Shown: positions 1 to 64,000 of the stretch, piece after piece
Position numbering within the stretch: the first letter of the stretch is position 1
Layout of the letters: every line of letters begins with the position of its first letter
Source: Gammaproteobacteria bacterium
Lineage (GTDB): Bacteria; Pseudomonadota; Gammaproteobacteria; S012-40
DNA: 64,000 nt
Assembly (NCBI GenBank): GCA_029881255.1
Contig: JAOUMY010000001.1
Span: 930,001 to 994,000, forward strand
Reading direction: 5' to 3'
Notes under the pieces: generated by a model
Database searches by the model: none
The model's input: the letters and a program-made list of their open reading frames with translations, nothing else
Told to the model about the DNA's origin: nothing
Position numbers and translations under genes: made by a program

Positions 1-1857
1 GTCAAATTTGGTCGGCGCCGGAGTCTACTGGTACGAGTTTCCGATGGAACCGGTACGCTCACGCTACGGTTTTTTCACTTTTCGCGTACCCAGGAACAGG
101 GTTTTCGTCGCGGTATGTTTGTCCGTTGTTACGGCGAGGCGAGGCGTGGGCCGGACAGTCTGGAAATCGTCCACCCGGAATACACCGTAGGTGAGACACC
201 GTTTACCGATGCACTGGAAACAACACTGACGGCGGTCTATCCCACCATTGAAGGTATCGGCCAAAAGGTTTGGCGTAGTCTGATCCATCAGGCACTGGTA
301 CACCTGCAACAGGCGCCAAATATGTTAAGAGACCTGTTGCCTCAGGATATTGGTAATACAGTACAAATGGCGTCTCTTGAAGCCGCCGTATACCAGTTAC
401 ACTCACCAGGTGAGGTCGACGCTCGTTTGCTGGCGCGGGCGCGCAGTCGCCTCGCCTTCGAGGAATTGCTGGCACATCATTTGAGTTTACGTCGACTGCG
501 TGTGCGTAATGCGCGGCGACAAGCCCCGGTATTGTCAACAAACCAATCACTTAGGGAAGGTTTTATGGCTGGCCTGGCGTTTGAGTTGACCGCCGCCCAA
601 GTGCGTGTGTTGAGCGAAATTGAGACGGATCTCCGTGCCGGTTTTCCAATGATGCGTCTGGTGCAGGGCGATGTGGGTAGTGGCAAGACCGTTGTTGCGG
701 CGATTGCTGCCCTGGCTGCCGTATCTCAGGGATTTCAGGTGGCGATTATGGCACCGACCGAAATTCTGGCAGAACAACACTATCGCAATTTTGCGCACTG
801 GATGCAGCCGTTAGCCCTGGAGGTGGCCTGGTTGGCCGGATCTCAGAATGCTGCAGATCGCAGAGCTGCTCTGGCTGCGATCGCTGGTGACGCTCAAATA
901 ATTGTCGGCACCCATGCTCTTTTTCAGGATGGCGTGGATTTTCGTCAGCTCGGTCTGGTCATTGTGGACGAGCAGCACCGGTTTGGCGTTCATCAGCGGC
1001 TGGCACTGCGCAATAAGGGGCACAAGAACGGTCTTTTTCCCCATCAACTGGTCATGACGGCCACGCCTATACCGCGCACGCTTGCGATGACAGCCTATGC
1101 GGATCTGGAGGTGTCTATCATTGATGAATTGCCCAAGGGTCGACAGGCGATAAACACCGTTGTCGTTTCCCAGCAGCGCCGCCCAGACGTAATGGCGCGG
1201 GTATATCAGGCCTGCGGCGAGGGGCGTCAGGTCTATTGGGTATGTCCCTTGATCGAGGAATCAGATCTGCTGGAGGCGCAAGCGGCTCAGGAGACATATG
1301 CCACTTTCCGTGAGGCCTACCCCGAAATCCCTGTGGGACTTGTCCATGGCCGGATGAAATCTGTAGAAAAAGAACAGGTTATGTCGGAGTTTAAGTCCGG
1401 TGAGATACACTTGCTGGTGGCAACCACGGTGATTGAAGTTGGCGTAGATGTCCCGAATGCCTCACTGATGGTCATTGAGAACGCCGAGCGCCTGGGGCTT
1501 TCACAACTGCATCAGCTGCGTGGGCGCGTGGGCCGTGGTGCGGTGAAGAGTGATTGCGTACTGCTGTATAAAGCCCCGCTTTCGAAACAAGGTAAGGAGC
1601 GTCTGGCCACTATGCGTGAAACCCAGGACGGCTTTCGTATCGCAGAAAAAGATCTGGAGTTGCGCGGCCCTGGGGAATTGCTTGGGACTCGTCAAACCGG
1701 CATGCTTAATTTTCGGATCGCCGATCTCGAAAAAGATAAACACTTGCTGGATAAAGTCGACCTCGCCGCCAATTTACTCTTGAATAAATATCCGGAAAAC
1801 ACAGCGCCATTGTTACGACGGTGGCTGGGCCAGGGTATGAAATATTCGGACGCGTGA
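1..1857 (+). CDS. recG: ATP-dependent DNA helicase RecG, 5'-truncated by window edge
   Basis: RecG is a monomeric superfamily 2 helicase that remodels stalled forks and Holliday junctions. The reading frame is open from base 1, so this is the C-terminal 618 residues; about 75 residues of a roughly 690-residue family length lie outside the window. The first visible residues belong to the N-terminal wedge domain (RFFHF, then HPEY). Walker A is GDVGSGKT near base 670, the DEAH-type box is DEQH near base 970, and the SF2 TATPIPRT motif is near base 1060. Late helicase motifs VGVDVPNA and QLRGRVGRG follow. The ATG at 115 is internal and not the start. It is followed by ubiC after 16 bases, the same direction. 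Family assignment is very secure. Confidence 0.97.
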   Translation, partial: VKFGRRRSLLVRVSDGTGTLTLRFFHFSRTQEQGFRRGMFVRCYGEARRGPDSLEIVHPEYTVGETPFTDALETTLTAVYPTIEGIGQKVWRSLIHQALVHLQQAPNMLRDLLPQDIGNTVQMASLEAAVYQLHSPGEVDARLLARARSRLAFEELLAHHLSLRRLRVRNARRQAPVLSTNQSLREGFMAGLAFELTAAQVRVLSEIETDLRAGFPMMRLVQGDVGSGKTVVAAIAALAAVSQGFQVAIMAPTEILAEQHYRNFAHWMQPLALEVAWLAGSQNAADRRAALAAIAGDAQIIVGTHALFQDGVDFRQLGLVIVDEQHRFGVHQRLALRNKGHKNGLFPHQLVMTATPIPRTLAMTAYADLEVSIIDELPKGRQAINTVVVSQQRRPDVMARVYQACGEGRQVYWVCPLIEESDLLEAQAAQETYATFREAYPEIPVGLVHGRMKSVEKEQVMSEFKSGEIHLLVATTVIEVGVDVPNASLMVIENAERLGLSQLHQLRGRVGRGAVKSDCVLLYKAPLSKQGKERLATMRETQDGFRIAEKDLELRGPGELLGTRQTGMLNFRIADLEKDKHLLDKVDLAANLLLNKYPENTAPLLRRWLGQGMKYSDA

Positions 1858-1873
1858 TATCAATAGGAATGTT

Positions 1874-2434
1874 ATGTATTTAAAAGCCTGGCAGCGCCGG
1901 GATGTGGAATGGAAATTAGCCACCCCGATGGAAAAAAACACGACTCCGAAGGCTCTGCGCCGGTGGCTGTACGATGTGGGATCGCTAACACGTCAGCTCA
2001 GAATGTACTGTCATAAAGATTTCTCTGTGCGCCTGATTTCACAAACCTGGGAAACACCGCTACCCAGTGAAGCAAAAGCCTTGAACATTCCACAAGGCCA
2101 CTATGCATTTGTACGACAAGTACACCTGCTGTGCGGTGGACACGCCCGAGTCTACGCGCGCACAATTATCCCGGTGCCAGTGGCCATGGGGCGTTTACGT
2201 GGGCTGACTCACTTGGGGACTCGGCCACTCGGGGAAGTTTTGTTCAGCAATCGGACCATGCAGCGTGGCCCCATAGAGGTGGCGAAAATTGCCAGTTGCA
2301 GAGAATTGAATCGCCTAGCGCATGGGGCAGCTGGTGATAGCACCGGTACAATTTGGGGCAGACGTTCTGTGTTTCATCTGTATAATCTGCCCTTACTGGT
2401 TAGTGAAATCTTTTTATCTGATTTTCCCGCGTAG
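1874..2434 (+). CDS. ubiC: chorismate lyase (chorismate pyruvate-lyase)
   Basis: UbiC removes pyruvate from chorismate to give 4-hydroxybenzoate, the first committed step of ubiquinone synthesis, in the cytoplasm. The 186-residue product is close to the family length of about 165-200. It carries the conserved stretch around YARTIIPVP, the substrate-lid region [11 protein letters not shown] and the C-terminal WGRRSVFHL followed by PLLVSEIFL, which matches E. coli UbiC (WGRRS, PLLLTELFLP). It is immediately followed by ubiA with an 8-base gap, so the two form the classical ubiCA operon. The N-terminal 20 residues are poorly conserved, so the start could be a few codons further in. Confidence 0.92.
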
Positions 2435-2442
2435 GATATTTC

Positions 2443-3327
2443 TTGGAGACTATACAAACACCGACGCTGACATGGCGACAACGTTTGCGCGAATACGGTT
2501 TGTTAATGCGCATCGATCGGCCGATCGGAATTTTACTGTTGTTATGGCCGACTCTGTGGGCATTGTTTATCGCTGCCCGTGGTATGCCGGATTTATTGGT
2601 GTTGTTTGTGTTTTCGACGGGCGTGTTTCTGATGCGTTCGGCAGGATGCGTCATAAACGATTATGCAGATCGTGATATCGACGGTCACGTAGAGCGCACG
2701 CGAAATCGGCCGTTGGCGCAAAAACGGGTTTCCACGAAAGAGGCGATACTCCTGTTCGTGGTGTTGTCACTGACGGCGTTTGCGCTGGTACTGAGCATGA
2801 ATACGCTCACCATCATGATGTCTTTCGTCGGCGCTGCCCTGGCCGCCAGTTATCCTTTCATGAAACGCTTTACTCATTTGCCACAGATTCATCTCGGCGC
2901 GGCATTCGGTTGGTCGGTGCCTATGGCCTACGCCGCACAGGCGGAAGCGGTACCGGTCGAGGCATGGCTGCTGTTTTTAGTCACCCTGTTGTGGACCACC
3001 GCCTACGACACGATGTACGCCATGGTAGACCGAGAAGACGATCTTAAGATCGGCGTGAAATCCACTGCTATTCTGTTTGGCGAGGCGGACCGCGTCATTA
3101 TCGGTGCGCTACAGTTTCTGGTTTTGCTTGGGCTTGCATTGATTGGTTACCGTATCGGTGCGGGTATTGCCTTCTATTGTGGTCTGGTGGTTGCGGCAGG
3201 TTTCGTTATCTATCAACTTATTCTTATCAAGGACCGTGATCGCGGACTTTGTTTCAAGGCCTTTTTGAATAATAACTGGTTTGGAATGGCTGTGTTCGGC
3301 GGGATTTTTGTCAATTTTCTTTTTTAA
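2443..3327 (+). CDS. ubiA: 4-hydroxybenzoate polyprenyltransferase
   Basis: UbiA is an integral membrane enzyme that attaches the polyprenyl tail to 4-hydroxybenzoate. Both Asp-rich motifs of the UbiA superfamily are visible: NDYADRDID at residues 72-80 and [12 protein letters not shown] in the second half, separated by hydrophobic helices. Length is 294 residues, as in the family (about 290). The start is a TTG at 2443; the next in-frame ATG is already inside the conserved MRIDRPIG block, so the TTG is required to give a full first helix. The ribosome-binding sequence (AGGATA) sits unusually close. The gene follows ubiC by 8 bases. Confidence 0.95.
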
Positions 3328-3344
3328 CTTAGGTCAATAATTTT

Positions 3345-4322
3345 ATGGCTGTCTCATGGGTGGAAATCTGCGCGGTGATTGGCGGTTTTGCCTTGCTGGT
3401 ATGGTCGGCAGATAAATTTGTGCTCGGGGCGGCGGGCTTGGCGAGAGTTTTAGGTGTGCCCTCGCTGATCGTTGGCCTGGTAGTTGTTGGCTTCGGTACT
3501 TCCGCGCCAGAAATGTTGGTTAGCGCCTTGGCGGCAGTGGATGGCAATCCTGCCCTGGGAGTTGGTAATGCCATTGGATCGAATATCACTAATATTGGTT
3601 TGGTGCTCGGTGCAACGGCGATATTCGCGCCCCTAACCGTTCATTCAAAAACCCTGCGACGGGAGTTTCCGGTATTGTTCCTCGTTATGGCGGTGGTGTT
3701 AGGTTTGTTGTATGACAATAACTTCAGTCGTGTCGATGGAACGATTTTATTGCTGGGGCTGTTTGCTTTCGTTGTGTGGATGGCGCATCTCGCCCTCAAT
3801 AGCCGTAAGAGTGATCCTTTGGCGCAGGAAGTCATAGAAGAGTTGCCAGAAAAAGTTTCACTGTCTGCCGCGATCATGTGGCTAATAGTCGGTTTGTTGG
3901 TATTGCTCGTCGGTGCAAAACTGGTGGTGTGGGGTGCGGTAGGCATTGCCCAGGCCATGGGCGTAAGTGATCTGGTGATAGGTCTTACAATCGTTGCCGT
4001 CGGGACCAGTCTGCCAGAACTGGCAGCGAGTATTGCAGGTGCCCGTCACGGTGAGCACGATCTGGTTATCGGCAACATCATCGGTTCCAACTTGTTTAAC
4101 TGTCTTGGCGTACTGGGTTTGCCGGCACTTATTCACCCCGCGACATTAGAGTCGTTTGTGCTCTATCGGGACTACCCAGTGATGTTATTGCTTACCATTG
4201 CGCTATTCCTTATGGCGAGGGGGTTTCACGGGGAGTTTGGAAAAGTTACACGTGTTGAAGGCGGAGTGCTTGTGGTAGCCTACTTCGGATATCTGGCTAC
4301 ATTGTATGTAACAACTGTTTGA
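3345..4322 (+). CDS. yrbG: calcium/sodium exchanger family protein (YrbG type)
   Basis: This is a member of the Ca2+:cation antiporter superfamily (K+-dependent Na+/Ca2+ exchanger-like). It has two homologous hydrophobic halves, each with an alpha-repeat: GFGTSAPEMLVS with GNAIGSNITNIGLVLG in the first half and AVGTSLPELAAS with GNIIGSNLFNCLGVLG in the second. The paired GTS-PE and GSN motifs supply the ion-binding acidic residues. Length is 325 residues, as expected. In many Gammaproteobacteria yrbG opens the kdsD-kdsC-lptC-lptA-lptB-rpoN cluster, as it does here. Its stop overlaps the possible upstream TTG start of kdsD. The true transported ion is inferred from the family only. Confidence 0.9.
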   Translation: MAVSWVEICAVIGGFALLVWSADKFVLGAAGLARVLGVPSLIVGLVVVGFGTSAPEMLVSALAAVDGNPALGVGNAIGSNITNIGLVLGATAIFAPLTVHSKTLRREFPVLFLVMAVVLGLLYDNNFSRVDGTILLLGLFAFVVWMAHLALNSRKSDPLAQEVIEELPEKVSLSAAIMWLIVGLLVLLVGAKLVVWGAVGIAQAMGVSDLVIGLTIVAVGTSLPELAASIAGARHGEHDLVIGNIIGSNLFNCLGVLGLPALIHPATLESFVLYRDYPVMLLLTIALFLMARGFHGEFGKVTRVEGGVLVVAYFGYLATLYVTTV

Positions 4323-4339
4323 ATCAGAACTGGGAATAC

Positions 4340-5329
4340 ATGGAGTATACGCGCGAAATCAGTGATCAGGCCCTGGTTGAGATGGGGAAGGCAGTCATCA
4401 ATACCGAATCGGCTGCGGTCCACGCCTTATTGTCAAAAATCGATCAATCCTTTGTTGCCGCCTGTCGTTTTATGCTCGCCTGCGAAGGACGAATAGTGGT
4501 AACTGGCATGGGAAAGTCGGGTCATATTGGCGGCAAAATTGCCGCTACATTGGCCAGCACCGGTAGTCCTGCATTTTTTGTTCATCCTGGAGAGGCCAGT
4601 CATGGTGATCTGGGAATGATTACACCTCGCGATGTTGTGATCGCAATTTCCTATTCCGGTGAAACCGATGAATTGCTAACCATCGTACCTCTCTTAAAAC
4701 GTCAGAATGTTCCGTTGATTGCAATGACGAGCAACGCAAAATCCACATTGGCTCGACATGCCAATGTCTTTATCGACATCAGTGTTGCCAAAGAAGCGTG
4801 TCCGCTAGGATTGGCCCCGACCGCGAGCACTACTGCTACGTTGGTGATGGGTGATGCATTAGCCGTCGCTCTGCTGGAAGCACGCGGATTCACAGAAGAG
4901 GACTTTGCCTATTCCCATCCCGGTGGCTCACTGGGGCGCCGATTGCTCTTACGCGTGGATGAACTCATGCACAAAGGGATGGATATGCCTATGGTGCCTG
5001 AAACCGCAAGCGTGGGAGAGGCTTTGGGTGAAATGACACGCGCGCGACTTGGATTTACCAGTGTCGTGGATCTGCAGCAAAAAGTTGTTGGCATCTTTAC
5101 TGATGGGGATTTGCGTAGATTGTTGAGTGAGCCGAAAAACATTCACGGCATCCCAATTACTGATGTCATGATTAGTGGTTGTGCGACACTTCGAGCAGGG
5201 GTTCTGGCGGCAGAGGCCTTACAGATAATGGAACAGAAAAAAATCAGCGCGCTCCCTGTTGTAGATGAACACGGCGTATTAGTCGGTGCGCTGAATATGC
5301 ACGATTTGTTGCGTGCCGGAGTGGTGTAG
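4340..5329 (+). CDS. kdsD: D-arabinose 5-phosphate isomerase
   Basis: KdsD interconverts ribulose 5-phosphate and arabinose 5-phosphate, the precursor of Kdo in lipopolysaccharide. The sugar-isomerase (SIS) domain covers about residues 40-180 with GMGKSGHIGGK, SYSGETDEL and the HPGE/SHGDLGM stretch. Two CBS domains fill the C-terminal third. I chose the ATG at 4340 because GGGA precedes it at a good distance and it gives 329 residues, matching E. coli KdsD (328). A TTG at 4319 in the same frame would add seven residues and overlap the yrbG stop. It belongs to the kds/lpt operon. Confidence 0.95.
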   Translation: MEYTREISDQALVEMGKAVINTESAAVHALLSKIDQSFVAACRFMLACEGRIVVTGMGKSGHIGGKIAATLASTGSPAFFVHPGEASHGDLGMITPRDVVIAISYSGETDELLTIVPLLKRQNVPLIAMTSNAKSTLARHANVFIDISVAKEACPLGLAPTASTTATLVMGDALAVALLEARGFTEEDFAYSHPGGSLGRRLLLRVDELMHKGMDMPMVPETASVGEALGEMTRARLGFTSVVDLQQKVVGIFTDGDLRRLLSEPKNIHGIPITDVMISGCATLRAGVLAAEALQIMEQKKISALPVVDEHGVLVGALNMHDLLRAGVV

Positions 5330-5356
5330 TACGCGAGTTGAATTTAGGGAGAGTTT

Positions 5357-5878
5357 ATGCAGGATATTCTCGAGCGGGCAGCTAAAATAGAGCTGGTGAT
5401 TTTTGATGTGGATGGCGTGTTAACAGATGGGCGTCTCTATGTCACCGACAGTGGCGAAGAGATAAAAGCTTTTCATTCCCGTGACGGCCACGGCCTAAAA
5501 ATGTTGCAGCAAAGTGGCGTCACGGTTGGCATCATCACCGGTCGTACTTCCAATATTGTGACTCACCGTATGAGCGAGCTCGGCGTCGAACATGTTTTCC
5601 AGGGGCAGCGTGACAAGATTCCTGCTTTTGAGAAGATGATCGCAAATCTTTCATTGCAGCCAGAACAGGTTGCTTATGTCGGCGATGATGTTGTTGATTT
5701 GCCAGTGATGCGCCGTGTCGGTCTGGCGATAGCTGTTCAGGACGCGCACCCGTTTGTCAAACAGCACGCGCATTGGCAAACGCCAAACTGTGGTGGGCGC
5801 GGCGCGGCGAGAGATGTGTGTGAGTTACTAATCGAAGCGCATGGGAAGTTAGAAACCATGTTGGCTGAATATTTGTAA
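5357..5878 (+). CDS. kdsC: 3-deoxy-D-manno-octulosonate 8-phosphate phosphatase
   Basis: KdsC is a HAD-superfamily phosphatase that removes phosphate from Kdo-8-phosphate during LPS core synthesis. HAD motif I is FDVDGVLTDG with the nucleophile Asp17 and acid Asp19. Motif II is IITGRTS, and the metal-binding motif near the end is YVGDDVVDLPVM. The 173-residue length is typical for the tetrameric capless KdsC. An AGGGAGAG ribosome-binding sequence lies just upstream of the ATG. The gene sits between kdsD and lptC, as in E. coli. Confidence 0.96.
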   Translation: MQDILERAAKIELVIFDVDGVLTDGRLYVTDSGEEIKAFHSRDGHGLKMLQQSGVTVGIITGRTSNIVTHRMSELGVEHVFQGQRDKIPAFEKMIANLSLQPEQVAYVGDDVVDLPVMRRVGLAIAVQDAHPFVKQHAHWQTPNCGGRGAARDVCELLIEAHGKLETMLAEYL

Positions 5879-5881
5879 ATA

Positions 5882-6454
5882 ATGAATACGGCAACAGCGG
5901 GCGACAGAATTCCGTTACCTTTCCTTTTTTTTCTCGGAATTTTATTGCTTGCCTCGTTGTTGTATTGGCTGGTTTCCGAAGTTGCGGACAGGCCTGTTAG
6001 CAAAGAAATCAGGCCAAATAATTCTCCTGATGTTGAATTTCAGAATTTGAATATGGTGTTGTTATCAAAAGATGGCACTCAATTTTATATCGAAGCAAAA
6101 GGTCTGAGCCACTTTGAGCGTGAAGTCTCTACGCTTGTACATCCGAAGCTCAGTTTTCGGATAGGTAGCTCCCAATGGCAAATTGACGCTGATTCGGGAG
6201 CTTTAGGCGCTGAACAAAAGCTGTACTTCAATGGCGAAGTGCAGATCCAGCAGTACGACACCTTCGATGGTCATCGAAAATTACAGGCCGCGAAGGCCGA
6301 AATTGATTTACAGCGGCAAATTCTCAATGGGGAAGGTGATGTTAAGGTCACGATGGATGGGCTGGATGTGGTAGCGGCCTCGATCACCGTAGATTTGCTT
6401 CACGATAAGTTGGCCTTGGAGGGGAATGTGCGAGGCGTATATGTGCTCGACTAA
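5882..6454 (+). CDS. lptC: LPS export system protein LptC
   Basis: LptC is a bitopic inner-membrane protein that takes lipopolysaccharide from the LptBFG transporter and passes it to LptA. A single hydrophobic anchor spans about residues 13-33 and is followed by a periplasmic beta-jellyroll region containing LSKDGTQFYIEAKGL and the repeat-like GEVQIQQYD and GEGDVKVTMD strands. The 190 residues match the family. It starts 3 bases after the kdsC stop and its 3' end overlaps the start of lptA, which suggests translational coupling. Position in the conserved cluster supports the call as strongly as the sequence does. Confidence 0.9.
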   Translation: MNTATAGDRIPLPFLFFLGILLLASLLYWLVSEVADRPVSKEIRPNNSPDVEFQNLNMVLLSKDGTQFYIEAKGLSHFEREVSTLVHPKLSFRIGSSQWQIDADSGALGAEQKLYFNGEVQIQQYDTFDGHRKLQAAKAEIDLQRQILNGEGDVKVTMDGLDVVAASITVDLLHDKLALEGNVRGVYVLD

Positions 6455-6926
6455 GGTATTGAAGGCTCTGCTGCTGATATTAATGTTTGTGAATGTCGAG
6501 ATAGCATGGGCGGACAAGCGTCTCCAAATAGAGGCGGACCGTGTGGAATATGATCAAGCGGGTAAATTGAGTCAGTACACCGGTAATGTCCGCGTGATCG
6601 CCGCAAGACTGGAATTAATGGCAGATAATATTCGTGTTACCCATCTCGAGAAATCCATTACCACTATCCAGGCCTGGGGAGCACCGGCTGTTTTCAAGCG
6701 TACATTGCTCAGTAATCGCGTGAACCGGGCCAGCGCAAAAGAGATAGTGTATGACGTCAGCCAACAACAGGTGTTTTTTGTCGGCGAAGTTGAGGCCGAA
6801 TACGACGGTAGCAGTCTGCGTGGTGAGCGTCTACGCTATGAGTTGGTAACAGATCGTATGCGGGTAGAAGGCTCTGGCATTGGTGCGCCGGTGCGTATCG
6901 AAATCGATGCTGAAACGGCGCCATAG
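6441..6926 (+). CDS. lptA: LPS transport periplasmic protein LptA
   Basis: LptA forms the periplasmic bridge that carries lipopolysaccharide from LptC to LptD. The N-terminus (KVLKALLLILMF, then AWA) is a cleavable signal peptide, and the mature part starts with DKRLQIEADRVEYD and keeps the OstA-like pattern QYTGNVRV and ELMADNIRV. I prefer the ATG at 6441, preceded by GAGG, because it gives a standard signal peptide; an ATG at 6426 preceded by GGAGGGG would add five residues. Either start overlaps the lptC 3' end. It is followed after 15 bases by lptB. Confidence 0.92.
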   Translation: MCSTKVLKALLLILMFVNVEIAWADKRLQIEADRVEYDQAGKLSQYTGNVRVIAARLELMADNIRVTHLEKSITTIQAWGAPAVFKRTLLSNRVNRASAKEIVYDVSQQQVFFVGEVEAEYDGSSLRGERLRYELVTDRMRVEGSGIGAPVRIEIDAETAP

Positions 6927-6941
6927 TTTTTGTAGCTATTT

Positions 6942-7667
6942 ATGACCAAGCTTATCGCAAACAATCTGGCCAAACGATATAAACAACGACAAGTCGTTCG
7001 CAATGTGTCGCTGGAGGTGAATTCAGGCGAAATTGTTGGTTTGCTCGGTCCGAATGGGGCAGGTAAAACAACCAGTTTCTACATGATTGTCGGCTTGGTG
7101 TCGTGCGACGAAGGCAAGATTATGATCGATGATCATGATGTGTCGCGTTTCCCCCTGCACCAGCGCGCCCGTCTGGGACTAGGGTATTTACCACAGGAAG
7201 CCTCGGTATTTCGTAAATTGTCGGTGAATGACAATATTCTGGCTATACTTCAAGCACGAGGCGGAATGAGTAAGTCTCAGCAACAGCAACGCGTCGACCA
7301 GCTGCTGGAAGAGTTTAATATCGAACACATCCGTGACAGTATTGGAATGAGTCTGTCAGGTGGCGAGCGGCGTCGGGTTGAAATTGCTCGCGCTCTGGCG
7401 GTTGAGCCCAGATTTATTCTGCTTGACGAGCCTTTTGCTGGAGTTGATCCGATTTCAGTGACCGATATCCAGCAAATTATTGAACAGCTGAGAAGTAAAG
7501 ATATTGGCGTATTAATAACCGATCATAACGTTAGGGAAACCTTGGGCATCTGCCAACGTGCGTACATCATCAGCGAAGGAGATGTCATTGCGCAGGGAAG
7601 TTCGGTAGAAGTGCTGGAGAACCAGATGGTTCGAGAAGTGTATCTGGGTGAGGGATTTCGGCTGTAG
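6942..7667 (+). CDS. lptB: LPS export ABC transporter ATP-binding protein LptB
   Basis: LptB is the cytoplasmic ATPase of the LptB2FG transporter that extracts LPS from the inner membrane. Walker A is GPNGAGKTT, the Q-loop is in YLPQEASVF, the ABC signature is LSGGERRR, Walker B is [12 protein letters not shown] and the switch His is in ITDHNVRE. All are canonical. Length is 241 residues, as in E. coli. The AGVDP and YLPQE sequences are typical of LptB rather than other ABC ATPases. It ends the lpt part of the operon and precedes rpoN by about 110 bases. Confidence 0.97.
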
Positions 7668-7775
7668 ATGAAAATATTTGTGCCGAATTTGGCATGGATG
7701 TGGCAAATGGACTATGTTTTTTTTCGGAAAACGGCTTAAAATAACAGTCAGTTAAAGCAGGGTAGAGAAAATAGC

Positions 7776-9263
7776 GTGAAACAGTCTTTACAGCTAAGGC
7801 TAGGACAGCATTTAACCATGACCCCTCAGTTGCAGCAGGCGATTCGTCTGTTACAGCTGTCGACACTGGAATTGCAAACAGAAATCCAGCAGGCGCTGGA
7901 AAGCAATCCCATGCTCGAGGTGAATGAGGACGGTGATGCCACTGAGCATGATGAAGCGGTGGAATCTCAGGAAGCTGCGGCCGCAGCGGAAACAGCCATA
8001 GAAACTGACTTTGACCGGGAGTCCTCGGAAAGCATCAGTAATGATTCCCTGCCCGATGATCTACCCACCGATAGTAACTGGGAAGACACCTATGATCTGA
8101 CCAGTTCCTATACTTCTACCGGCTCAGGGGTTTCCAGCGATGATCTCCCCGATATCGAAAACCGCAATAGTGAAGAGGAAACTCTTCAGGATCACCTCGT
8201 CTGGCAGGCGCAGTTAACGCCGTTTAGCGAGACCGATTTTGCCATCGCCATGGCTATCATCGACTCTATTGATGATGATGGATATCTGAAAACCTCAGTC
8301 GAGGAAATTTGGGAACAATTAAAAGACGAGCTGGAAATCGAAACCGATGAAGTGGAAGCGGTATTGCGACGCATCCAGACGTTTGACCCTGTTGGCGTAG
8401 GTGCGCGCGATTTACAAGAGTGTCTTAGTATTCAACTGCGTCATATTGATGCTTCTGTGCCCTGGTATGACGAAGCGCGTCGCCTGATTGATGACTATTT
8501 CAGTTTGCTTGCCGGCCGTGACTACAATCAGCTCATGCGCCGTATGAAGTTAAGTGATGAGCAGTTGCGCGAAGTTGTAAAACTCGTCCATACACTGTCA
8601 CCTCGCCCCGGCAGTCTTGTTTCCTCTGGGCAGGCTGAATATATCGTTCCTGACGTGTTCGTGCGCAAAGTCAGTGGCAGGTGGCAGGTCTATCTCAACG
8701 GCGATGCCATTCCAAAACTCAATATTAATTCCTTTTACGCCAGTATGATCCAACGCGCCGATAAAAGCGCGGACAACACCTATATGCAGGGCCAGTTGCA
8801 GGAAGCCCGTTGGTTGATCAAGAGTCTCAATAGTCGCAACGATACCTTGCTCAAAGTGGCAACCTGTATCGTGGATAGGCAAAAAGATTTTCTCGAACTG
8901 GGCGAAGAGGCAATGAAGGCCCTGGTGCTGCACGATGTGGCCGAGGAAGTCGGCATGCACGAATCCACAATATCGCGTATTACCAATAAAAAATATATGC
9001 ATACTCCTCGCGGTATTTTTGAATTAAAATACTTTTTCTCCAGCCATGTTAGTACGGCCAATGGTGGAGAATGTTCTTCGACAGCGATTCGCGCTTTGAT
9101 CAAGAAACTGGTGTCTGCGGAAGATGCTCGCAAGCCCTTGAGCGACAGCAAGATCGCCAAGATACTGTCGGAACAGGGTATAAATGTCGCAAGACGTACG
9201 GTGGCCAAATATCGTGATGCGTTGGCAATTCCGCCTTCTAATGAGCGCAAGCGCATCGCATAG
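7776..9263 (+). CDS. rpoN: RNA polymerase sigma-54 factor
   Basis: RpoN directs RNA polymerase to -24/-12 promoters that need AAA+ activators. Region I is seen at the N-terminus ([20 protein letters not shown]). It is followed by an acidic region II (about residues 50-130), a core-binding domain and the DNA-binding part with the RpoN box [10 protein letters not shown] near residue 475. Length is 495 residues. The start is GTG at 7776, preceded by GGTAGAG. Location directly after lptB and before hpf/ptsN is the standard proteobacterial arrangement. No clear -24/-12 promoter was identified in the window. Confidence 0.97.
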
Positions 9264-9283
9264 TAGATTTACTGGAGAAATTT

Positions 9284-9577
9284 ATGCAGGTAGACATTAC
9301 TGGGCATCATGTAGACCTAACGGATTCTATGCAGGCCTATGTCAATGAAAAAATGGAACGCGTTACGCGTCATTTCGATCATGTAACCGATATTCATGTG
9401 ATTTTGAGTGTCGAGAAACAATCGCAAAAAGCCGAGGCTACGTTGCAACTTAAGGGTAGTAAGATTTTTGCCGATGCGGTAGATGAAGATATGTATGCTG
9501 CGATCGACGCACTGGTGGATAAGCTGGATCGCCAGGTGTTAAAGCACAAGGGTAAGCTGAAAGACCACCGTAGCTAA
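9284..9577 (+). CDS. hpf: ribosome hibernation promoting factor (short form)
   Basis: This short Hpf binds the 30S decoding site and promotes ribosome dimers in resting cells. The 97-residue protein has the S30AE pattern: QVDITGHHVDLTDSMQAYV at the start, a central strand with VEKQSQKAEATL and the C-terminal DMYAAIDALVDKLDRQ helix. The lack of a C-terminal dimerisation domain makes it the short type. A GGAG ribosome-binding sequence precedes the ATG. It lies between rpoN and ptsN, as in E. coli. Confidence 0.95.
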   Translation: MQVDITGHHVDLTDSMQAYVNEKMERVTRHFDHVTDIHVILSVEKQSQKAEATLQLKGSKIFADAVDEDMYAAIDALVDKLDRQVLKHKGKLKDHRS

Positions 9578-9644
9578 TGTGCGCGGTGGGATGGCAGTTT
9601 GAAGTTGTAATCGAGACTTTTTAACAATAACAAGCCTGGTTCCT

Positions 9645-10106
9645 ATGTCACTATCCAGCCTGCTCGATCAGGAACACGTTGCCAGTCATGTACAGTCCGC
9701 CAGTAAAAAGCGGGCCCTGGAAGAACTTAGTCAGCTCATTGTCAAAGGCGAGCCTGGCCTGAGCCAGACCGAAGTGTTTGAATGTTTAATTGCTCGCGAA
9801 CGTTTAGGCAGTACGGGGTTGGGGAAGGGCGTCGCCATACCACATGGTCGCCTGAAGAGTGGCGAGAAAGTTATTGCCGCCTTCGTCCAATTGGCAGATG
9901 GTGTGGACTTTGATTCACCCGACGGTCAACCTGTTGATCTGTTATGCGCATTGATGGTTCCGCCTGATTCCACTGATGAACACCTGCAGACGCTTGCCGC
10001 ACTTTCCGAAATGTTTCGCAATGAACAACTGCGCGACGCTTTACGAGGTGCGAATAATGACGAGTCGCTTTTCCAGGTGCTTCAAGAGTGGCTGCCTAAG
10101 AATTGA
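9645..10106 (+). CDS. ptsN: PTS IIA-like nitrogen regulatory protein
   Basis: PtsN (EIIA-Ntr) receives phosphate from NPr/HPr and regulates potassium, nitrogen and envelope functions rather than sugar uptake. The 153 residues form a single EIIA type-2 domain. The phosphorylatable His lies in IPHGRL, preceded by the typical RERLGSTGLGKGVA stretch. Later conserved blocks LLCALMVPP and HLQTLAALSEMF are present. It is followed by a divergent hprK and rapZ, an arrangement found in beta- and some gammaproteobacteria. Confidence 0.96.
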   Translation: MSLSSLLDQEHVASHVQSASKKRALEELSQLIVKGEPGLSQTEVFECLIARERLGSTGLGKGVAIPHGRLKSGEKVIAAFVQLADGVDFDSPDGQPVDLLCALMVPPDSTDEHLQTLAALSEMFRNEQLRDALRGANNDESLFQVLQEWLPKN

Positions 10107-10115
10107 CGGGCATCA

Positions 10116-10880
10116 GTGGTTGTGAAATGTCACCGGGCGCAAAAGTTGGAGTGGGCACTGGGGGCAGAAATAGTTGTTGACTTCCCCTTCCACGTCTTTC
10201 CCCACGCGATTACTGTTATAGCCAATAATTGCTATCAGAATTTTGTTTCTCCGGGGATTCGAACGACGAAGAGTCCGGTGTTGATATTACAATGTGAAGT
10301 CGAAGATAGCGTCCCTGCGATTCCTGTCCTCCAAACCTCTACCAGCCTGTGGCGAAGCGCGTGCTCAAGCGACCAGGTGATCGACATTTTACAAAATCAA
10401 TTTCATTATCATGCCGAAGTCGTGGAGAATTGCCACGCCTGTATGGTTGTTGTTGATGATGTAGGTGTGTTGATTTGCGGAGATGCGGGCGCCGGTAAGT
10501 CATATTTGGCTAAGCAAATTCTTAATGATGGGCATCAGTTGGTGAGTGACGACGTCGTGGAACTTTTTACCGCCAAAGAAGGCCAATTGTGTGGTAAGGC
10601 ACCGCTCACACTGTATGACATGATTCATTTGGACGGTGTGGAGTTTGCTCAGGTGTCGCTCAAATGGGGGCGATCTTCGCTGGCAGCGAGCGCGACTGTT
10701 GATCTGGTAGTGGAAAAAGTTGGCCACACAAGCCCGGTTGAATTGCCTGCAATTTCCAAGTGTATAGGTAGTCGGTCATTTATTTGTCCGCGGATACGAA
10801 ATTCAGATGATGTTTACCAGATTGTCAGAAACTATCGAATATCTTGTGGACGTACGAAAATCGGGAAGAAGGTTGGATGA
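10116..10880 (+). CDS. divergent HPr kinase/phosphorylase-like protein
   Basis: HPr kinase/phosphorylase phosphorylates HPr at Ser46 and removes it again. This 254-residue protein keeps the His before the P-loop (NCHACMV), a P-loop (GDAGAGKS) and the pair of Asp residues in SDDVVELF, which correspond to the HprK catalytic core. It departs from the family elsewhere. The usual EVRGLGI signature is replaced by TLYDMIHLDGV, the N-terminal domain is short and hardly recognisable, and total length is about 60 residues less than normal. The start (GTG 10116) is uncertain. Its 3' end overlaps rapZ by four bases. Position between ptsN and rapZ supports hprK descent; whether it is still an active kinase is open. 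Confidence 0.75.
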   Translation: MVVKCHRAQKLEWALGAEIVVDFPFHVFPHAITVIANNCYQNFVSPGIRTTKSPVLILQCEVEDSVPAIPVLQTSTSLWRSACSSDQVIDILQNQFHYHAEVVENCHACMVVVDDVGVLICGDAGAGKSYLAKQILNDGHQLVSDDVVELFTAKEGQLCGKAPLTLYDMIHLDGVEFAQVSLKWGRSSLAASATVDLVVEKVGHTSPVELPAISKCIGSRSFICPRIRNSDDVYQIVRNYRISCGRTKIGKKVG

Positions 10881-11731
10881 AACTGTTCATCGTAAGCGGA
10901 TTGTCGGGTTCGGGAAAAAGTACGGTATTGCATGTGCTGGAGGATCTGGGCTTTTATTGCATCGATAATCTTCCCTTAGGTTTACTCGCCAATTTTGCGG
11001 CACATATGGCGAGTACGCCGGAGAAATCCTATGAGAACGCAGCCGTCGGTATCGACGCGCGTAATCGCTCCGGCGATCTGCGACGATTCCCTTCCATATT
11101 GGCGGGTTTGAGAGAATCCAAACTCGAGTGTGAAGTCATCTTCCTGGACGCGGATGATCACATACTGATAAAGCGCTATAGCGAAACGCGTCGTCGTCAT
11201 CCGCTTTCCTCTAAGGCAACTTCACTTGCCGAGGCAATCGGCAAGGAACGCGAACTACTGGAGCCGGTAATACGGCAGCGTGATTTGTACATCGACACAA
11301 GTCACACCAATCTGCACCAGCTACGTGATTTGGTGCGTGAGCGGATTGCACACCGAGGGCAGCAAACTTTATCACTGATGTTCCAATCTTTTGGCTTTAA
11401 GCATGGTGTGCCGGTGGATGCGGATTTCGTGTTTGATGTGCGATGTTTGCCTAATCCCTATTGGGATCAGCAATTGCGCGAATATACAGGGCGCGATAAG
11501 CCGGTGATTGAGTTTCTGGAAGATCACGATGTGGTGGACGAGATGTATCAGGATATCGTGAAATTTATTACAAACTGGGTACCAAGATTTCGTGCTGCGG
11601 ACAGAACCTATGTTACGATTGCAGTAGGTTGTACCGGCGGGCAACATAGGTCGGTTTACTTTGCAGAGAAGTTAGCGCAGCATTTCAGCACGGACTATGA
11701 AGTACTTGCGCGTCACAGAGAGTTGGCATGA
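10877..11731 (+). CDS. rapZ: RNase adapter protein RapZ
   Basis: RapZ is a nucleotide-binding protein that in E. coli guides RNase E to the GlmZ small RNA and so tunes glucosamine-6-phosphate synthesis. Walker A is SGLSGSGKST, followed by DLGFYCIDNLP, and the conserved C-terminal part has FGFKHGVP, DVRCLPNPYW and GCTGGQHRSVY. I chose ATG 10877, preceded by GAAGAAGG, which gives 284 residues, exactly the E. coli length; a TTG at 10844 is less likely. The ATG overlaps the stop of the hprK-like gene and the stop overlaps the next ATG, so the block is translationally coupled. Confidence 0.96.
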   Translation: MKLFIVSGLSGSGKSTVLHVLEDLGFYCIDNLPLGLLANFAAHMASTPEKSYENAAVGIDARNRSGDLRRFPSILAGLRESKLECEVIFLDADDHILIKRYSETRRRHPLSSKATSLAEAIGKERELLEPVIRQRDLYIDTSHTNLHQLRDLVRERIAHRGQQTLSLMFQSFGFKHGVPVDADFVFDVRCLPNPYWDQQLREYTGRDKPVIEFLEDHDVVDEMYQDIVKFITNWVPRFRAADRTYVTIAVGCTGGQHRSVYFAEKLAQHFSTDYEVLARHRELA

Positions 11732-12126
11732 GTGTAGGCCTGTTAATAATAAGCCACGAAAAACTGGGCCAGGTTTTGCTTGAAATAGCAGTTAACGCAA
11801 TTGGCAAAAACCCAATGAGAACCGAATGCGTTTCGGTTACTGCTGCATCGGCGCCAGAAAGATTGACGCAGTTGGCGCATGAAAAGGCTGATTCGCTGGA
11901 TCAGGGGCAAGGAATACTGGTACTAACGGATTTGTATGGTTCTACGCCAGGTAACATCGCATGCACCCTGATGAAACGTCACCGGACGTCGGTAGTGTCC
12001 GGTATCAATTTACCTATGCTGTTGCGTGTGCTCAATTATCCTCAGCTTCGTTTGGAAGAACTGGCAGACAAGGCTGTTAGCGGCGGCAAAGAAGGTATCA
12101 TGGATTGCCGTGCACACGTTTTTTAA
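11728..12126 (+). CDS. PTS system mannose-family EIIA component
   Basis: This 132-residue protein is a single EIIA-Man domain. The phosphoryl-accepting His is in LLIISHEKLGQ near residue 10, and the conserved VLTDLYGSTPGN stretch is near residue 72. No EIIB, EIIC or EIID sugar-permease subunits are present nearby, so it most likely works as a regulatory phosphate acceptor in the PTS-Ntr branch together with HPr. It overlaps the rapZ stop by four bases and precedes the HPr gene by 12 bases. Confidence 0.92.
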   Translation: MSVGLLIISHEKLGQVLLEIAVNAIGKNPMRTECVSVTAASAPERLTQLAHEKADSLDQGQGILVLTDLYGSTPGNIACTLMKRHRTSVVSGINLPMLLRVLNYPQLRLEELADKAVSGGKEGIMDCRAHVF

Positions 12127-12138
12127 TGGGATAATAAA

Positions 12139-12408
12139 GTGCTGACAAAAGACGTTACCATTATTAATTTATTGGGTTTACATGCGCGCGCGGCGGCAAA
12201 GTTTGCGACACTGGCGAATAATTTTTCGGCCGACATCAAGGTCGTGCGTGGATCACGTGAGGTTAACGGTAAAAGCATAATGGGTTTGATGATGTTAGCA
12301 GCCAGCAAAGGTACGCAACTCACGCTCATTATTGATGGTGATGACGAACAACAAATGCAGGAAGCTATCTGCACTCTGATCAATAACCGTTTTGAAGAAG
12401 ACGAGTAG
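12139..12408 (+). CDS. HPr family phosphocarrier protein
   Basis: This small cytoplasmic carrier passes phosphate from enzyme I to EIIA domains. The His-phosphorylation site is NLLGLHARAAAKF (His16) and the regulatory Ser site is NGKSIMGLMML. Both sites are intact, which fits the presence of an HprK-like gene three genes upstream. Length is 89 residues, normal for HPr/NPr. The start is GTG at 12139. It ends the ptsN-hprK-rapZ-EIIA-HPr run; no ptsI follows directly. Whether to call it ptsH or npr cannot be settled from sequence alone. Confidence 0.95.
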   Translation: MLTKDVTIINLLGLHARAAAKFATLANNFSADIKVVRGSREVNGKSIMGLMMLAASKGTQLTLIIDGDDEQQMQEAICTLINNRFEEDE

Positions 12409-12494
12409 TCCTGACTCACGCCTGATATAATCGCCCATCCGTTGCCGACGTGAATTGTGTTCGGCTTGTATACGGCATTCATCACAGATGGCAC

Positions 12495-13850
12495 ATGAAT
12501 CAGGAATCAACAGAACCCAAGACCGAATTTCGTGATGAGCTGAATCACCTGCTTGGGCAGCGTGATGAGGCGGGTATTGCGCGTCTGATTGCTGATTTAC
12601 ACCCTGCCCAGCTTGCTGATTTACTTGAGTCACTCCCGCACGATGAGCGCGCCCAGGTTTGGGATCTGACCGATCCGGATAAATTCGGCGATGTACTCCT
12701 TTTCGTTAACGATGCCGTTCGCTCTGGTCTGATCGAGCGACTGGACGAGCATGCGCTAATCGCTGCTACCGGTAATCTCGAAGCAGACGATCTTGCTGAC
12801 ATTCTGCCAGATCTCCCTGGGTCGGTTATCAGCGAAATCCTGCAATCGATGGATGAGCAGGATCGCCAACGCCTCGAGACAGTTCTCAAGTATCCGGAGG
12901 ATACCGCTGGCGGTCTGATGAATGTGGATACGGTAACCGTCAGACCAGATGTTTCGTTGGAAGTCGTTTTGCGATATTTGCGATATCGAGCCAGTTTGCC
13001 TGATATGACCGACAAATTATTCGTGGTGAATCGCCAGGATATCTATCAGGGCTATCTTAGTCTCGCGGATTTGGTATCCAAAGACCCCGAATTGACGGTT
13101 GCCGACGTGTTGAGCAATAGCATCGACCCGATTACCGTTGATACAGAAGATGGAAAAGTTGCGCACTTATTCGAAAAACTGGATCTGGTGTCCGCACCTG
13201 TTGTGGATACTGATGGTAAGTTGCTTGGTCGTATCACCATCGATGACGTGGTCGACGTAATCCGCGAAGAGGCCGACCATACCATTATGAGTCGTGCCGG
13301 TCTGGATGAAGAGGACGACATGTTTGCGCCAGTGGTGCGTAGTACCCAGCGGCGCACTGTCTGGTTAGGTGTAAACCTTTTGACGGCCTTGCTTGCGTCC
13401 TGGGTAATCGGCTTGTTCGATGCCACGATTGAGCAACTGGTAGCCTTGGCAGTATTAATGCCCGTCGTGGCCAGCATGGGAGGCATTGCGGGAAGCCAGA
13501 CGCTGACGCTGGTAATCCGTGGTCTGGCTTTGGGCAAAATCGGCACGACTAACCAGAATTTACTGCTTAAGAAAGAACTGTCAGTTGGCGCACTCAATGG
13601 CGTCATGTGGGCGACAGTGATTGGTTTTGTCGCCTATGTCTGGTTTGAAAGCGTGGGCCTGGGCATCATTATTGGTTTGGCGATTCTGGCAAATCTTATT
13701 GTTGCTGCGTTTTCTGGAGCGACCATTCCCTTGCTGCTCAAGCGGTTTGGCGCCGACCCGGCGCTTGCAGGTAGCGTCGTGCTAACCACCGTGACTGATG
13801 TGGTTGGTTTTTTCGTCTTTCTTGGTCTGGCCGCGGTGTTCCTGGTGTAA
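12495..13850 (+). CDS. mgtE: magnesium transporter MgtE
   Basis: MgtE is a homodimeric Mg2+ channel gated by cytoplasmic Mg2+. The order of domains is typical: an acidic helical N domain (residues about 10-120, with LADLLESLPHDERAQVW), two CBS domains (about 125-250, with PEDTAGGLMN) and a five-helix membrane domain ending near residue 450. The pore region shows VLMPVVASMGGIAGSQ and the last helices show TTVTDVVGFFVFLGLA. I chose the ATG at 12495 (451 residues); a GTG at 12450 in frame would add 15 non-conserved residues. No clear ribosome-binding site is seen for either. Confidence 0.95.
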   Translation: MNQESTEPKTEFRDELNHLLGQRDEAGIARLIADLHPAQLADLLESLPHDERAQVWDLTDPDKFGDVLLFVNDAVRSGLIERLDEHALIAATGNLEADDLADILPDLPGSVISEILQSMDEQDRQRLETVLKYPEDTAGGLMNVDTVTVRPDVSLEVVLRYLRYRASLPDMTDKLFVVNRQDIYQGYLSLADLVSKDPELTVADVLSNSIDPITVDTEDGKVAHLFEKLDLVSAPVVDTDGKLLGRITIDDVVDVIREEADHTIMSRAGLDEEDDMFAPVVRSTQRRTVWLGVNLLTALLASWVIGLFDATIEQLVALAVLMPVVASMGGIAGSQTLTLVIRGLALGKIGTTNQNLLLKKELSVGALNGVMWATVIGFVAYVWFESVGLGIIIGLAILANLIVAAFSGATIPLLLKRFGADPALAGSVVLTTVTDVVGFFVFLGLAAVFLV

Positions 13851-13979
13851 CCAAGCCCCATTCCGCTGCGGTTATCCTCTTCGCCACAATTAACGTGTCG
13901 TATCGTGATGAAATAGAAGATGTGGTGACGTGCGGCGGTATCGTTCGCTTATGGCATTTCCCACGCTTTGCTGATATCC

Positions 13980-14273
13980 ATGAGGGTTGTTTGTGCTGCA
14001 GATCTCAATAGTTGCCCCAATATCCTGTTGACGCCTATGGATTTTGCCGAAGGTGACACGTATTCTTTTAAAAGCAAAACTCTCTATAAGATTACTCAGA
14101 TCGACGGTCCCATGGCCCTTTTTGCCAAAAAACACAATGTGGGTATAAACCTGAAGACTGCGTTTGCTGAGGAATTTACGCATATCAACGGTATTGCTGT
14201 ATGGAGCGACACCGATAATTCGGGCTCTTACACCCTTGGCTACTATGGCAATCTGATGTTTTCTGGCGAATAA
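13980..14273 (+). CDS. hypothetical protein, 97 residues
   Basis: I do not recognise this family. The reading frame has codon use like its neighbours and continues in-frame upstream to 13929 without another ATG; a TTG at 13968 is possible. The sequence has two Cys close to the N-terminus, a region rich in Asp/Phe and a C-terminal part full of small and aromatic residues (SGSYTLGYYGNLMF) that looks like beta-strands. It lies between mgtE and the acireductone dioxygenase gene. It might be a small secreted or beta-rich protein, but no export signal can be seen with confidence. Confidence 0.45.
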   Translation: MRVVCAADLNSCPNILLTPMDFAEGDTYSFKSKTLYKITQIDGPMALFAKKHNVGINLKTAFAEEFTHINGIAVWSDTDNSGSYTLGYYGNLMFSGE

Positions 14274-14375
14274 TATGCCTCTTTCAGGAAGTCTCCGAAT
14301 AGGTCAGATTAGCGACGAGGGCATATTCAGAGGCTCGCTGGCCACCAGGACAGGAACACAAGGGGAGAAAAGATT

Positions 14376-14948
14376 ATGGCACGTATTATTTTTGCGGACG
14401 GCAGACAGGAAACCGATATGGCTGTCATAGAGCCGATACTCGCAAATATCGGTGTTGCACTCAAACAGTGGCCGACGCCTGAGGCTGATGATATTCAAGA
14501 CCTGTTAGAGAGCAAGGCGCTTGATGATGGGCAAAAAGAAGCCGTGTTGAAATCAGTCGACAACCGATTCGAGACTCTGAAGCAGGAATATGGCTATACC
14601 ACTCGCGATATGATTGTGTTGCACGAAGATATTCCAGGTTTGGGCGAAATTCTCGCTAAATTTGAATCCATTCATTATCACACGGATGACGAAGTACGCT
14701 ACATCGTTGGAGGTAAGGGCTATTTCGGATTTGTAGACGGCGAGGGTACCCAAATGTTAGTTGAGGTGGTTGCCGGTGATTACATCAATGTGCCCGCCAA
14801 TGCCGAACACTGGTTTACGTTAGGCGATTCCAGACGTATAAAAGCCGTGCGTTATTTTATAGATACCAGTGGCTGGACGCCGGTTTATACCGAGCGCCCC
14901 TTGCAGTTCGATGAGTCTAATCTGCCTTGGAGTGTCACAACAGCCTAA
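14376..14948 (+). CDS. mtnD: acireductone dioxygenase
   Basis: ARD acts in the methionine salvage pathway. It oxidises the acireductone formed from methylthioribulose phosphate to formate and 2-keto-4-methylthiobutyrate (Fe form) or off-pathway products (Ni form). The cupin metal site is clear: IHYHTDDEVRYIV supplies two His and one Glu, and EHWFTLG supplies the third His. Length is 190 residues, typical for bacterial ARD. A strong AAGGGGAG ribosome-binding sequence precedes the ATG. The dehydratase gene mtnB follows after 149 bases, but the enolase-phosphatase gene mtnC that often sits between them is absent here. Confidence 0.95.
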   Translation: MARIIFADGRQETDMAVIEPILANIGVALKQWPTPEADDIQDLLESKALDDGQKEAVLKSVDNRFETLKQEYGYTTRDMIVLHEDIPGLGEILAKFESIHYHTDDEVRYIVGGKGYFGFVDGEGTQMLVEVVAGDYINVPANAEHWFTLGDSRRIKAVRYFIDTSGWTPVYTERPLQFDESNLPWSVTTA

Positions 14949-15097
14949 GACCGTTGAGGTGTTCCAACTTAGGTCGCCTTGCGCGGATTGATAGCGTAGA
15001 TATTCACTCGAAACGATATTTACTTCTCTTTCGGTGTTGGTGACCGTTTTTGTCTTGTTTTTGTCACAGGTGTTGGCAAGTCAGAGGATGCACATAA

Positions 15098-15724
15098 ATG
15101 ACGCAAAAACTCAATTCACTGAGTCCTTGTGAAGGGCTCACCTGCGCCGCCCGTGATTTTCATCAACGTGGTTGGATGGCTGGTACCGCCGGTAATATGA
15201 GTGTACGCGTAGATGAAAACAGTTTTTGGCTTACCGCCAGTGGTAAGCCCAAAGGTAGCCTGGATCAGAAAGACTTTGTTAAGGTCTCGCTGAATGGCGA
15301 TCTTATTGAGGAAGTAGCCGTAGGCAATAAGCCTTCAGCAGAATCAAGCATACATCAGGTGGTGTACCGTCTTTTCCCAGATGCAGGGGCCTGTTTGCAT
15401 GTACATAGTGTTGACGCCTATATTGCTACGCGTCGATTCTGTACTGAAAATCTTCAGATGATGTTGCCAGATATCGAAATGATCAAAGGATTCGATGTGT
15501 GGGAACAAAACCCAGGCATTCTTCTTGATGTTTTTGAGAATCATCGGGACGTAAAAAAAATTGCCGCAGACATTGAGGCGCGTTATCGGCAAACCAGCCC
15601 GCGTATCACTGCCTTGATGATACGAGACCATGGTGTTACGGTGTGGGCACCGGATCTGCAAACGGCCTACAATCGTGTCGAGATACTGGAATTTATCATG
15701 TCGTTTATGGCCAGATCGGCCTGA
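15098..15724 (+). CDS. mtnB: methylthioribulose-1-phosphate dehydratase
   Basis: MtnB dehydrates 5-methylthioribulose 1-phosphate in methionine salvage. It belongs to the class II aldolase/adducin fold. Visible family marks are GWMAGTAGNMSVR near residue 26, the metal-binding LHVHSVDA (two His) and RDHGVTVWAPD (third His). Length is 208 residues, as expected. An AGAGG ribosome-binding sequence precedes the ATG. It ends eight bases before a TRAP transporter small subunit, so the three genes mtnB-dctQ-dctM are probably one transcript. Confidence 0.93.
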   Translation: MTQKLNSLSPCEGLTCAARDFHQRGWMAGTAGNMSVRVDENSFWLTASGKPKGSLDQKDFVKVSLNGDLIEEVAVGNKPSAESSIHQVVYRLFPDAGACLHVHSVDAYIATRRFCTENLQMMLPDIEMIKGFDVWEQNPGILLDVFENHRDVKKIAADIEARYRQTSPRITALMIRDHGVTVWAPDLQTAYNRVEILEFIMSFMARSA

Positions 15725-15732
15725 CTATATTC

Positions 15733-16263
15733 ATGCTGGATAGACTGAGACAATTCGCTTCCATAGTTGAACAAATCACCGAATGGACGGGACGGCTGAT
15801 TTCATGGCTGGTTTTGTTTATGGTGGTGGTGATGTTCATCGTTGTGGTACTCCGCTACATGTTTAATGTGGGTTGGATTGCCATGCAGGAGTCCGTGACC
15901 TATGCCCATGTTCTGGTGTTTATGTTGGGTACGGCATTCGCCATGAAACACAATCAGCATGTCAGGGTGGATATTTTCTATCAACGCTATTCTCCTAGTG
16001 GACGAGCTTGGATCAATATTTTTGGTAGTGTATTTCTATTGCTGCCGGTAGCTGTCTACATTTTTTCCAGCTCTTATGAATATGTTTTGGATTCTATTTC
16101 ACTTAAAGAGTCTTCCCGTGAAGCAGGGGGCTTGCCTTTCGTCTATTTATTGAAGTTACAGATGCTTATTATGGCTGGCCTGCTGGTGTTGCAGGCACTA
16201 GCAGAAATCATTCGTAATGCATTCATTGTTGTCGGCATCGAACAGGAAGGCGAGCATGGCTGA
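15733..16263 (+). CDS. TRAP transporter small permease (DctQ family)
   Basis: This is the four-helix small membrane subunit of a tripartite ATP-independent periplasmic transporter. Four hydrophobic segments are seen, and the typical helix-2 loop has the pattern ESVTYAHVLVFMLGTAFAMKHNQHVRVD, here noted by its core AMKHNQHVRVD. I chose the ATG at 15733 (176 residues) because the earlier in-frame start lies deep in mtnB. It overlaps the large subunit by eight bases. The substrate is unknown; no DctP substrate-binding protein gene is present in the window. Confidence 0.9.
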   Translation: MLDRLRQFASIVEQITEWTGRLISWLVLFMVVVMFIVVVLRYMFNVGWIAMQESVTYAHVLVFMLGTAFAMKHNQHVRVDIFYQRYSPSGRAWINIFGSVFLLLPVAVYIFSSSYEYVLDSISLKESSREAGGLPFVYLLKLQMLIMAGLLVLQALAEIIRNAFIVVGIEQEGEHG

Positions 16264-17638
16264 GTATATTCCACTCGTCATGTTTGCCGTTGTCTGTCTG
16301 GTGTTGCTACTCGGTTACCCAGTCGCATTTACTTTGGCAGGTACTGCTTTAGGTTTTGCATGGTTCGGTACTACCTTGGGCATGTTTGACGCAGCATTTC
16401 TCGACGCCTTGCCCAATCGTCTGTTTGGGATTATGACGAATGAAACGTTGATTGCAGTTCCTTTGTTTGTTTTTATGGGCGTAATGCTTGAGAAATCCCG
16501 TGTAGCCGAATCTTTGCTCGATAATATGGCTTCACTTTTTGGTAACGTACGAGGCGGCCTGGGATATTCTGTTGTGCTAGTGGGTATGTTGCTCGCTGCG
16601 AGTACCGGGATTGTCGGTGCAACTGTCGTTACCATGGGTTTGCTGGCATTGCCGACGATGTTGAAGCGTGGTTATGATCCTGCGCTTTCATCTGGTGCCA
16701 TATGCGCTTCCGGCACATTAGGTCAGATTATTCCGCCATCGATTGTCTTGGTCTTGTTAGGAGATGTGATGTCGTCTGCCTATCAGCAGGCGCAATTGGA
16801 TATGGGGATTTTTTCGCCTGATACAGTCTCTGTGGGTGACTTGTTTGCAGGTGCGTTAATTCCCGGATTGTTATTGGTCGCCTTTTATATACTTTACTTG
16901 GTGATCATTGCCTTCATCCGTCCAGATAAAATGCCGCGTCCTGAAGCGGTATCTGCGACAGACAATAGTGCGGCGTGGCGTCATCTCCTTAGAGGCCTGT
17001 TGCCGCCTTTGTTGCTTATGGTTGCGGTTCTCGGTTCGATTTTAGGCGGTATCGCAACACCGACAGAGGCTGCATCGGTAGGCGCGGTTGGTGCGATCTT
17101 GTTGGCGCAATCACGTAAACAGCTTAACTGGAAGGTGCTTTTCGAAGTCGGGCGGCAAACGACGCTGGTGAGTAGTATGGTGTTTATGATACTCATCGGC
17201 GCGTCGATTTTCTCGCTGGTGTTTAGAGGTTTCGGTGGTGATGAGCTGGTAAAAGATTTATTGAGTGACTTGCCTGGCGGCGCGTTCGGCGCGATGTTGA
17301 TCGTTATGCTGATTATGTTTTTGCTCGGTTTCGTTCTCGACTTTATCGAAATCATTTTTGTGGTGGTGCCTATCGTCGGGCCTGTGTTGCTGGCGATGGA
17401 TCTTGATCCAGTATGGCTGGGTGTCATGATTGCGTTAAATCTACAGACATCATTTTTAACGCCGCCTTTTGGATTCGCTCTTTTCTACTTGAGAGGCGTT
17501 GCCCCGGCAGCGGTTACAACACTGCATATCTATCGAGGTGTCATTCCATTTATTGTGATTCAGCTATTCACGCTGATGATGGTTGCCTGGTGGGGAGATT
17601 TGGCAACTTGGTTGCCGAGATGGTTGTATGGGGATTAG
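16256..17638 (+). CDS. TRAP transporter large permease (DctM family)
   Basis: This is the large, ion-coupled membrane subunit of a TRAP transporter, 460 residues with about 12 hydrophobic segments. Family marks include FVFMGVMLEKS near the first third, GTLGQIIPPSIVLVLLGDV around residue 155 and the C-terminal FLTPPFGFALFYLRGVAP. The ATG at 16256 is preceded by GGAAGG and overlaps the dctQ stop. The pair sits directly behind mtnB, which suggests, without proof, import of a carboxylate or sulfur-containing sugar acid linked to methionine salvage. It ends seven bases before the convergent FapA-like gene. Confidence 0.93.
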   Translation: MAEYIPLVMFAVVCLVLLLGYPVAFTLAGTALGFAWFGTTLGMFDAAFLDALPNRLFGIMTNETLIAVPLFVFMGVMLEKSRVAESLLDNMASLFGNVRGGLGYSVVLVGMLLAASTGIVGATVVTMGLLALPTMLKRGYDPALSSGAICASGTLGQIIPPSIVLVLLGDVMSSAYQQAQLDMGIFSPDTVSVGDLFAGALIPGLLLVAFYILYLVIIAFIRPDKMPRPEAVSATDNSAAWRHLLRGLLPPLLLMVAVLGSILGGIATPTEAASVGAVGAILLAQSRKQLNWKVLFEVGRQTTLVSSMVFMILIGASIFSLVFRGFGGDELVKDLLSDLPGGAFGAMLIVMLIMFLLGFVLDFIEIIFVVVPIVGPVLLAMDLDPVWLGVMIALNLQTSFLTPPFGFALFYLRGVAPAAVTTLHIYRGVIPFIVIQLFTLMMVAWWGDLATWLPRWLYGD

Positions 17639-17644
17639 CGCAAA

Positions 17645-19294
17645 CTACATAAACGTGAGCTTGCCATCACGAATGCGGAATGTTCGCGTGGTCGCCATTT
17701 CTCGGAATTCCTTTTTTAATTTTCCAATTTGAATAGTGCATGCCGGATGGATCTGTCGGCCGATGACGATACGGCCGTTGACGAGTCTTCGTAGCTCTAA
17801 GCGCAGCAATTCCTTCTTGTATTTTAGTCGATCGAGTTCATCTTCCATGATGCGTACTTCTCTTCTCGCTTCGTTGTAATCGCCTGGATTGAATGAGGCT
17901 AGATCCTGGTTCTGCATGTTGAGCTTTTTGGTGCGCATAAAAATCTGAGATTGGTTTTCTTCTATCTGACGATTTAGCTGTTCGATATTCTTGTGTATCT
18001 TCTCGTCTGCGGAAACTTCGATATGGGTTTTTGCTCCAGCAGGAGAGCCAAATGTGTTTGCTCTAACCAATATGCCAGAGCGTATGTGGCCACCTATGAT
18101 GTGCCCGGATTTTGCCGACTTGCTTCCAACGATGATTTCATTGGTGGCGTATAATTCACTTCGGATGGATTGTTCACGTATCATGATGCAATCACCGGCA
18201 ACTAGCTTTATGTTTTCCACATAGTTGGCGAGTATGCTTCCTTCCGCTGTCAGAATGCTAATGTCGGGTTTTAACTGTCCTTGTTGATCATATATATCGC
18301 CATGCCCTATTACCGATTGAGCGATTTGAATGTTTCCACCAGCAACTAATGTGGCGGCCTCGACGATGCCAGCGACGATGATATCGCCGGTGACCTCGAT
18401 TTTCATGCCTGGCGCCACATCCCCGTTTACGACAACGCTACCGTCAAATACGACATTTCCGATAGACATATCGATTTTATCGTAGGTGATGATTTTCTCT
18501 ACGACGACACCGTCTTCGACTTGAATGGGCTGTCCAGTATCGAGAGCGATAAGCAGATTCGCGTCATTAGTGTGCGTTTGTACGCCATAGAGTTTGTTGG
18601 AATAGAAACTGTCTATCCCATCTCTAGGCGATATGACATTGCCAAAAATATCCTTGCCGTCTTCGCCTTTGGTTGCAGGTATGCGGCGCATGAGTTGCGT
18701 ACCCGCTTGCACAACCTGAATGTCTCCAAGGTCTCGAAAATCGATCATGCCGTCTTCCCGGATTTGCGGCATCCGAGATTTTGTCTCAGGAATAAGTGAA
18801 ACGAACATGGCGTTTTCGCCAGGTTTGGGCAAGGTTCCCTTCGCTACAACGACATTTTTGCCTTCGCCCTTAGCGATAAGCTTAGCCACGGTTTGTTTGT
18901 TAATGCCGTGGATGATGCTCCGTTCAACGAGCATGCGATAAATATCGTTTTCGGTGACGTGTTTGCCGCCGTAAGCACGAGTTAGATGGACAACAGCGGA
19001 CATATGGTCGTCGGTGACTTCGACCTCCGCAACAGCATCGCGTTTTTCCGCAATGGGAATGAGGCGCTTGCTATGCACATGGTGATTGTATAGTTCAACC
19101 AATTTTTCAATGGATTCATCGAGTGGAAATAGATATTCGAATCGCTTACGGGCGATTTGCCTTTTTACCCAATCAGTATCGATATGAGCGTCCTGCTCAT
19201 ATTGATCAGGCAATAGGGCAACCAAGTATTGTTGGTCTTTGGTTAAACCAATTCTCAACATATTGGTGTTGGGCTTGGGAGCTGGAGCTTCCAT
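17645..19294 (-). CDS. FapA-family (DUF342) protein
   Basis: This 549-residue protein belongs to the DUF342/FapA family, whose beta-helix core resembles a flagellar or polysaccharide regulator in Vibrio and others. The N-terminal third is mixed alpha/beta. The middle (about residues 270-420) is a run of short glycine- and valine-rich turns such as VVFDGSVVVNGDV and GDIIVAGIVEAATL that form a beta-helix. A predicted coiled coil follows at about 430-500 (EQLNRQIEENQ, MEDELDRLKYKKELL). No flagellar or capsule genes are nearby, so its role here is undefined. It is convergent with the TRAP genes. Confidence 0.82.
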   Translation of the reverse strand: MEAPAPKPNTNMLRIGLTKDQQYLVALLPDQYEQDAHIDTDWVKRQIARKRFEYLFPLDESIEKLVELYNHHVHSKRLIPIAEKRDAVAEVEVTDDHMSAVVHLTRAYGGKHVTENDIYRMLVERSIIHGINKQTVAKLIAKGEGKNVVVAKGTLPKPGENAMFVSLIPETKSRMPQIREDGMIDFRDLGDIQVVQAGTQLMRRIPATKGEDGKDIFGNVISPRDGIDSFYSNKLYGVQTHTNDANLLIALDTGQPIQVEDGVVVEKIITYDKIDMSIGNVVFDGSVVVNGDVAPGMKIEVTGDIIVAGIVEAATLVAGGNIQIAQSVIGHGDIYDQQGQLKPDISILTAEGSILANYVENIKLVAGDCIMIREQSIRSELYATNEIIVGSKSAKSGHIIGGHIRSGILVRANTFGSPAGAKTHIEVSADEKIHKNIEQLNRQIEENQSQIFMRTKKLNMQNQDLASFNPGDYNEARREVRIMEDELDRLKYKKELLRLELRRLVNGRIVIGRQIHPACTIQIGKLKKEFREMATTRTFRIRDGKLTFM

Positions 19295-19373
19295 TCAAAG
19301 AGATCCGTTCGATTTTTGACTAGTCAAGATCATATATCGACAATTTGCCCCAAAAATTCAGGACAGAAGCGCA

Positions 19374-20249
19374 CTAAATCGACAGTTTTAGGCCTGTTTC
19401 CAAATCAGTGGCTTGGAGGGTGAATCCGAGATACCTTACAAGTTTATCACTCTTGATTCTTTTGTTTTCAACAAGATAGGAAATCATCTCAGGTGACATG
19501 GTGCGCCTGGCCTGTTCCCAGTCGACTCTCTCAGGAGCCGGGAGCCCGGCGAGTTGAGCGATTCGGCTAAAGTAATCCGTCATTGTTGTGGGTTTATTGT
19601 CGGAGAGGTTATAAATTTCATTAGGCTGGCTGTTTCTTAGCGCAAACAGGCTGGCTCGAGCCAGATCCTGTGAAAATATGCGGTTACTTGCTGGCGCAAG
19701 ATCCTCGCGCAAGACCGTCATGCCTTTTCTGATTCGTTCCAAGGGTAATTTCCCTGGGCCATATATGCCGGTGACACGAAAAATTATCCACGGGCAGGCA
19801 CTGGATTCGCACCAGTTACGGACTTGTTCCTCAGCATCGTAGCGGCGTTTCCCGCGGTCTGTTTGTGGTGCGGCGGGGGTGTTTTCGTCTATCCACTCCC
19901 CATTGCTGTCGGCATACACTGCCGTCGTACTGAAATACAACACTTGTGATGGGCGTATGTGTTGTTGCGACATATGAGCGAGGAATCGTTCTACTCTCGA
20001 GTCACGCAGGGAATTTGATGGTGGTGGCGCAAGATAGATAATTTGCGCGGCAGACATATTTGGCACAGACTGCAAGGATTCCGCTTGATCGATGTCGCAA
20101 ACATGGTGAATAAATCCATCATGAGCAATGACACGACTCGCTGTGCGGGATAAAGCATGAACACGTCTGCCCTCCGCCAGGGCATGTTGCGCGATCAACT
20201 GTCCAACATAGCCATAACCTATGATATAAATGTCTGCATCTTGCTTCAT
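19374..20249 (-). CDS. NAD-dependent epimerase/dehydratase family protein (YeeZ-like)
   Basis: This extended short-chain dehydrogenase-like protein has a Rossmann nucleotide-binding start (IIGYGYVGQLIAQ), a SDR-type FSTTAVYADSNG stretch with Tyr and a substrate region RVTGIYGPGK. The YxxxK pair is replaced by a RRYDAEEQV segment, as in the YeeZ/NAD(P)-binding subgroup, so catalysis may be altered. Length is 291 residues. It is divergent from the 2Fe-2S reductase gene with only 39 bases between starts, and the FapA-like gene follows 79 bases downstream on the same strand. Substrate is unknown. Confidence 0.8.
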   Translation of the reverse strand: MKQDADIYIIGYGYVGQLIAQHALAEGRRVHALSRTASRVIAHDGFIHHVCDIDQAESLQSVPNMSAAQIIYLAPPPSNSLRDSRVERFLAHMSQQHIRPSQVLYFSTTAVYADSNGEWIDENTPAAPQTDRGKRRYDAEEQVRNWCESSACPWIIFRVTGIYGPGKLPLERIRKGMTVLREDLAPASNRIFSQDLARASLFALRNSQPNEIYNLSDNKPTTMTDYFSRIAQLAGLPAPERVDWEQARRTMSPEMISYLVENKRIKSDKLVRYLGFTLQATDLETGLKLSI

Positions 20250-20288
20250 GTGAATACTTCCAATCTGTCATCATCAAACGGTAGTTTT

Positions 20289-21314
20289 ATGAAATATACA
20301 ATAAAGGTTGAACCCAGCGGTCATGTTTTTGAGGTCAATGAGGGTGAAAAGATACTTGACGCTGCATTGCGCCAGGGTTTTGCATTTCCCTATAGCTGTC
20401 GTGGTGGTGCCTGTGGTTCCTGCAAGGGAAAAATAGTTGAAGGTGATGTGGAATATGTAGATAGAGAGCCGCGTGCTTTATCTGAATACGACAAACAGAC
20501 CGGCATGGCGTTGTTTTGTCAGGCGCGACCGACGGCTGATATGGTAATTGAAATGCGTGAAATTAGCGCAGCGAAAGATATCCAGATAAAAATACTGCCC
20601 TGCCGTGTATCGAAAATGGAACGGCTTGCGCATGATGTCATGCGACTCTATTTGAAACTTCCACAGGTTGAACGCGTGCAATTTCTTGCCGGCCAATATC
20701 TCGATATTTTACTTCCTGGTGGTAGACGGCGAAGTTTTTCTCTGGCCAATCCTCCGCACGATGATGAATTGTTGGAATTGCACATACGACGTGTCGAAGG
20801 TGGTGAATACACGCAACATATTTTTGAAAAAATGAAAGAAAAGGATTTATTGCGCATCGAGTTACCGCTTGGAAATTTTTATCTGCGCGAGGATTCAGGT
20901 AGACCGATTATTCTAATGGCGGGTGGAACGGGTTTTGCGCCAATTAAGGCGATTATTGAACATGCCATCGCGGAGAAGACCTCACGCAAGATTTTTCTGT
21001 ATTGGGGCGTGCGCGATAAAGCGTCATTATATCTGCCGGATTTGCCGCAGCAATGGGCAGCTCAGCACGATAATATCTCTTTTATTCCAGTATTGTCGGA
21101 ACCGAAACCGGAGGATAGTTGGCAAGGAAGAACGGGCTATGTACACCAGGCCATTGCCGAGGACTTTTCGGATTTATCTGATTACGAGATATATGCCTGT
21201 GGGCCACCGGTGATGATTGAGTCTGGGCAGACGACGTTCGCTGGGATGGGTTTGAAAGATGATAATTTTTATTCGGATGCATTTAATTATGCAGGAGACA
21301 CACCTACTGCATAG
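20289..21314 (+). CDS. 2Fe-2S ferredoxin-FAD-NAD(P) reductase (CDP-6-deoxy-glucoseen reductase-like)
   Basis: This is a three-domain soluble electron-transfer flavoprotein. The N-terminal plant-type ferredoxin domain (residues 1-90) has the cluster motif CRGGACGSC plus a later Cys in LFCQARP. The FAD domain carries RRRSFSLANPP (flavin-binding RxYS-like) and the NAD(P) domain carries MAGGTGFAPIKAII and YACGPPVMIE. Length is 341 residues. Proteins of this architecture are often named after AscD, or act as reductases of oxygenases, so the real partner is unknown. ATG 20289 was chosen because it begins the ferredoxin fold; the frame extends upstream without conserved sequence. Confidence 0.88.
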   Translation: MKYTIKVEPSGHVFEVNEGEKILDAALRQGFAFPYSCRGGACGSCKGKIVEGDVEYVDREPRALSEYDKQTGMALFCQARPTADMVIEMREISAAKDIQIKILPCRVSKMERLAHDVMRLYLKLPQVERVQFLAGQYLDILLPGGRRRSFSLANPPHDDELLELHIRRVEGGEYTQHIFEKMKEKDLLRIELPLGNFYLREDSGRPIILMAGGTGFAPIKAIIEHAIAEKTSRKIFLYWGVRDKASLYLPDLPQQWAAQHDNISFIPVLSEPKPEDSWQGRTGYVHQAIAEDFSDLSDYEIYACGPPVMIESGQTTFAGMGLKDDNFYSDAFNYAGDTPTA

Positions 21315-21321
21315 CGTTTGA

Positions 21322-22305
21322 CTATTGTAGGGTGCGCAGATAAATAACACCGATTAACAGACCTAGAGATAACAACCATACAATTATATATAACCACATG
21401 GATTGCCGAGCGCGCCGCTTTTCCAGCCAGGTGCGTGGTCGTATTCCGCGATAAAGAAAAACCAGTTTGGCGGAAAGGTTAACGCAAACGATGTTTACTG
21501 CTAGCAGTATCAAAGCCCCTAATGCTTGATCCCATTGCTGGCTACCTACCATCAGACCAAAAGTCGCTGTTGGTGGTAATAGAGCCACCGCAACCATTAC
21601 ACCTACAAGAACGCTGGATAGTCCGGTAGTTAAAGATAATACAGCGGCGGCACCAGATGCCAATGCCAGAGCAACTGAGTCCAAGCCTACAACAGTTCGT
21701 GCGTGCAATTCGCTGCTCTCTAAATCAACCGGCCAGAGCAAGGCAATGCTGATCGACAACAGTGTGGCCACAGTCAAACCACCGAGATTGGTGACGAGGG
21801 CCTTGCGTATTAATTCTCCATCGCCTAGCGCTGTGCCTAACGCAAGCGCGAGGTTAGGCCCAAGCAATGGTGCGATAACCATCGCACCGATGACAACCGC
21901 AACATTGTCTTCGATTAATCCGATCGCTGCGACGATGGTAGAGAAGAATACGAGAATAAGAAAATTGCTATCGAGTCGCGCATTTTTTTCAACGTTGTTA
22001 TACAACTCTTCGCGCGACGTGGAAGTACCTTTTGGAGACGGCTCGGCGTCCTCGTCTTTCTTTCGTCGAGGTAGGCTGACTTCTGGCTGTATGATCACAA
22101 TGCGATAGTCTTCGCTCTTGGCCAGTAAACCCTGCAAGGCATCGAGTACGGGCTGTGCATTTTCTGCTTCAACAAGAATACGACAGGCGCGACGGTCATC
22201 TTTTCCTATTGGACCTTGCCAATAATCCACTACGTGAAAGTGCTCGGCAATACCGGTAATGGCGATGTTGTAACTTTCATTGGCGACGACTTCAATTATC
22301 TTCAT
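21322..22305 (-). CDS. DUF389 (TIGR00341) family membrane protein
   Basis: The protein has a soluble alpha/beta N-terminal region (about residues 1-90), a charged linker (PRRKKDEDAEP) and a hydrophobic DUF389 domain with several transmembrane helices. Family marks are the NVAVVIGAMVIAPLLGPN stretch, and ALATGA-like small-residue helices followed by VAVALLPPTATFG. Function of DUF389 is not established; some members are described as stress-linked. Length is 327 residues. It is divergent from glcD with 173 bases between starts and convergent with the 2Fe-2S reductase. Confidence 0.88.
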   Translation of the reverse strand: MKIIEVVANESYNIAITGIAEHFHVVDYWQGPIGKDDRRACRILVEAENAQPVLDALQGLLAKSEDYRIVIIQPEVSLPRRKKDEDAEPSPKGTSTSREELYNNVEKNARLDSNFLILVFFSTIVAAIGLIEDNVAVVIGAMVIAPLLGPNLALALGTALGDGELIRKALVTNLGGLTVATLLSISIALLWPVDLESSELHARTVVGLDSVALALASGAAAVLSLTTGLSSVLVGVMVAVALLPPTATFGLMVGSQQWDQALGALILLAVNIVCVNLSAKLVFLYRGIRPRTWLEKRRARQSMWLYIIVWLLSLGLLIGVIYLRTLQ

Positions 22306-22478
22306 GCGACAAGGTCTGTTTGGATTTAATAGAAAGCCATTTTAACGACTTTTTAGCAGACTTTCCTCCTGCTATTTCCCTTAAGAGCTATGTGCATGAA
22401 CTGGTCGTGGATCAAGACGACAGAACCAGAATCGGCTACAATAAACAGCCTTTTTAAGAACAATTCAACCTACGCAGC

Positions 22479-23936
22479 ATGATTGATAAATCGACGTTGA
22501 TAGCCGAACTGCAGCGCATTGTTGCCTGGGATGCGGTGTTATATGAAGCAGAGGACTTGCGTCCCTACGAATGTGATGGTTTATCGGCCTATCGCAAATT
22601 GCCTATGGTCGTTGTTCTGCCTGAAAAGATAGAGCAGGTGCAGGCTATCATGCGTTTATGTCACCAGCACGAGGTGCCTGTGGTCGCGCGTGGAGCGGGA
22701 ACAGGTCTTTCAGGTGGGGCCTTACCGCATGAACAAGGTGTTTTACTCAGCCTGTCCAAATTCAAAAATATTCTTGCTCTTGATCCGGTGAAACGTACCG
22801 CTGTTGTGCAGCCAGGTGTGCGCAATCTCGCGATCTCACAGGCAGCGAACATTCATGGGCTCTACTATGCTCCCGACCCGTCGTCACAAATTGCCTGCAC
22901 CATCGGCGGTAACGTTGCCGAAAACTCTGGTGGCGTGCATTGTTTGAAGTACGGATTAACAGTGCACAATATTCTGCAACTCAAAATAGTTGCCGTCGAC
23001 GGCGAGTTGTTGAACATCGGCGGTAGCGGTCTCGATTCACCCGGGTATGATTTGCTGGCGTTGATGACAGGCTCCGAGGGAATGTTGGGCATTATCGTCG
23101 AAGTCACAGTAAAACTTTTGCCAGTACCGGAGCGCGCCCAGGTGTTGCTCGCAGCATTTGATGATGTGGTTAAGGCTGGTGAAGCAGTTGGCAATATTAT
23201 CGCTGCCGGTATTATCCCCGGTGGCCTGGAGATGATGGACAAACTGGCGATTAAGGCAGCTGAGGATTTTGTGCACGCGGGTTACCCTGTCGATGCTGAA
23301 GCGATTTTGTTGTGCGAGCTAGATGGGACGAATGAAGAAGTCTCGCAACAGATATATGTCGTACGCGATGTGCTCAAAAACAGCGGTGCAACAGAAGTGC
23401 GAACCGCCAAAGATGAGCATGAGCGCATGATATTTTGGAAAGGGCGCAAAGCCGCCTTTCCCGCAGTTGGACGCATCTCTCCCGACTATTACTGTATGGA
23501 CGGCACTATTCCACGCAAACAATTGCCTCGTGTCCTCAAAGAAATCGCGGGCTTGTCTGAACACTATAATTTGCCCGTCGCAAATGTATTTCACGCGGGT
23601 GACGGCAATCTGCACCCGTTGATTCTTTACGATGCAAACAATCCTGGCGAGTTGGAACGCACTGAGGAATTTGGCGGCAAGATTCTCGAGTTGTGCGTAG
23701 AGGTCGGAGGAACCATTACGGGTGAACACGGCGTGGGCATGGAAAAGATAGATCAGATGTGTGTGCAGTTTGCGCCCCAGGAGCTGGAACAATTTCATGC
23801 GGTAAAGGCGGCATTTGATCCGCAGGGTCTATTGAATCCAGGTAAGGCGGTACCGACTTTACATCGTTGCGCAGAATTTGGCGCGATGCACGTACACAAG
23901 GGTGAATTGAAATTTCCGGAACTGGAGCGATTTTAG
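22479..23936 (+). CDS. glcD: glycolate oxidase subunit GlcD (FAD-linked)
   Basis: GlcD is the FAD-binding catalytic subunit of the membrane-linked glycolate dehydrogenase GlcDEF. The PCMH-type FAD domain shows PVVARGAGTGLSGGALP near residue 70 and CTIGGNVAENSGG near residue 140. The C-terminal cap has NVFHAGDGNLHP (active-site His) and GTITGEHGVGMEK. Length is 485 residues, typical. The gene is followed after 32 bases by glcE, but the third subunit gene glcF is only a fragment, so the complex as encoded here should be incomplete. Confidence 0.95.
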   Translation: MIDKSTLIAELQRIVAWDAVLYEAEDLRPYECDGLSAYRKLPMVVVLPEKIEQVQAIMRLCHQHEVPVVARGAGTGLSGGALPHEQGVLLSLSKFKNILALDPVKRTAVVQPGVRNLAISQAANIHGLYYAPDPSSQIACTIGGNVAENSGGVHCLKYGLTVHNILQLKIVAVDGELLNIGGSGLDSPGYDLLALMTGSEGMLGIIVEVTVKLLPVPERAQVLLAAFDDVVKAGEAVGNIIAAGIIPGGLEMMDKLAIKAAEDFVHAGYPVDAEAILLCELDGTNEEVSQQIYVVRDVLKNSGATEVRTAKDEHERMIFWKGRKAAFPAVGRISPDYYCMDGTIPRKQLPRVLKEIAGLSEHYNLPVANVFHAGDGNLHPLILYDANNPGELERTEEFGGKILELCVEVGGTITGEHGVGMEKIDQMCVQFAPQELEQFHAVKAAFDPQGLLNPGKAVPTLHRCAEFGAMHVHKGELKFPELERF

Positions 23937-23968
23937 TGGAGCGGAATGTCTGCGCGAATTTTTAAATT

Positions 23969-25036
23969 ATGAATATGAACACAGATCATAGCCAGGTATT
24001 GCAGCAACAGGTTCAGGATGCATTTGAACGAGGCGCGGCGCTTAAGATTGTTGGCGGCAATACAAAGACATTTTACGCACGGCAGATAGAAGGTGAAGTG
24101 CTTTCCACATCGTCGCATAGTGGAATTATTTCCTATGAGCCGACGGAATTGGTGATTACCGCGCGCGCGGGCACTTTACTGCAGGAGCTCACTAATACGC
24201 TGGACGAGAAACACCAGATGCTCGGATTCGAACCACCCGCATTTGGTGAACTGGCAAGCCTGGGCGGAACCGTTGCCTGCAATTTTTCGGGACCACGTCG
24301 CGCCTATATGGGGGCGGCGCGCGATTTCGTACTGGGTTGTCGCATCATCAACGGTAAGGGTGACATTCTTTCCTTTGGCGGTGAGGTGATGAAAAATGTT
24401 GCAGGTTACGATGTTTCCAGACTGATGGCCGGCGCGATGGGGACGCTCGGGGTGTTGCTCGAAATATCGCTCAAGGTCTTACCGAAACCTGAGCGAGAAG
24501 TGACGCAAGTCCTGGAGTGCGATGCACCCTCTGCATTGGAAAAAATGCATTCCTGGGCTCGGCAACCGTTGCCAATTTCGGCGACCTGCTTTGCTGATGG
24601 TCAGCTTTTGGTGCGGCTATCAGGTTCGGTGAATGCTGTTGATGTCGCAGCGAAACGTCTCGGCGGCGATACCCTGGCTGGTGGGCGCGAATTTTGGCGC
24701 CTATTACGTGAACAACAACTGGCTTTTTTCAAAACAGATCAGCCGATCTGGCGACTGTCACTGGCATCTGACGCCCCCCCGTTGTCGATAGAAGGGGATC
24801 AGCTTTATGAATGGGGAGGCGCCTTACGTTGGATACGCACGAGTGCAGGCGCGGAAGTAGTGCGTAGCAGTGCGTCGGAATTTGGAGGCCATGCGAGCGT
24901 TTTTCGAAACGCATCAATCGAGGCGGATGTTTTTCATCCTTTGTCTGCTGGACTTGTACAAATCCATAAAAATCTGAAACAGGCCTTCGATCCCGGTGGA
25001 ATACTAAATCCAGGCAGGATGTACCCAGGGCTGTAG
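23969..25036 (+). CDS. glcE: glycolate oxidase subunit GlcE (FAD-binding)
   Basis: GlcE is the second FAD-domain subunit of glycolate dehydrogenase. It shows the start LKIVGGNTKTFYAR, the AGTLLQEL and GFEPPAFGELASLGGTVA stretches and GEVMKNVAGYDVSRLM, all typical of GlcE. The C-terminus has the family ending DPGGILNPGRMYPGL. Length is 355 residues, complete. It lies between glcD and the decayed glcF. Because GlcF is needed to pass electrons from GlcDE to quinone, the gene may be on its way to loss or may use a GlcF encoded elsewhere. Confidence 0.94.
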   Translation: MNMNTDHSQVLQQQVQDAFERGAALKIVGGNTKTFYARQIEGEVLSTSSHSGIISYEPTELVITARAGTLLQELTNTLDEKHQMLGFEPPAFGELASLGGTVACNFSGPRRAYMGAARDFVLGCRIINGKGDILSFGGEVMKNVAGYDVSRLMAGAMGTLGVLLEISLKVLPKPEREVTQVLECDAPSALEKMHSWARQPLPISATCFADGQLLVRLSGSVNAVDVAAKRLGGDTLAGGREFWRLLREQQLAFFKTDQPIWRLSLASDAPPLSIEGDQLYEWGGALRWIRTSAGAEVVRSSASEFGGHASVFRNASIEADVFHPLSAGLVQIHKNLKQAFDPGGILNPGRMYPGL

Positions 25037-25042
25037 TCTCTC

Positions 25043-25434
25043 ATGCAGACTACCATCGAAAAAATTCTAACATCATGCTAAAGATGAAACTGCTGCAATT
25101 GCAACAGCAGAAAAAAGTAGATGTTTTTCACAGAAACGAAAAATGCTGACCTTACAGGGTAGCGAGAAATCGCTTGTTGCGGCGCAGTGAGTTATCACAT
25201 GTCGGTTATCAATTGGCAGAAGTTAAGGAAGCGCCTCTCTGTTTTGGTTCGGTAGGTACTTATTCGCTACTACAGGCGAAACTGTCTCAGGAACTGTTGT
25301 CAAATAAACGGGAATCCCTGCTGGCTGATAAGCCTCAGTTGATTGCAATAGTCAATATTGGTTGTCAGATGCATATGGCGAGCAAGGCCGATGTCCCGGT
25401 AAAGCATTGGATAGAACTGCTGGATATCGAGTAG
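25043..25434 (+). pseudogene. glcF: glcF remnant (glycolate oxidase iron-sulfur subunit), internal deletion
   Basis: Immediately after glcE, where glcF belongs, only about 390 bases remain of a gene normally near 1.2 kb. An ATG-initiated MQTTIEKIL, which resembles the GlcF N-terminus, runs into a stop within 13 codons. A short out-of-frame stretch near 25140 (MLTLQG) resembles the middle of GlcF. From about 25174 to 25434 the frame encodes the GlcF C-terminus: GYQLAEVKEAPLCFGSVGTY, LSQELLSNKRESLLADKP, IGCQMHMASKADVPVKHW. Even here the conserved CCGSAGTY block has lost one Cys (CFGSVGTY). Both N-terminal 4Fe-4S motifs are missing. I call it a pseudogene; the C-terminal match is strong, the first two fragments are tentative. 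Confidence 0.85.
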
Positions 25435-25509
25435 TGCCGTCGTTAGACGGTACAAACCTTGAATAGTTGTCAGGATTAATCTCAACCTATTCATGTCAAA
25501 GGGACTTTT

Positions 25510-26787
25510 ATGGATAAGACAGTTACCTTCACCGACAACAGTACCGGTAAATCTGTTGATCTACCCGTGTATAGCGGTTCTCACGGCCCGGATGTGGTTG
25601 ATATCACCAGTTTGTACAAGCAAACCGGGATGTTTACGTTTGATCCTGGGTTTCAATCTACGGCGAGCTGTCGAAGTTCAGTAACCTATATTGATGGTGA
25701 CAAGGGCGAATTGCTTTATCGTGGTTATCCGGTAGAACAATTGGCGGAAAAGAGTAGTTTTCTGCGTGTGGCCTATTTGTTGATGTATGGCGACCTGCCG
25801 ACCAAGCAAGAGCATGAGTCGTTTATCTACGAGATTGGTCAACACAATATGATCAAGGAAAGCCTCAAGCGTTTTTATGATGGCTTTTATCATGATGCCC
25901 ATCCTATGGCGATTATGGTCGGAGTTGTCGGTTCACTTTCAGCTTTCTATCATGACTCTCTCGATATCTACGACCCCGAGCATCGTCGCACAGCAGCCTA
26001 TCGTTTAATTGCGAAAATGCCTACGATTGCCGCTGCGTGTTATAAGCACAGCATTAACGAACCTTTCGTTTACCCGCGCAACAATATGAGTTACGCCGGG
26101 AATCTGTTGAATATGATGTTTTCCGTACCGACAGAAGATTATGAAATGGATGCGGTGGCCGAGAAGGCGCTGGACCGCATATTTATATTGCATGCCGATC
26201 ATGAACAAAACGCGAGTACCTCGACGGTGAGGTTGGCAGGTAGCTCTCAAGCCAACCCATTTGCCTGTATTGCTTCAGGTATTGCAGCCTTGTGGGGACC
26301 GGCCCATGGTGGGGCGAATGAGGCAGCACTCGATATGCTGGAAGAGATCGGTGATGTTAAAAGTATTCCCAAATTTCTGGCTAGGGCGAAAGACAAAAAT
26401 GATCCATTTCGCTTAATGGGCTTTGGTCATCGTGTATATAAAAATTATGATCCTCGGGCAAAAATTATTCGTGAAACTTGCCACGAGGTATTGAGTAAGC
26501 TCAACTGTAATGATGATCCACTCTTTGAAGTCGCATTGCGTCTGGAAGAAACGGCTTTAAAAGAGGATTACTTTATCGAACGTAAGCTATATCCAAATGT
26601 GGACTTCTATTCTGGTTTGATCTACAAGGCGATTGGCATCCCAACCAATATGTTTACCGTTATGTTTGCAATTGCGCGGACTGTTGGCTGGATTGCTCAA
26701 TGGATGGAGATGATCGCTGAGCCTGATCAGCGCATCGGCCGTCCACGACAGCTGTACACTGGCAGCAAGCGTCGCGACCATCCATAA
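25510..26787 (+). CDS. gltA: citrate synthase (type II)
   Basis: Citrate synthase condenses acetyl-CoA and oxaloacetate to enter the TCA cycle. The 425-residue protein has the type II start [21 protein letters not shown], the active-site His region [16 protein letters not shown], and [16 protein letters not shown] with the second His. The catalytic Asp lies in the late NVDFYSG motif. All are intact. A weak GGGACTTTT ribosome-binding sequence lies before the ATG. Citrate synthase is separated by 75 bases from the glcF remnant and is probably its own transcript. Confidence 0.97.
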
Positions 26788-26832
26788 AAGCTGAAGCAGT
26801 TTTTTACGCTAGAACCTTTTGTTTCGAGCTAG

Positions 26833-26853
26833 CATAATAACGTCGTTATTATG
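26833..26853. repeat. near-perfect 21-base palindrome upstream of GST gene
   Basis: Two ten-base arms (CATAATAACG and CGTTATTATG) are exact reverse complements with a single T between them. The site lies 21 bases upstream of the GST ATG and 46 bases after the citrate synthase stop. Its size and symmetry fit a dimeric repressor operator; it is too AT-rich, and lacks a T-run, for a standard terminator. The binding protein is unknown. Confidence 0.7.
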
Positions 26854-26873
26854 ATGATACGAAAGGTGTAACC

Positions 26874-27470
26874 ATGATTGTTTACGGCGATATCTTATCT
26901 GGCAACTGTTACAAGGTTAAACTGGTCTGCGCGCTATTGGACCTTCCTCATCAATGGGTCCATGTGAGTATTCTGGCAAAGGAAACCAGGACCGATGAAT
27001 TTTTAGCAAAAAATCCCGCCGGCCAGATTCCCCTATTAGAAACTGACGATGGAAAGTTTCTGGCTGAATCAAACGCAATCTTACACTTTCTTGCCGAAGG
27101 CAGTAGTTTGTTGCCTAAGGATAGGTTCCAGAAGGCCAAAGTGTTGGAATGGCAATTTTTCGAACAATATAGCCACGAACCTTATATTGCCGTTGCGCGA
27201 TATATCGCCAAGTATCTGGGTTTGCCACAAGAGCGCCAAGCAGAATATGACGCAAAGCAATCTGGTGGGCACAAAGCCTTACAGATTATGGAGCAGCAAT
27301 TAGTGTGCACGCCATATCTCCTTGGTGAGCAACTCACTCTCGCCGATATTTCTCTGTTTGCATACACCCATGTCGCCGACGAAGGGGGTTTTGATCTGAG
27401 TCGATATCACGCGATTACTGAGTGGGTTAAGCGAATAAAGAGCGAGCCCAAGTTTATTGCTATGGCGTAA
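26874..27470 (+). CDS. glutathione S-transferase family protein
   Basis: This cytosolic protein has a thioredoxin-like N-terminal domain (SGNCYKVKLVCALLDLPHQW, then GQIPLLETDDGKFLAESNAI) that binds glutathione, with the conserved cis-Pro in QIPLL and the ESNAI turn. The C-terminal helical domain contains LTLADISLFAYTHVADEGG, the usual N-capping box region. Length is 198 residues. A gene with a 21-base palindrome in its leader suggests regulated expression. The physiological substrate cannot be told from sequence. Confidence 0.93.
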   Translation: MIVYGDILSGNCYKVKLVCALLDLPHQWVHVSILAKETRTDEFLAKNPAGQIPLLETDDGKFLAESNAILHFLAEGSSLLPKDRFQKAKVLEWQFFEQYSHEPYIAVARYIAKYLGLPQERQAEYDAKQSGGHKALQIMEQQLVCTPYLLGEQLTLADISLFAYTHVADEGGFDLSRYHAITEWVKRIKSEPKFIAMA

Positions 27471-27568
27471 TCAAAGCTGGATTGCGGGACGGTGTTTCGC
27501 GCTGCGCCTGACGTTGAATCGCCTGTAAACGCCTTGTAAGAGTATCCACGTAGCATTGATAAAAAATC

Positions 27569-27592
27569 TCATTTTTGAATAACGAAAAATGA
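27569..27592. repeat. AT-rich hairpin in lipoprotein leader
   Basis: TCATTTTT and AAAAATGA form an exact eight-base inverted repeat with an eight-base loop, 21 bases before the ATG of the lipoprotein gene. The stem is weak (one G-C pair), so it could be an operator or a chance AT-rich match rather than a terminator. Confidence 0.4.
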
Positions 27593-27613
27593 TATTGAGA
27601 GGCTTTGGGGCTT

Positions 27614-28402
27614 ATGCTGAAAAAAATATACATCTACTTTCTCATTACAGCGGTAATGCTGGCTTGTACGCCTACCTATAATGTGTCCGACATAAAACTG
27701 AATACAGCGCTTCTCGATCGATACAATAGCCTTTCTATAGAAGACAAATTTCTTCGTTTTGAACAGGGAGGGTTTGAATTTGCCTGGAGAATAATGAATC
27801 AATCCACGAATGATATCTATATCGATATGGCAGAGTTTGAATGCGTGAATTCTCAGAATGAAAACGCGATAAGCAAAGTGGCGTTTGTTCCCGGTCGAAC
27901 GCCATCGCAGTTTTCCGATGATGCCTACTATATCGATAAAACGGTAGGAACCGTCGTGGCAGTGTTGGGCGTGATCCTTATCATTGGTGTGTTAGCTGCG
28001 ATTTTCTCTGATGACGACCAGGATGATGCGCCGGTACAAGAACACCAGAGTCATCAATATGCCAACCATGAAAGTCATAGGCATCACTATGATCACAGTT
28101 CGGTTGAAGTGAATATCATCAACAGCGCAGCGGTTACTGTCGTCGATTCCTATGGTGACCAGGGGCGAAGTATGACTGTAAATGATGATTACGGTCGAGT
28201 AGATGATAGTGTCTATTTTGTAGATGATTCCAAAACGCTGAAATCCGGCGTTAGCGGTGTTTTTAGAATACGTTGCCCCATAATCCCCTATGTCGGAGAA
28301 TCGAATTTGGTGGTGAAAGCAAAGTTGGGTGATGAAATGGTTAAGAGAAATTATCAAGTATTACGTAAAGACATTCAATCTGAAGAATGGGATGAAATCT
28401 GA
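27614..28402 (+). CDS. hypothetical lipoprotein with internal membrane segment and His-rich stretch
   Basis: I do not recognise the family. The N-terminus is a lipoprotein signal (IYIYFLITAVMLAC, Cys18). A soluble region follows, then a strongly hydrophobic segment at about residues 116-138 (VVAVLGVILIIGVLAAIF). Next come an acidic run (DDDQDD) and a His-rich stretch with repeated H/S/N residues (EHQSHQYANHESHRHHYDH) that could bind metal. The last 80 residues look beta-rich with one Cys pair candidate (RIRCPIIPYVG). ATG 27614 gives a proper signal peptide. The order lipid anchor plus a second membrane segment is unusual. Confidence 0.75.
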   Translation: MLKKIYIYFLITAVMLACTPTYNVSDIKLNTALLDRYNSLSIEDKFLRFEQGGFEFAWRIMNQSTNDIYIDMAEFECVNSQNENAISKVAFVPGRTPSQFSDDAYYIDKTVGTVVAVLGVILIIGVLAAIFSDDDQDDAPVQEHQSHQYANHESHRHHYDHSSVEVNIINSAAVTVVDSYGDQGRSMTVNDDYGRVDDSVYFVDDSKTLKSGVSGVFRIRCPIIPYVGESNLVVKAKLGDEMVKRNYQVLRKDIQSEEWDEI

Positions 28403-28481
28403 TTCGTGTTTCAAAAACATTTATGCTAAAAATAATTGCGAGACGCGTTGGTTTATACTGAATCCTTAGTGAGGTAGATAG

Positions 28482-29273
28482 TTGCCACGAAAAGCATTAT
28501 TTGTTTCCCATGGTGGTGGTCCCCTACCTTTATTAGGGGATGTTGGACACCAGGATCTCGTCAGCTGCCTGAAACGTATTGCCGGTCAGATAGATAAACC
28601 GTCGTTGATTGTTGTGGTCAGTGCGCACTGGGAAACTGCTGTACCGCATATGACCGCAGCACCACAGCCACCTCTGCTATATGATTATTACGGTTTTCCT
28701 GAGGCGTCTTATCGCATCACTTACCCGTGTCCGGGTAGTCCGGCTTTAGTCGATGCGCTCCAAGCCATGTTGTCAAAAAATGGGTTTGAGTCGATTGCAG
28801 ACAGGGAGCGCGGATTTGATCACGGGCTGTTTGTACCGTTGAAGATTATGTATCCGGAAGCGGACATTCCCTGTGTTCAGCTATCACTTTTTGAAGACCT
28901 GGACGCCGAAAAACATATCCGGCTGGGCAAGGCCTTGCAGCAGATTACGGACGATAACATTCTACTGCTGGGTTCGGGTTTTTCATTCCACAATATGAAA
29001 GCATTTTTCGCCTCCACATCTCCTGAGACAGAGAATATGAACAAGGTTTTTGAGCGTTGGTTAATCGAAACCATGTCGAGTAAAGACATTAGTGAGTCAG
29101 AGCGGCGCAAACGACTTGTGCAGTGGGATGAAGCACCGCACGCGCGTTATTGTCACCCCAGAGAGGACCATCTCCTACCGTTACATGTGTGTTACGGGTT
29201 TATGGAACGTCCGTGTTTGCAGGCCTATGAGATATCTGTGCTGAACAAAAGAGCGAGTATGTATCTTTGGTAG
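28482..29273 (+). CDS. LigB-family extradiol dioxygenase-like protein (DODA type)
   Basis: This class III extradiol ring-cleavage dioxygenase-like protein resembles the YgiD/4,5-DOPA dioxygenase group. Zn/Fe ligands are visible: His in VSHGGGPLPLL (residue 10), SAHWE (near residue 49), SGFSFHNM (near residue 169) and HPREDHLLPLHV (near residue 225). Length is 263 residues, as in the family. The start is TTG at 28482, set by GAGGTAG upstream and by the conserved PRKALFVSHGG. The natural substrate is unknown. Confidence 0.9.
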   Translation: MPRKALFVSHGGGPLPLLGDVGHQDLVSCLKRIAGQIDKPSLIVVVSAHWETAVPHMTAAPQPPLLYDYYGFPEASYRITYPCPGSPALVDALQAMLSKNGFESIADRERGFDHGLFVPLKIMYPEADIPCVQLSLFEDLDAEKHIRLGKALQQITDDNILLLGSGFSFHNMKAFFASTSPETENMNKVFERWLIETMSSKDISESERRKRLVQWDEAPHARYCHPREDHLLPLHVCYGFMERPCLQAYEISVLNKRASMYLW

Positions 29274-29352
29274 CCTATCGTGAATGTTTTTTGTTATGGC
29301 TAGTCGTTCGCCTCAAATCATGGTTGAGGGCTTGGATTAAATATCGTGGTGC

Positions 29353-29778
29353 ATGTTTGTGAAAAAACTGGAAACAGATTTTGGTAAGTTTACATTCCTG
29401 GATGAATATATCGTCGTTGCCGAGGCATATTCTGGTGTCAATATTGATGCTTCGAAAGTCAGCCGAGCAATTGCGTTAATTGAAAACGAAATCAACGGCG
29501 ACTACGCCATGATCCTCGATCGAAAATCCGATTATTCGGTTGTCCCTATTGAGGTGTATAACTATTTTGCCAGTGTAAAGCGTTTAAAGATGATCGCGAT
29601 AGTAAGTTATCGTTCCCCCGATTTTCTGCCCAATAATATGGAAAATCGGATTTACAAGGGACGCATGAAAAAGTTTGCGAGTATCGGTGAGGCTCACAGC
29701 TGGATTAAAAAGTGTCTCGCAGATTTAACGCCAGAAAACTTGGTAACAACGCCTAATGACACAAAAGAGTGCGTCTAA
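29353..29778 (+). CDS. hypothetical protein with STAS-like fold
   Basis: A 141-residue soluble protein of alternating short strands and helices: KFTFLDEYIVVAEAYSG, then NGDYAMILDRKSDYSVVP, then LKMIAIVSYRSP. This resembles the STAS/SpoIIAA-like proteins of unknown function in proteobacteria, but no diagnostic serine phosphorylation site is seen. It follows the dioxygenase gene by 79 bases and is convergent with the carbonic anhydrase gene. Family assignment is tentative. Confidence 0.6.
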   Translation: MFVKKLETDFGKFTFLDEYIVVAEAYSGVNIDASKVSRAIALIENEINGDYAMILDRKSDYSVVPIEVYNYFASVKRLKMIAIVSYRSPDFLPNNMENRIYKGRMKKFASIGEAHSWIKKCLADLTPENLVTTPNDTKECV

Positions 29779-29824
29779 GCCTTTTGCTATCGCTCGTCAT
29801 TTTTCAATGACCAATAGTTGATTG

Positions 29825-30733
29825 CTAATGTATTGTTGATAGTAACTTCGGGTTTGTCACCAGCTCACGCACGCCATGCGCGTGGTCCTCTTTGAACACG
29901 TTCCCTTTACACCACTCCCCAACACTATTGATGTCTAGTTTTGCGCACTCTGGTCTAACACTCCAGGTAACCTGGTAAGGTGAGCATGATTGTTCAGAAT
30001 ATTTGGGGCCGGTCGTGGAGCCGAGAAATTCAACCGGCCTTCCAGTATTGGAAGGAATATTCTTGGCTTGATGCAAGCCTCTGCGTTTAAAGCCGCCATA
30101 AGTTAGATCGAGGAAATCCAAAGCCTTGTGATCATTTACCAGGGTAAATACCTGGGTCTCGACGCGAAGACTGGGATTGGAGCAGGTGTCGGTAACGCAA
30201 GCGCCTAATGTTGGGCCTGGTTTCACGTCACAAGAAGTATGCACCCAATGCACTTCGATGGTATCGCCGGGCTGCAGATCTCCATGTGCTCCGTTGCAAA
30301 TGGCTTGTAGGGGAGAGCGCAATTCTTCTTTGCTTAGTTGTTTGCTGATACCGCATTGGTAACCACTGCCATATCCATCATGTCCATCTCCGGCATAAAT
30401 AGAAAACGCGGCAGCTCTGTGTTCTGCGCTTTCATGAAAATGAATATTGCAAAGGTTTAATTTTTCTCGCGGTGGTGCGACTGGAAACACGGCGGGATTT
30501 AAACCTGCGCGTATGTCGATATCACGAGGAGTTTGCGGTCCAAATCCTTCACAGGCGGGACCAGTATTTCGATGTTTTTTTTCAGGTGCTTCGACGGTAT
30601 GTGTTACGGCAGTCTGATGTGTATTTGGTTCGGCGTGTCCAGGTGAAGGATGATTTTCAGCAGCGTTGCAATTTACCGTATAAATCGCCAAAACAATAGA
30701 AATTGAAAGGCTTCCAAGTGTGGCGTAGTTCAT
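29825..30733 (-). CDS. delta-class carbonic anhydrase-like periplasmic protein
   Basis: The 302-residue product has an N-terminal signal peptide (LSISIVLAIYTVNCNA) and a low-complexity linker. Its core holds CNIHFHESAEHRAAAFSIYA and IEVHWVHTSC, which correspond to the three-His zinc site of delta-class carbonic anhydrases first known from diatoms; related proteins occur in marine Gammaproteobacteria. Many paired Cys (for example YQCGIS, AICNGAHGD, LGACVTDTCSNP) suggest disulfides in the periplasm. It would hydrate CO2 or dehydrate bicarbonate outside the cytoplasm. The match is from memory of the family and should be confirmed by a profile search. Confidence 0.72.
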   Translation of the reverse strand: MNYATLGSLSISIVLAIYTVNCNAAENHPSPGHAEPNTHQTAVTHTVEAPEKKHRNTGPACEGFGPQTPRDIDIRAGLNPAVFPVAPPREKLNLCNIHFHESAEHRAAAFSIYAGDGHDGYGSGYQCGISKQLSKEELRSPLQAICNGAHGDLQPGDTIEVHWVHTSCDVKPGPTLGACVTDTCSNPSLRVETQVFTLVNDHKALDFLDLTYGGFKRRGLHQAKNIPSNTGRPVEFLGSTTGPKYSEQSCSPYQVTWSVRPECAKLDINSVGEWCKGNVFKEDHAHGVRELVTNPKLLSTIH

Positions 30734-31047
30734 CCTCTATCCTCGTAAAACAGTGCAAACACAGTATATTTCCTGGAATAGTAAACACCTTTTCTTGATT
30801 ATGCAAAGGCATTGTAACGCCCTAATACAGGCAGTTTTCCTAGTAGTCGCGTTATTTAGGGGATATGTTGTCAGTTACAATTCCGCAAATCAGTCTGGAA
30901 GCGTCCAAGGAATGATTCGAAAGGCACGATTGTAAGCCTGATGTGATTTTTTACACTTTTCCTTTGTTGTTTAGCCGATAGTATGTGGTTAAATCCAAAG
31001 GGGATGACTATTGTTCACTTATTCGCGCTCGAATCTGAGAGGCAATC
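30734..31047. other. intergenic region between divergent carbonic anhydrase and amidase-like genes
   Basis: This 314-base gap separates two divergent genes and so should hold both promoters. A 60-codon frame at 30753-30935 has no ribosome-binding site and an unlikely composition, and I do not call it. No clear hairpin or repeat was found. Confidence 0.5.
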
Positions 31048-31812
31048 ATGGATATCAAAGTTCCTGGTGTTACATTGCGCGATAGACGCGTTGCTGCGGC
31101 GGATGAATTTCAAACTCGCGATGGCCGCGTTATTTATCGGAGTCACTTGCGTCGAGGAAGTGCAACAGGAGATTCCCGACGGCCCGATGCGCGCAGCGGG
31201 TTTGATGCCAGAAGTCGAGACGCGCGTACTGGGCTAACCGCTAGCGGGAGGCGCGATCCGGGTTCAATAACGCGTATTATTCTTCACCAGATGGGTATTT
31301 CGTCTTCAGAAGACTTTCCTGAAGCTTCGGATCCTGAGGATTTTCGACGAGACGATCATCGTCTTGATGTTGTTATTGCACACTTCGTTATTCGTCAAAA
31401 CGGCGTTATCGGCTATACGCATGATGTAGAGACCTTGCTGAATGGTACGGCAGGCCTGCGTGATGCTATCGAAATTGAATTTGAAGGACACTACAATCAT
31501 AGACGACGTGATCGTCCCCGCGGTCCTCGCGTTCCTGAGGCGGCATTGCGCGCAGGCAGATTGCTAGTTCAAGCCTTGGTCTATCACCCACTTTTATATA
31601 TTCACTCTATACACCCTCATCAACAATATAGCCCGTCCAGCCGCCCCAATTGTCCTGGTCCAGATATCTGGGTGAATGTTGGTGAGTGGGCTGTAAACAC
31701 GCTACGCTTGAGCACTAATGCGGGAAGAGCCAGTCGACAAATATCGGATTACATGTCAGATCAATCGTATAGCATCGACATGTCGCCGCTGGCGAGTGCA
31801 GCCACGCTTTAA
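31048..31812 (+). CDS. peptidoglycan amidase-like (Amidase_2/PGRP fold) protein without signal peptide
   Basis: The 254-residue protein contains a region from about residue 75 resembling N-acetylmuramoyl-L-alanine amidase type 2: SITRIILHQMG (His80), HFVIRQNGVIGYTHD, AIEIEFEGHYN and HPHQQYSP (His189 or 191) then NCPGPDIW (Cys202), giving a plausible zinc His-His-Cys site. The N-terminal 70 residues are Arg/Asp-rich and not recognisable, and there is no signal peptide or membrane segment. It could be a toxin-like effector or an intracellular relative rather than a cell-wall remodelling enzyme. Start ATG 31048 has GAGAGG upstream. Confidence 0.65.
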   Translation: MDIKVPGVTLRDRRVAAADEFQTRDGRVIYRSHLRRGSATGDSRRPDARSGFDARSRDARTGLTASGRRDPGSITRIILHQMGISSSEDFPEASDPEDFRRDDHRLDVVIAHFVIRQNGVIGYTHDVETLLNGTAGLRDAIEIEFEGHYNHRRRDRPRGPRVPEAALRAGRLLVQALVYHPLLYIHSIHPHQQYSPSSRPNCPGPDIWVNVGEWAVNTLRLSTNAGRASRQISDYMSDQSYSIDMSPLASAATL

Positions 31813-32233
31813 TACACCTAGGTGCGGTGGTGTGATGATTTTGCTAGTCAGCACCGTTTCATACGCGACGAATTGACAGGTACCATCTCTATCCATATAT
31901 CTTCGTAAGAATGTCGTGAGCGGTAAATCGACTTTTGTATCCAGTTAAAACGACTGTTGTTAGTGCTGTTTACGTGAGTGGATGAGCGGTCACTCGAAAC
32001 ATGCTGGTTTTGAGGATAGGCATCGGAACGGGCAGGGTCTAGTAACGTGTAGCGTAGTAAATCCCTTCTTGTTTAGTGTTTGAAATTTAACATGCTGATG
32101 TATATGGGAATTATTGCAGGGATTGCGTGATGGCTGTAAGGACTGAAGTTTTGATATCATAGCGCTCTCGTCCACACATGGCGATCTGACTGCAACGGCC
32201 AGGTCTATAACAAAAAAGCAGAGGGAGTTGTTC
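31813..32233. other. 421-base gap, no gene recognised
   Basis: No reading frame of note, repeat or terminator was found on either strand. It should contain the promoter of the large lipoprotein gene, whose GAGGGAG ribosome-binding sequence lies at its 3' end. Confidence 0.5.
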
Positions 32234-35200
32234 ATGTCATCACTGCGTCGTCCATACTTATGGCTGTTTGCCATTTCTCTTTTCTTGTCAAATTTCTTGC
32301 TGGGATGTTCTAGCGAATACTCAGGTTTTGTGTACAAGAATTCTGACAATCCTACGGTTTCTGAGAACCAAAACACCGAAGTACAAACAGATGACTCGAC
32401 GCGCTTACATGGCCAGGTTGTCGCCGGACGGAATGAAAGACGTGAGTATCAATTGTATGTTGTTGACTCCGGCAGTTTGTTTCGAATGGGAAGGAAGCTG
32501 GCTTCAGGTACCACCGACAGTTGGGGGAAATTTGAAACCGACGGATTAGAGAAAATTGTCGACAATTGGTTTCTTCTTCAAGTCGATCGGATGGGACCGA
32601 CGAACAAAAGCATCTATGATATCGCGAACCGCGTGACGCCCTTGTTTACTGTTGTTTCAAAGGAGCAGTTGGAGAAGAATACAGTTGTGTATGCGACACC
32701 GCTCAGTACCTTGGCATACTTTGTCGCAGATAATTTGTACACGGACGACGCAAACTTTCAAGAGATCTTAAATCAGGCCAGTGCACTGGTGATTTCTCAA
32801 ATCGGATTTGGTCTGGACAAAACCACCGATCTTTTTACCTCGCCGCCAGTTTTGCTTGGCGTTGATGATCAGGATTTCGTTACATCGATCAAGCTACGTA
32901 AGGCCAATGAAGCGCTCGCAGCTTTAGCGTCAAGCATCTCAGCTGAACAAAAGTTAAGTTTTTTCGAAGTGTTGCGTGAATTGGCAAAAGATATCAGCGA
33001 CGGCGAAATGAATGGGCGAAATTCTGTCGGAACGCCATATACGATGATGCCGGTTGACGACTTCGAGCAAGTGGTTCTTGGCGTGGAGTTGAATGCCTTA
33101 AATCTCGTCCAACGCCCAGAGTATAAAATTTACGATGTACGGAAGTTGATGTATGACGAGGCCATAGAACAAAATTTGCCAATCAGCGAATTGTTTATCA
33201 GCGTGCCAAACTCTGCAGTGCAATTAAATGCCTTGTCACCTGATAGTGATCGAGATGGTGTGGCAGACATTCGAGACAAAGACGATGACCAGGATGGTGT
33301 GTTTGATGAGCTGGATGCATTTCCCTTGGACCCGACCGAATTTTCTGATCTGGATAAAGACGGCGTCGGAGACAATAAGGATAACGATGCAGACGGTGAC
33401 GGCCTTACACGGGAAGAAGAAATTGCACAGGGTACCAGTGACCTAGATGCTGACAGCGACGGTGATGGTCTACTAGATGGACAAGAAGTAATTGACTTCA
33501 AAACGAATCCTCTCAGTCCCGATAGTGATGCGGACGGCATGTCGGACCACTGGGAGCTTGTCTACGCGCTGAATCCGACAGACAAGAACGACGCAGCGCA
33601 AGATAGCGACGGGGACGGTTTTAGTAACAAAGAGGAATACTTTCTGGGTGGCAATCCTCTCGATAAAGACGTTATCCCTCAAGTTGGAGAATGGTCCACT
33701 TATCAAGGTGGAATCAAACACACAGGTATGTTGGCATACACAGTGGACGACGACGCTGTTTCGTCGCGTTGGACGGCTTCACCATTTGTGAGTGAAAGTT
33801 TGAGTAATGCGGTTGCAGCAGAGGGTCGCGTGTATTTGTCGCGGCAGTCTGGTATTGATGGGCGCTCTCTCGTTGCAATCGATGCAGTAAACGGCAGAAA
33901 AATTTGGGAGAAGCGTTATCCAAAAGATGTATACATGGGAGCGCCTTCCTATAGTAATGGTCGTGTAATGGTTGTGACCTCCACCAACTCAAATGATTAT
34001 CTAAAAGTATTTGATGCGGCAGACGGAAGTTTGCTTAAGAAAATTACCTTGTCTGAGAAAGCATCGTATGGAACTCGTTCGGTGCAAGTTGTGCCTGCAG
34101 TTGATGAGTATTTCTTTACCGATCGGAGTGGTTCAGTAGTTTATGCTTCGTCTATGGATAAGATTGAATCGGATTGGGTTCACCGATTCGACGAGACCAC
34201 GGTTTCAATGCCAACACTCGACAGAGATTATCTGTATTTTTTTGCTAATGGCGTTCTCCCAAAAGTGGTGGTGATGAGTCGGACGTCAGGTGAAGTTCTT
34301 TATTCAACTGGTGACTGGACGAATGCAAAAGAAAAGTGGGATCAAAGTCTGGCGCCAGTGCTGGGACCGATGAATAATATTCTGGGAATACTAGACGGTG
34401 ATCTGGTCAACTTTGATTTTCTGACGCAGAAAACAAGATGGCGTGTCAGCGGTAGTTTTAGTCGTAGCATTGTGTTGGTCAACGGGCTGGTCTTTGCAAT
34501 TGACTCGGATGCCCTGCGCGTGATTGATGAGCTGACAGGGGATACGTTGTGGTACTGGGAGCCGGATAGCGGCTTGCCGTTGATTGGGAATGTGGCCGCT
34601 GCACGCAATGTGCTGTTTGTTCAGGACAGCGGTCAGACTTATATGTTGGATATAGAGAAGCGCGATGCAATATGGCAATACCCAGCGTCGGGCAAACTGT
34701 CGATGGATGCCGCTGGAAGTTTATATATCGCATCGGACGATGGTGCCTTGCATGCAGTCAACCTGATTGGTGATCATGACGGGGACGGCATTCCGGCATG
34801 GTGGGAGTCGATGACAGGATTGAGTGACTCAAATGCTGATGACGCGGCAGAAGATCTGGACCAGGATGGTTTGGATAATCATCAGGAGTTTACTCTGGGA
34901 ACGCTACCCTATAGCGCCGATATTGATGGCGATAATCTATCGGATGCGGAAGAGCTTCTGGAGTTTTTCACCAGTCCGTTTAACGCAGACAGCGATCTGG
35001 ATGGGCTGGGTGATGGCGAAGAAGTGTTACTTACGCTGACCAATCCGCTGTTGAAGGATAGTGATGGCGACGGTGTTGGCGATATGGACGAACATTCTAT
35101 TTTTGATACAGATCCCAATGACCCATTGTCCCTACCTGATGCGATTTCGACCTGGATGGAAAATTTTGAGGGCGAGACCTTGCCTGCTACCTGGTCCCAG

Positions 35201-35566
35201 CCGATAGTGAGTCAGGCAGGTTGGCGTGTAGAAAGTGGCGGCGGTGCAGGTGCAGGTGCGAATAGTCTGCGAGCTGTTGATGTGTTCGAAGACGGGGATT
35301 CAGCCATTCAATTCAAAGGATTGTTTCTTGCTGGTGAAATGACCTTTTATTACAAATTGATCAACGATAAATGCTGCGCCTTGTTGAAGGTTTTCGTTGA
35401 CGGTGTTCAGGTTGGAACAGCAAATAAAACCTCGTATTGGTCGTTTTTAAAGTTTCCAATAAAGGCGGGCTATCATACTATCGAATGGCGTTTCTCAAGA
35501 TTGGGCTCGGCAGTGACTGAAAGTTCGCAGGCCTGGCTTGATAATATTTCATTCGACGCTTATTAA
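32234..35566 (+). CDS. large lipoprotein with thrombospondin type-3 calcium repeats and PQQ-like beta-propeller
   Basis: This 1110-residue lipoprotein has a signal sequence ending in LSNFLLGC (Cys25). Residues about 45-330 are helical with no recognised domain, apart from a beta-rich LHGQVVAGRNERREY start. A first block of calcium-binding repeats of the form DxDxDGxxD occupies about residues 336-485 (for example DSDRDGVADI, DADGDGLTREEE). A PQQ-type beta-propeller covers about 490-840 with blades such as RSLVAIDAVNGRKIWEK. A second calcium-repeat block (about 845-970, for example DHDGDGIPAWWE) and a C-terminal jelly-roll-like domain follow. It is likely on the outer-membrane surface. Function is unknown; adhesion or extracellular sensing is inference. 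Confidence 0.8.
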   Translation: MSSLRRPYLWLFAISLFLSNFLLGCSSEYSGFVYKNSDNPTVSENQNTEVQTDDSTRLHGQVVAGRNERREYQLYVVDSGSLFRMGRKLASGTTDSWGKFETDGLEKIVDNWFLLQVDRMGPTNKSIYDIANRVTPLFTVVSKEQLEKNTVVYATPLSTLAYFVADNLYTDDANFQEILNQASALVISQIGFGLDKTTDLFTSPPVLLGVDDQDFVTSIKLRKANEALAALASSISAEQKLSFFEVLRELAKDISDGEMNGRNSVGTPYTMMPVDDFEQVVLGVELNALNLVQRPEYKIYDVRKLMYDEAIEQNLPISELFISVPNSAVQLNALSPDSDRDGVADIRDKDDDQDGVFDELDAFPLDPTEFSDLDKDGVGDNKDNDADGDGLTREEEIAQGTSDLDADSDGDGLLDGQEVIDFKTNPLSPDSDADGMSDHWELVYALNPTDKNDAAQDSDGDGFSNKEEYFLGGNPLDKDVIPQVGEWSTYQGGIKHTGMLAYTVDDDAVSSRWTASPFVSESLSNAVAAEGRVYLSRQSGIDGRSLVAIDAVNGRKIWEKRYPKDVYMGAPSYSNGRVMVVTSTNSNDYLKVFDAADGSLLKKITLSEKASYGTRSVQVVPAVDEYFFTDRSGSVVYASSMDKIESDWVHRFDETTVSMPTLDRDYLYFFANGVLPKVVVMSRTSGEVLYSTGDWTNAKEKWDQSLAPVLGPMNNILGILDGDLVNFDFLTQKTRWRVSGSFSRSIVLVNGLVFAIDSDALRVIDELTGDTLWYWEPDSGLPLIGNVAAARNVLFVQDSGQTYMLDIEKRDAIWQYPASGKLSMDAAGSLYIASDDGALHAVNLIGDHDGDGIPAWWESMTGLSDSNADDAAEDLDQDGLDNHQEFTLGTLPYSADIDGDNLSDAEELLEFFTSPFNADSDLDGLGDGEEVLLTLTNPLLKDSDGDGVGDMDEHSIFDTDPNDPLSLPDAISTWMENFEGETLPATWSQPIVSQAGWRVESGGGAGAGANSLRAVDVFEDGDSAIQFKGLFLAGEMTFYYKLINDKCCALLKVFVDGVQVGTANKTSYWSFLKFPIKAGYHTIEWRFSRLGSAVTESSQAWLDNISFDAY

Positions 35567-35630
35567 TTCTATGCATTGCCAGGATAACGATTTTGTCCTG
35601 GCGGTACGAAAACAGGAGCCAATTTTTTAG

Positions 35631-37520
35631 ATGTTAAAGCTGGATCAGGTAAGTCTGCGTCGAGGCGTGCGTGAATTGCTGACCGGGGCGACTGTAAGCA
35701 TACACGCCGGACAGCGTGTTGGCGTTACCGGTGCCAATGGTGTAGGTAAATCCAGTTTGTTTGCGCTTGTACGGGGCGAGCTTCATGCAGACATGGGTGA
35801 AGTGTATATCCCTTCAGCAACAGTAATTGCTCATGTTGCGCAAGAAACGCCTCCAGAAGTAAAACCCGCTATCGAGTATGTCATTGATGGCGACCTGCCT
35901 TTACGAAAGCTACAAGTTAGACTGCAAGAAGCGGAAGCATCCGATAATGGAGGCTTGATCGCACAACTACATGCAGATCTCGAAGCTGCTGAGGCCTATA
36001 CCGCGAACTCGCGCGCTGCAAAGTTGCTTACCGGTTTGGGGTTCTCCACTGATCAGCAATCCATGCCGGTAAAACAGTTTTCCGGTGGCTGGCGCATGCG
36101 TTTGAATCTGGCGCAAGCCCTGATGTGTCGATCCGACATGTTGTTGCTTGATGAGCCAACCAATCACCTCGACATGGAAACTGTGATCTGGCTTGAAGAC
36201 TGGTTGCGTGCTTATTCGGGAACCTTATTGCTAATTTCCCATGATAGGGACTTTCTGGATCGAGTGGTGACGCATATTGCGCATATCGAAAACGGCGAAT
36301 TGCGACTGTATACCGGTAATTATTCTGACTTCGAAACCGCGCGTGCGGTGCAATTGTCGCAACAACAGGCTGCATATCAGAAGCAGCAAAGCGAAATAGC
36401 GCATATGCGTAAGTTTATCGACAGATTCGGCGCGAAGGCGACTAAGGCTAGACAGGCGCAAAGTCGTATGAAGGCCTTGGAACGTATGGCGACGATAGCA
36501 CCGGCGCATGTTGATTCGCCTTTTCAGTTTACTTTTCATTCAGCGGACAATGTGCCGAATCCGCTATTGGTTCTTGATGAAGTTCAAGCGGGCTATGGCG
36601 CAAACACAATTTTACGCGAAGTGAGATCATCGATTCGTGCGGGAGATCGTATCGGTCTGCTCGGAAGTAACGGCGCAGGGAAATCTACGCTGATTAAATT
36701 GCTCGCGGGAGAACTTGCCCCATTGCAAGGCAAACGAACTGGTGCAGCTGATTTACGGATAGGTTACTTTGCTCAGCATCAACTAGAGCAACTGGATGCT
36801 GAGGCCAGTCCCATGTTGCACTTGCAAAGGCTAGATCCCAAGGCCAGTGAAAAAACTCTTCGTTCCTTTCTTGGAGGCTTTGCCTTTTCCGGAGATATGG
36901 CAACGGCATCGGTGGGGAATTTCTCCGGCGGCGAAAAGGCGCGTCTAGTCCTGGCCATGATTGTCTATCAACGACCCAATCTGTTACTTCTCGATGAACC
37001 GACCAACCATCTTGATCTGGAAATGAGGCTGGCATTGACGGTTGCCCTGCAGGAATTTGAGGGCGCTATGATCATCGTCTCCCACGACAGACATTTGCTG
37101 AGAACCGTGGCCGACACTTTATGGCTGGTTGCTGGCGGGAAGGTGACAGATTTTGACGGAGATCTGGAGGACTATCGACTTTGGGTCCAGGAGCAGCAGC
37201 GTCTCGATTCTGGCCTACTATCTGATGCACCGGCTTCGTCAAACAAAAAGCAGCAGCGTCAACAGGCAGCCGAACAGCGCAAAAAGACGCAACCTTTACG
37301 TAACAAATTAAAATCATTAGAGAAAACTATGGCCGAGCAACAGCAGCGTCTGACCGAATTGGAATTAGTACTTGGCGATGGTTCGTTATACGACGCAAGT
37401 AATAAGAGTCGGCTGCAGTCTCTTATGGAAGAACAGCGTCAAGTGCAGTCACGTCTTTCAGACGCTGAAATGGATTGGTTAGACACAACCGAGGCGCTGG
37501 AAGCCCTGGAAAGAGAATAA
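35631..37520 (+). CDS. yheS: ABC-F family ATPase YheS
   Basis: ABC-F proteins act on the ribosome rather than as transporters. There are two ATP-binding domains. Domain 1 has TGANGVGKSS, signature FSGGWRMRL and Walker B LLLDEPTNHLDME. Domain 2 has LGSNGAGKST, signature FSGGEKARL and LLLDEPTNHLDLE. The linker between them and a C-terminal coiled coil (QPLRNKLKSLEKTMAEQQQR) are typical. Length is 629 residues. The start RRGVRELLTGATVSI and the phrase QALMCRSDMLLLDEP match the YheS subgroup of E. coli rather than Uup or EttA. It is between the giant lipoprotein and prc. Confidence 0.95.
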   Translation: MLKLDQVSLRRGVRELLTGATVSIHAGQRVGVTGANGVGKSSLFALVRGELHADMGEVYIPSATVIAHVAQETPPEVKPAIEYVIDGDLPLRKLQVRLQEAEASDNGGLIAQLHADLEAAEAYTANSRAAKLLTGLGFSTDQQSMPVKQFSGGWRMRLNLAQALMCRSDMLLLDEPTNHLDMETVIWLEDWLRAYSGTLLLISHDRDFLDRVVTHIAHIENGELRLYTGNYSDFETARAVQLSQQQAAYQKQQSEIAHMRKFIDRFGAKATKARQAQSRMKALERMATIAPAHVDSPFQFTFHSADNVPNPLLVLDEVQAGYGANTILREVRSSIRAGDRIGLLGSNGAGKSTLIKLLAGELAPLQGKRTGAADLRIGYFAQHQLEQLDAEASPMLHLQRLDPKASEKTLRSFLGGFAFSGDMATASVGNFSGGEKARLVLAMIVYQRPNLLLLDEPTNHLDLEMRLALTVALQEFEGAMIIVSHDRHLLRTVADTLWLVAGGKVTDFDGDLEDYRLWVQEQQRLDSGLLSDAPASSNKKQQRQQAAEQRKKTQPLRNKLKSLEKTMAEQQQRLTELELVLGDGSLYDASNKSRLQSLMEEQRQVQSRLSDAEMDWLDTTEALEALERE

Positions 37521-37847
37521 TATCTTTAGAACCGGGACAAAATTTACTTTAATTTCATCTGCTTTCAGGTAAATTGAATCGGCGCCAGTTTTGCCTTTTT
37601 AGAGTCCTACAATCGGGCAGGTAACTTGCTTTAGCCCTTTTGGCGGGACTGACGGTGACAAACCTCGACTATGTGTCATCTATAGGCCTAACGTTTTCAC
37701 GCCAAAGAACGATGAGGTCTAATAGGGCGCCAAGCGAGCAATGTTGCGAGGGAAACTCTCTCAAGTGTTGGTGTTCTAATCTTCATGGACCTCGCCTGAA
37801 TTCGAGGTAACGGGAAATATTTCTTCCACAAACAAAGAGTTGGATGA
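37521..37847. other. 327-base leader upstream of prc, nothing recognised
   Basis: The stretch is long for a leader and holds short weak inverted repeats only (for example CTCG and CGAG flanking CCTGAATT). I looked for a riboswitch and found no motif I could defend. It may carry the prc promoter. Confidence 0.4.
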
Positions 37848-39968
37848 ATGATGCATAAACGAATATCAAATTTGTTAGTCCAGGGTTTTTCTTTATATAT
37901 AGGGCTTATCGCGGTCTCATTTGCATCCGAGCAAGAGCTAAAACCCAGTCGCGAACATGTTTTGGCCACGCGCCTGATAACCCAATTTATAGAACAATTC
38001 CACTATAAGTCGAAAGAGCTGGACGACAGTCAGTCCATGTCTATTCTGACCCAATACTATAAATCACTGGACCCGAATCGCAGTTTCTTCACCCAGGAAG
38101 ATATCGAGACCTTTAACACCTACGAAAAGCGCCTTGACGACGCGCTATTGCGTGGCGATGTTGAACCGGCCTTTAAGATTTTCCGCACATTTAATGATAG
38201 ACGCATTGAACGGGCTGAGTATGCGTTGAAATTGCTGGACAAGAAGTTTGATTTTAACCTCAACGAAAACTTCGTATTCGATAGAACGGAATTGCCGTGG
38301 GCGAAAGATCTCCAAGAACTCGATGAAATTTGGCGCAAGCGTGTAAAAAATGATGTGTTAACCCTTCGCCTGACGAAAAAATCCGACAAAGAACTGAAAA
38401 AGACACTGACTAAACGCTATCAACGTATTATTACGCAGGCCAACCAAATCAAGTCAGAAGATACCTACGAGATTTTTATCAATACCTATCTGGCGACACT
38501 TGATCCGCATACCAGTTATTTCTCGCCGAGAACATCTGAGAACTTCAAGATCAATATGAGCCTGTCGCTTGAGGGTATCGGCGCCGCTTTGCGTACCGTG
38601 GATGAATATACCGTGGTGCAACGTATTATTACTGGCGGACCTGCAGATCTTTCCGGACTGCTACATGAGGATGACAAGATTATTGGCGTTGCTCAAGGCA
38701 AGAAAGGCGAGATGGAGGATGTTATAGGCTGGCGTATTGATGACGTGGTGGATTTGATACGTGGTCCGAAGGATTCCGTGGTGCGCTTGCAAGTTCTTGA
38801 AAAAGGCGGTGTTGACGGGCCGGTGAAAGAAATTCTTTTGGTGCGCAACAAAGTCAAGCTGGAAGAGCAGCAAGCGAAAAAAGCCATTATCGAAATTCCA
38901 GATGGTGACAAGAAACAACGTATCGGTGTGATTACCTTGCCGATGTTCTATATGGATTTTGAAGCCTATTCGCGCGGCGACAAAGATTTTCGTAGCACCA
39001 CTCGCGATACCAAGGAATTGATTGATCAATTAGTAGCCGAAAGCGTCGATGGCATTGTGATTGATCTGCGTGGAAACGGAGGGGGGTCTTTATCGGAAGC
39101 GGTGTCGCTGACCGGGCTGTTTATCAAAACCGGTCCTATTGTTCAGGTTAGGGAAAAGTCGGGCAAGCTGGAGTTAAATAACGATACCGATCCGGAGATC
39201 GCCTATAGCGGTCCTTTGGCAGTACTGGTAAATCGCTTTAGCGCTTCTGCGTCAGAAATTTTCGCCGGAGCGATACAAGATTATGGGCGTGGAATTATTC
39301 TCGGTGAGCCGACGTTTGGAAAAGGCACTGTGCAGTCAGTTGTCGATTTGAACCGTTATGTGAGCAATCCAAATGTTGATCTTGGCAAACTGAAACTGAC
39401 TATCGCGCAGTTCTTCCGTGTAAACGGTGATAGCACCCAGCACCGTGGCGTGGTACCGGACATTGTCTTTCCGACTGCGGGAGGAGGGGATGATCAGGGT
39501 GAGCGATCATTGGACAATGCATTGCCTTGGGCAAATATCGTGGCGGCCAAGTTCACGCCTTTTTCGGGTGATAAAAACAGTCTGAGTGAAATCGAAAAAC
39601 GTCATCAACAGCGGGTGCAAGCAGATGAGGGATTCGAGTTTCTCGTTGCTCAGGCTAAGGATAGGCGGGATACCATGAGCAAAAAAGAAGTTACCCTATT
39701 GCTAAATCAGCGAAAAACTGAACGTGAAGCGCAGGAAGACACCCGTAATAAACGCCTCAACAAGTTTCGTTTATCTCGTGGTATGAAGCCTGTTGATAAC
39801 GAAGAAGCCAATTCTTCCGATGATGAGGACGACAAGCCGGATGAGAAATTGACCGAAGCTGTCGAAAAAATTGAACTACAGGAAGCGGCCAATATACTCA
39901 TCGACTATATGGGCCTAGCGAAAAAACATATAAAACAGGCGCAGCGCCAGGCTTCGCATAAGCTCTGA
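37848..39968 (+). CDS. prc: tail-specific (carboxy-terminal) protease Prc
   Basis: Prc is a periplasmic protease that degrades proteins from the C-terminus and shapes lipoprotein and peptidoglycan enzymes such as MepS. A short signal sequence (ending near SFASEQE) is followed by an N-terminal helical domain. Next come a PDZ domain (LEGIGAALRTVDEY region, residues about 240-330) and the S41 peptidase. The catalytic Ser is in FSASASEIFAGA (residues 464-475) and the Lys is in EPTFGKGTVQ. The C-terminal 100 residues are charged and helical. Length is 706 residues, in range (E. coli 682). The next gene is the tandem serpin-like lipoprotein. Confidence 0.95.
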   Translation: MMHKRISNLLVQGFSLYIGLIAVSFASEQELKPSREHVLATRLITQFIEQFHYKSKELDDSQSMSILTQYYKSLDPNRSFFTQEDIETFNTYEKRLDDALLRGDVEPAFKIFRTFNDRRIERAEYALKLLDKKFDFNLNENFVFDRTELPWAKDLQELDEIWRKRVKNDVLTLRLTKKSDKELKKTLTKRYQRIITQANQIKSEDTYEIFINTYLATLDPHTSYFSPRTSENFKINMSLSLEGIGAALRTVDEYTVVQRIITGGPADLSGLLHEDDKIIGVAQGKKGEMEDVIGWRIDDVVDLIRGPKDSVVRLQVLEKGGVDGPVKEILLVRNKVKLEEQQAKKAIIEIPDGDKKQRIGVITLPMFYMDFEAYSRGDKDFRSTTRDTKELIDQLVAESVDGIVIDLRGNGGGSLSEAVSLTGLFIKTGPIVQVREKSGKLELNNDTDPEIAYSGPLAVLVNRFSASASEIFAGAIQDYGRGIILGEPTFGKGTVQSVVDLNRYVSNPNVDLGKLKLTIAQFFRVNGDSTQHRGVVPDIVFPTAGGGDDQGERSLDNALPWANIVAAKFTPFSGDKNSLSEIEKRHQQRVQADEGFEFLVAQAKDRRDTMSKKEVTLLLNQRKTEREAQEDTRNKRLNKFRLSRGMKPVDNEEANSSDDEDDKPDEKLTEAVEKIELQEAANILIDYMGLAKKHIKQAQRQASHKL

Positions 39969-40119
39969 TCCGAATACGTACACGCCCCGTACTGTGGTAT
40001 AGTTGCTCGTGCCTAGTGCATGACTACCTGTCACAACCACGGCGGCGTTTGTATGTGGGTCGCTAAAAGAGTTGTGGCACGGGTTTAGAAAATTAATTCG
40101 AAAAACTAACCTGGTCCAT

Positions 40120-42828
40120 ATGGATATGAAAACGATAAAAACGATTACGCTTCTTACAGGCCTGTCGATAACGCTTTCCGCATGCAATCTTGAAAATTTT
40201 TTAGTAACAATTGAGTACACGGATACAGAAGAACAGCAGGAAATAGTATCGAATACCGTCGTTGGCGATGACCGCGAAGTAGAATCGAGCTCTGATCAAG
40301 AGACTGGTTCGGATGAAAATCAAGAACACAGTCCTCTTCTAGGTACCGTCTCGTACACTTTTCCAGGACCGATAGATTCCGTAGGCCAGAACGAAGTTAC
40401 CGCTGTTCTCCAAATTCAGGAACTCCTCACTGAGACCCCTCTGGCGACGCTGGATGAAATTTCCCACCAACAGTTTGCCGATTTAGGCGATTCAAACGGG
40501 GTATTCTCACCGATCTCCTACCCGACGATATCTCGTTTTCTGAATATTGCCGCCGGAAGGACACTGGCCTCTTTCGATACCTTAGGGGCGGACTGGGGAA
40601 ATCCGACGTCGACGGGTTTGCCTTTGACCTATACAAACCGCATCTGGGCACAAAAAGCGTACCTATTTGCCGAAACATTCCAGGCGTCGATGATTTCGGA
40701 CCTTTCGACTCAGTGGCAGGAGACGGATTTTCTCCTTGGCGCGCGTCCAGACGTGTTAGATATTGCGATGAGCTGGAAAACCCGTGTGGTGTTTCAAAAT
40801 GAAATCGGTTTGCATGCCCAATGGGATGTGCCCGTGTCGGAAATAAGGGAGTTTGACGGGTTATGGCAGGACGGTAGTTCCTACCAGGAGCGGGTGCCAA
40901 TGATCGGCTGGCTGGGTAATTATCCGCGTTACGATCAGGATGGATTTAAAGCCGTGAAGCTGCCTTTGAAAGACGATCAGTTTCAAATGATTGTTGTTAT
41001 GCCTGACGCCGCGTCTTGGTCAGAGACGCAAAGTAATATCGTTCAAATTCTTGGCGATTTCGACAGTCTGGCTACGGAACAGGAAACCCATTTCACATTA
41101 CCTGTGTTTACTACTTCGACGGATTACCAAATAACGCCGTGGATAGATGCCACCGAAAACTTCGCTGGAGTCAATGGTGAAGGGCATCTGAAGCTAAATT
41201 CGTTGCGTAATACGTCAGTGATGGGTGTTGGCGCGTCTGGTGTCTCGGCAAGTACGACTACTACGGTAACGCTAGAGGGAGATGATTCGGAGACGGCCGC
41301 TCAATTCTACGGATACTATCAGGATACTTATGCCGCGGTGTCTGCAATATATGATCTGTACATTTGGGATGCCAGCGGAGGCGGTGGAGTTTCGATCTAT
41401 CCGACAAACATCTGCTCATTGGTAAAAGAAAATCTCAGTTCCAACCAAGCACTACCGTTTATCTTCGTTGTGCAAGAAAAGCAAACAGGCGCTATTGTTA
41501 ATCTTGGAAGAATCAAATCTCTAGAGGGTGAAGAGGTCTATCGCGAGGTGTGCTCTGGCGAAAAACGCCAATACCAGGACAATATCTGGGGGGCAGCAGG
41601 CGATGTGGACCACACCAACACAAGTGATTATCTTTTTGTCACCCAAGACGAAAATACAGCGAACACAGACGAAACGCCAGACGTTTTTAAACAATATGCA
41701 CTCGCGGTTCTTGCATCGACAGAAGGTAATAGTCTGATCTCGCCCTATTTGGATCTTCAATCCAAGTTGCTAATAAATGCAGCGCTGCCAGATGAGGATA
41801 GAGCGGCGTTTCTCTCTGATCTGTCACTAACAGACGTTACTCCTGACCTGTTTAATTCGATACGCCCATTGGACGGGATTGGTAGCGCACGTGTGTTAGT
41901 ACAGTCGGACTATGAGTTGAAGAACGAATACCTTGAGTTGATCGCCAATAGCTGGCAGAGCGCGCCGCTTGTGCGCGATTTTCGTGAATCTCCGACGCAA
42001 GCGCAAGATGAGACAGCGGAATGGTTGTTAACGCACTCGCATCAAGAGATGGCTACCCCTGGTTCTATTGGTATGCGTACTCGTGTGCTGTATAACGCCG
42101 CATTTAGTTCTTCGATTAACCTTACTGGCACATTGACTACGGGTAGCTTTGCGAATGCCGATAGTATTGTTTTCAACGTGCCTATGGTCGCGTTTGAAGG
42201 CGTGTTTCCTGCCTATGCGGCAGAGAACTACGACGCGGTTGAAATAGCAACCAAAGAAGCTAGTCTTGATGTGTTGTTCGTGACGCCTCATCAGGGTAAG
42301 TTTGCGGAGATCAAAGCGAATCTGGCGCAGGTGCTGGCAGATATCGAATCGGGGAAGACCGAACAGGCGATTTCAAGAAAGTTCCCCCAGTTTAGCGCGG
42401 AGCTAAACATGCGCGTCCCCGCTGCTGAGTCTACCGATCTGAAATTTACAAACGCGAGTGGAGTGCGCGGTTTGTATAGTGGTGCCTCATCACAAAAGGC
42501 CCAATTTTCGCTCGGTCAAGACGGCGTGGCAGTTGGATCGCATGCCTGGGCTACACTTAATGCCGCGCCTGATTTTTCCTATTTCGGTTATTTGTCTTTT
42601 GACAATATAGTTAGCGACGCTCAAATATTGTATTCCTGTTCGGTCGACATGCCGAGTTCAGCTGCAGATACGGCACCGTTTTTCTACTTTTTGCGCGACC
42701 GGTCAAGCGGTGTGATTTTACTGGCAGGTCAATACCTAAGAGTTCAGGGCGGCGATCAGAGCTCGTGTTTCGAACCGCAGCCGGGTGCTTTTGACCCTAT
42801 CATCTCCCCCGTTCCCTCTGGTGATTAA
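40120..42828 (+). CDS. tandem serpin-like lipoprotein
   Basis: This 902-residue predicted lipoprotein (SITLSAC, Cys22) contains two serpin folds in a row. Domain 1 (about 85-470) shows NGVFSPISYPTISRFL, LTYTNRIWAQKAY, VPMIGWLGNYPRY, GFKAVKLPLKDDQFQMIVVM and the C-terminal strand LPFIFVVQEKQTGAIVNLGR. Domain 2 (about 520-875) repeats the scheme more loosely: SLISPYLDLQSK, FNVPMVAFEGVFPAY, VEIATKEASLDVLFVTP and APFFYFLRDRSSGVILLAG. In the reactive-centre hinge, domain 1 reads ASGVSASTTTT: Gly P15 and small residues at P12-P9 are kept. Domain 2 reads QDGVAVGSHAW, which is less favourable for inhibition. Start: ATG 40120 (40126 also possible). Bacterial serpins are uncommon, and tandem ones more so. 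Confidence 0.8.
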   Translation: MDMKTIKTITLLTGLSITLSACNLENFLVTIEYTDTEEQQEIVSNTVVGDDREVESSSDQETGSDENQEHSPLLGTVSYTFPGPIDSVGQNEVTAVLQIQELLTETPLATLDEISHQQFADLGDSNGVFSPISYPTISRFLNIAAGRTLASFDTLGADWGNPTSTGLPLTYTNRIWAQKAYLFAETFQASMISDLSTQWQETDFLLGARPDVLDIAMSWKTRVVFQNEIGLHAQWDVPVSEIREFDGLWQDGSSYQERVPMIGWLGNYPRYDQDGFKAVKLPLKDDQFQMIVVMPDAASWSETQSNIVQILGDFDSLATEQETHFTLPVFTTSTDYQITPWIDATENFAGVNGEGHLKLNSLRNTSVMGVGASGVSASTTTTVTLEGDDSETAAQFYGYYQDTYAAVSAIYDLYIWDASGGGGVSIYPTNICSLVKENLSSNQALPFIFVVQEKQTGAIVNLGRIKSLEGEEVYREVCSGEKRQYQDNIWGAAGDVDHTNTSDYLFVTQDENTANTDETPDVFKQYALAVLASTEGNSLISPYLDLQSKLLINAALPDEDRAAFLSDLSLTDVTPDLFNSIRPLDGIGSARVLVQSDYELKNEYLELIANSWQSAPLVRDFRESPTQAQDETAEWLLTHSHQEMATPGSIGMRTRVLYNAAFSSSINLTGTLTTGSFANADSIVFNVPMVAFEGVFPAYAAENYDAVEIATKEASLDVLFVTPHQGKFAEIKANLAQVLADIESGKTEQAISRKFPQFSAELNMRVPAAESTDLKFTNASGVRGLYSGASSQKAQFSLGQDGVAVGSHAWATLNAAPDFSYFGYLSFDNIVSDAQILYSCSVDMPSSAADTAPFFYFLRDRSSGVILLAGQYLRVQGGDQSSCFEPQPGAFDPIISPVPSGD

Positions 42829-42894
42829 TCAGGGTTGTTGTACGAGGCGTTATACTTACGGCTCACTCGCGGCTCGACTTAGCGCTGAGGACAT

Positions 42895-44391
42895 TTACCA
42901 GAATCGAAACCCCATCCCGAGCGAAAACGTATTCTCCTGGTTGATGTACAGGTTCTTGCCGTAAATTGCACTAAAGGTGAATCCGCTATTGAAGGTGGTA
43001 TCAACGCCAATCGATGGTCTCATCACGACAATTTTCTTGAAATCTCTATCCATTCGATCAATATCAATCGTTGAGAAGTTCTTACTGTTGCCGATTTTTC
43101 GGTAACTGATGCCAGCCTCAATTCCGATGTGGGGTATAAATACGAACGAGCCCAGATGCAGTACCGATGTCGCGTTCTTGAAATCCAGCAGTTGCAGGCG
43201 AAAACTAGCACTATAATCAATCATGTAACTACCATTCTTTCCGGAGACGTAAGCGAATTGCCAGCCTTTTCTGAAGTAGTCATTGAGCGTGTGACGTGAG
43301 ATTCGTACGCCTTCATAGCGCCTGATCCCTAGCGTCGATTTTGCTGGCAAATAGTTTTCATAGTGTACTAACCAGTAGCTGCCGCGTTTGTACTTATCGA
43401 CGAGCCCGATAATCTGTTTCGAGGAGAAGCCGCGATATATCTTTTGTCGCATACCGGGTTTCAATTTAACCTGACCAGTTTTTGTCACCTCCTGATAGGT
43501 GTATGCATAGGCAACCGTGCCCTCGCAACGATTGATAACTTTGTATGTTCCAACGCTTTCCTTTTTGCCATCAACCATAAGCTCTATGTCGGCGAGATTG
43601 GATTGAAAAGACAGTTCGGGAAATCGAAAGCCGTCCAGGTCGTGACTGACTTCATGTTTGTTTAGAGAATGTAATTCGAATTCTCCGTCTATGGGGCAAT
43701 GGCCTATGCTTTCTATTCGATAGCTATGTTTTCCGTTTTCGAGCGCTACATCGCGACCGATGGGAATCTTTGTATCATTGTCCACAGTTATGGTAGCTTC
43801 ACCGCCCTTCACATTGAATCGAACAAACTGGGTGTGTAGCTCCTGCATTAGCGCCTTCTCTATCGAAATTAATTGATGCAGTCTTTCAATTCCCAGGTGT
43901 ACTTGGCCTACAACCGTATACAATCCCCTGGACTGATTGATGTCGTCCATCCACTGTTGCGCAAGTGTTAGGCGAGCCGTAGATGCGTCAGGCAAATTAG
44001 TGGTCGAATATCGCAATTGCTGATCGAGTTTTTTTTGTGCGCATTCCTGCAATTCTTCCATGCCGACTTTTGCGCAATATCGGCCATCCACTTCCTGTTC
44101 TGTTTTGGTGTTACAAAGAAAAATATTAGAGGTTTGCTTGTGCTGTACCGATGTGTGGGTCGAAAAGAAATCGAATATCCCATTTTCAGCAGTATTAGTT
44201 TGACGTTGAAAGCGAGTTTCGACGCCAACAATGAGATTTTTTCCTAACTCGGCCCGGGCCTCATCGGCATCGGCGCCACAGGCAGTAAACTCGGCCGAAT
44301 CATTTGCAAGTGCTGACTTCGTGGCCAAGGTACAAAACATGGCCAATGCCAGGAGAAGTGTCTTTGAATTTGTACCCATATTGCAGTTCAT
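42895..44391 (-). CDS. hypothetical outer-membrane/periplasmic protein
   Basis: The 498-residue product has a signal peptide (TLLLALAMFCTLATKSALA). Residues 40-180 are helical with several Cys (TACGADADEA, IFLCNT, GRYCAKVG, QECAQKK). The middle has two PEGA-like beta-rich repeats (GGEATITVDNDTKIPIGRD and NLADIELMVDGKKESVGTY). The last 150 residues consist of alternating amphipathic strands ending in the aromatic sequence SLGMGFRFW, as in outer-membrane beta-barrels. It is convergent with the serpin-like gene. I do not recognise the family. Confidence 0.65.
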   Translation of the reverse strand: MNCNMGTNSKTLLLALAMFCTLATKSALANDSAEFTACGADADEARAELGKNLIVGVETRFQRQTNTAENGIFDFFSTHTSVQHKQTSNIFLCNTKTEQEVDGRYCAKVGMEELQECAQKKLDQQLRYSTTNLPDASTARLTLAQQWMDDINQSRGLYTVVGQVHLGIERLHQLISIEKALMQELHTQFVRFNVKGGEATITVDNDTKIPIGRDVALENGKHSYRIESIGHCPIDGEFELHSLNKHEVSHDLDGFRFPELSFQSNLADIELMVDGKKESVGTYKVINRCEGTVAYAYTYQEVTKTGQVKLKPGMRQKIYRGFSSKQIIGLVDKYKRGSYWLVHYENYLPAKSTLGIRRYEGVRISRHTLNDYFRKGWQFAYVSGKNGSYMIDYSASFRLQLLDFKNATSVLHLGSFVFIPHIGIEAGISYRKIGNSKNFSTIDIDRMDRDFKKIVVMRPSIGVDTTFNSGFTFSAIYGKNLYINQENTFSLGMGFRFW

Positions 44392-44597
44392 GTGCGTAGA
44401 TGATGGGGGCGGACTATATTAGGATAAAAGCGGCAGAAACTTCCATTTCTTTAGCAGGAAGCAGCGTCGCGCAGACAGCTGATGTGAGCGCGAGATAACT
44501 TTACCCTGTCAATTGTGGTGAAGTGCGGCGAGAGAATTTAAACGGATTGAATTGTGTAGCAACAATCTTCATTTAGAATATCTATCTGTATTGTTTG

Positions 44598-45800
44598 TTA
44601 GGCTGCCGTATATTGAGATGTCTGAGACGCCAGCATCAAGCCCTTGCGATAAAACTCATTAGCCTTATTGCCTTCGTTAATTCGTTCAAGTAACTGCGCT
44701 AATACGTAGTATGTTTCAGGAGTAGGTTCTACGCCCAGGCTTGCATCCAAATAACTCCGCGCCTTTCCCCATAGTTGTTTCTGAATATTCAAGCGCGCCA
44801 GAGTTAGTAACAATACGGCATCTTTTTCGTGTCCATAGAGCCAGCGTTCGGCGTGCTGGATCTGTTTGCCAAGGTTGACGTCTTTAATTAATCCGTAAAG
44901 ATAAACCAGCTTTGGCTGCCATTCTTTTTCTATGGCTTGGCGCAATAGCGGTTCGGTGATGCTGGACTCATTGAGTTCGATGAGTCCCTGTGCGTAGGCA
45001 TATAGCAATTCACTATCTTGCTGTAGTTGTTTCGGTAAACGAGACCATGCCTGGCGTATGCGCTGGCTGTCCTTTGATGCCATAGCCTGTTCGATTAAAC
45101 CCATGTAAGTCTCGTGCTCTAGTGCCAGATAGCTGTCAAGATCTAACGCATGGTGCTTGCGTATATCGGGAATTATGTCGATGATTTTGTCCCATTCACC
45201 TCGTTGTTTAAAGGCCTGGGCCATCAGATCCAGTACACGGGTGCTCTTGGGTTTTTGTTTGCGCAATTGTTGAAGTATCTCCAGTGCCGAATCTGTATTG
45301 TTCTTATTGAGTAATAATTCGACGCGGGTTAATTCAATCGCGATATCTTTTCTGGGCGCAGCCGTTTGGGCCAGTTTGAGATATCGTTCGGCTCTGTCGC
45401 TCGCACCTTGTGCGGTAGCAGCCTTGGCGGCCTCAAGATAATTGATTACGGGTTGTTTGCTGTTCTCTGCCTTTTTAACAAGCGCGCGTTCCGCCTTATT
45501 CCACTGACCTTCGGATTGCGCAAGCAGCCCCTTACTCAGGTCCTCGCTGGCGCTAGAAGCAAGCTTGTTTACACGCCATTTACGATAGATTCTTCTGCCA
45601 CGCATGATGCTGCTTAGTGTTCGCAGCAGGTAGTAACTTATGCCAATTGCGACAAAGCCTAATAAGCAAAACAGTACAAAAGACATCTCAACTGTCCAGT
45701 GTCCCATGCCCATAAGTACGTAACCCGTGTCCTCACGTAAAACTTGCGCTAGCCATACGCCAGCTGCCAGGGTGAGCGCAGACAGTATGATGAGTCGCAT
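44598..45800 (-). CDS. hemY: heme biosynthesis-associated TPR protein HemY
   Basis: HemY is an inner-membrane protein of unknown exact role encoded at the end of the hemCD operon in Gammaproteobacteria. It has two N-terminal transmembrane segments (LILSALTLAAGVWLA and SFVLFCLLGFVAIGISYYLL) with the HemY N-domain, then TPR repeats over about residues 90-390, for example PVINYLEAAKAATAQGASDR. Length is 400 residues, as in the family. Its start abuts the hemX stop. Position after hemC-hemD-hemX is the standard order. Confidence 0.93.
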   Translation of the reverse strand: MRLIILSALTLAAGVWLAQVLREDTGYVLMGMGHWTVEMSFVLFCLLGFVAIGISYYLLRTLSSIMRGRRIYRKWRVNKLASSASEDLSKGLLAQSEGQWNKAERALVKKAENSKQPVINYLEAAKAATAQGASDRAERYLKLAQTAAPRKDIAIELTRVELLLNKNNTDSALEILQQLRKQKPKSTRVLDLMAQAFKQRGEWDKIIDIIPDIRKHHALDLDSYLALEHETYMGLIEQAMASKDSQRIRQAWSRLPKQLQQDSELLYAYAQGLIELNESSITEPLLRQAIEKEWQPKLVYLYGLIKDVNLGKQIQHAERWLYGHEKDAVLLLTLARLNIQKQLWGKARSYLDASLGVEPTPETYYVLAQLLERINEGNKANEFYRKGLMLASQTSQYTAA

Positions 45801-47035
45801 CAGGGCTTCCCTCCCTGCTTATCCTCTTCAAGATCAAGTTGAAGACGTCGTGCCATGTTTTTTAGTTCACGTAGGGAGGTGGATATGTCGGGAAGATCTG
45901 GTTTTACATTCAGTTCACGCAATGTCTTTAGCTGTGCAATAGTCAGCGTGACCGACTCGTTTTGTATTTGATAAAACTGTTCCAGCCAGGCGACCGCTTT
46001 GTCCAGATTGTCATTATAAATTTTTTGGTCACCTTGTAAGATCGCGAGGCGAGCCTGTTCGAGTTTGATTTGCACGTTCTCATTGAGATTGGATGCCTGA
46101 GTTGGGGTCAGTAGAGGTTCAATTGGTCTATCGTTATAACGAATAGTGACCAGACCCTTGAGAGAGTTCCACATAGCGCTGGGAAGATTTTCAACAGCAT
46201 TGCTGGAATCACTGCTATTTTCTGGTGTTGCGGTTCTTGATCCAATTTGTTGCACACGTACTTGCAGTGGCAATTTGCTGACTTCGTCAGCAATTGATGA
46301 GAGCTTAAGTGACGCGCCAGTAGTATCAGGCTGCGCGAAGGTCTCTAGGGACGTGATCTCTTTGGCGATGACTTCTCTAACCTTGAGCAGGGCAGGTTCG
46401 CCAGTCGAGCGTATGCGCGCATCGGCAAGTTTCAAAGCGGCAATCGATGTTGGTACGTCTCTCTGAAGTTGTAGTTTGTGGTTGGCTATTTCAAGCAGGT
46501 ATTTCGCCTCGGCGACTTTCCAGTCGCGTGAGGAGTTTCCTATGCTGGTGAGTAAATTCTTGAGTTGCGTCTCCACTCCCTGTTGCTGTTGAGTGATTGA
46601 CTGTAGATCACTGTTGAGTTGTTCGCTCTGTGCGCGATTATTGTTCTCTATTGAATTTTTTGTTTGTTCCATACTGGAGCGTAGTTCAGCGGCGAGTTGT
46701 TGGTTATAGTCCAACGCGTTATCCAGCTGTTGCCATAACCAATATCCGCCGCCCAAGGCAGCGATAGAGAGAAGAAAGCCTAATGTGCCGGTAAAGCTTC
46801 CACTACTGGATTGTTTTTCGGGTTTTGGCTTTTTTGCTTTATCAGATTTTTTTGAGTCGTTTTTGTTGGAGTTGGTGGATTTACCGGCGGTGCTGTTGGT
46901 ATGGGATTCGGAATGCTTATCGGCTTCCGTTTTTGCGGACGTTGGACCCGAGCTCTTATGTTTGTCAGCGTCATTGTCTTTTTCGATGGTGGCCTCAGTT
47001 TTCATATCACTATTTCCGCTGTTGTGCTTGTTCAT
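45800..47035 (-). CDS. hemX: HemX, uroporphyrin-III C-methyltransferase-like membrane protein
   Basis: HemX proteins carry a single N-terminal membrane anchor and a periplasmic coiled-coil region; despite the old name they lack a methyltransferase fold. The N-terminal 70 residues are low-complexity and Lys/Ser/Asn-rich. A transmembrane segment LGFLLSIAALGGGYWLW and then a long coiled coil (ELRSSMEQTKNSIENNNRAQ) follow. Conserved EAKYLLEIANHKLQLQRD and the C-terminal LTIAQLKTLRELNVKPDLPD mark the family. Its ATG overlaps hemD by 26 bases. Confidence 0.92.
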   Translation of the reverse strand: MNKHNSGNSDMKTEATIEKDNDADKHKSSGPTSAKTEADKHSESHTNSTAGKSTNSNKNDSKKSDKAKKPKPEKQSSSGSFTGTLGFLLSIAALGGGYWLWQQLDNALDYNQQLAAELRSSMEQTKNSIENNNRAQSEQLNSDLQSITQQQQGVETQLKNLLTSIGNSSRDWKVAEAKYLLEIANHKLQLQRDVPTSIAALKLADARIRSTGEPALLKVREVIAKEITSLETFAQPDTTGASLKLSSIADEVSKLPLQVRVQQIGSRTATPENSSDSSNAVENLPSAMWNSLKGLVTIRYNDRPIEPLLTPTQASNLNENVQIKLEQARLAILQGDQKIYNDNLDKAVAWLEQFYQIQNESVTLTIAQLKTLRELNVKPDLPDISTSLRELKNMARRLQLDLEEDKQGGKP

Positions 47036-47807
47036 GCCATTTAATGATGCTTTCGACTATGGCGTCATCACTCGCCTGTGGGGCTATTATAATGTCGCTT
47101 TTGAATCCAAGTTCTTTAGCAAGAACCTCAGCCCGCTCACTCACGACGACAAGAGGTGTTTTCTGTAGCCAATGGCGTCCAAGTTGTCCCACCATGTCGT
47201 ACAGATTGCTGAGGCCTTCATTGCTGGTAACTGTAATGATGTCGATGCCGCCTCTTGCCCACGCGCGCATCAGTGCCGAAACATCGCCCTTTGGTTTGCC
47301 GCGTTTGTAGCACTCCGCATAGATCACTTCCGCGCCACGACTTTTCAAGGTTTCAGCGAGAAGCTCACGGCCGCCTTCTCCTCTGAATATTACAATCTTT
47401 TTCCCCGCCACGTCTTGCATTTGTGGCATTTCCAGTAATGCCTCGCTGTTGAATTTCGTGCTGGGGAAAATGTCAGGCAGTATGCCAAGATTTTTCAATG
47501 TCCGCGCGCTGCCTTTTCCAACGGCGGCGACGGACAGCGTCTTGGGCCATTGACGTGTTTTGCGGACTAGATTGAGTGCTTTTTCGGCGGCATTAGGGCT
47601 GATGAATATAGCGATATCGAATTTATCGAGTTGCCGGATGGTATCCTGTATCGGGCCAAGATCGTCTGGGTCAACTATTTCCAGTACAGGAAACAATATG
47701 CTTTTTCCTCCGACAATCTCTATAAGCGCGCGCATGGCGCTGGCCTGGTGTTCTGGTCTTGTAACCAGAACACTAAGACCAGTCAATGGCGCTACGGTAT
47801 CAGGCAT
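47010..47807 (-). CDS. hemD: uroporphyrinogen-III synthase
   Basis: HemD cyclises hydroxymethylbilane with ring-D inversion to uroporphyrinogen III. The 265-residue protein is made of two alternating alpha/beta halves. It shows [13 protein letters not shown] at the N-terminus, [11 protein letters not shown] (the SxNA motif), VGKGSARTL and, in the second half, [17 protein letters not shown] chose the ATG at 47807 because it begins just before VTRP and overlaps hemC by eight bases; the longer frame to 47870 extends into the hemC coding sequence. The family diverges strongly, but position after hemC makes the call firm. Confidence 0.93.
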
Positions 47808-48732
47808 TTCGATAAATTTCGTCCAAAATTTCTTTAGCGCCACGTGAAAGCAGATCATCTGCCAATACACGACCTAGTTCTTCAGCATCCTCGGGTCGCC
47901 CGCTGATATCGCCACGAATAATCTCGCTACCATCGGGGCGACCTACAAGCCCGCGCAATACAATAACGCCGTGGTCGAGTTCGGCATAACCGCCAATTGG
48001 TACTTGGCAGCCGCCTTCAAGCCGATTGTTCATTGCGCGTTCGGCTCGAACACGGATAGACGTTTTTTCATGGTTGAGAGGGGCTAACAAGGTGTTGATG
48101 TACTCGTCATCGCTACGACACTCGATGCCGACAGCGCCTTGACCTATTGCAGGCAGGCTCTTCAGGGGATCAATACACTCTTTGATCCGGTCGTTAAACC
48201 CCAGGCGCTTTAGGCCGGCAGCAGCGAGAATGATGGCGTCATACTCGCCATCATCTAATTTTTGTAGACGGGTATTTACGTTGCCACGCAAGGTGACAAT
48301 CTCAAGATCGGGACGGAGTGCCATGATTTGGCACTGGCGACGCAAGCTGGAAGTGCCAACGCGGGCACCGTGAGGTAATTCGTCGAAGCTACTGAAAGTG
48401 TTTGATACGAAAGCATCACGGGGATCTTCTCTTTCGCATATCGTGGCCAGGTGCAGTCCATCAGGAAATTCTACGGGCACGTCTTTCATGGAATGTACGG
48501 CGATATCGGCGTTGCCCTCAAGCATTCCTACTTCGAGTTCCTTGACGAAAAGACCTTTGCCACCCACTTTGGCTAGGGGTGCATCTAGGATTTTGTCCCC
48601 TTGAGTAACCATTTTTACCAGTTCCACCTGTACGCCGGGATGAAAGTGCTCCAGGCGAGCCTTGACGAATTCTGCCTGCCACAGGGCGAGCGGACTTTTA
48701 CGGGTTGCGATGCGGATTGTCTTTTCAGTCAT
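47800..48732 (-). CDS. hemC: porphobilinogen deaminase (hydroxymethylbilane synthase)
   Basis: HemC joins four porphobilinogen units into hydroxymethylbilane on a dipyrromethane cofactor. Family marks are [18 protein letters not shown] at the N-terminus, [31 protein letters not shown] and the cofactor-attaching Cys in [15 protein letters not shown] (near residue 242). Length is 310 residues, as expected. It is the first gene of the minus-strand hemCDXY operon and is divergent from an unknown gene at 49079. Confidence 0.97.
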
Positions 48733-49078
48733 ATTTTTGCTTCATAGTCGTGTGTTCAGGAAGCCGCATAGCATACCACTGATGGGATATTGGCCCTAGC
48801 CCCCTTTGGAAAACGCGGCGTGTACGCGTTAATTCTGCTTTCAATACTGTTTCTAACCTACTGCAAAATAACATTAAATCAAGAAGATAAAGGTGCTAAT
48901 GAGACCCGGAATAACCTAGGAATTTCCTAATATATTCAAGCATTTACTCATCAAATAAATTAATTGAATGACATAATAAAATACAATGGCCAAAGTGTTT
49001 AACTTTTAAGGATACTGGCCTATATTACTTATGAAATTGAAGGTCTTATATAAGTGAGTGTTAATTTAGGAGTTGGCG
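48733..49078. other. divergent promoter region hemC / unknown gene
   Basis: This 346-base gap lies between two divergent starts. It is AT-rich in its right half and contains the 13-base inverted repeat at 48917-48929. The unknown gene's AGGAG ribosome-binding sequence is at 49068-49072. No gene is seen. Confidence 0.5.
48917..48929. repeat. 13-base inverted repeat in divergent promoter region
   Basis: TAGGAA and TTCCTA are exact reverse complements around a single T, with a CCTAGG core on the left. It lies between hemC and the unknown gene, closer to the middle of the gap. It could be a regulator site, but short repeats occur by chance in AT-rich DNA. Confidence 0.35.
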
Positions 49079-49543
49079 ATGGACTTATGTGTGCTCGAAG
49101 AAGAAATGTTTAAATCCTTGTCCATGACTGATGATGCGAAGAAGGCGTTAGCGCAAGTCATACACATCAGTGCTTATCAGGGTGAGGAGTCGCAGGTACG
49201 GGATTCTGGTAAAGACGAAGTAGAAATCAAGCTATATCTAAAAGATAAAAATCTTTTTGGCCGTACATTTCCTTACTATTGCTTCTGCTTTGGCAGCGTT
49301 GCTGGAAAAGGTGTCAGCGAATGTATTGAAATTCCTGCCGCTAGATTTCTGTTGGCCTTGCAGCGTATGGTTCATACCTATGCGTCAGATCGCTTGTCAG
49401 CAGATGAAAGTTTCTCCAGTTGGGGCGCGCGCAAGGGAACACCGTTTTTCACAGAGCTATTGGAAGGTATCGTGCTTGTAGGCCCTGAGGATATGCATGA
49501 ACTGATCGAGCACTTGCAGGAAAATCTGCAGCTGATTTCCTGA
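49079..49543 (+). CDS. hypothetical protein, 154 residues
   Basis: I do not recognise this protein. It is soluble, acidic, with no signal peptide. Its middle has KDKNLFGRTFPYYCFCFGSV and the later part has SADESFSSWGARKGTP, then an amphipathic C-terminal helix (EDMHELIEHLQENLQL). The ATG at 49079 is set by AGGAG six bases upstream; a TTG two codons earlier has no spacing. It stands alone, divergent from hemC and 395 bases upstream of sat. Confidence 0.6.
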   Translation: MDLCVLEEEMFKSLSMTDDAKKALAQVIHISAYQGEESQVRDSGKDEVEIKLYLKDKNLFGRTFPYYCFCFGSVAGKGVSECIEIPAARFLLALQRMVHTYASDRLSADESFSSWGARKGTPFFTELLEGIVLVGPEDMHELIEHLQENLQLIS

Positions 49544-49567
49544 TAACGTTACCACACACAAGTTTTT

Positions 49568-49599
49568 CTGCCTTGTTGAGTATCGTGTCAACAAGGCAG
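49568..49599. repeat. 12-base perfect inverted repeat
   Basis: CTGCCTTGTTGA and TCAACAAGGCAG pair exactly with an eight-base loop. It lies 25 bases after the stop of the unknown gene. There is no T-run after the right arm, so it is not a classical intrinsic terminator on the plus strand; it may still act in termination or bind a regulator. Confidence 0.6.
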
Positions 49600-49863
49600 C
49601 GAAGGCAGTTTCTTCCTCAAAAAAATCCCGATAGCATCAAATTTATTATTACAGCCGCGCTTTCATCGCTAGTTTCTCGTGCGTGAGTTTCCTTTATTTG
49701 CGTAGCTTATGAGTTGGCGCAAATTGGGGTTCCGCTGGAGTTAGCTATACTGACCGCCAGCGTGTTAATGATTACTTATATTAATTCAGCTTATTCTGAT
49801 CAAAATATTTATTTCTTTTTTTATAAAAAGAAAACAGTTATCGTAGCGCACCATATGACGGGG

Positions 49864-49887
49864 TAACCCGTTAGAATTTTCGGGTTA
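49864..49887 (+). promoter_or_regulatory. hairpin in sat leader
   Basis: TAACCCG and CGGGTTA form a seven-base stem with a ten-base AT-rich loop, 50 bases before the sat ATG. It is likely inside the transcribed leader and could affect mRNA stability or translation. No riboswitch class is recognised. Confidence 0.45.
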
Positions 49888-49937
49888 GGACAACCGAGTC
49901 TGGCAGTAAATTCCAATTCTTATATGGATGGGGCGGT

Positions 49938-51155
49938 ATGACAAAATTGGTAGAGCCGCATGGTGGAACGGAATTAAAGCCACTTCTTCTTACCGGTGAT
50001 GCACTGGCGAAGGAGAAGGATAGGGCGCAAGGCCTTATGCAGGTTCCTGTTTCATCGCGTGAGGTTGGCGACCTCATTATGATGGGTATAGGCGGTTTCA
50101 CGCCGCTGGATGGATTTATGACACATGCCGATTGGCAAGGCGTGTGCGACGGAATGCGAACAACAAGTGGCCTATTCTGGCCCATTCCTATCACATTATC
50201 TGTAGATGCAAATACGGCATCGTCTATCTCCGAAGGCATGGATATCGCGCTGGTTGATCCAGAGCGCAATGAAATCATGGCCACGATGTCGGTGACTGAA
50301 AAATATACTATCGATAAATTTCACGAAGCCATGCAGGTTTATAAGACGACGGATATAGAGCATCCCGGCGTCAAAATGGTGATGGAGCAAGGTGAGTTTA
50401 ATCTTGCTGGTCCGGTGAAGGTTTTATCGCAAGGTGAATTTCCAGAGAAATATGGTGATCAATTTTTGACGCCACAACAGACCCGTGATTTGTTTCAGTC
50501 AAAGGGTTGGTCGACAATTGCGGCATTTCAAACGCGAAATCCCATGCATCGTTCTCACGAATATCTAGCCAAGATTGCGATTGAAACCTGCGATGGTGTT
50601 TTAATCCATTCTTTATTAGGTAAGCTCAAGCCAGGCGATATTCCTGCCGAAGTGCGTGCCGATGCAATTGAAACCCTAATCGAGAACTATTTTGTCAAAG
50701 ACACCGTGGTTCAGGCGGGTTATCCGCTGGACATGCGTTATGCAGGGCCACGCGAAGCGTTATTGCATGCGTTATTTAGACAGAATTACGGATGTTCTCA
50801 TCTGATAGTCGGGCGTGACCACGCCGGTGTTGGTGATTACTACGGGCCTTTCGATGCTCATCATATCTTCGATGAAATTCCGGCTGATGCCTTATTAACT
50901 AAGCCGTTAAAAATTGACTGGACATTCTGGTGTGACAAATGTGGTGGTATGGCTTCTATGCGTACCTGTCCTCATAGTGCCGAGGATCGTCTTCTTCTTT
51001 CAGGTACAAAGTTACGTAAGGCTTTGTCTGAGGGAACTGAGGTGCCAGAAAATTTCAGTCGACCTGAGGTTTTGCAAATTCTTCGCAAATACTATGGTAG
51101 CTTGGCCGACGACGAAAAAGTGGAAGTCAAGTTGTCGGGACATTCTGCAAAATAA
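49938..51155 (+). CDS. sat: sulfate adenylyltransferase (dissimilatory, single-domain)
   Basis: Sat forms or consumes APS; in sulfur oxidisers it runs from APS and pyrophosphate to ATP and sulfate, giving substrate-level phosphorylation. The 405-residue protein is of the homomeric type. It has the nucleotide-binding [13 protein letters not shown] and the [17 protein letters not shown] motif. The C-terminal part keeps a Cys set ([17 protein letters not shown]) that resembles the zinc site of the dissimilatory type. Absence of cysDN or APS kinase next to it and the presence of aprMBA right after point to dissimilatory use. Confidence 0.95.
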
Positions 51156-51241
51156 GTTTTTTGATAACGGTACACAGGTGATTTAATGCGCCTGTGCGCC
51201 GGTTAATAATGACGGTAATCAATTAGGAGAGAGTATCCGAA

Positions 51242-52065
51242 ATGCTGACCACCAACCCATTCACAGAGTTGTTCACCGTAATCTCACCAACAGTAATGCA
51301 AATATTCCTATTAGTAATGGTTGCATTTGTTGTGCTTGGGACGATCTTCGATATTGTGCATAAGCAAAGCGCAAAATATTTCTTCGAAAACGCCAAAAAG
51401 GCGGAAGCTAGCCGTAAGCGAACGGTGAGCAGTGGGGAAAAAATGGGTCTTGCTGTTGCAACGATTGCGAACGAAGTACTGACCTCAGGAGAATTCTGCA
51501 ATCCCAAGCGTCGCTTGTCTCACCTGATGCTTATGTACGGTACTATCATTTTCATCGTGTCGACAGTTGCCCTGGTCTTTGCTTTCCCTGCATCCAAAGC
51601 CCCAGATATATGGCCCATGCTATGGCACGCAGGTGCTATCTCTGTAATGGTGGGTGCTACTGGTTCTGGTTTTCAATCCGTGTAGACGTCTCAGCTGAAG
51701 GTGCTAAGTGGTATCAGCTAAAGCGCGCAGATTTGTTCATTGTTTCACTGTTGGGCACTACGACGTTCGCCATTGCATGGTCGGCTACAGGCTCAATGGT
51801 ACTTTTCGGTCTGTTTATTCTTTCAGCGATCGTCTTGTTCGGCGGCGTTCCCTGGTCTAAGTTCGCGCATATGTTTTTCAAACCTGCTGCGGCTCTTCAG
51901 AAGCGCGTTACCAAAGCAGATGGTTCAAGAGAAAATCTTCCTGCAGATTATGATTTGTCAGATCCACAAGTGCATGCGAGATACCCGGACGTCCCAACCT
52001 ATATGGGTAAGAATCCTCCCAATATGGGCCTTGGTATAAAGCGCGAGCAGCCCAAACACTACTAA
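51242..52065 (+). pseudogene. aprM: AprM, membrane anchor of APS reductase, frameshifted as read
   Basis: AprM is the membrane protein encoded before aprBA in sulfur-oxidising Chromatiales and is thought to link APS reductase to the quinone pool. Here it is split between two frames. The first (51242 to 51685) encodes NPFTELFTVISPTVMQIFLL, VHKQSAKYFFENAKKAE, NPKRRLSHLMLMYG and ends at GAISVMVG, then junk to a stop. From about 51652 the homologous sequence continues one frame back as YWFWFSIRVDVSAEG, then GVPWSKFAHMFFKPAAAL and a soluble C-terminus to 52065. One missing base between 51650 and 51657 explains it. Both halves are otherwise well conserved, so a recent mutation or a sequencing/assembly error is likely. 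Confidence 0.85.
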
Positions 52066-52108
52066 ATCTTTAGTAGATAACCGAATTCGATATTAGAGGG
52101 GAATTACT

Positions 52109-52591
52109 ATGCCTACCTTTGTATATATGACACGCTGTGATGGTTGCGGCCATTGTGTTGACATCTGTCCTTCGGACATCATGCACATAGATAAAACGAC
52201 ACGTCGCGCATACAACATTGAACCTAACATGTGTTGGGAATGTTATTCATGTGTTAAAGCCTGTCCACATCATGCGATTGACGTGCGCGGCTATGCTGAC
52301 TTCGCGCCACTGGGACACTCGGTTCGCGTAAAGCGCGACGAAGAGAAAGGTGTTATTGCGTGGCGTATCAAGTTCCGCAATGGCAAGAAAGATATGGACC
52401 TTTTGGCGCCGATTACTACCAAGCCATGGGGTAAGCATATTCCACAACTTAAGCAGGTGCAGGGCCCAAGTCAGGAAATGAGAGACAGCCAGTTGTTGTA
52501 TAACGAGCCTAAGTACATCCGCATGGATGATGGTGATATACACACGCTCAAGTCTAACGGCCTGAAAATGAAATTAGGGGTGCACTACTAA
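52109..52591 (+). CDS. aprB: adenylylsulfate reductase beta subunit
   Basis: AprB is the iron-sulfur subunit that carries electrons between AprA and the membrane. Two 4Fe-4S motifs are complete: Cys10, 13, 16, 20 (CDGCGHCVDICP) and Cys42, 45, 48, 52 (CWECYSCVKACP). The C-terminal tail wraps around AprA in known structures, and here the KPWGKHIPQLKQ stretch fits this. Length is 160 residues. A GAGGGGAA ribosome-binding sequence precedes the ATG, and its stop shares one base with the aprA start codon. Confidence 0.97.
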   Translation: MPTFVYMTRCDGCGHCVDICPSDIMHIDKTTRRAYNIEPNMCWECYSCVKACPHHAIDVRGYADFAPLGHSVRVKRDEEKGVIAWRIKFRNGKKDMDLLAPITTKPWGKHIPQLKQVQGPSQEMRDSQLLYNEPKYIRMDDGDIHTLKSNGLKMKLGVHY

Positions 52592-54456
52592 TGGCTAAAA
52601 CTATCGTTGAAGACAATATTGATATCCTGGTGTGCGGCGCGGGCCTCGGTGGAACCGGCGCAGCGTTCGAAGCCAGATATTGGGGGCAAAACAAAAAGAT
52701 TGTTATTGCTGAAAAAGCAAACATCGACCGTTCTGGTGCGGTAGCACAAGGTTTGTACGCGATTAACTGTTACATGGGTACGCGCTTTGGCGAAAACAAT
52801 CCAGAAGATCACGTCCGTTATGCACGTATCGACTTGATGGGCATGGTGCGTGAAGACTTGTTGTTTGACATGGCACGCCACGTTGACTCTGCTGTTCACC
52901 AATTCGAAGAGTGGGGCTTACCGCTGATGAGAGACCCTAAGAAGGGTTCTTATCTTCGTGAAGGTCGTTGGCAGATCATGATTCACGGTGAGTCTTACAA
53001 ACCTATCGTAGCAGAAGCGGCCAAGAAATCTGCGGACAAGGTATTTAACCGTATCTGTGTTACGCACCTTTTGATGGACGAGTCCAAGGAAAACCGCGTT
53101 GCAGGTGCTGTTGGATTTAACGTTCGTACAGGTGACTATCACGTATTCAAATCCAAGGCGGTTATCGTTGCCGCTGGTGGTGCGTCGAATATCTTTAAAC
53201 CACGTTCAGTAGGTGAAGGTGCAGGTCGTGTATGGTACGCACCTTGGTCATCTGGTTCTGCCTACGGTCTATTGATCGGCGCAGGCGCAAAAATGACTCA
53301 GATGGAAAACCGTATCGTACTGGCTCGTTTTAAAGATGGTTATGGTCCAGTCGGTGCCTACTTCCTCCATCTCAAGACCTATACGCAAAACGCCTACGGC
53401 GAAGAGTATGAGTCCAAGTGGTTCCCTGAGCTACAAAAGATGGTGGGTAAGGAATATCTGGATCCGGAAGTTTCTCACAGAACACATCGTCCAATACCAA
53501 CCTGTCTGCGTAACCACGCGTTGATCAATGAGGTCAATGCAGGTCGCGGTCCTATACACATGGTTACTATGGAGGCGTTCCAGGATCCGCATCTCGAAGA
53601 GATCGGCTGGCACAACTTCTTGGGTATGACGGTTGGTCAGGCTGTTCTTTGGGCGGCTACCGATGTGGATCCGAAGAACGAAAATCCAGAACTGACAACA
53701 TCTGAGCCTTATGTTATGGGTTCACACGCCACGGGTTGTGGAGCCTGGTGTTCAGGTCCAGAAGACTTATCTCCACCGGAATACTATTGGGGCTATAACC
53801 GTATGACTACGGTTGAAGGTCTATTCGGTGCCGGTGATGCGGTAGGTGGTACGCCACACGCATTCTCTTCCGGTTCATTTACTGAAGGTCGTATTGCAGC
53901 GAAAGCCGCATGTAAATACATCGACGACGGTAAGGCCGAAGGCATTGTGGTATCCAGCAAGCAGATCAACGCCCGTAAGGAAGAGATCTTTAAGCCCATG
54001 GATCACTACAAAACCTACCGCAACGAGATTACTGCCGGTTCGGTCAGTCCTAACTACATCAATCCACGCCAGGGCCTGGATAGACTTCAGAAGTTGATGG
54101 ATGAGTACTGTGGTGGCCAAACGGTTAACTACATGACTAACGACAAACTTCTGAATATGGGTCTGAAGAAGATGACCATCCTGGAAGAAGATTTGGAGAA
54201 ACTCGCGGCAGCTGACGTACATGAACTGATGCGCGCTTGGGAACTTAAGCACCGTCACCGTACTTCTGAAGCTGTTTTCCATCATACCCTGTTCCGTGAG
54301 GAAACACGTTGGCCGGGTTATTACTACCGTGGGGACGTGTTGAAGGTTGATGATGAAAACTGGCACGTGTTGACCGTTTCCCGTCGTGATCCAAAGACTG
54401 GTGAGTACGTTATGGAGAAAGCTCCGTTGTACCACATCGTCGAGGAAAACGAATAA
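52591..54456 (+). CDS. aprA: adenylylsulfate reductase alpha subunit
   Basis: AprA is the FAD subunit that interconverts APS and sulfite plus AMP; in this setting it should oxidise sulfite. The FAD-binding start is ILVCGAGLGGTGAAFEARYW, followed by ANIDRSGAVAQGLYAIN. The AMP/sulfite site region MENRIVLARFKDGYGPVG and the FAD loop GLFGAGDAVGGTPHAF are intact. The 621 residues match the family. Codon use is clean and C-rich compared with neighbours, which suggests high expression. It ends with a strong intrinsic terminator at 54479. Confidence 0.98.
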   Translation: MAKTIVEDNIDILVCGAGLGGTGAAFEARYWGQNKKIVIAEKANIDRSGAVAQGLYAINCYMGTRFGENNPEDHVRYARIDLMGMVREDLLFDMARHVDSAVHQFEEWGLPLMRDPKKGSYLREGRWQIMIHGESYKPIVAEAAKKSADKVFNRICVTHLLMDESKENRVAGAVGFNVRTGDYHVFKSKAVIVAAGGASNIFKPRSVGEGAGRVWYAPWSSGSAYGLLIGAGAKMTQMENRIVLARFKDGYGPVGAYFLHLKTYTQNAYGEEYESKWFPELQKMVGKEYLDPEVSHRTHRPIPTCLRNHALINEVNAGRGPIHMVTMEAFQDPHLEEIGWHNFLGMTVGQAVLWAATDVDPKNENPELTTSEPYVMGSHATGCGAWCSGPEDLSPPEYYWGYNRMTTVEGLFGAGDAVGGTPHAFSSGSFTEGRIAAKAACKYIDDGKAEGIVVSSKQINARKEEIFKPMDHYKTYRNEITAGSVSPNYINPRQGLDRLQKLMDEYCGGQTVNYMTNDKLLNMGLKKMTILEEDLEKLAAADVHELMRAWELKHRHRTSEAVFHHTLFREETRWPGYYYRGDVLKVDDENWHVLTVSRRDPKTGEYVMEKAPLYHIVEENE

Positions 54457-54478
54457 GCGATGTCCTGATACACTAGAG

Positions 54479-54521
54479 CACCAGCAACCTTTTGACACTT
54501 GTGAGGTTGCTGGTGTTTTTA
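54479..54521 (+). terminator. intrinsic terminator after aprA
   Basis: CACCAGCAACC and GGTTGCTGGTG form a perfect 11-base stem with a 15-base loop, followed directly by TTTTT. It lies 22 bases after the aprA stop and should end the sat-aprMBA transcript. Confidence 0.92.
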
Positions 54522-54561
54522 GCTTTAAGCGTAATTGATTATATAAAGTAGTAAACAAATT

Positions 54562-54990
54562 ATGGAAACAACAGTAGAAGTCCCTGTATCGAAAAAATCT
54601 AAGGCAGACAAAGCGGTCGTTATGGCAAAACAGACCACGTCAAATATCATCGATTTGCCTGATGAAGAGTTATTGCCTATCGCGCATGAAATGTGGGGTG
54701 AGTTGGTTAAGTACTCGAACAAAGGTCAATATGGCAAATTTGTACGCCGGTTTTCCTACAACCTGCTTTTCGGGCTCAATGAAGTTGAAATGGGAAAACA
54801 ATTTGCTCAAAGCGAATTGACGCGCAGTCTCGACTCTAATTTTGATTTTCTTGGAACGATACGTCGCGGTGAGCATGTAACCGTTTTGTATCGGGTGCGC
54901 AGCACGAAGAAAGAAGGTGAGTGGCTGGGCCGTATGGTTATCGGCTACGAAGAAGGTGAAGTCAGAATTTTTGGTGCATCAGTTTTCTGA
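54562..54990 (+). CDS. hypothetical protein between aprA and SlyD-like gene
   Basis: I do not recognise this 142-residue soluble protein. It begins with a Lys-rich tail (KKSKADKAVVMAKQTT). The rest looks alpha+beta: DEELLPIAHEMWGELVKY, NKGQYGKFVRRFS, then strands VTVLYRVRSTKKEGEW and RMVIGYEEGEVRIFG. The order of helices then sheet could fit an NTF2-like fold, but this is only a guess. It lies after the apr terminator, so it has its own promoter or depends on read-through. Confidence 0.6.
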   Translation: METTVEVPVSKKSKADKAVVMAKQTTSNIIDLPDEELLPIAHEMWGELVKYSNKGQYGKFVRRFSYNLLFGLNEVEMGKQFAQSELTRSLDSNFDFLGTIRRGEHVTVLYRVRSTKKEGEWLGRMVIGYEEGEVRIFGASVF

Positions 54991-55051
54991 TCGATATCGT
55001 AATTCGTGATGTTCTATTTTTCATTTTTTAGTATTGAAATCGAAGTATAAA

Positions 55052-55576
55052 ATGACGCAGTTAATTACAGAAGTTATAGGTAATCACAAGTACGTTGAAT
55101 TGATGTACAAAGTTATCGATAAAAAATCCGCATCGGTACTTACCGAAGTGGAATTTCCCATTGGTTATGTCCATGGAGTTACGGAAGCGCTTGCGCCTGC
55201 GGTGACCGCCGAACTGGAAGGTAAGTGCGCGGGAGATACGATAGAGGTACCGATAGACTGTAATGATTTATATGGTCCACGAGATGAAAATCTGGTGCTT
55301 GTTGAAGCCATAGAGAACGTTCCGGAAGAATATCGTGAAGTGGGTATGTCTATCCTGATGGAAAACGAAAGCGGCGTTACCAAAACCTTTATTGTGACCA
55401 GGGTGGACGATCGATCTGTCACCATTGATGGTAATAATCCGTTGTGTGGTCGTGAAGTTATCTTTAGCCTGGAAATCAAAACAGTTCGTGACGCTACGGA
55501 AGAAGAAATCGAATATGGCGGTAAGGTAGAAGAAGTGCCAGACGTTAAAGGCACCGTCAAAGTGCCTATGCAGTAA
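55052..55576 (+). CDS. FKBP-type peptidyl-prolyl isomerase, SlyD-like
   Basis: SlyD-type proteins combine a prolyl isomerase domain with an inserted chaperone flap. The order here is YKVIDKKSASVLTE, IGYVHGVTEAL, AELEGKCAGDTIEVPI, the flap with EENLVLVEAIENVPEEY-like acidic sequence and the return strand VTIDGNNPLCGREVIFSLEI, which matches SlyD. The His-rich metal tail of E. coli SlyD is missing. Length is 174 residues from ATG 55052; an upstream TTG at 55034 is less likely. It precedes the HIT gene closely. Confidence 0.85.
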   Translation: MTQLITEVIGNHKYVELMYKVIDKKSASVLTEVEFPIGYVHGVTEALAPAVTAELEGKCAGDTIEVPIDCNDLYGPRDENLVLVEAIENVPEEYREVGMSILMENESGVTKTFIVTRVDDRSVTIDGNNPLCGREVIFSLEIKTVRDATEEEIEYGGKVEEVPDVKGTVKVPMQ

Positions 55577-55588
55577 TTGGTAAGTACG

Positions 55589-56002
55589 ATGTCAGGCGAA
55601 GAGCAAGCACCGAAGAAAAGAGACCCAAACAATCCTTGTCTTTTTTGCAAGGATCCCCGTGGGGTAACACTCGAAAATGAATTGGCCTATAGCGCTCGTG
55701 ATAGTTTTGCGGTAAGTCCTGGGCATACGCTGGTGATTCCTCGCCGACACGTCGCCAGTTTTTTTGAGCTTACGCCTGACGAAATCAATGCATGCATGGA
55801 TTTAATTGCGCGGGAACGTGAGTCGATAGATAAAGAGTTTAAGCCCGATGGCTACAATATTGGTGTCAATATTGGTCAGGCCGCAGGACAGAGTATTTTT
55901 CACGTGCATATTCACATCATTCCTCGATACAAGGGAGATGTTGAAAATCCACAGGGTGGAGTAAGGCACGTGATACCGAAAAATGCGCATTACACGCGCT
56001 AA
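55589..56002 (+). CDS. HIT-family nucleotide-binding protein
   Basis: Histidine triad proteins hydrolyse or transfer nucleoside phosphates such as AMP-lysine, Ap4A or APS. The triad HVHIHIIPR has His105, His107 and His109, and the N-terminal CLFC pair suggests a zinc-binding variant. Length is 137 residues with a 15-residue charged N-terminal extension. ATG 55589 was chosen because the upstream TTG lies in the SlyD stop region. It sits among sulfur-cluster genes that act on adenylylated sulfate. Confidence 0.9.
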   Translation: MSGEEQAPKKRDPNNPCLFCKDPRGVTLENELAYSARDSFAVSPGHTLVIPRRHVASFFELTPDEINACMDLIARERESIDKEFKPDGYNIGVNIGQAAGQSIFHVHIHIIPRYKGDVENPQGGVRHVIPKNAHYTR

Positions 56003-56084
56003 CTAGAGATTATTGGTCAGCGAATCGGGAGCGGCTGACAAACTATTATGAGTTCTCCCGTTCAACTATTGAGGAGTGATAATT

Positions 56085-56246
56085 ATGAGCGACGCACCTA
56101 AAGGCAGACCTAAAGTTCCTGATGGTCACGCACGTTTTGTGACTACCCGTCAAAAAGCGCCCAACGCCAAGGGCTTTGTCGGCTATGACACAACCTGGGA
56201 ACCACGCCAGAAAACTGTTGAATATACAACGCCAAAAAAACCATAA
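56085..56246 (+). CDS. small basic protein of 53 residues
   Basis: The frame begins at an ATG with a GAGGAG ribosome-binding sequence nine bases upstream and ends at a TAA followed by an intrinsic terminator, so it is a well-formed gene unit. The product is rich in Lys, Pro and Thr (MSDAPKGRPKVPDGHARF, then GFVGYDTTWEPRQ) without Cys or a hydrophobic segment. I do not recognise it. It lies between the HIT gene and the GalT-like gene in the sulfur cluster. Confidence 0.8.
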   Translation: MSDAPKGRPKVPDGHARFVTTRQKAPNAKGFVGYDTTWEPRQKTVEYTTPKKP

Positions 56247-56252
56247 CTTAAG

Positions 56253-56290
56253 TAGCCGCGTAACTTATTTGTTGCGCGGCTATTTATGTT
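56253..56290 (+). terminator. intrinsic terminator after the 53-residue gene
   Basis: TAGCCGCG and CGCGGCTA form an exact eight-base GC-rich stem with a 14-base loop. TTTATGTTT follows. It starts seven bases after the stop codon. Confidence 0.85.
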
Positions 56291-56393
56291 TCCATCTTTA
56301 AACTGCCTTTTTAGTCGTGGCGGTTTCTGTTCCTCTCCCTTTCTGTATACTTGGTAAATTACGAATCATTTCTCAATACACGGGAGTATTGTG

Positions 56394-57470
56394 ATGACCC
56401 AGGCAAGTGAAGACGAAGTTCGCGAAATCCGTATCAATCCAATCGTTCCAACAGAATCAGTTCTGGTATCTACAGCCAGAGGCATGCGACCTAAAAAAGC
56501 CGAAGAACTCTATCAACCAGATAAACGCGAACTGGTCGAAACCTGTCCATTTTGTCGAGGCAATGAACATAAGACCCCCCCGCAGATTACTGCGTATCCT
56601 GAAAAAGGGAATTGGGATATTCGAATAGTTGAAAATTTATTTCCAGTGCTTGCGGATAAGGGTGCAAAGCCAAATTTCAGTTTTGGATTGCAGCAGGCGA
56701 TCGACGGCTATGGACGCCACGAAGTGGTCATCGATCACCATAACCATGGTATTGCCGTACACGAAATGTCCATCGAACATTTGAGCCAAATGTTCTGTCT
56801 CTATCAACGACGGATACGCGAGCTTTACGCATCAGATGAAAGACTGCGTTGTGTACTGCTTTTTAAAAACTATGGTCCTGCTGCCGGCGGCAGTATTCCG
56901 CATACTCATAGCCAGATTATTGCTATGCCTGTAGTGCCGCAAAATATTGAAGCGGAAGTTACACATAGTGCACAACATTACCAAAAGCATCACCAATGTA
57001 TATTTTGTACTCTGATCGACGAAGCTTTGAGTTATGAAGCCACGATTTATGACAAGAGTTCAGGTGAAGTGCGTCGTAAGATTAATGTCGGTCAATACGT
57101 TGTCGAGCGAGGTGAACACTTTATTGCGATTAAGCCCTTTGCGAGTCGATACGAGTGGGAAGTCCACATATTACCGCTCGTTCATCAGGCAGATTTTTTA
57201 GATGCTGACGCGGCTCTGCTCAAGGACTTTGCTGAGGTATTGAAAAATACCATGACGCGGCTGGATAAAGTGGTTGGCGGGGTTCAATACAATTTCTTTC
57301 TTCATAGCCTGCCAAGAATTTCCGATGACAAGGACTTTCATCAGAGCTATCACTGGCATCTGGAAATTTGTCCGCGTACTTCGATACCGACCGGATTTGA
57401 ATTGGGGTCAGGTTTATTCGTCAACACCATCGCACCCGAAATTGCCGCAAAGGCGCTGCGTGGAGCATAG
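56394..57470 (+). CDS. GalT-like nucleotidyltransferase, candidate APS:phosphate adenylyltransferase
   Basis: The 358-residue protein has the galactose-1-phosphate uridylyltransferase fold (two HIT-like repeats). Zinc-type CxxC pairs are at Cys51/Cys54 (CPFC) and Cys202/Cys205 (CIFC), and the active site is PHTHSQIIAMP with His170 and the probable nucleophile His172. The usual GalT motif is HPHGQ, here HTHSQ. No other Leloir gene lies nearby. Adenylylsulfate:phosphate adenylyltransferase of Thiobacillus denitrificans belongs to the same superfamily with a similar size, so with sat-aprMBA two genes away that role is attractive. ATG 56394 fits GGGAG spacing; a GTG at 56391 is also possible. Confidence 0.8.
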   Translation: MTQASEDEVREIRINPIVPTESVLVSTARGMRPKKAEELYQPDKRELVETCPFCRGNEHKTPPQITAYPEKGNWDIRIVENLFPVLADKGAKPNFSFGLQQAIDGYGRHEVVIDHHNHGIAVHEMSIEHLSQMFCLYQRRIRELYASDERLRCVLLFKNYGPAAGGSIPHTHSQIIAMPVVPQNIEAEVTHSAQHYQKHHQCIFCTLIDEALSYEATIYDKSSGEVRRKINVGQYVVERGEHFIAIKPFASRYEWEVHILPLVHQADFLDADAALLKDFAEVLKNTMTRLDKVVGGVQYNFFLHSLPRISDDKDFHQSYHWHLEICPRTSIPTGFELGSGLFVNTIAPEIAAKALRGA

Positions 57471-57542
57471 GGCTGTTTCCTTGCTTTGCCCGAAATGGGG
57501 TATACTCCGCCGCTTTAGTGTCAATTCACGGATATTCTGTTA

Positions 57543-58934
57543 ATGAGCGATAAAACACCGGTTGCCAAGCCCTGGGGAGGCCGATTTACCGAGCCTACTG
57601 ACGTTTTCGTCGAGGCATTTACTGCCTCGGTTACCTTTGATCAGCGTATGTACGCTCAGGATATTGCGGGATCAATCGCACACGCTACGATGCTGGCCAA
57701 GGTTGGTGTGTTGACAGGTGAAGAACGTGACGCCATCGTTTCGGGCCTGAAAGAGATTGAACAAGAGATCGAACGAGGCGAATTTACCTGGTCAGTCAGC
57801 CTGGAAGATGTACATATGAATATCGAGGCCCGTTTGACGACGAAAATCGGTAATGCCGGAAAGAAACTTCATACAGGGCGCTCTCGCAATGACCAGGTAG
57901 CAACCGATATGCGCCTGTATTTGCGCGATGAGATCGACGAGATTGTAAAGCAATTGTCGCGTCTTCAATCGACATTGGTAGATATCGCGGAACGGGAAGC
58001 TGATACCATTTTGCCTGGTTTTACCCATCTACAGGTCGCTCAACCGATCAGCTTTGGTCATCATATGTTGGCCTGGTTCGAGATGCTGGTCCGTGATGCT
58101 GAGCGATTGCAGGACTGCCGCAAGCGTGTAAATGTCATGCCACTGGGTGCCGCTGCGCTGGCGGGGACGACTTATCCGATTGATCGCCACTATACAGCTC
58201 AGTTACTGGGCTTTGACTGTCCGACCGAAAACTCGCTCGACTCGGTCAGTGACCGGGATTTTATAATTGAATTTAATTTTGTATCCACATTGATAATGAC
58301 CCATCTCTCCCGCTTTTCTGAGGAGTTGATCATATGGGTTTCGCAACAGTTTGATTTTATTGAGCTTGGCGACCGTTTCTGTACTGGTTCGTCTATCATG
58401 CCCCAAAAGAAAAATCCGGATGTCCCCGAGTTGATTCGCGGTAAAAGTGGACGTGTGGTTGGTAATCTCATCAGCTTGATTACGTTGATGAAGGGGCAGC
58501 CACTGGCATATAACAAAGACAATCAGGAAGACAAGGAGCCGTTGTTCGACAGTATAGACACGCTTAAAGCTTCACTACGGGTGTTTGCTGACATGATGGG
58601 CAGTCTCAAAGTCAAAAAAGAAAATATGCTCAAGGCGGCCAAGGCCGGTTTTTCAACGGCCACCGATCTTGCTGACTATTTAGTTCGCAAAGGAGTCCCT
58701 TTTCGTGATGCACATGAGGTCGTCGGAAAAGCCGTACGCCTGGGTGTAGACACACGTCGAGATCTAGCGGAAATGAAGTTGGAAGAACTTCAGAAATTCA
58801 GTAAGTTGATTGAACAAGATGTGTTTACTGTGTTGGCGCCGTCTGGGTCGGCTGCAGCCCGTGACCATTTCGGTGGTACTGCGCCGTCACAGGTTCGCCA
58901 GGCAGTTCAACGAGCACGTAAGCGCTTGGCGTAA
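57543..58934 (+). CDS. argH: argininosuccinate lyase
   Basis: ArgH splits argininosuccinate to arginine and fumarate, the last step of arginine synthesis. The start [20 protein letters not shown] is typical, with [15 protein letters not shown] near residue 108, [10 protein letters not shown] near residue 158 and the signature [16 protein letters not shown] near residue 280 with the catalytic Ser. Length is 463 residues. It follows the GalT-like gene by 72 bases; a TATACT sequence at about 57500 could be a -10 element. Confidence 0.97.
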
Positions 58935-58970
58935 TATCTCTGTTTTAGTCTTCCCCAGCAGAGTAGATGC

Positions 58971-59855
58971 CTAGGCAGTCGCCACCCTACCGTCGGCGGC
59001 ATCCTGTGCCTTTTCAATTAACCGGTTGATATCGTCGCCTTTTTCCCATTCAACTATGCCTATCTTGGCGTCAACCTTTACCGTTAAATTGGGCGTGTCC
59101 GGGAGGCTGAGCTGTTGCAGGCGGGCCAATATCTTTCTGGCAATACTTTGCGCGTCGTCTAAACCGGTTTCGGGTAAAACAAGGGTGAACTCCCGGGTAT
59201 TTGTGCGACCAACAAGGTCTACCCAACGTAATTGGTCACGTAAATAGTAACCAACACCTTTTAATACATGCTCTGTTACCGCGGAAACGGTTCTGTCCGA
59301 TGAGGCGAATTTTTCTATCTCAAGAACAATAAGTGCCAATGGATTCCCATAGCGCCGGCTGCGCGAAACTTGTGGTTCTAATCCCTGCAGCAGCGCGCGA
59401 CGATTTAAGACTCCTGTAATCGGATCGCTGGTGGAAGTGTTGTCTAACTGATCGGAGAGCGATTTGTTAGCCGCCTTTAGCTGGACCAATTCACTGCTGT
59501 CTGAGAAATAATGCGCAGTAAATCCGGGGGATAGCTCCTGTTGTACCTGAATAAGCCAGCGTTCACTGTCTTGTAAAGGTTGAGGAATTCGCCAGACGTG
59601 TCGTGTGTTAGATGATGGAATTAAAAAATCAGCCTCTATGCTTGAGAATTCCTGTCCAATCAATCTGTCTCCGTCGACACTTAAAAAACCCTGCATAGTC
59701 TTATTGATCCAGAATATGCGGTTATCTGTATCCGTGATGATGACACCAGACGGCAATAATTCTAAAGCTGTAGTTGATAAAGACGGCTCGAGCGATTTCA
59801 TAAGACCTTCTTTTAACTTGCTGTAATCTATTCGTGGAAATTTTATAGTTTTCAT
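58971..59855 (-). CDS. PAS domain protein with degenerate GGDEF domain
   Basis: The 294-residue cytoplasmic protein has a PAS-type sensor region (about 25-125, with LLPSGVIITDTDNRIFWIN) and a diguanylate cyclase-like domain (about 140-290, starting DPITGVLNRRALL). The catalytic loop that should read GG(D/E)EF is NTREF at residues 219-223, so cyclase activity is very unlikely. The RxxD inhibitory site is not obvious either. It may act as a c-di-GMP or GTP sensor or simply as a protein partner. It is divergent from cyaA, with 236 bases between starts. Confidence 0.85.
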   Translation of the reverse strand: MKTIKFPRIDYSKLKEGLMKSLEPSLSTTALELLPSGVIITDTDNRIFWINKTMQGFLSVDGDRLIGQEFSSIEADFLIPSSNTRHVWRIPQPLQDSERWLIQVQQELSPGFTAHYFSDSSELVQLKAANKSLSDQLDNTSTSDPITGVLNRRALLQGLEPQVSRSRRYGNPLALIVLEIEKFASSDRTVSAVTEHVLKGVGYYLRDQLRWVDLVGRTNTREFTLVLPETGLDDAQSIARKILARLQQLSLPDTPNLTVKVDAKIGIVEWEKGDDINRLIEKAQDAADGRVATA

Positions 59856-60091
59856 TGGTGTAATGCACTTACAGTGCCAGTATTATTTGTCGTGGTTTTT
59901 ACTACCGGCCTTGAGCGCTGTTTTACTAAAGATTTCAGCCTTAAAAAACGATAGCTTATAGGGACCTGGAACACCCGAATTTTCTCTTTTTTTCGCTTAT
60001 ATGCACATTAAAGCAAGGTGTATAGGCGCAGGTTTGTATTGCCACAAAATCGTGGTTAGACGCCAAATGTTTATGGAGAATCGACAAGAAC

Positions 60092-62905
60092 ATGTCGCAG
60101 GATGCACAGTGGATTAACGATGTACGACAACGTTTCGTATCGCTAAACCAACAGCGAATAGAACGTTGCATATCCATTATGCAGCCTAAACAAAAAGATT
60201 TTCTGGAACTACTCCCCCTTCTCTTTCACATAAACAACATTTCTTTACCAGGATATGTCGGTCCCGACACGCCTCATGGTGTTTCAGCCTATGCTTTAGA
60301 AGAAAAAACATTGGTTCTTGCCAGACGTTTGTGGCGAGGTTTTGATGTGCAAAAACGGGCGCAATGGTCTTTTGCGATTGATTCGATTTTCTTGATGGGT
60401 AGCGTGGGTAGTATCGCGTTTTCCAACAAGAGCGATTTTGATGTCTGGCTTTGCTACAACCCCGCAATAAAAGAAAACAAACTTGATAGTCTGCAGAAAA
60501 AGGCGACTGCTATCGAAAACTGGGCCGAAGAGCTTGGGCTTGAAGTGCATTTCTTTCTGATGAATGCGAATGAGTTTAAAGAGGGAAAGCTAGTTGATCT
60601 TTCCACCGAAAGTAGTGGAAGTGCGCAACACAGACTACTGTTGGATGAATTTTATCGAACCGGCGTGTGGGTTGCGGGCAAGCATCCGTTTTGGTGGTTT
60701 ATCCCAGTTGAAAACGAGCATGATTATGAATCTCTAAAAGCCAAATATCTAAAAGATGAATTGCTTGATGAACAGGAATGTGTTGATTTCGGAGGGCTAC
60801 CAAATATCCCAGCAGAAGAATTTTTAGGTGCCGCTGTTTGGCAGCTTAACAAAGCTATCGATTCTCCTTACAAATCATTGTTGAAAATTACTCTAATGGA
60901 AGCGTATGCCAGTGACTACCCAAATGGCGCTACGTTATCGTCCTTGTTTAAGCGAGAAGTTCATAATGGGAATACTGACCTGAATACGCTTGATCCGTAT
61001 ATTATGTTGATGCGTTATCTTGAACAATATATTGGTCGGGAAAATGAAAAAGGCAGACTGGAGCTTGTTAGGATAAGTTTTTATTTTAAAGTCGGAATTG
61101 CGCTATCGCAGATGTCGACGCAGATGAAAAAAGATTGGCGCGAAAAAATGCTGCGTGAAACTACCTTCTCGTGGGGATGGACTGACGTGATTTGTCATCG
61201 TCTGGACACGTACAAAGATTGGCGTATCGATGATGTGATAAAAGCGCGCCAGCCATTGGTTGACAATTTGACCAAAAGTTATATGTTGCTGTCTGACTTT
61301 GCACGAAAAATGAACAAAGAGTCCTTGATCAAGCAGCGTGATCTGACCATTCTTGGGCGTAAGCTTTACGCGGTCTATGATAAAAAGCCTGGAAAGATTG
61401 AAATTGTTAGTCACGGGTTTAAGACGAATATTAGTGAAGAGTTGGTTACTTTTCTTCAAGCGAAAGGAAAGAGCGGCGATCGTTGGCTGCTCTATCGTGG
61501 AAAGGTAACAGGTGCAGATTTCAAGGATTTTAAGCCATTGAAGACGACTTCGTGCTTAGTGGAATTGATGGTCTGGGCCTACTTTAACAGAGTTGTGAAT
61601 CTTGAAACCCGAAAGATGTTGTATGCGCCAGGTTGCGATATGAAGAATTCCGTATTGCATACGCTACTCGAAGACATTAGCCACTTATGCAAGAATCCAC
61701 AAAACTTTTCCGCTGACAGCGACGTGTTGAAATATTCCCCCTACGTTAAGGAGACACGGTTCTATATCAATATTGGGCGTATTCCGCGCATGGTCGGAGA
61801 GAAAATAGAAAAGGAAATAATATCCGGGGGATTGGATGTGCTCAAATACGGATCTATGGATGACAGTCTCGTGTCCTCCATGGAGTTTGTCTATACGACA
61901 AGTTGGAACGAAGTCTATGTAATGCAGTATGAGGAGATGGAAGGGATTTTTCATTTCTTCTGTGATTTTCTAAATTTCTGCCTGGATAAGGACGGCAATA
62001 AGAGTCGTCACCCTTTGTCGATTCCTGAGTTTTGTACGGTAGCCTCTCATTTCGGTCACATCATTAACCGTCGTGTAGAGAGTCTGGTGCGGCATGCCTA
62101 TGAGTTTTTCTTTGAAAAAGATAACAATGAGCGTGGGATATTTGTGACTGAAGCGGCGAAAAATATCTTTGTAGTTGAACGCAAGGAGAAAAAATTCACC
62201 GCGCAGCGCTTTAGCTCGCTATCGCAGTTGGTGGCCTTTATGAGTATGCCGGTAAACCACTTTCGCGGGGCATGCATAGACGAGCAGTCGTTGAATTCGC
62301 AGCCTTTGCGCAGTATTCTCGAAATGAACGAGCCTGGAAAAGTGCAAGTTTTCTATGAGAAAGGTAAGAAGGGGAGTGCGGTGTGGATACTTGACGAAAA
62401 CGGCGCACTTTCGGTGCAGCAGTATGAGGGAGTAGATACCTTTGGATTGTTGCATGACTATTACCAATTTATTGCCGATTCACTAAAGCACTACGCGTGT
62501 AAAAATGATGAAGAAAGCGAAATAGAGCGAGAATTTCTGCATCGAGAAAATGAGCTTCTTGGCTTCTATAATATGAAAAAAGAAGGATTAAAATTCAAAA
62601 TTACTGAAATGGATTTGATGAACCTGCGGCATGCCCAAATACCGTATGATCTGCTTGCTCATGGAGATTTGAGAAAAGGAAAAACGGTTTTCAAATTTAC
62701 GTTCAAAGGGCAGGAACTGAGCTCGGCAGAATTAGGCTCAAAAGTATTTGACGAAGTACGCAAGCAAGTCGGCGTCGAAGGAAAGATATCTATTACGCGC
62801 ATGGTATTAAGTCCAGAATTAATGAATCTGAAGAAAGGCCAGAAACCAAGTATTCAACATCTCTTGAACTACAAGAAGCGCATTGAAGAAAAACTAAATA
62901 AATAG
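60092..62905 (+). CDS. cyaA: class I adenylate cyclase
   Basis: This enzyme makes cAMP from ATP. The N-terminal catalytic half has the nucleotidyltransferase core LMGSVGSIAFSNKSDFDVWL with the metal-binding Asp115 and Asp117. The C-terminal half is the regulatory part found in enterobacterial and pseudomonad CyaA. Length is 937 residues, slightly longer than E. coli (848), due to an extended C-terminal region. It is convergent with the carboxylesterase remnant by 14 bases. A crp gene is not in the window. Confidence 0.93.
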   Translation: MSQDAQWINDVRQRFVSLNQQRIERCISIMQPKQKDFLELLPLLFHINNISLPGYVGPDTPHGVSAYALEEKTLVLARRLWRGFDVQKRAQWSFAIDSIFLMGSVGSIAFSNKSDFDVWLCYNPAIKENKLDSLQKKATAIENWAEELGLEVHFFLMNANEFKEGKLVDLSTESSGSAQHRLLLDEFYRTGVWVAGKHPFWWFIPVENEHDYESLKAKYLKDELLDEQECVDFGGLPNIPAEEFLGAAVWQLNKAIDSPYKSLLKITLMEAYASDYPNGATLSSLFKREVHNGNTDLNTLDPYIMLMRYLEQYIGRENEKGRLELVRISFYFKVGIALSQMSTQMKKDWREKMLRETTFSWGWTDVICHRLDTYKDWRIDDVIKARQPLVDNLTKSYMLLSDFARKMNKESLIKQRDLTILGRKLYAVYDKKPGKIEIVSHGFKTNISEELVTFLQAKGKSGDRWLLYRGKVTGADFKDFKPLKTTSCLVELMVWAYFNRVVNLETRKMLYAPGCDMKNSVLHTLLEDISHLCKNPQNFSADSDVLKYSPYVKETRFYINIGRIPRMVGEKIEKEIISGGLDVLKYGSMDDSLVSSMEFVYTTSWNEVYVMQYEEMEGIFHFFCDFLNFCLDKDGNKSRHPLSIPEFCTVASHFGHIINRRVESLVRHAYEFFFEKDNNERGIFVTEAAKNIFVVERKEKKFTAQRFSSLSQLVAFMSMPVNHFRGACIDEQSLNSQPLRSILEMNEPGKVQVFYEKGKKGSAVWILDENGALSVQQYEGVDTFGLLHDYYQFIADSLKHYACKNDEESEIEREFLHRENELLGFYNMKKEGLKFKITEMDLMNLRHAQIPYDLLAHGDLRKGKTVFKFTFKGQELSSAELGSKVFDEVRKQVGVEGKISITRMVLSPELMNLKKGQKPSIQHLLNYKKRIEEKLNK

Positions 62906-62919
62906 ATTTCACTTGAATT

Positions 62920-63579
62920 CTATTGTTTCAGTATCTTTTTTAGCCAATCACGAATATCGTTAATCTGTTGCGTATGTATGCTATGAGGCATAGGGTACTC
63001 GCGCCATTCCACCGAATAGCCGGCCGCCGTTAGCGAGCTTTGTGATTGTTTTCAAAGCGCCAACGGTACTACAGGATCGTATACGCCGTGCATTAACATT
63101 ATCGGGGTGTTGCGGTTGGCGGGATGACCGAAGTTCCCGGATTCCTGGCGCGCCAGGTAAGAGGATAGGACAAGTATGCCTTTAAGTGTCTTACCGTAAT
63201 GCAGCCCGGTTTGTAGTGCGATTACGCCTCCCTGCGAGAATCCCGCGAGTACCACCGATCTGTTTTGAGAAAGCTCCTTGTCGACAAGGCCATTGATTCT
63301 TTCGGCGCTTTCCTTGATTCCCGCTAAATCCTGGTAGCGTCCCAGATCCGGATTGTCTATGTCGTACCATCCGCGCATGACCATGCCATTGTTAATGGTA
63401 ATTGGGCGTCGCGGTGCATGAGGGAAAACAAATCGTACGCCGAGGGTCTTATCCAGTCCAAGTTCTTCGGCGATCGGAACAAAATCGTTACCATCGGCCC
63501 CCAGTCCATGTAGCCAGATAATACTGGTTTGGACGTTTGCAGCGGTATCGATGGTGATGGCTTCCATTAGTTCGGACAT
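62920..63579 (-). pseudogene. carboxylesterase (alpha/beta hydrolase) with internal nonsense codon
   Basis: The frame read through one TGA gives 219 residues, the normal size of the phospholipase/carboxylesterase family, with a TAG at 62922-62920. The N-terminal part is intact: SIIWLHGLGADGNDFVPIA, MRGWYDID, the nucleophile elbow GFSQGG and the Asp loop MLMHGVYDPVVPLAL. The TGA at 63054-63052 stands where relatives have Gly (LG), explained by one GGA-to-TGA change. After it the frame continues with SLTAAGYSVEWREYPMPHSI, which holds the catalytic His. Translation as read loses that His and should be inactive. Confidence 0.9.
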
Positions 63580-63668
63580 GTTCGATTTCTGACCTATCGT
63601 TAAATTGCGGCTATTGTTAAACTATCGCCCCTTGAATTCAAGCCAGACAAGCTGGTCGAGAAATAGTG

Positions 63669-63812
63669 GTGAGCAAACTGTTAAAAATGCTAGTGCTGAT
63701 TTTGTTGTTTGCGCTGACAAGCAATGCCTGCGGACATAAAGGCGAATTGTATTTACCGGCCTCGGCAGAAAAGCAAAACACGACGAAACAGAAAAAATTA
63801 CATCAGGAATAG
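63669..63812 (+). CDS. lptM: LptM/YifL-type small lipoprotein
   Basis: This 47-residue protein has a short lipoprotein signal (LLKMLVLILLFALTSNAC) and a mature start CGHKGELYLP that matches the YifL/LptM family (CGQKGPLYLP). LptM helps the LptD-LptE complex mature in E. coli. Start is GTG at 63669, with another GTG one codon upstream. It lies directly before lysA, which is the usual place for it. Confidence 0.88.
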   Translation: MSKLLKMLVLILLFALTSNACGHKGELYLPASAEKQNTTKQKKLHQE

Positions 63813-63816
63813 TAGT

Positions 63817-64000
63817 ATGGATCATTTTGAATATCGTGACGGTGAGTTGTATGCGGAATCGGTGAAAGTGGCCGATATAGCCCGTAATGTGGGGACTCCT
63901 TGCTATATTTATTCTCGCGCGACATTTGAACGACACTGGCATGCGTTTAGTGACAGCCTCAAACGACATCGCCACCTGGTGTGTTATGCCGTAAAAGCCA
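63817..64000 (+). CDS. lysA: diaminopimelate decarboxylase, 3'-truncated by window edge
   Basis: LysA makes lysine from meso-diaminopimelate with pyridoxal phosphate. Only the first 61 codons are inside the window. They show VGTPCYIYSRATFERHWHAF and then VCYAVKA, whose Lys is the expected PLP-binding residue. It follows lptM by four bases. Confidence 0.92.
   Translation, partial: MDHFEYRDGELYAESVKVADIARNVGTPCYIYSRATFERHWHAFSDSLKRHRHLVCYAVKA

Follow-up and report, generated by a model that had tools for sequence, protein, structure and literature searches.

A Two-Domain Serpin Lipoprotein Gene

On the forward strand of the window, by which we mean the whole stretch of 64,000 nucleotides that was analyzed, a reading frame of 902 codons (40120–42825, +) starts with an ATG at 40120, contains no internal stop and is closed by a stop codon that ends at 42828. 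The product of this gene (40120–42828, +; 902 aa) is almost certainly an envelope lipoprotein with two divergent tandem serpin domains, an identity that rests on its sequence, including Pfam PF00079 matches of both halves, and on its predicted fold. The base composition of the gene resembles that of the neighboring genes. The 902-aa protein has no match in NCBIfam, no RNA families were found in the window, and scans for promoters and terminators gave nothing beyond chance level.

The lipoprotein signal peptide (40120–40185, +) consists of MDMKTIKTITLLTGLSITLSA followed by the lipidated Cys22, with an asparagine and not an aspartate at position +2, and its lipobox LSAC follows the pattern [LVI][ASTVI][GAS]C. 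An acidic tether (residues 23–90; 40186–40389, +), of which the modeled residues 75–90 have a confidence below 50, leads to serpin domain 1 (approximately residues 91–482; 40390–41565, +), in which the helix F region is deleted. Serpin domain 2 (approximately residues 516–884; 41665–42771, +) completes the architecture; the extent of both domains was derived from the profiles and the models. Downstream, a gene at 42898–44391 (−) converges on the serpin gene and encodes a protein of 498 aa that begins with a signal-like segment and has neither a Pfam match over the cut-off nor an NCBIfam match.

Identification of the Serpin Domains

A preliminary description of this DNA had read the gene as a tandem serpin lipoprotein on the basis of two successive regions with serpin landmarks. 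These landmarks (FSPISYPTIS, TNRIWAQ, two VPM strands, PFIFVVQEKQTG and PFFYFLRDRSSG) are all present, as are the hinge string ASGVSASTTTT and the lipobox LSAC. Against a gathering cut-off of 27 bits, PF00079 scored 85.9 bits for the whole protein, and both halves exceeded the cut-off when searched separately (55.4 bits for half 1 and 36.9 bits for half 2). An independent serpin profile, built here from 20 other serpins with the target left out, also recovers both domains, with 89.6 bits for the first and 73.1 bits for the second. As judged from these profiles, chance can be dismissed as the source of the match in either half. A comparison of one half with the other also gave a match (22% identity, 60.5 bits, E 3e-14), which makes a duplication reasonable; the internal duplication proposed in the preliminary description agrees with this match, but the tree described below is compatible both with the two halves as closest kin and with another grouping.

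The halves were modeled separately with AlphaFold from 14-row alignments, resulting in a pLDDT of 72 and a pTM of 0.71 for domain 1, and a pLDDT of 76.6 and a pTM of 0.78 for domain 2. Loci that entered the modeling all came from the search for related loci, and none from the whole-genome search. Confidence in the cores of the models is mostly 80–95, and it is low for the tether and the loop extensions. The top fold matches of both models are exclusively serpins. Compared with solved serpins, domain 1 gave a best Foldseek E of 3e-22 and, with a structural aligner, a Z of 31.3 over 307 residues; the corresponding values for domain 2 are 3e-23 and 34.4 over 341 residues. Both models have the three sheets and the helices of the serpin fold, with domain 1 lacking helix F. 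A serpin fold is thus predicted for each half, and the tandem reading is borne out by both the Pfam matches and the predicted folds.

Two residues after the end of strand 5A, each model has a further, separate strand of 14 residues, beginning at P15 (residues 374–387 and 802–815). This extra strand corresponds to the hinge from P15 to P2, GVSASTTTTVTLEG in domain 1 (41239–41280, +) and GVAVGSHAWATLNA in domain 2 (42523–42564, +). The nearest solved chains are in the latent or cleaved state: antithrombin ‘L’ chains, cleaved PAI-1 and loop-inserted ovalbumin, and 1AZX-L is the chain of latent antithrombin (PMC11226102). Judged from secondary structure and best matches and not from coordinates, the reactive-loop hinge is predicted to lie inside sheet A in both domains, as in latent or cleaved serpins. 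For antithrombin, AlphaFold is reported to lean to the native form even where the relaxed state has been proven (PMC11226102), so that the relaxed models obtained here run against this bias and are not explained by it. As the alignments had only 14 rows, the loop insertion may nevertheless be an artefact of their shallow depth.

Reactive Loops, Cysteine Pairs and Hinge Residues

Measured from P15 to strand 4B, the reactive loop comprises 72 residues in domain 1 (41239–41454, +) and 51 residues in domain 2 (42523–42675, +), compared with 24–32 in the ordinary serpins measured and 49–58 in a divergent clade of relatives described below. The domain 1 loop had been recognized as longer than usual at the outset, but its excess is 40–48 residues instead of about 30, and domain 2 is lengthened as well.

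The whole protein contains five cysteines, Cys22 of the lipobox and the pairs Cys432/Cys478 and Cys840/Cys883. In domain 1, Cys432 (41413–41415, +) precedes strand 4B and Cys478 (41551–41553, +) follows strand 5B, with strands 4B–5B (PFIFVVQEKQTGAIVNLGRIKS; 41455–41520, +) placed from the model and the sequence; in domain 2, Cys840 (42637–42639, +) and Cys883 (42766–42768, +) take the equivalent positions. The cysteines noted earlier on either side of the last strand are therefore found in both domains, with no others except that of the lipobox. Their offsets from strand 4B are −14/+32 and −13/+30 in the target, and −8 and +35 to +40 in the divergent clade, where loop length and Cys pair are common to the six members in which they are measurable.

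The hinge of inhibitory serpins from P17 to P9 is close to ExGTEAAAA (PMC8233489), a consensus that neither domain 1 (A-S-G-V-S-A-S-T-T) nor domain 2 (Q-D-G-V-A-V-G-S-H) matches. Domain 1 departs from it at P17, P14, P13 and P11–P9; neither domain retains the glutamate at P17, and P14 is aliphatic (Val, Leu or Ile) in 9/9 sequences, comprising both target domains and seven relatives. The earlier view of an inhibitory hinge in domain 1 only thus holds for its small residues but not for the consensus. The residues that would face inward (P14, P12, P10, P8, P6 and P4) are small or hydrophobic in both domains (V A T T V L in domain 1, V V S A A L in domain 2), so domain 2 too would be compatible with insertion. 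At the shutter, where inhibitory serpins have His334 and Asn186, domain 1 has two asparagines and domain 2 a glutamine and a gap; His334 is replaced by glutamine in 7/7 relatives and present in 12/13 ordinary serpins. Helix F, deleted in domain 1, is shortened in the relatives.

These features bear on the possibility that domain 1 still functions as a suicide inhibitor and guards the envelope from secreted serine proteases (the cell’s own subtilisins, or those of neighbors or hosts), with domain 2 as a worn copy serving as a spacer or dimer partner. We regard this as the main alternative, possible but less likely than not. A glycine at P15 and small residues at P13–P7, as in most relatives, would suit such a function, as would the retention of Asn186 and Trp194 in domain 1. 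Possible targets exist, since the genome has 11 matches to the subtilisin family and 4 to the trypsin family. Precedents are found in miropin, a serpin with inhibitory function from a bacterium that is host-associated (PMC10090351), and in the insect serpin TmSPN93, whose heads trap two different proteases (PMC5691223). However, Glu P17, Thr P14 and Ala P11–P9 are lost, the usual P1 position is occupied by an aspartate, which is an unusual P1, and the earlier suggestion that domain 1 could inhibit is further weakened by the change of the shutter His334 to Asn, the deletion of helix F and the loop that is already inserted in the model. Subtilisin counts also do not track the presence of serpins: no link between the two numbers is visible, and one serpin-less relative has 12 subtilisins.

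Relatives and Phylogeny

No relatives of the whole protein were found in genome contigs or in plasmids, and the family search gave one weak single-domain match. Of the 13 genomes in the order, just one besides that of the target contains a serpin match, which is single-domain (contig G002:C182). Serpins are carried by 11/369 genomes in the class sample and 7/398 in the phylum sample, with the target counted in both, and no further frame with two serpin domains was found in about 760 Pseudomonadota genomes, leaving the target as the only tandem serpin among the Pseudomonadota sampled. The statement that bacterial serpins are rare and single-domain is therefore accurate for this sample, with the target as the only exception in domain number.

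Scanning 84,980 species for the divergent type yielded seven loci (L046–L052), all in metagenome-assembled genomes of Gammaproteobacteria; viral relatives of this clade were not found. Like the target, the seven carry a lipobox where the N-terminus is present, and have a lengthened loop (49–58 residues in these relatives), cysteines before strand 4B and after strand 5B, and an aliphatic P14. In contrast to the target, they have a single serpin domain and, where complete, an extra C-terminal domain of roughly 90 residues that contains another two cysteines; the target lacks this domain, its chain ending 19 residues after Cys883. The C-terminal domain of L046–L052 has no Pfam match, and its profile also matches frames of 131–135 residues in three genomes (G085, G037 and G142).

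In the tree, both target domains group with the seven relatives, in which His334 is Gln, against 13 ordinary serpins with a support of 99/99, and both target branches are long (2.5 and 3.1 changes per site). Topology tests rejected neither a clade of domains 1 and 2 nor a clade of domain 1 with the divergent serpins (p-AU 0.43 and 0.48). Taken with the long loop, the cysteines before 4B and after 5B and the aliphatic P14 in both domains, this grouping places the target in a divergent gammaproteobacterial serpin clade. The very long branches would also be expected of a gene that is degenerating, functionless now and kept by chance; we consider this very unlikely, as the frame of 902 codons is free of stops, both halves have their Cys pairs, the lipobox is intact and the fold-determining residues are kept.

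Gene Neighborhood and Prc

The gene prc lies 151 bases upstream of the serpin gene on the same strand. Prc belongs to the S41 Ser/Lys proteases and acts on C-termini. Full-length prc occurs in 5/13 genomes of the order, with seven having only shorter S41 peptidase matches and one having no match. The adjacency and shared strand of the two genes could indicate that the serpin lipoprotein controls the Prc encoded upstream or undergoes processing by it, and inhibition of Prc had been suggested earlier. This is the least probable of the explanations considered, and we give it hardly any weight. In four relatives with full-length prc (58–64% identity) other genes and no serpin lie downstream, and because the adjacency is not conserved in them the link was rejected. 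No prc–serpin pair was found in any other genome searched, and no full-length prc turned up in the one other genome of the order that has a serpin. Three other clade members (L047, L048 and L050) adjoin an operon read as MacAB-like ABC-transporter genes, named from sequence. In addition, S41 Ser/Lys proteases are a class that, to our knowledge, is not trapped by serpins.

A Possible Pre-relaxed Binding Module

Of the explanations considered we favor, tentatively and at a little short of even probability, a pre-relaxed, non-inhibitory binding module. Here, a single-domain ancestor would have been duplicated into two tandem divergent serpin domains, both of which would fold directly to a relaxed, latent-like conformation in which sheet A already includes the first half of the loop as a strand. 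The second half, longer than usual by 20–45 residues, could then run back to strand 4B, and the base of the loop would be stapled to the C-terminus of the domain by putative disulfides between Cys432 and Cys478 and between Cys840 and Cys883, as suggested by their positions. Instead of a classical suicide inhibitor, the protein would be a stable scaffold, resistant to proteases, from which two long loops are presented to a binding partner in the periplasm or at the cell surface.

We prefer this explanation to a suicide inhibitor in domain 1 because the models are loop-inserted and both hinges are off the inhibitory consensus; with a longer trap loop that has cysteines on both sides and has probably sprung already, a binding module is more likely than a working protease trap. 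The models would support it by the P15–P2 strand in both domains, by best matches that are latent or cleaved, and by a relaxed state predicted despite the native bias. From the sequences, the loss of His334, the aliphatic P14, the deleted or shortened helix F, and the loop and Cys pair common to the clade point in the same direction. On the other hand, Gly/Ser at P15 and small residues at about P12–P8 in domain 1 and in the relatives would suit insertion after cleavage too, which counts against a pre-relaxed module.

Extended to the clade, the proposal is that a serpin lineage gave up trapping and folds straight to the loop-inserted state by means of a longer, Cys-stapled second half of the loop, one member having been duplicated into a two-headed surface receptor; this is more doubtful than the binding module itself. 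Serpins are a textbook case of a protein held in a strained state for its function. If true, bacteria would have a natural lineage in which folding leads straight to the relaxed state. Such a lineage would show how a protein can dispense with strain, and would offer a clean test of the features that hold it (shutter His, P14, helix F and loop length).

Comparison With Known Serpins

Serpins in bacteria are already known (PMC8233489; PMC10090351), as are twin-domain serpins in insects, such as TmSPN93 (PMC5691223); the literature search, with most subscription journals outside it, brought up neither a tandem bacterial serpin nor the divergent clade. With the canonical prokaryotic serpins (chloropin, miropin and others; groups S–U, Spence et al., 2021, PMC8233489) the target shares the serpin fold, and most of these have an N-terminal transport signal, but all those compared have a single domain, an ExGTEAAAA-type hinge and a P15-to-4B loop of 24–32 residues. 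The ordinary serpins measured lack a Cys pair of the target type round the last hairpin, with one of them (L024) having cysteines at −40 and +36. The insect twin-domain serpins TmSPN93 and PpSPI3 (PMC5691223) likewise have two serpin domains per chain, but TmSPN93 is an insect protein of which both heads trap proteases of the Toll cascade (PMC5691223), and the insect and bacterial tandem serpins are presumably independent duplications. The predicted conformation of the target best matches relaxed-state serpins, a likeness to latent antithrombin, tengpin and latent conserpin; in these, latency arises from a native active state, whereas insertion in the target would be constitutive and its loop is much longer.

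Several other serpin loci were encountered in the course of this work. At L022 (6195–7724, +; contig G347:C1), a lipoprotein serpin matches the profile in the order 13–276, 390–421 (the Cys-flanked 4B–5B hairpin) and 283–317. The normally terminal hairpin thus sits mid-chain and the chain continues from the hinge as a free C-terminal tail, so that this protein looks like a topologically permuted serpin. Two loci (L025, 3909–5381; L029, 1783–4326) encode ordinary lipoprotein serpins of genome G188 beside genes whose start, as read from sequence, appears caspase-like (RALIIGINAYEGDNALEGCRTDAENMERVV), a putative bacterial neighborhood of serpin and caspase-like genes. At L053 (1573–7230), a serpin domain lies within a frame of 1886 codons on a 128 kb IMG/VR contig.
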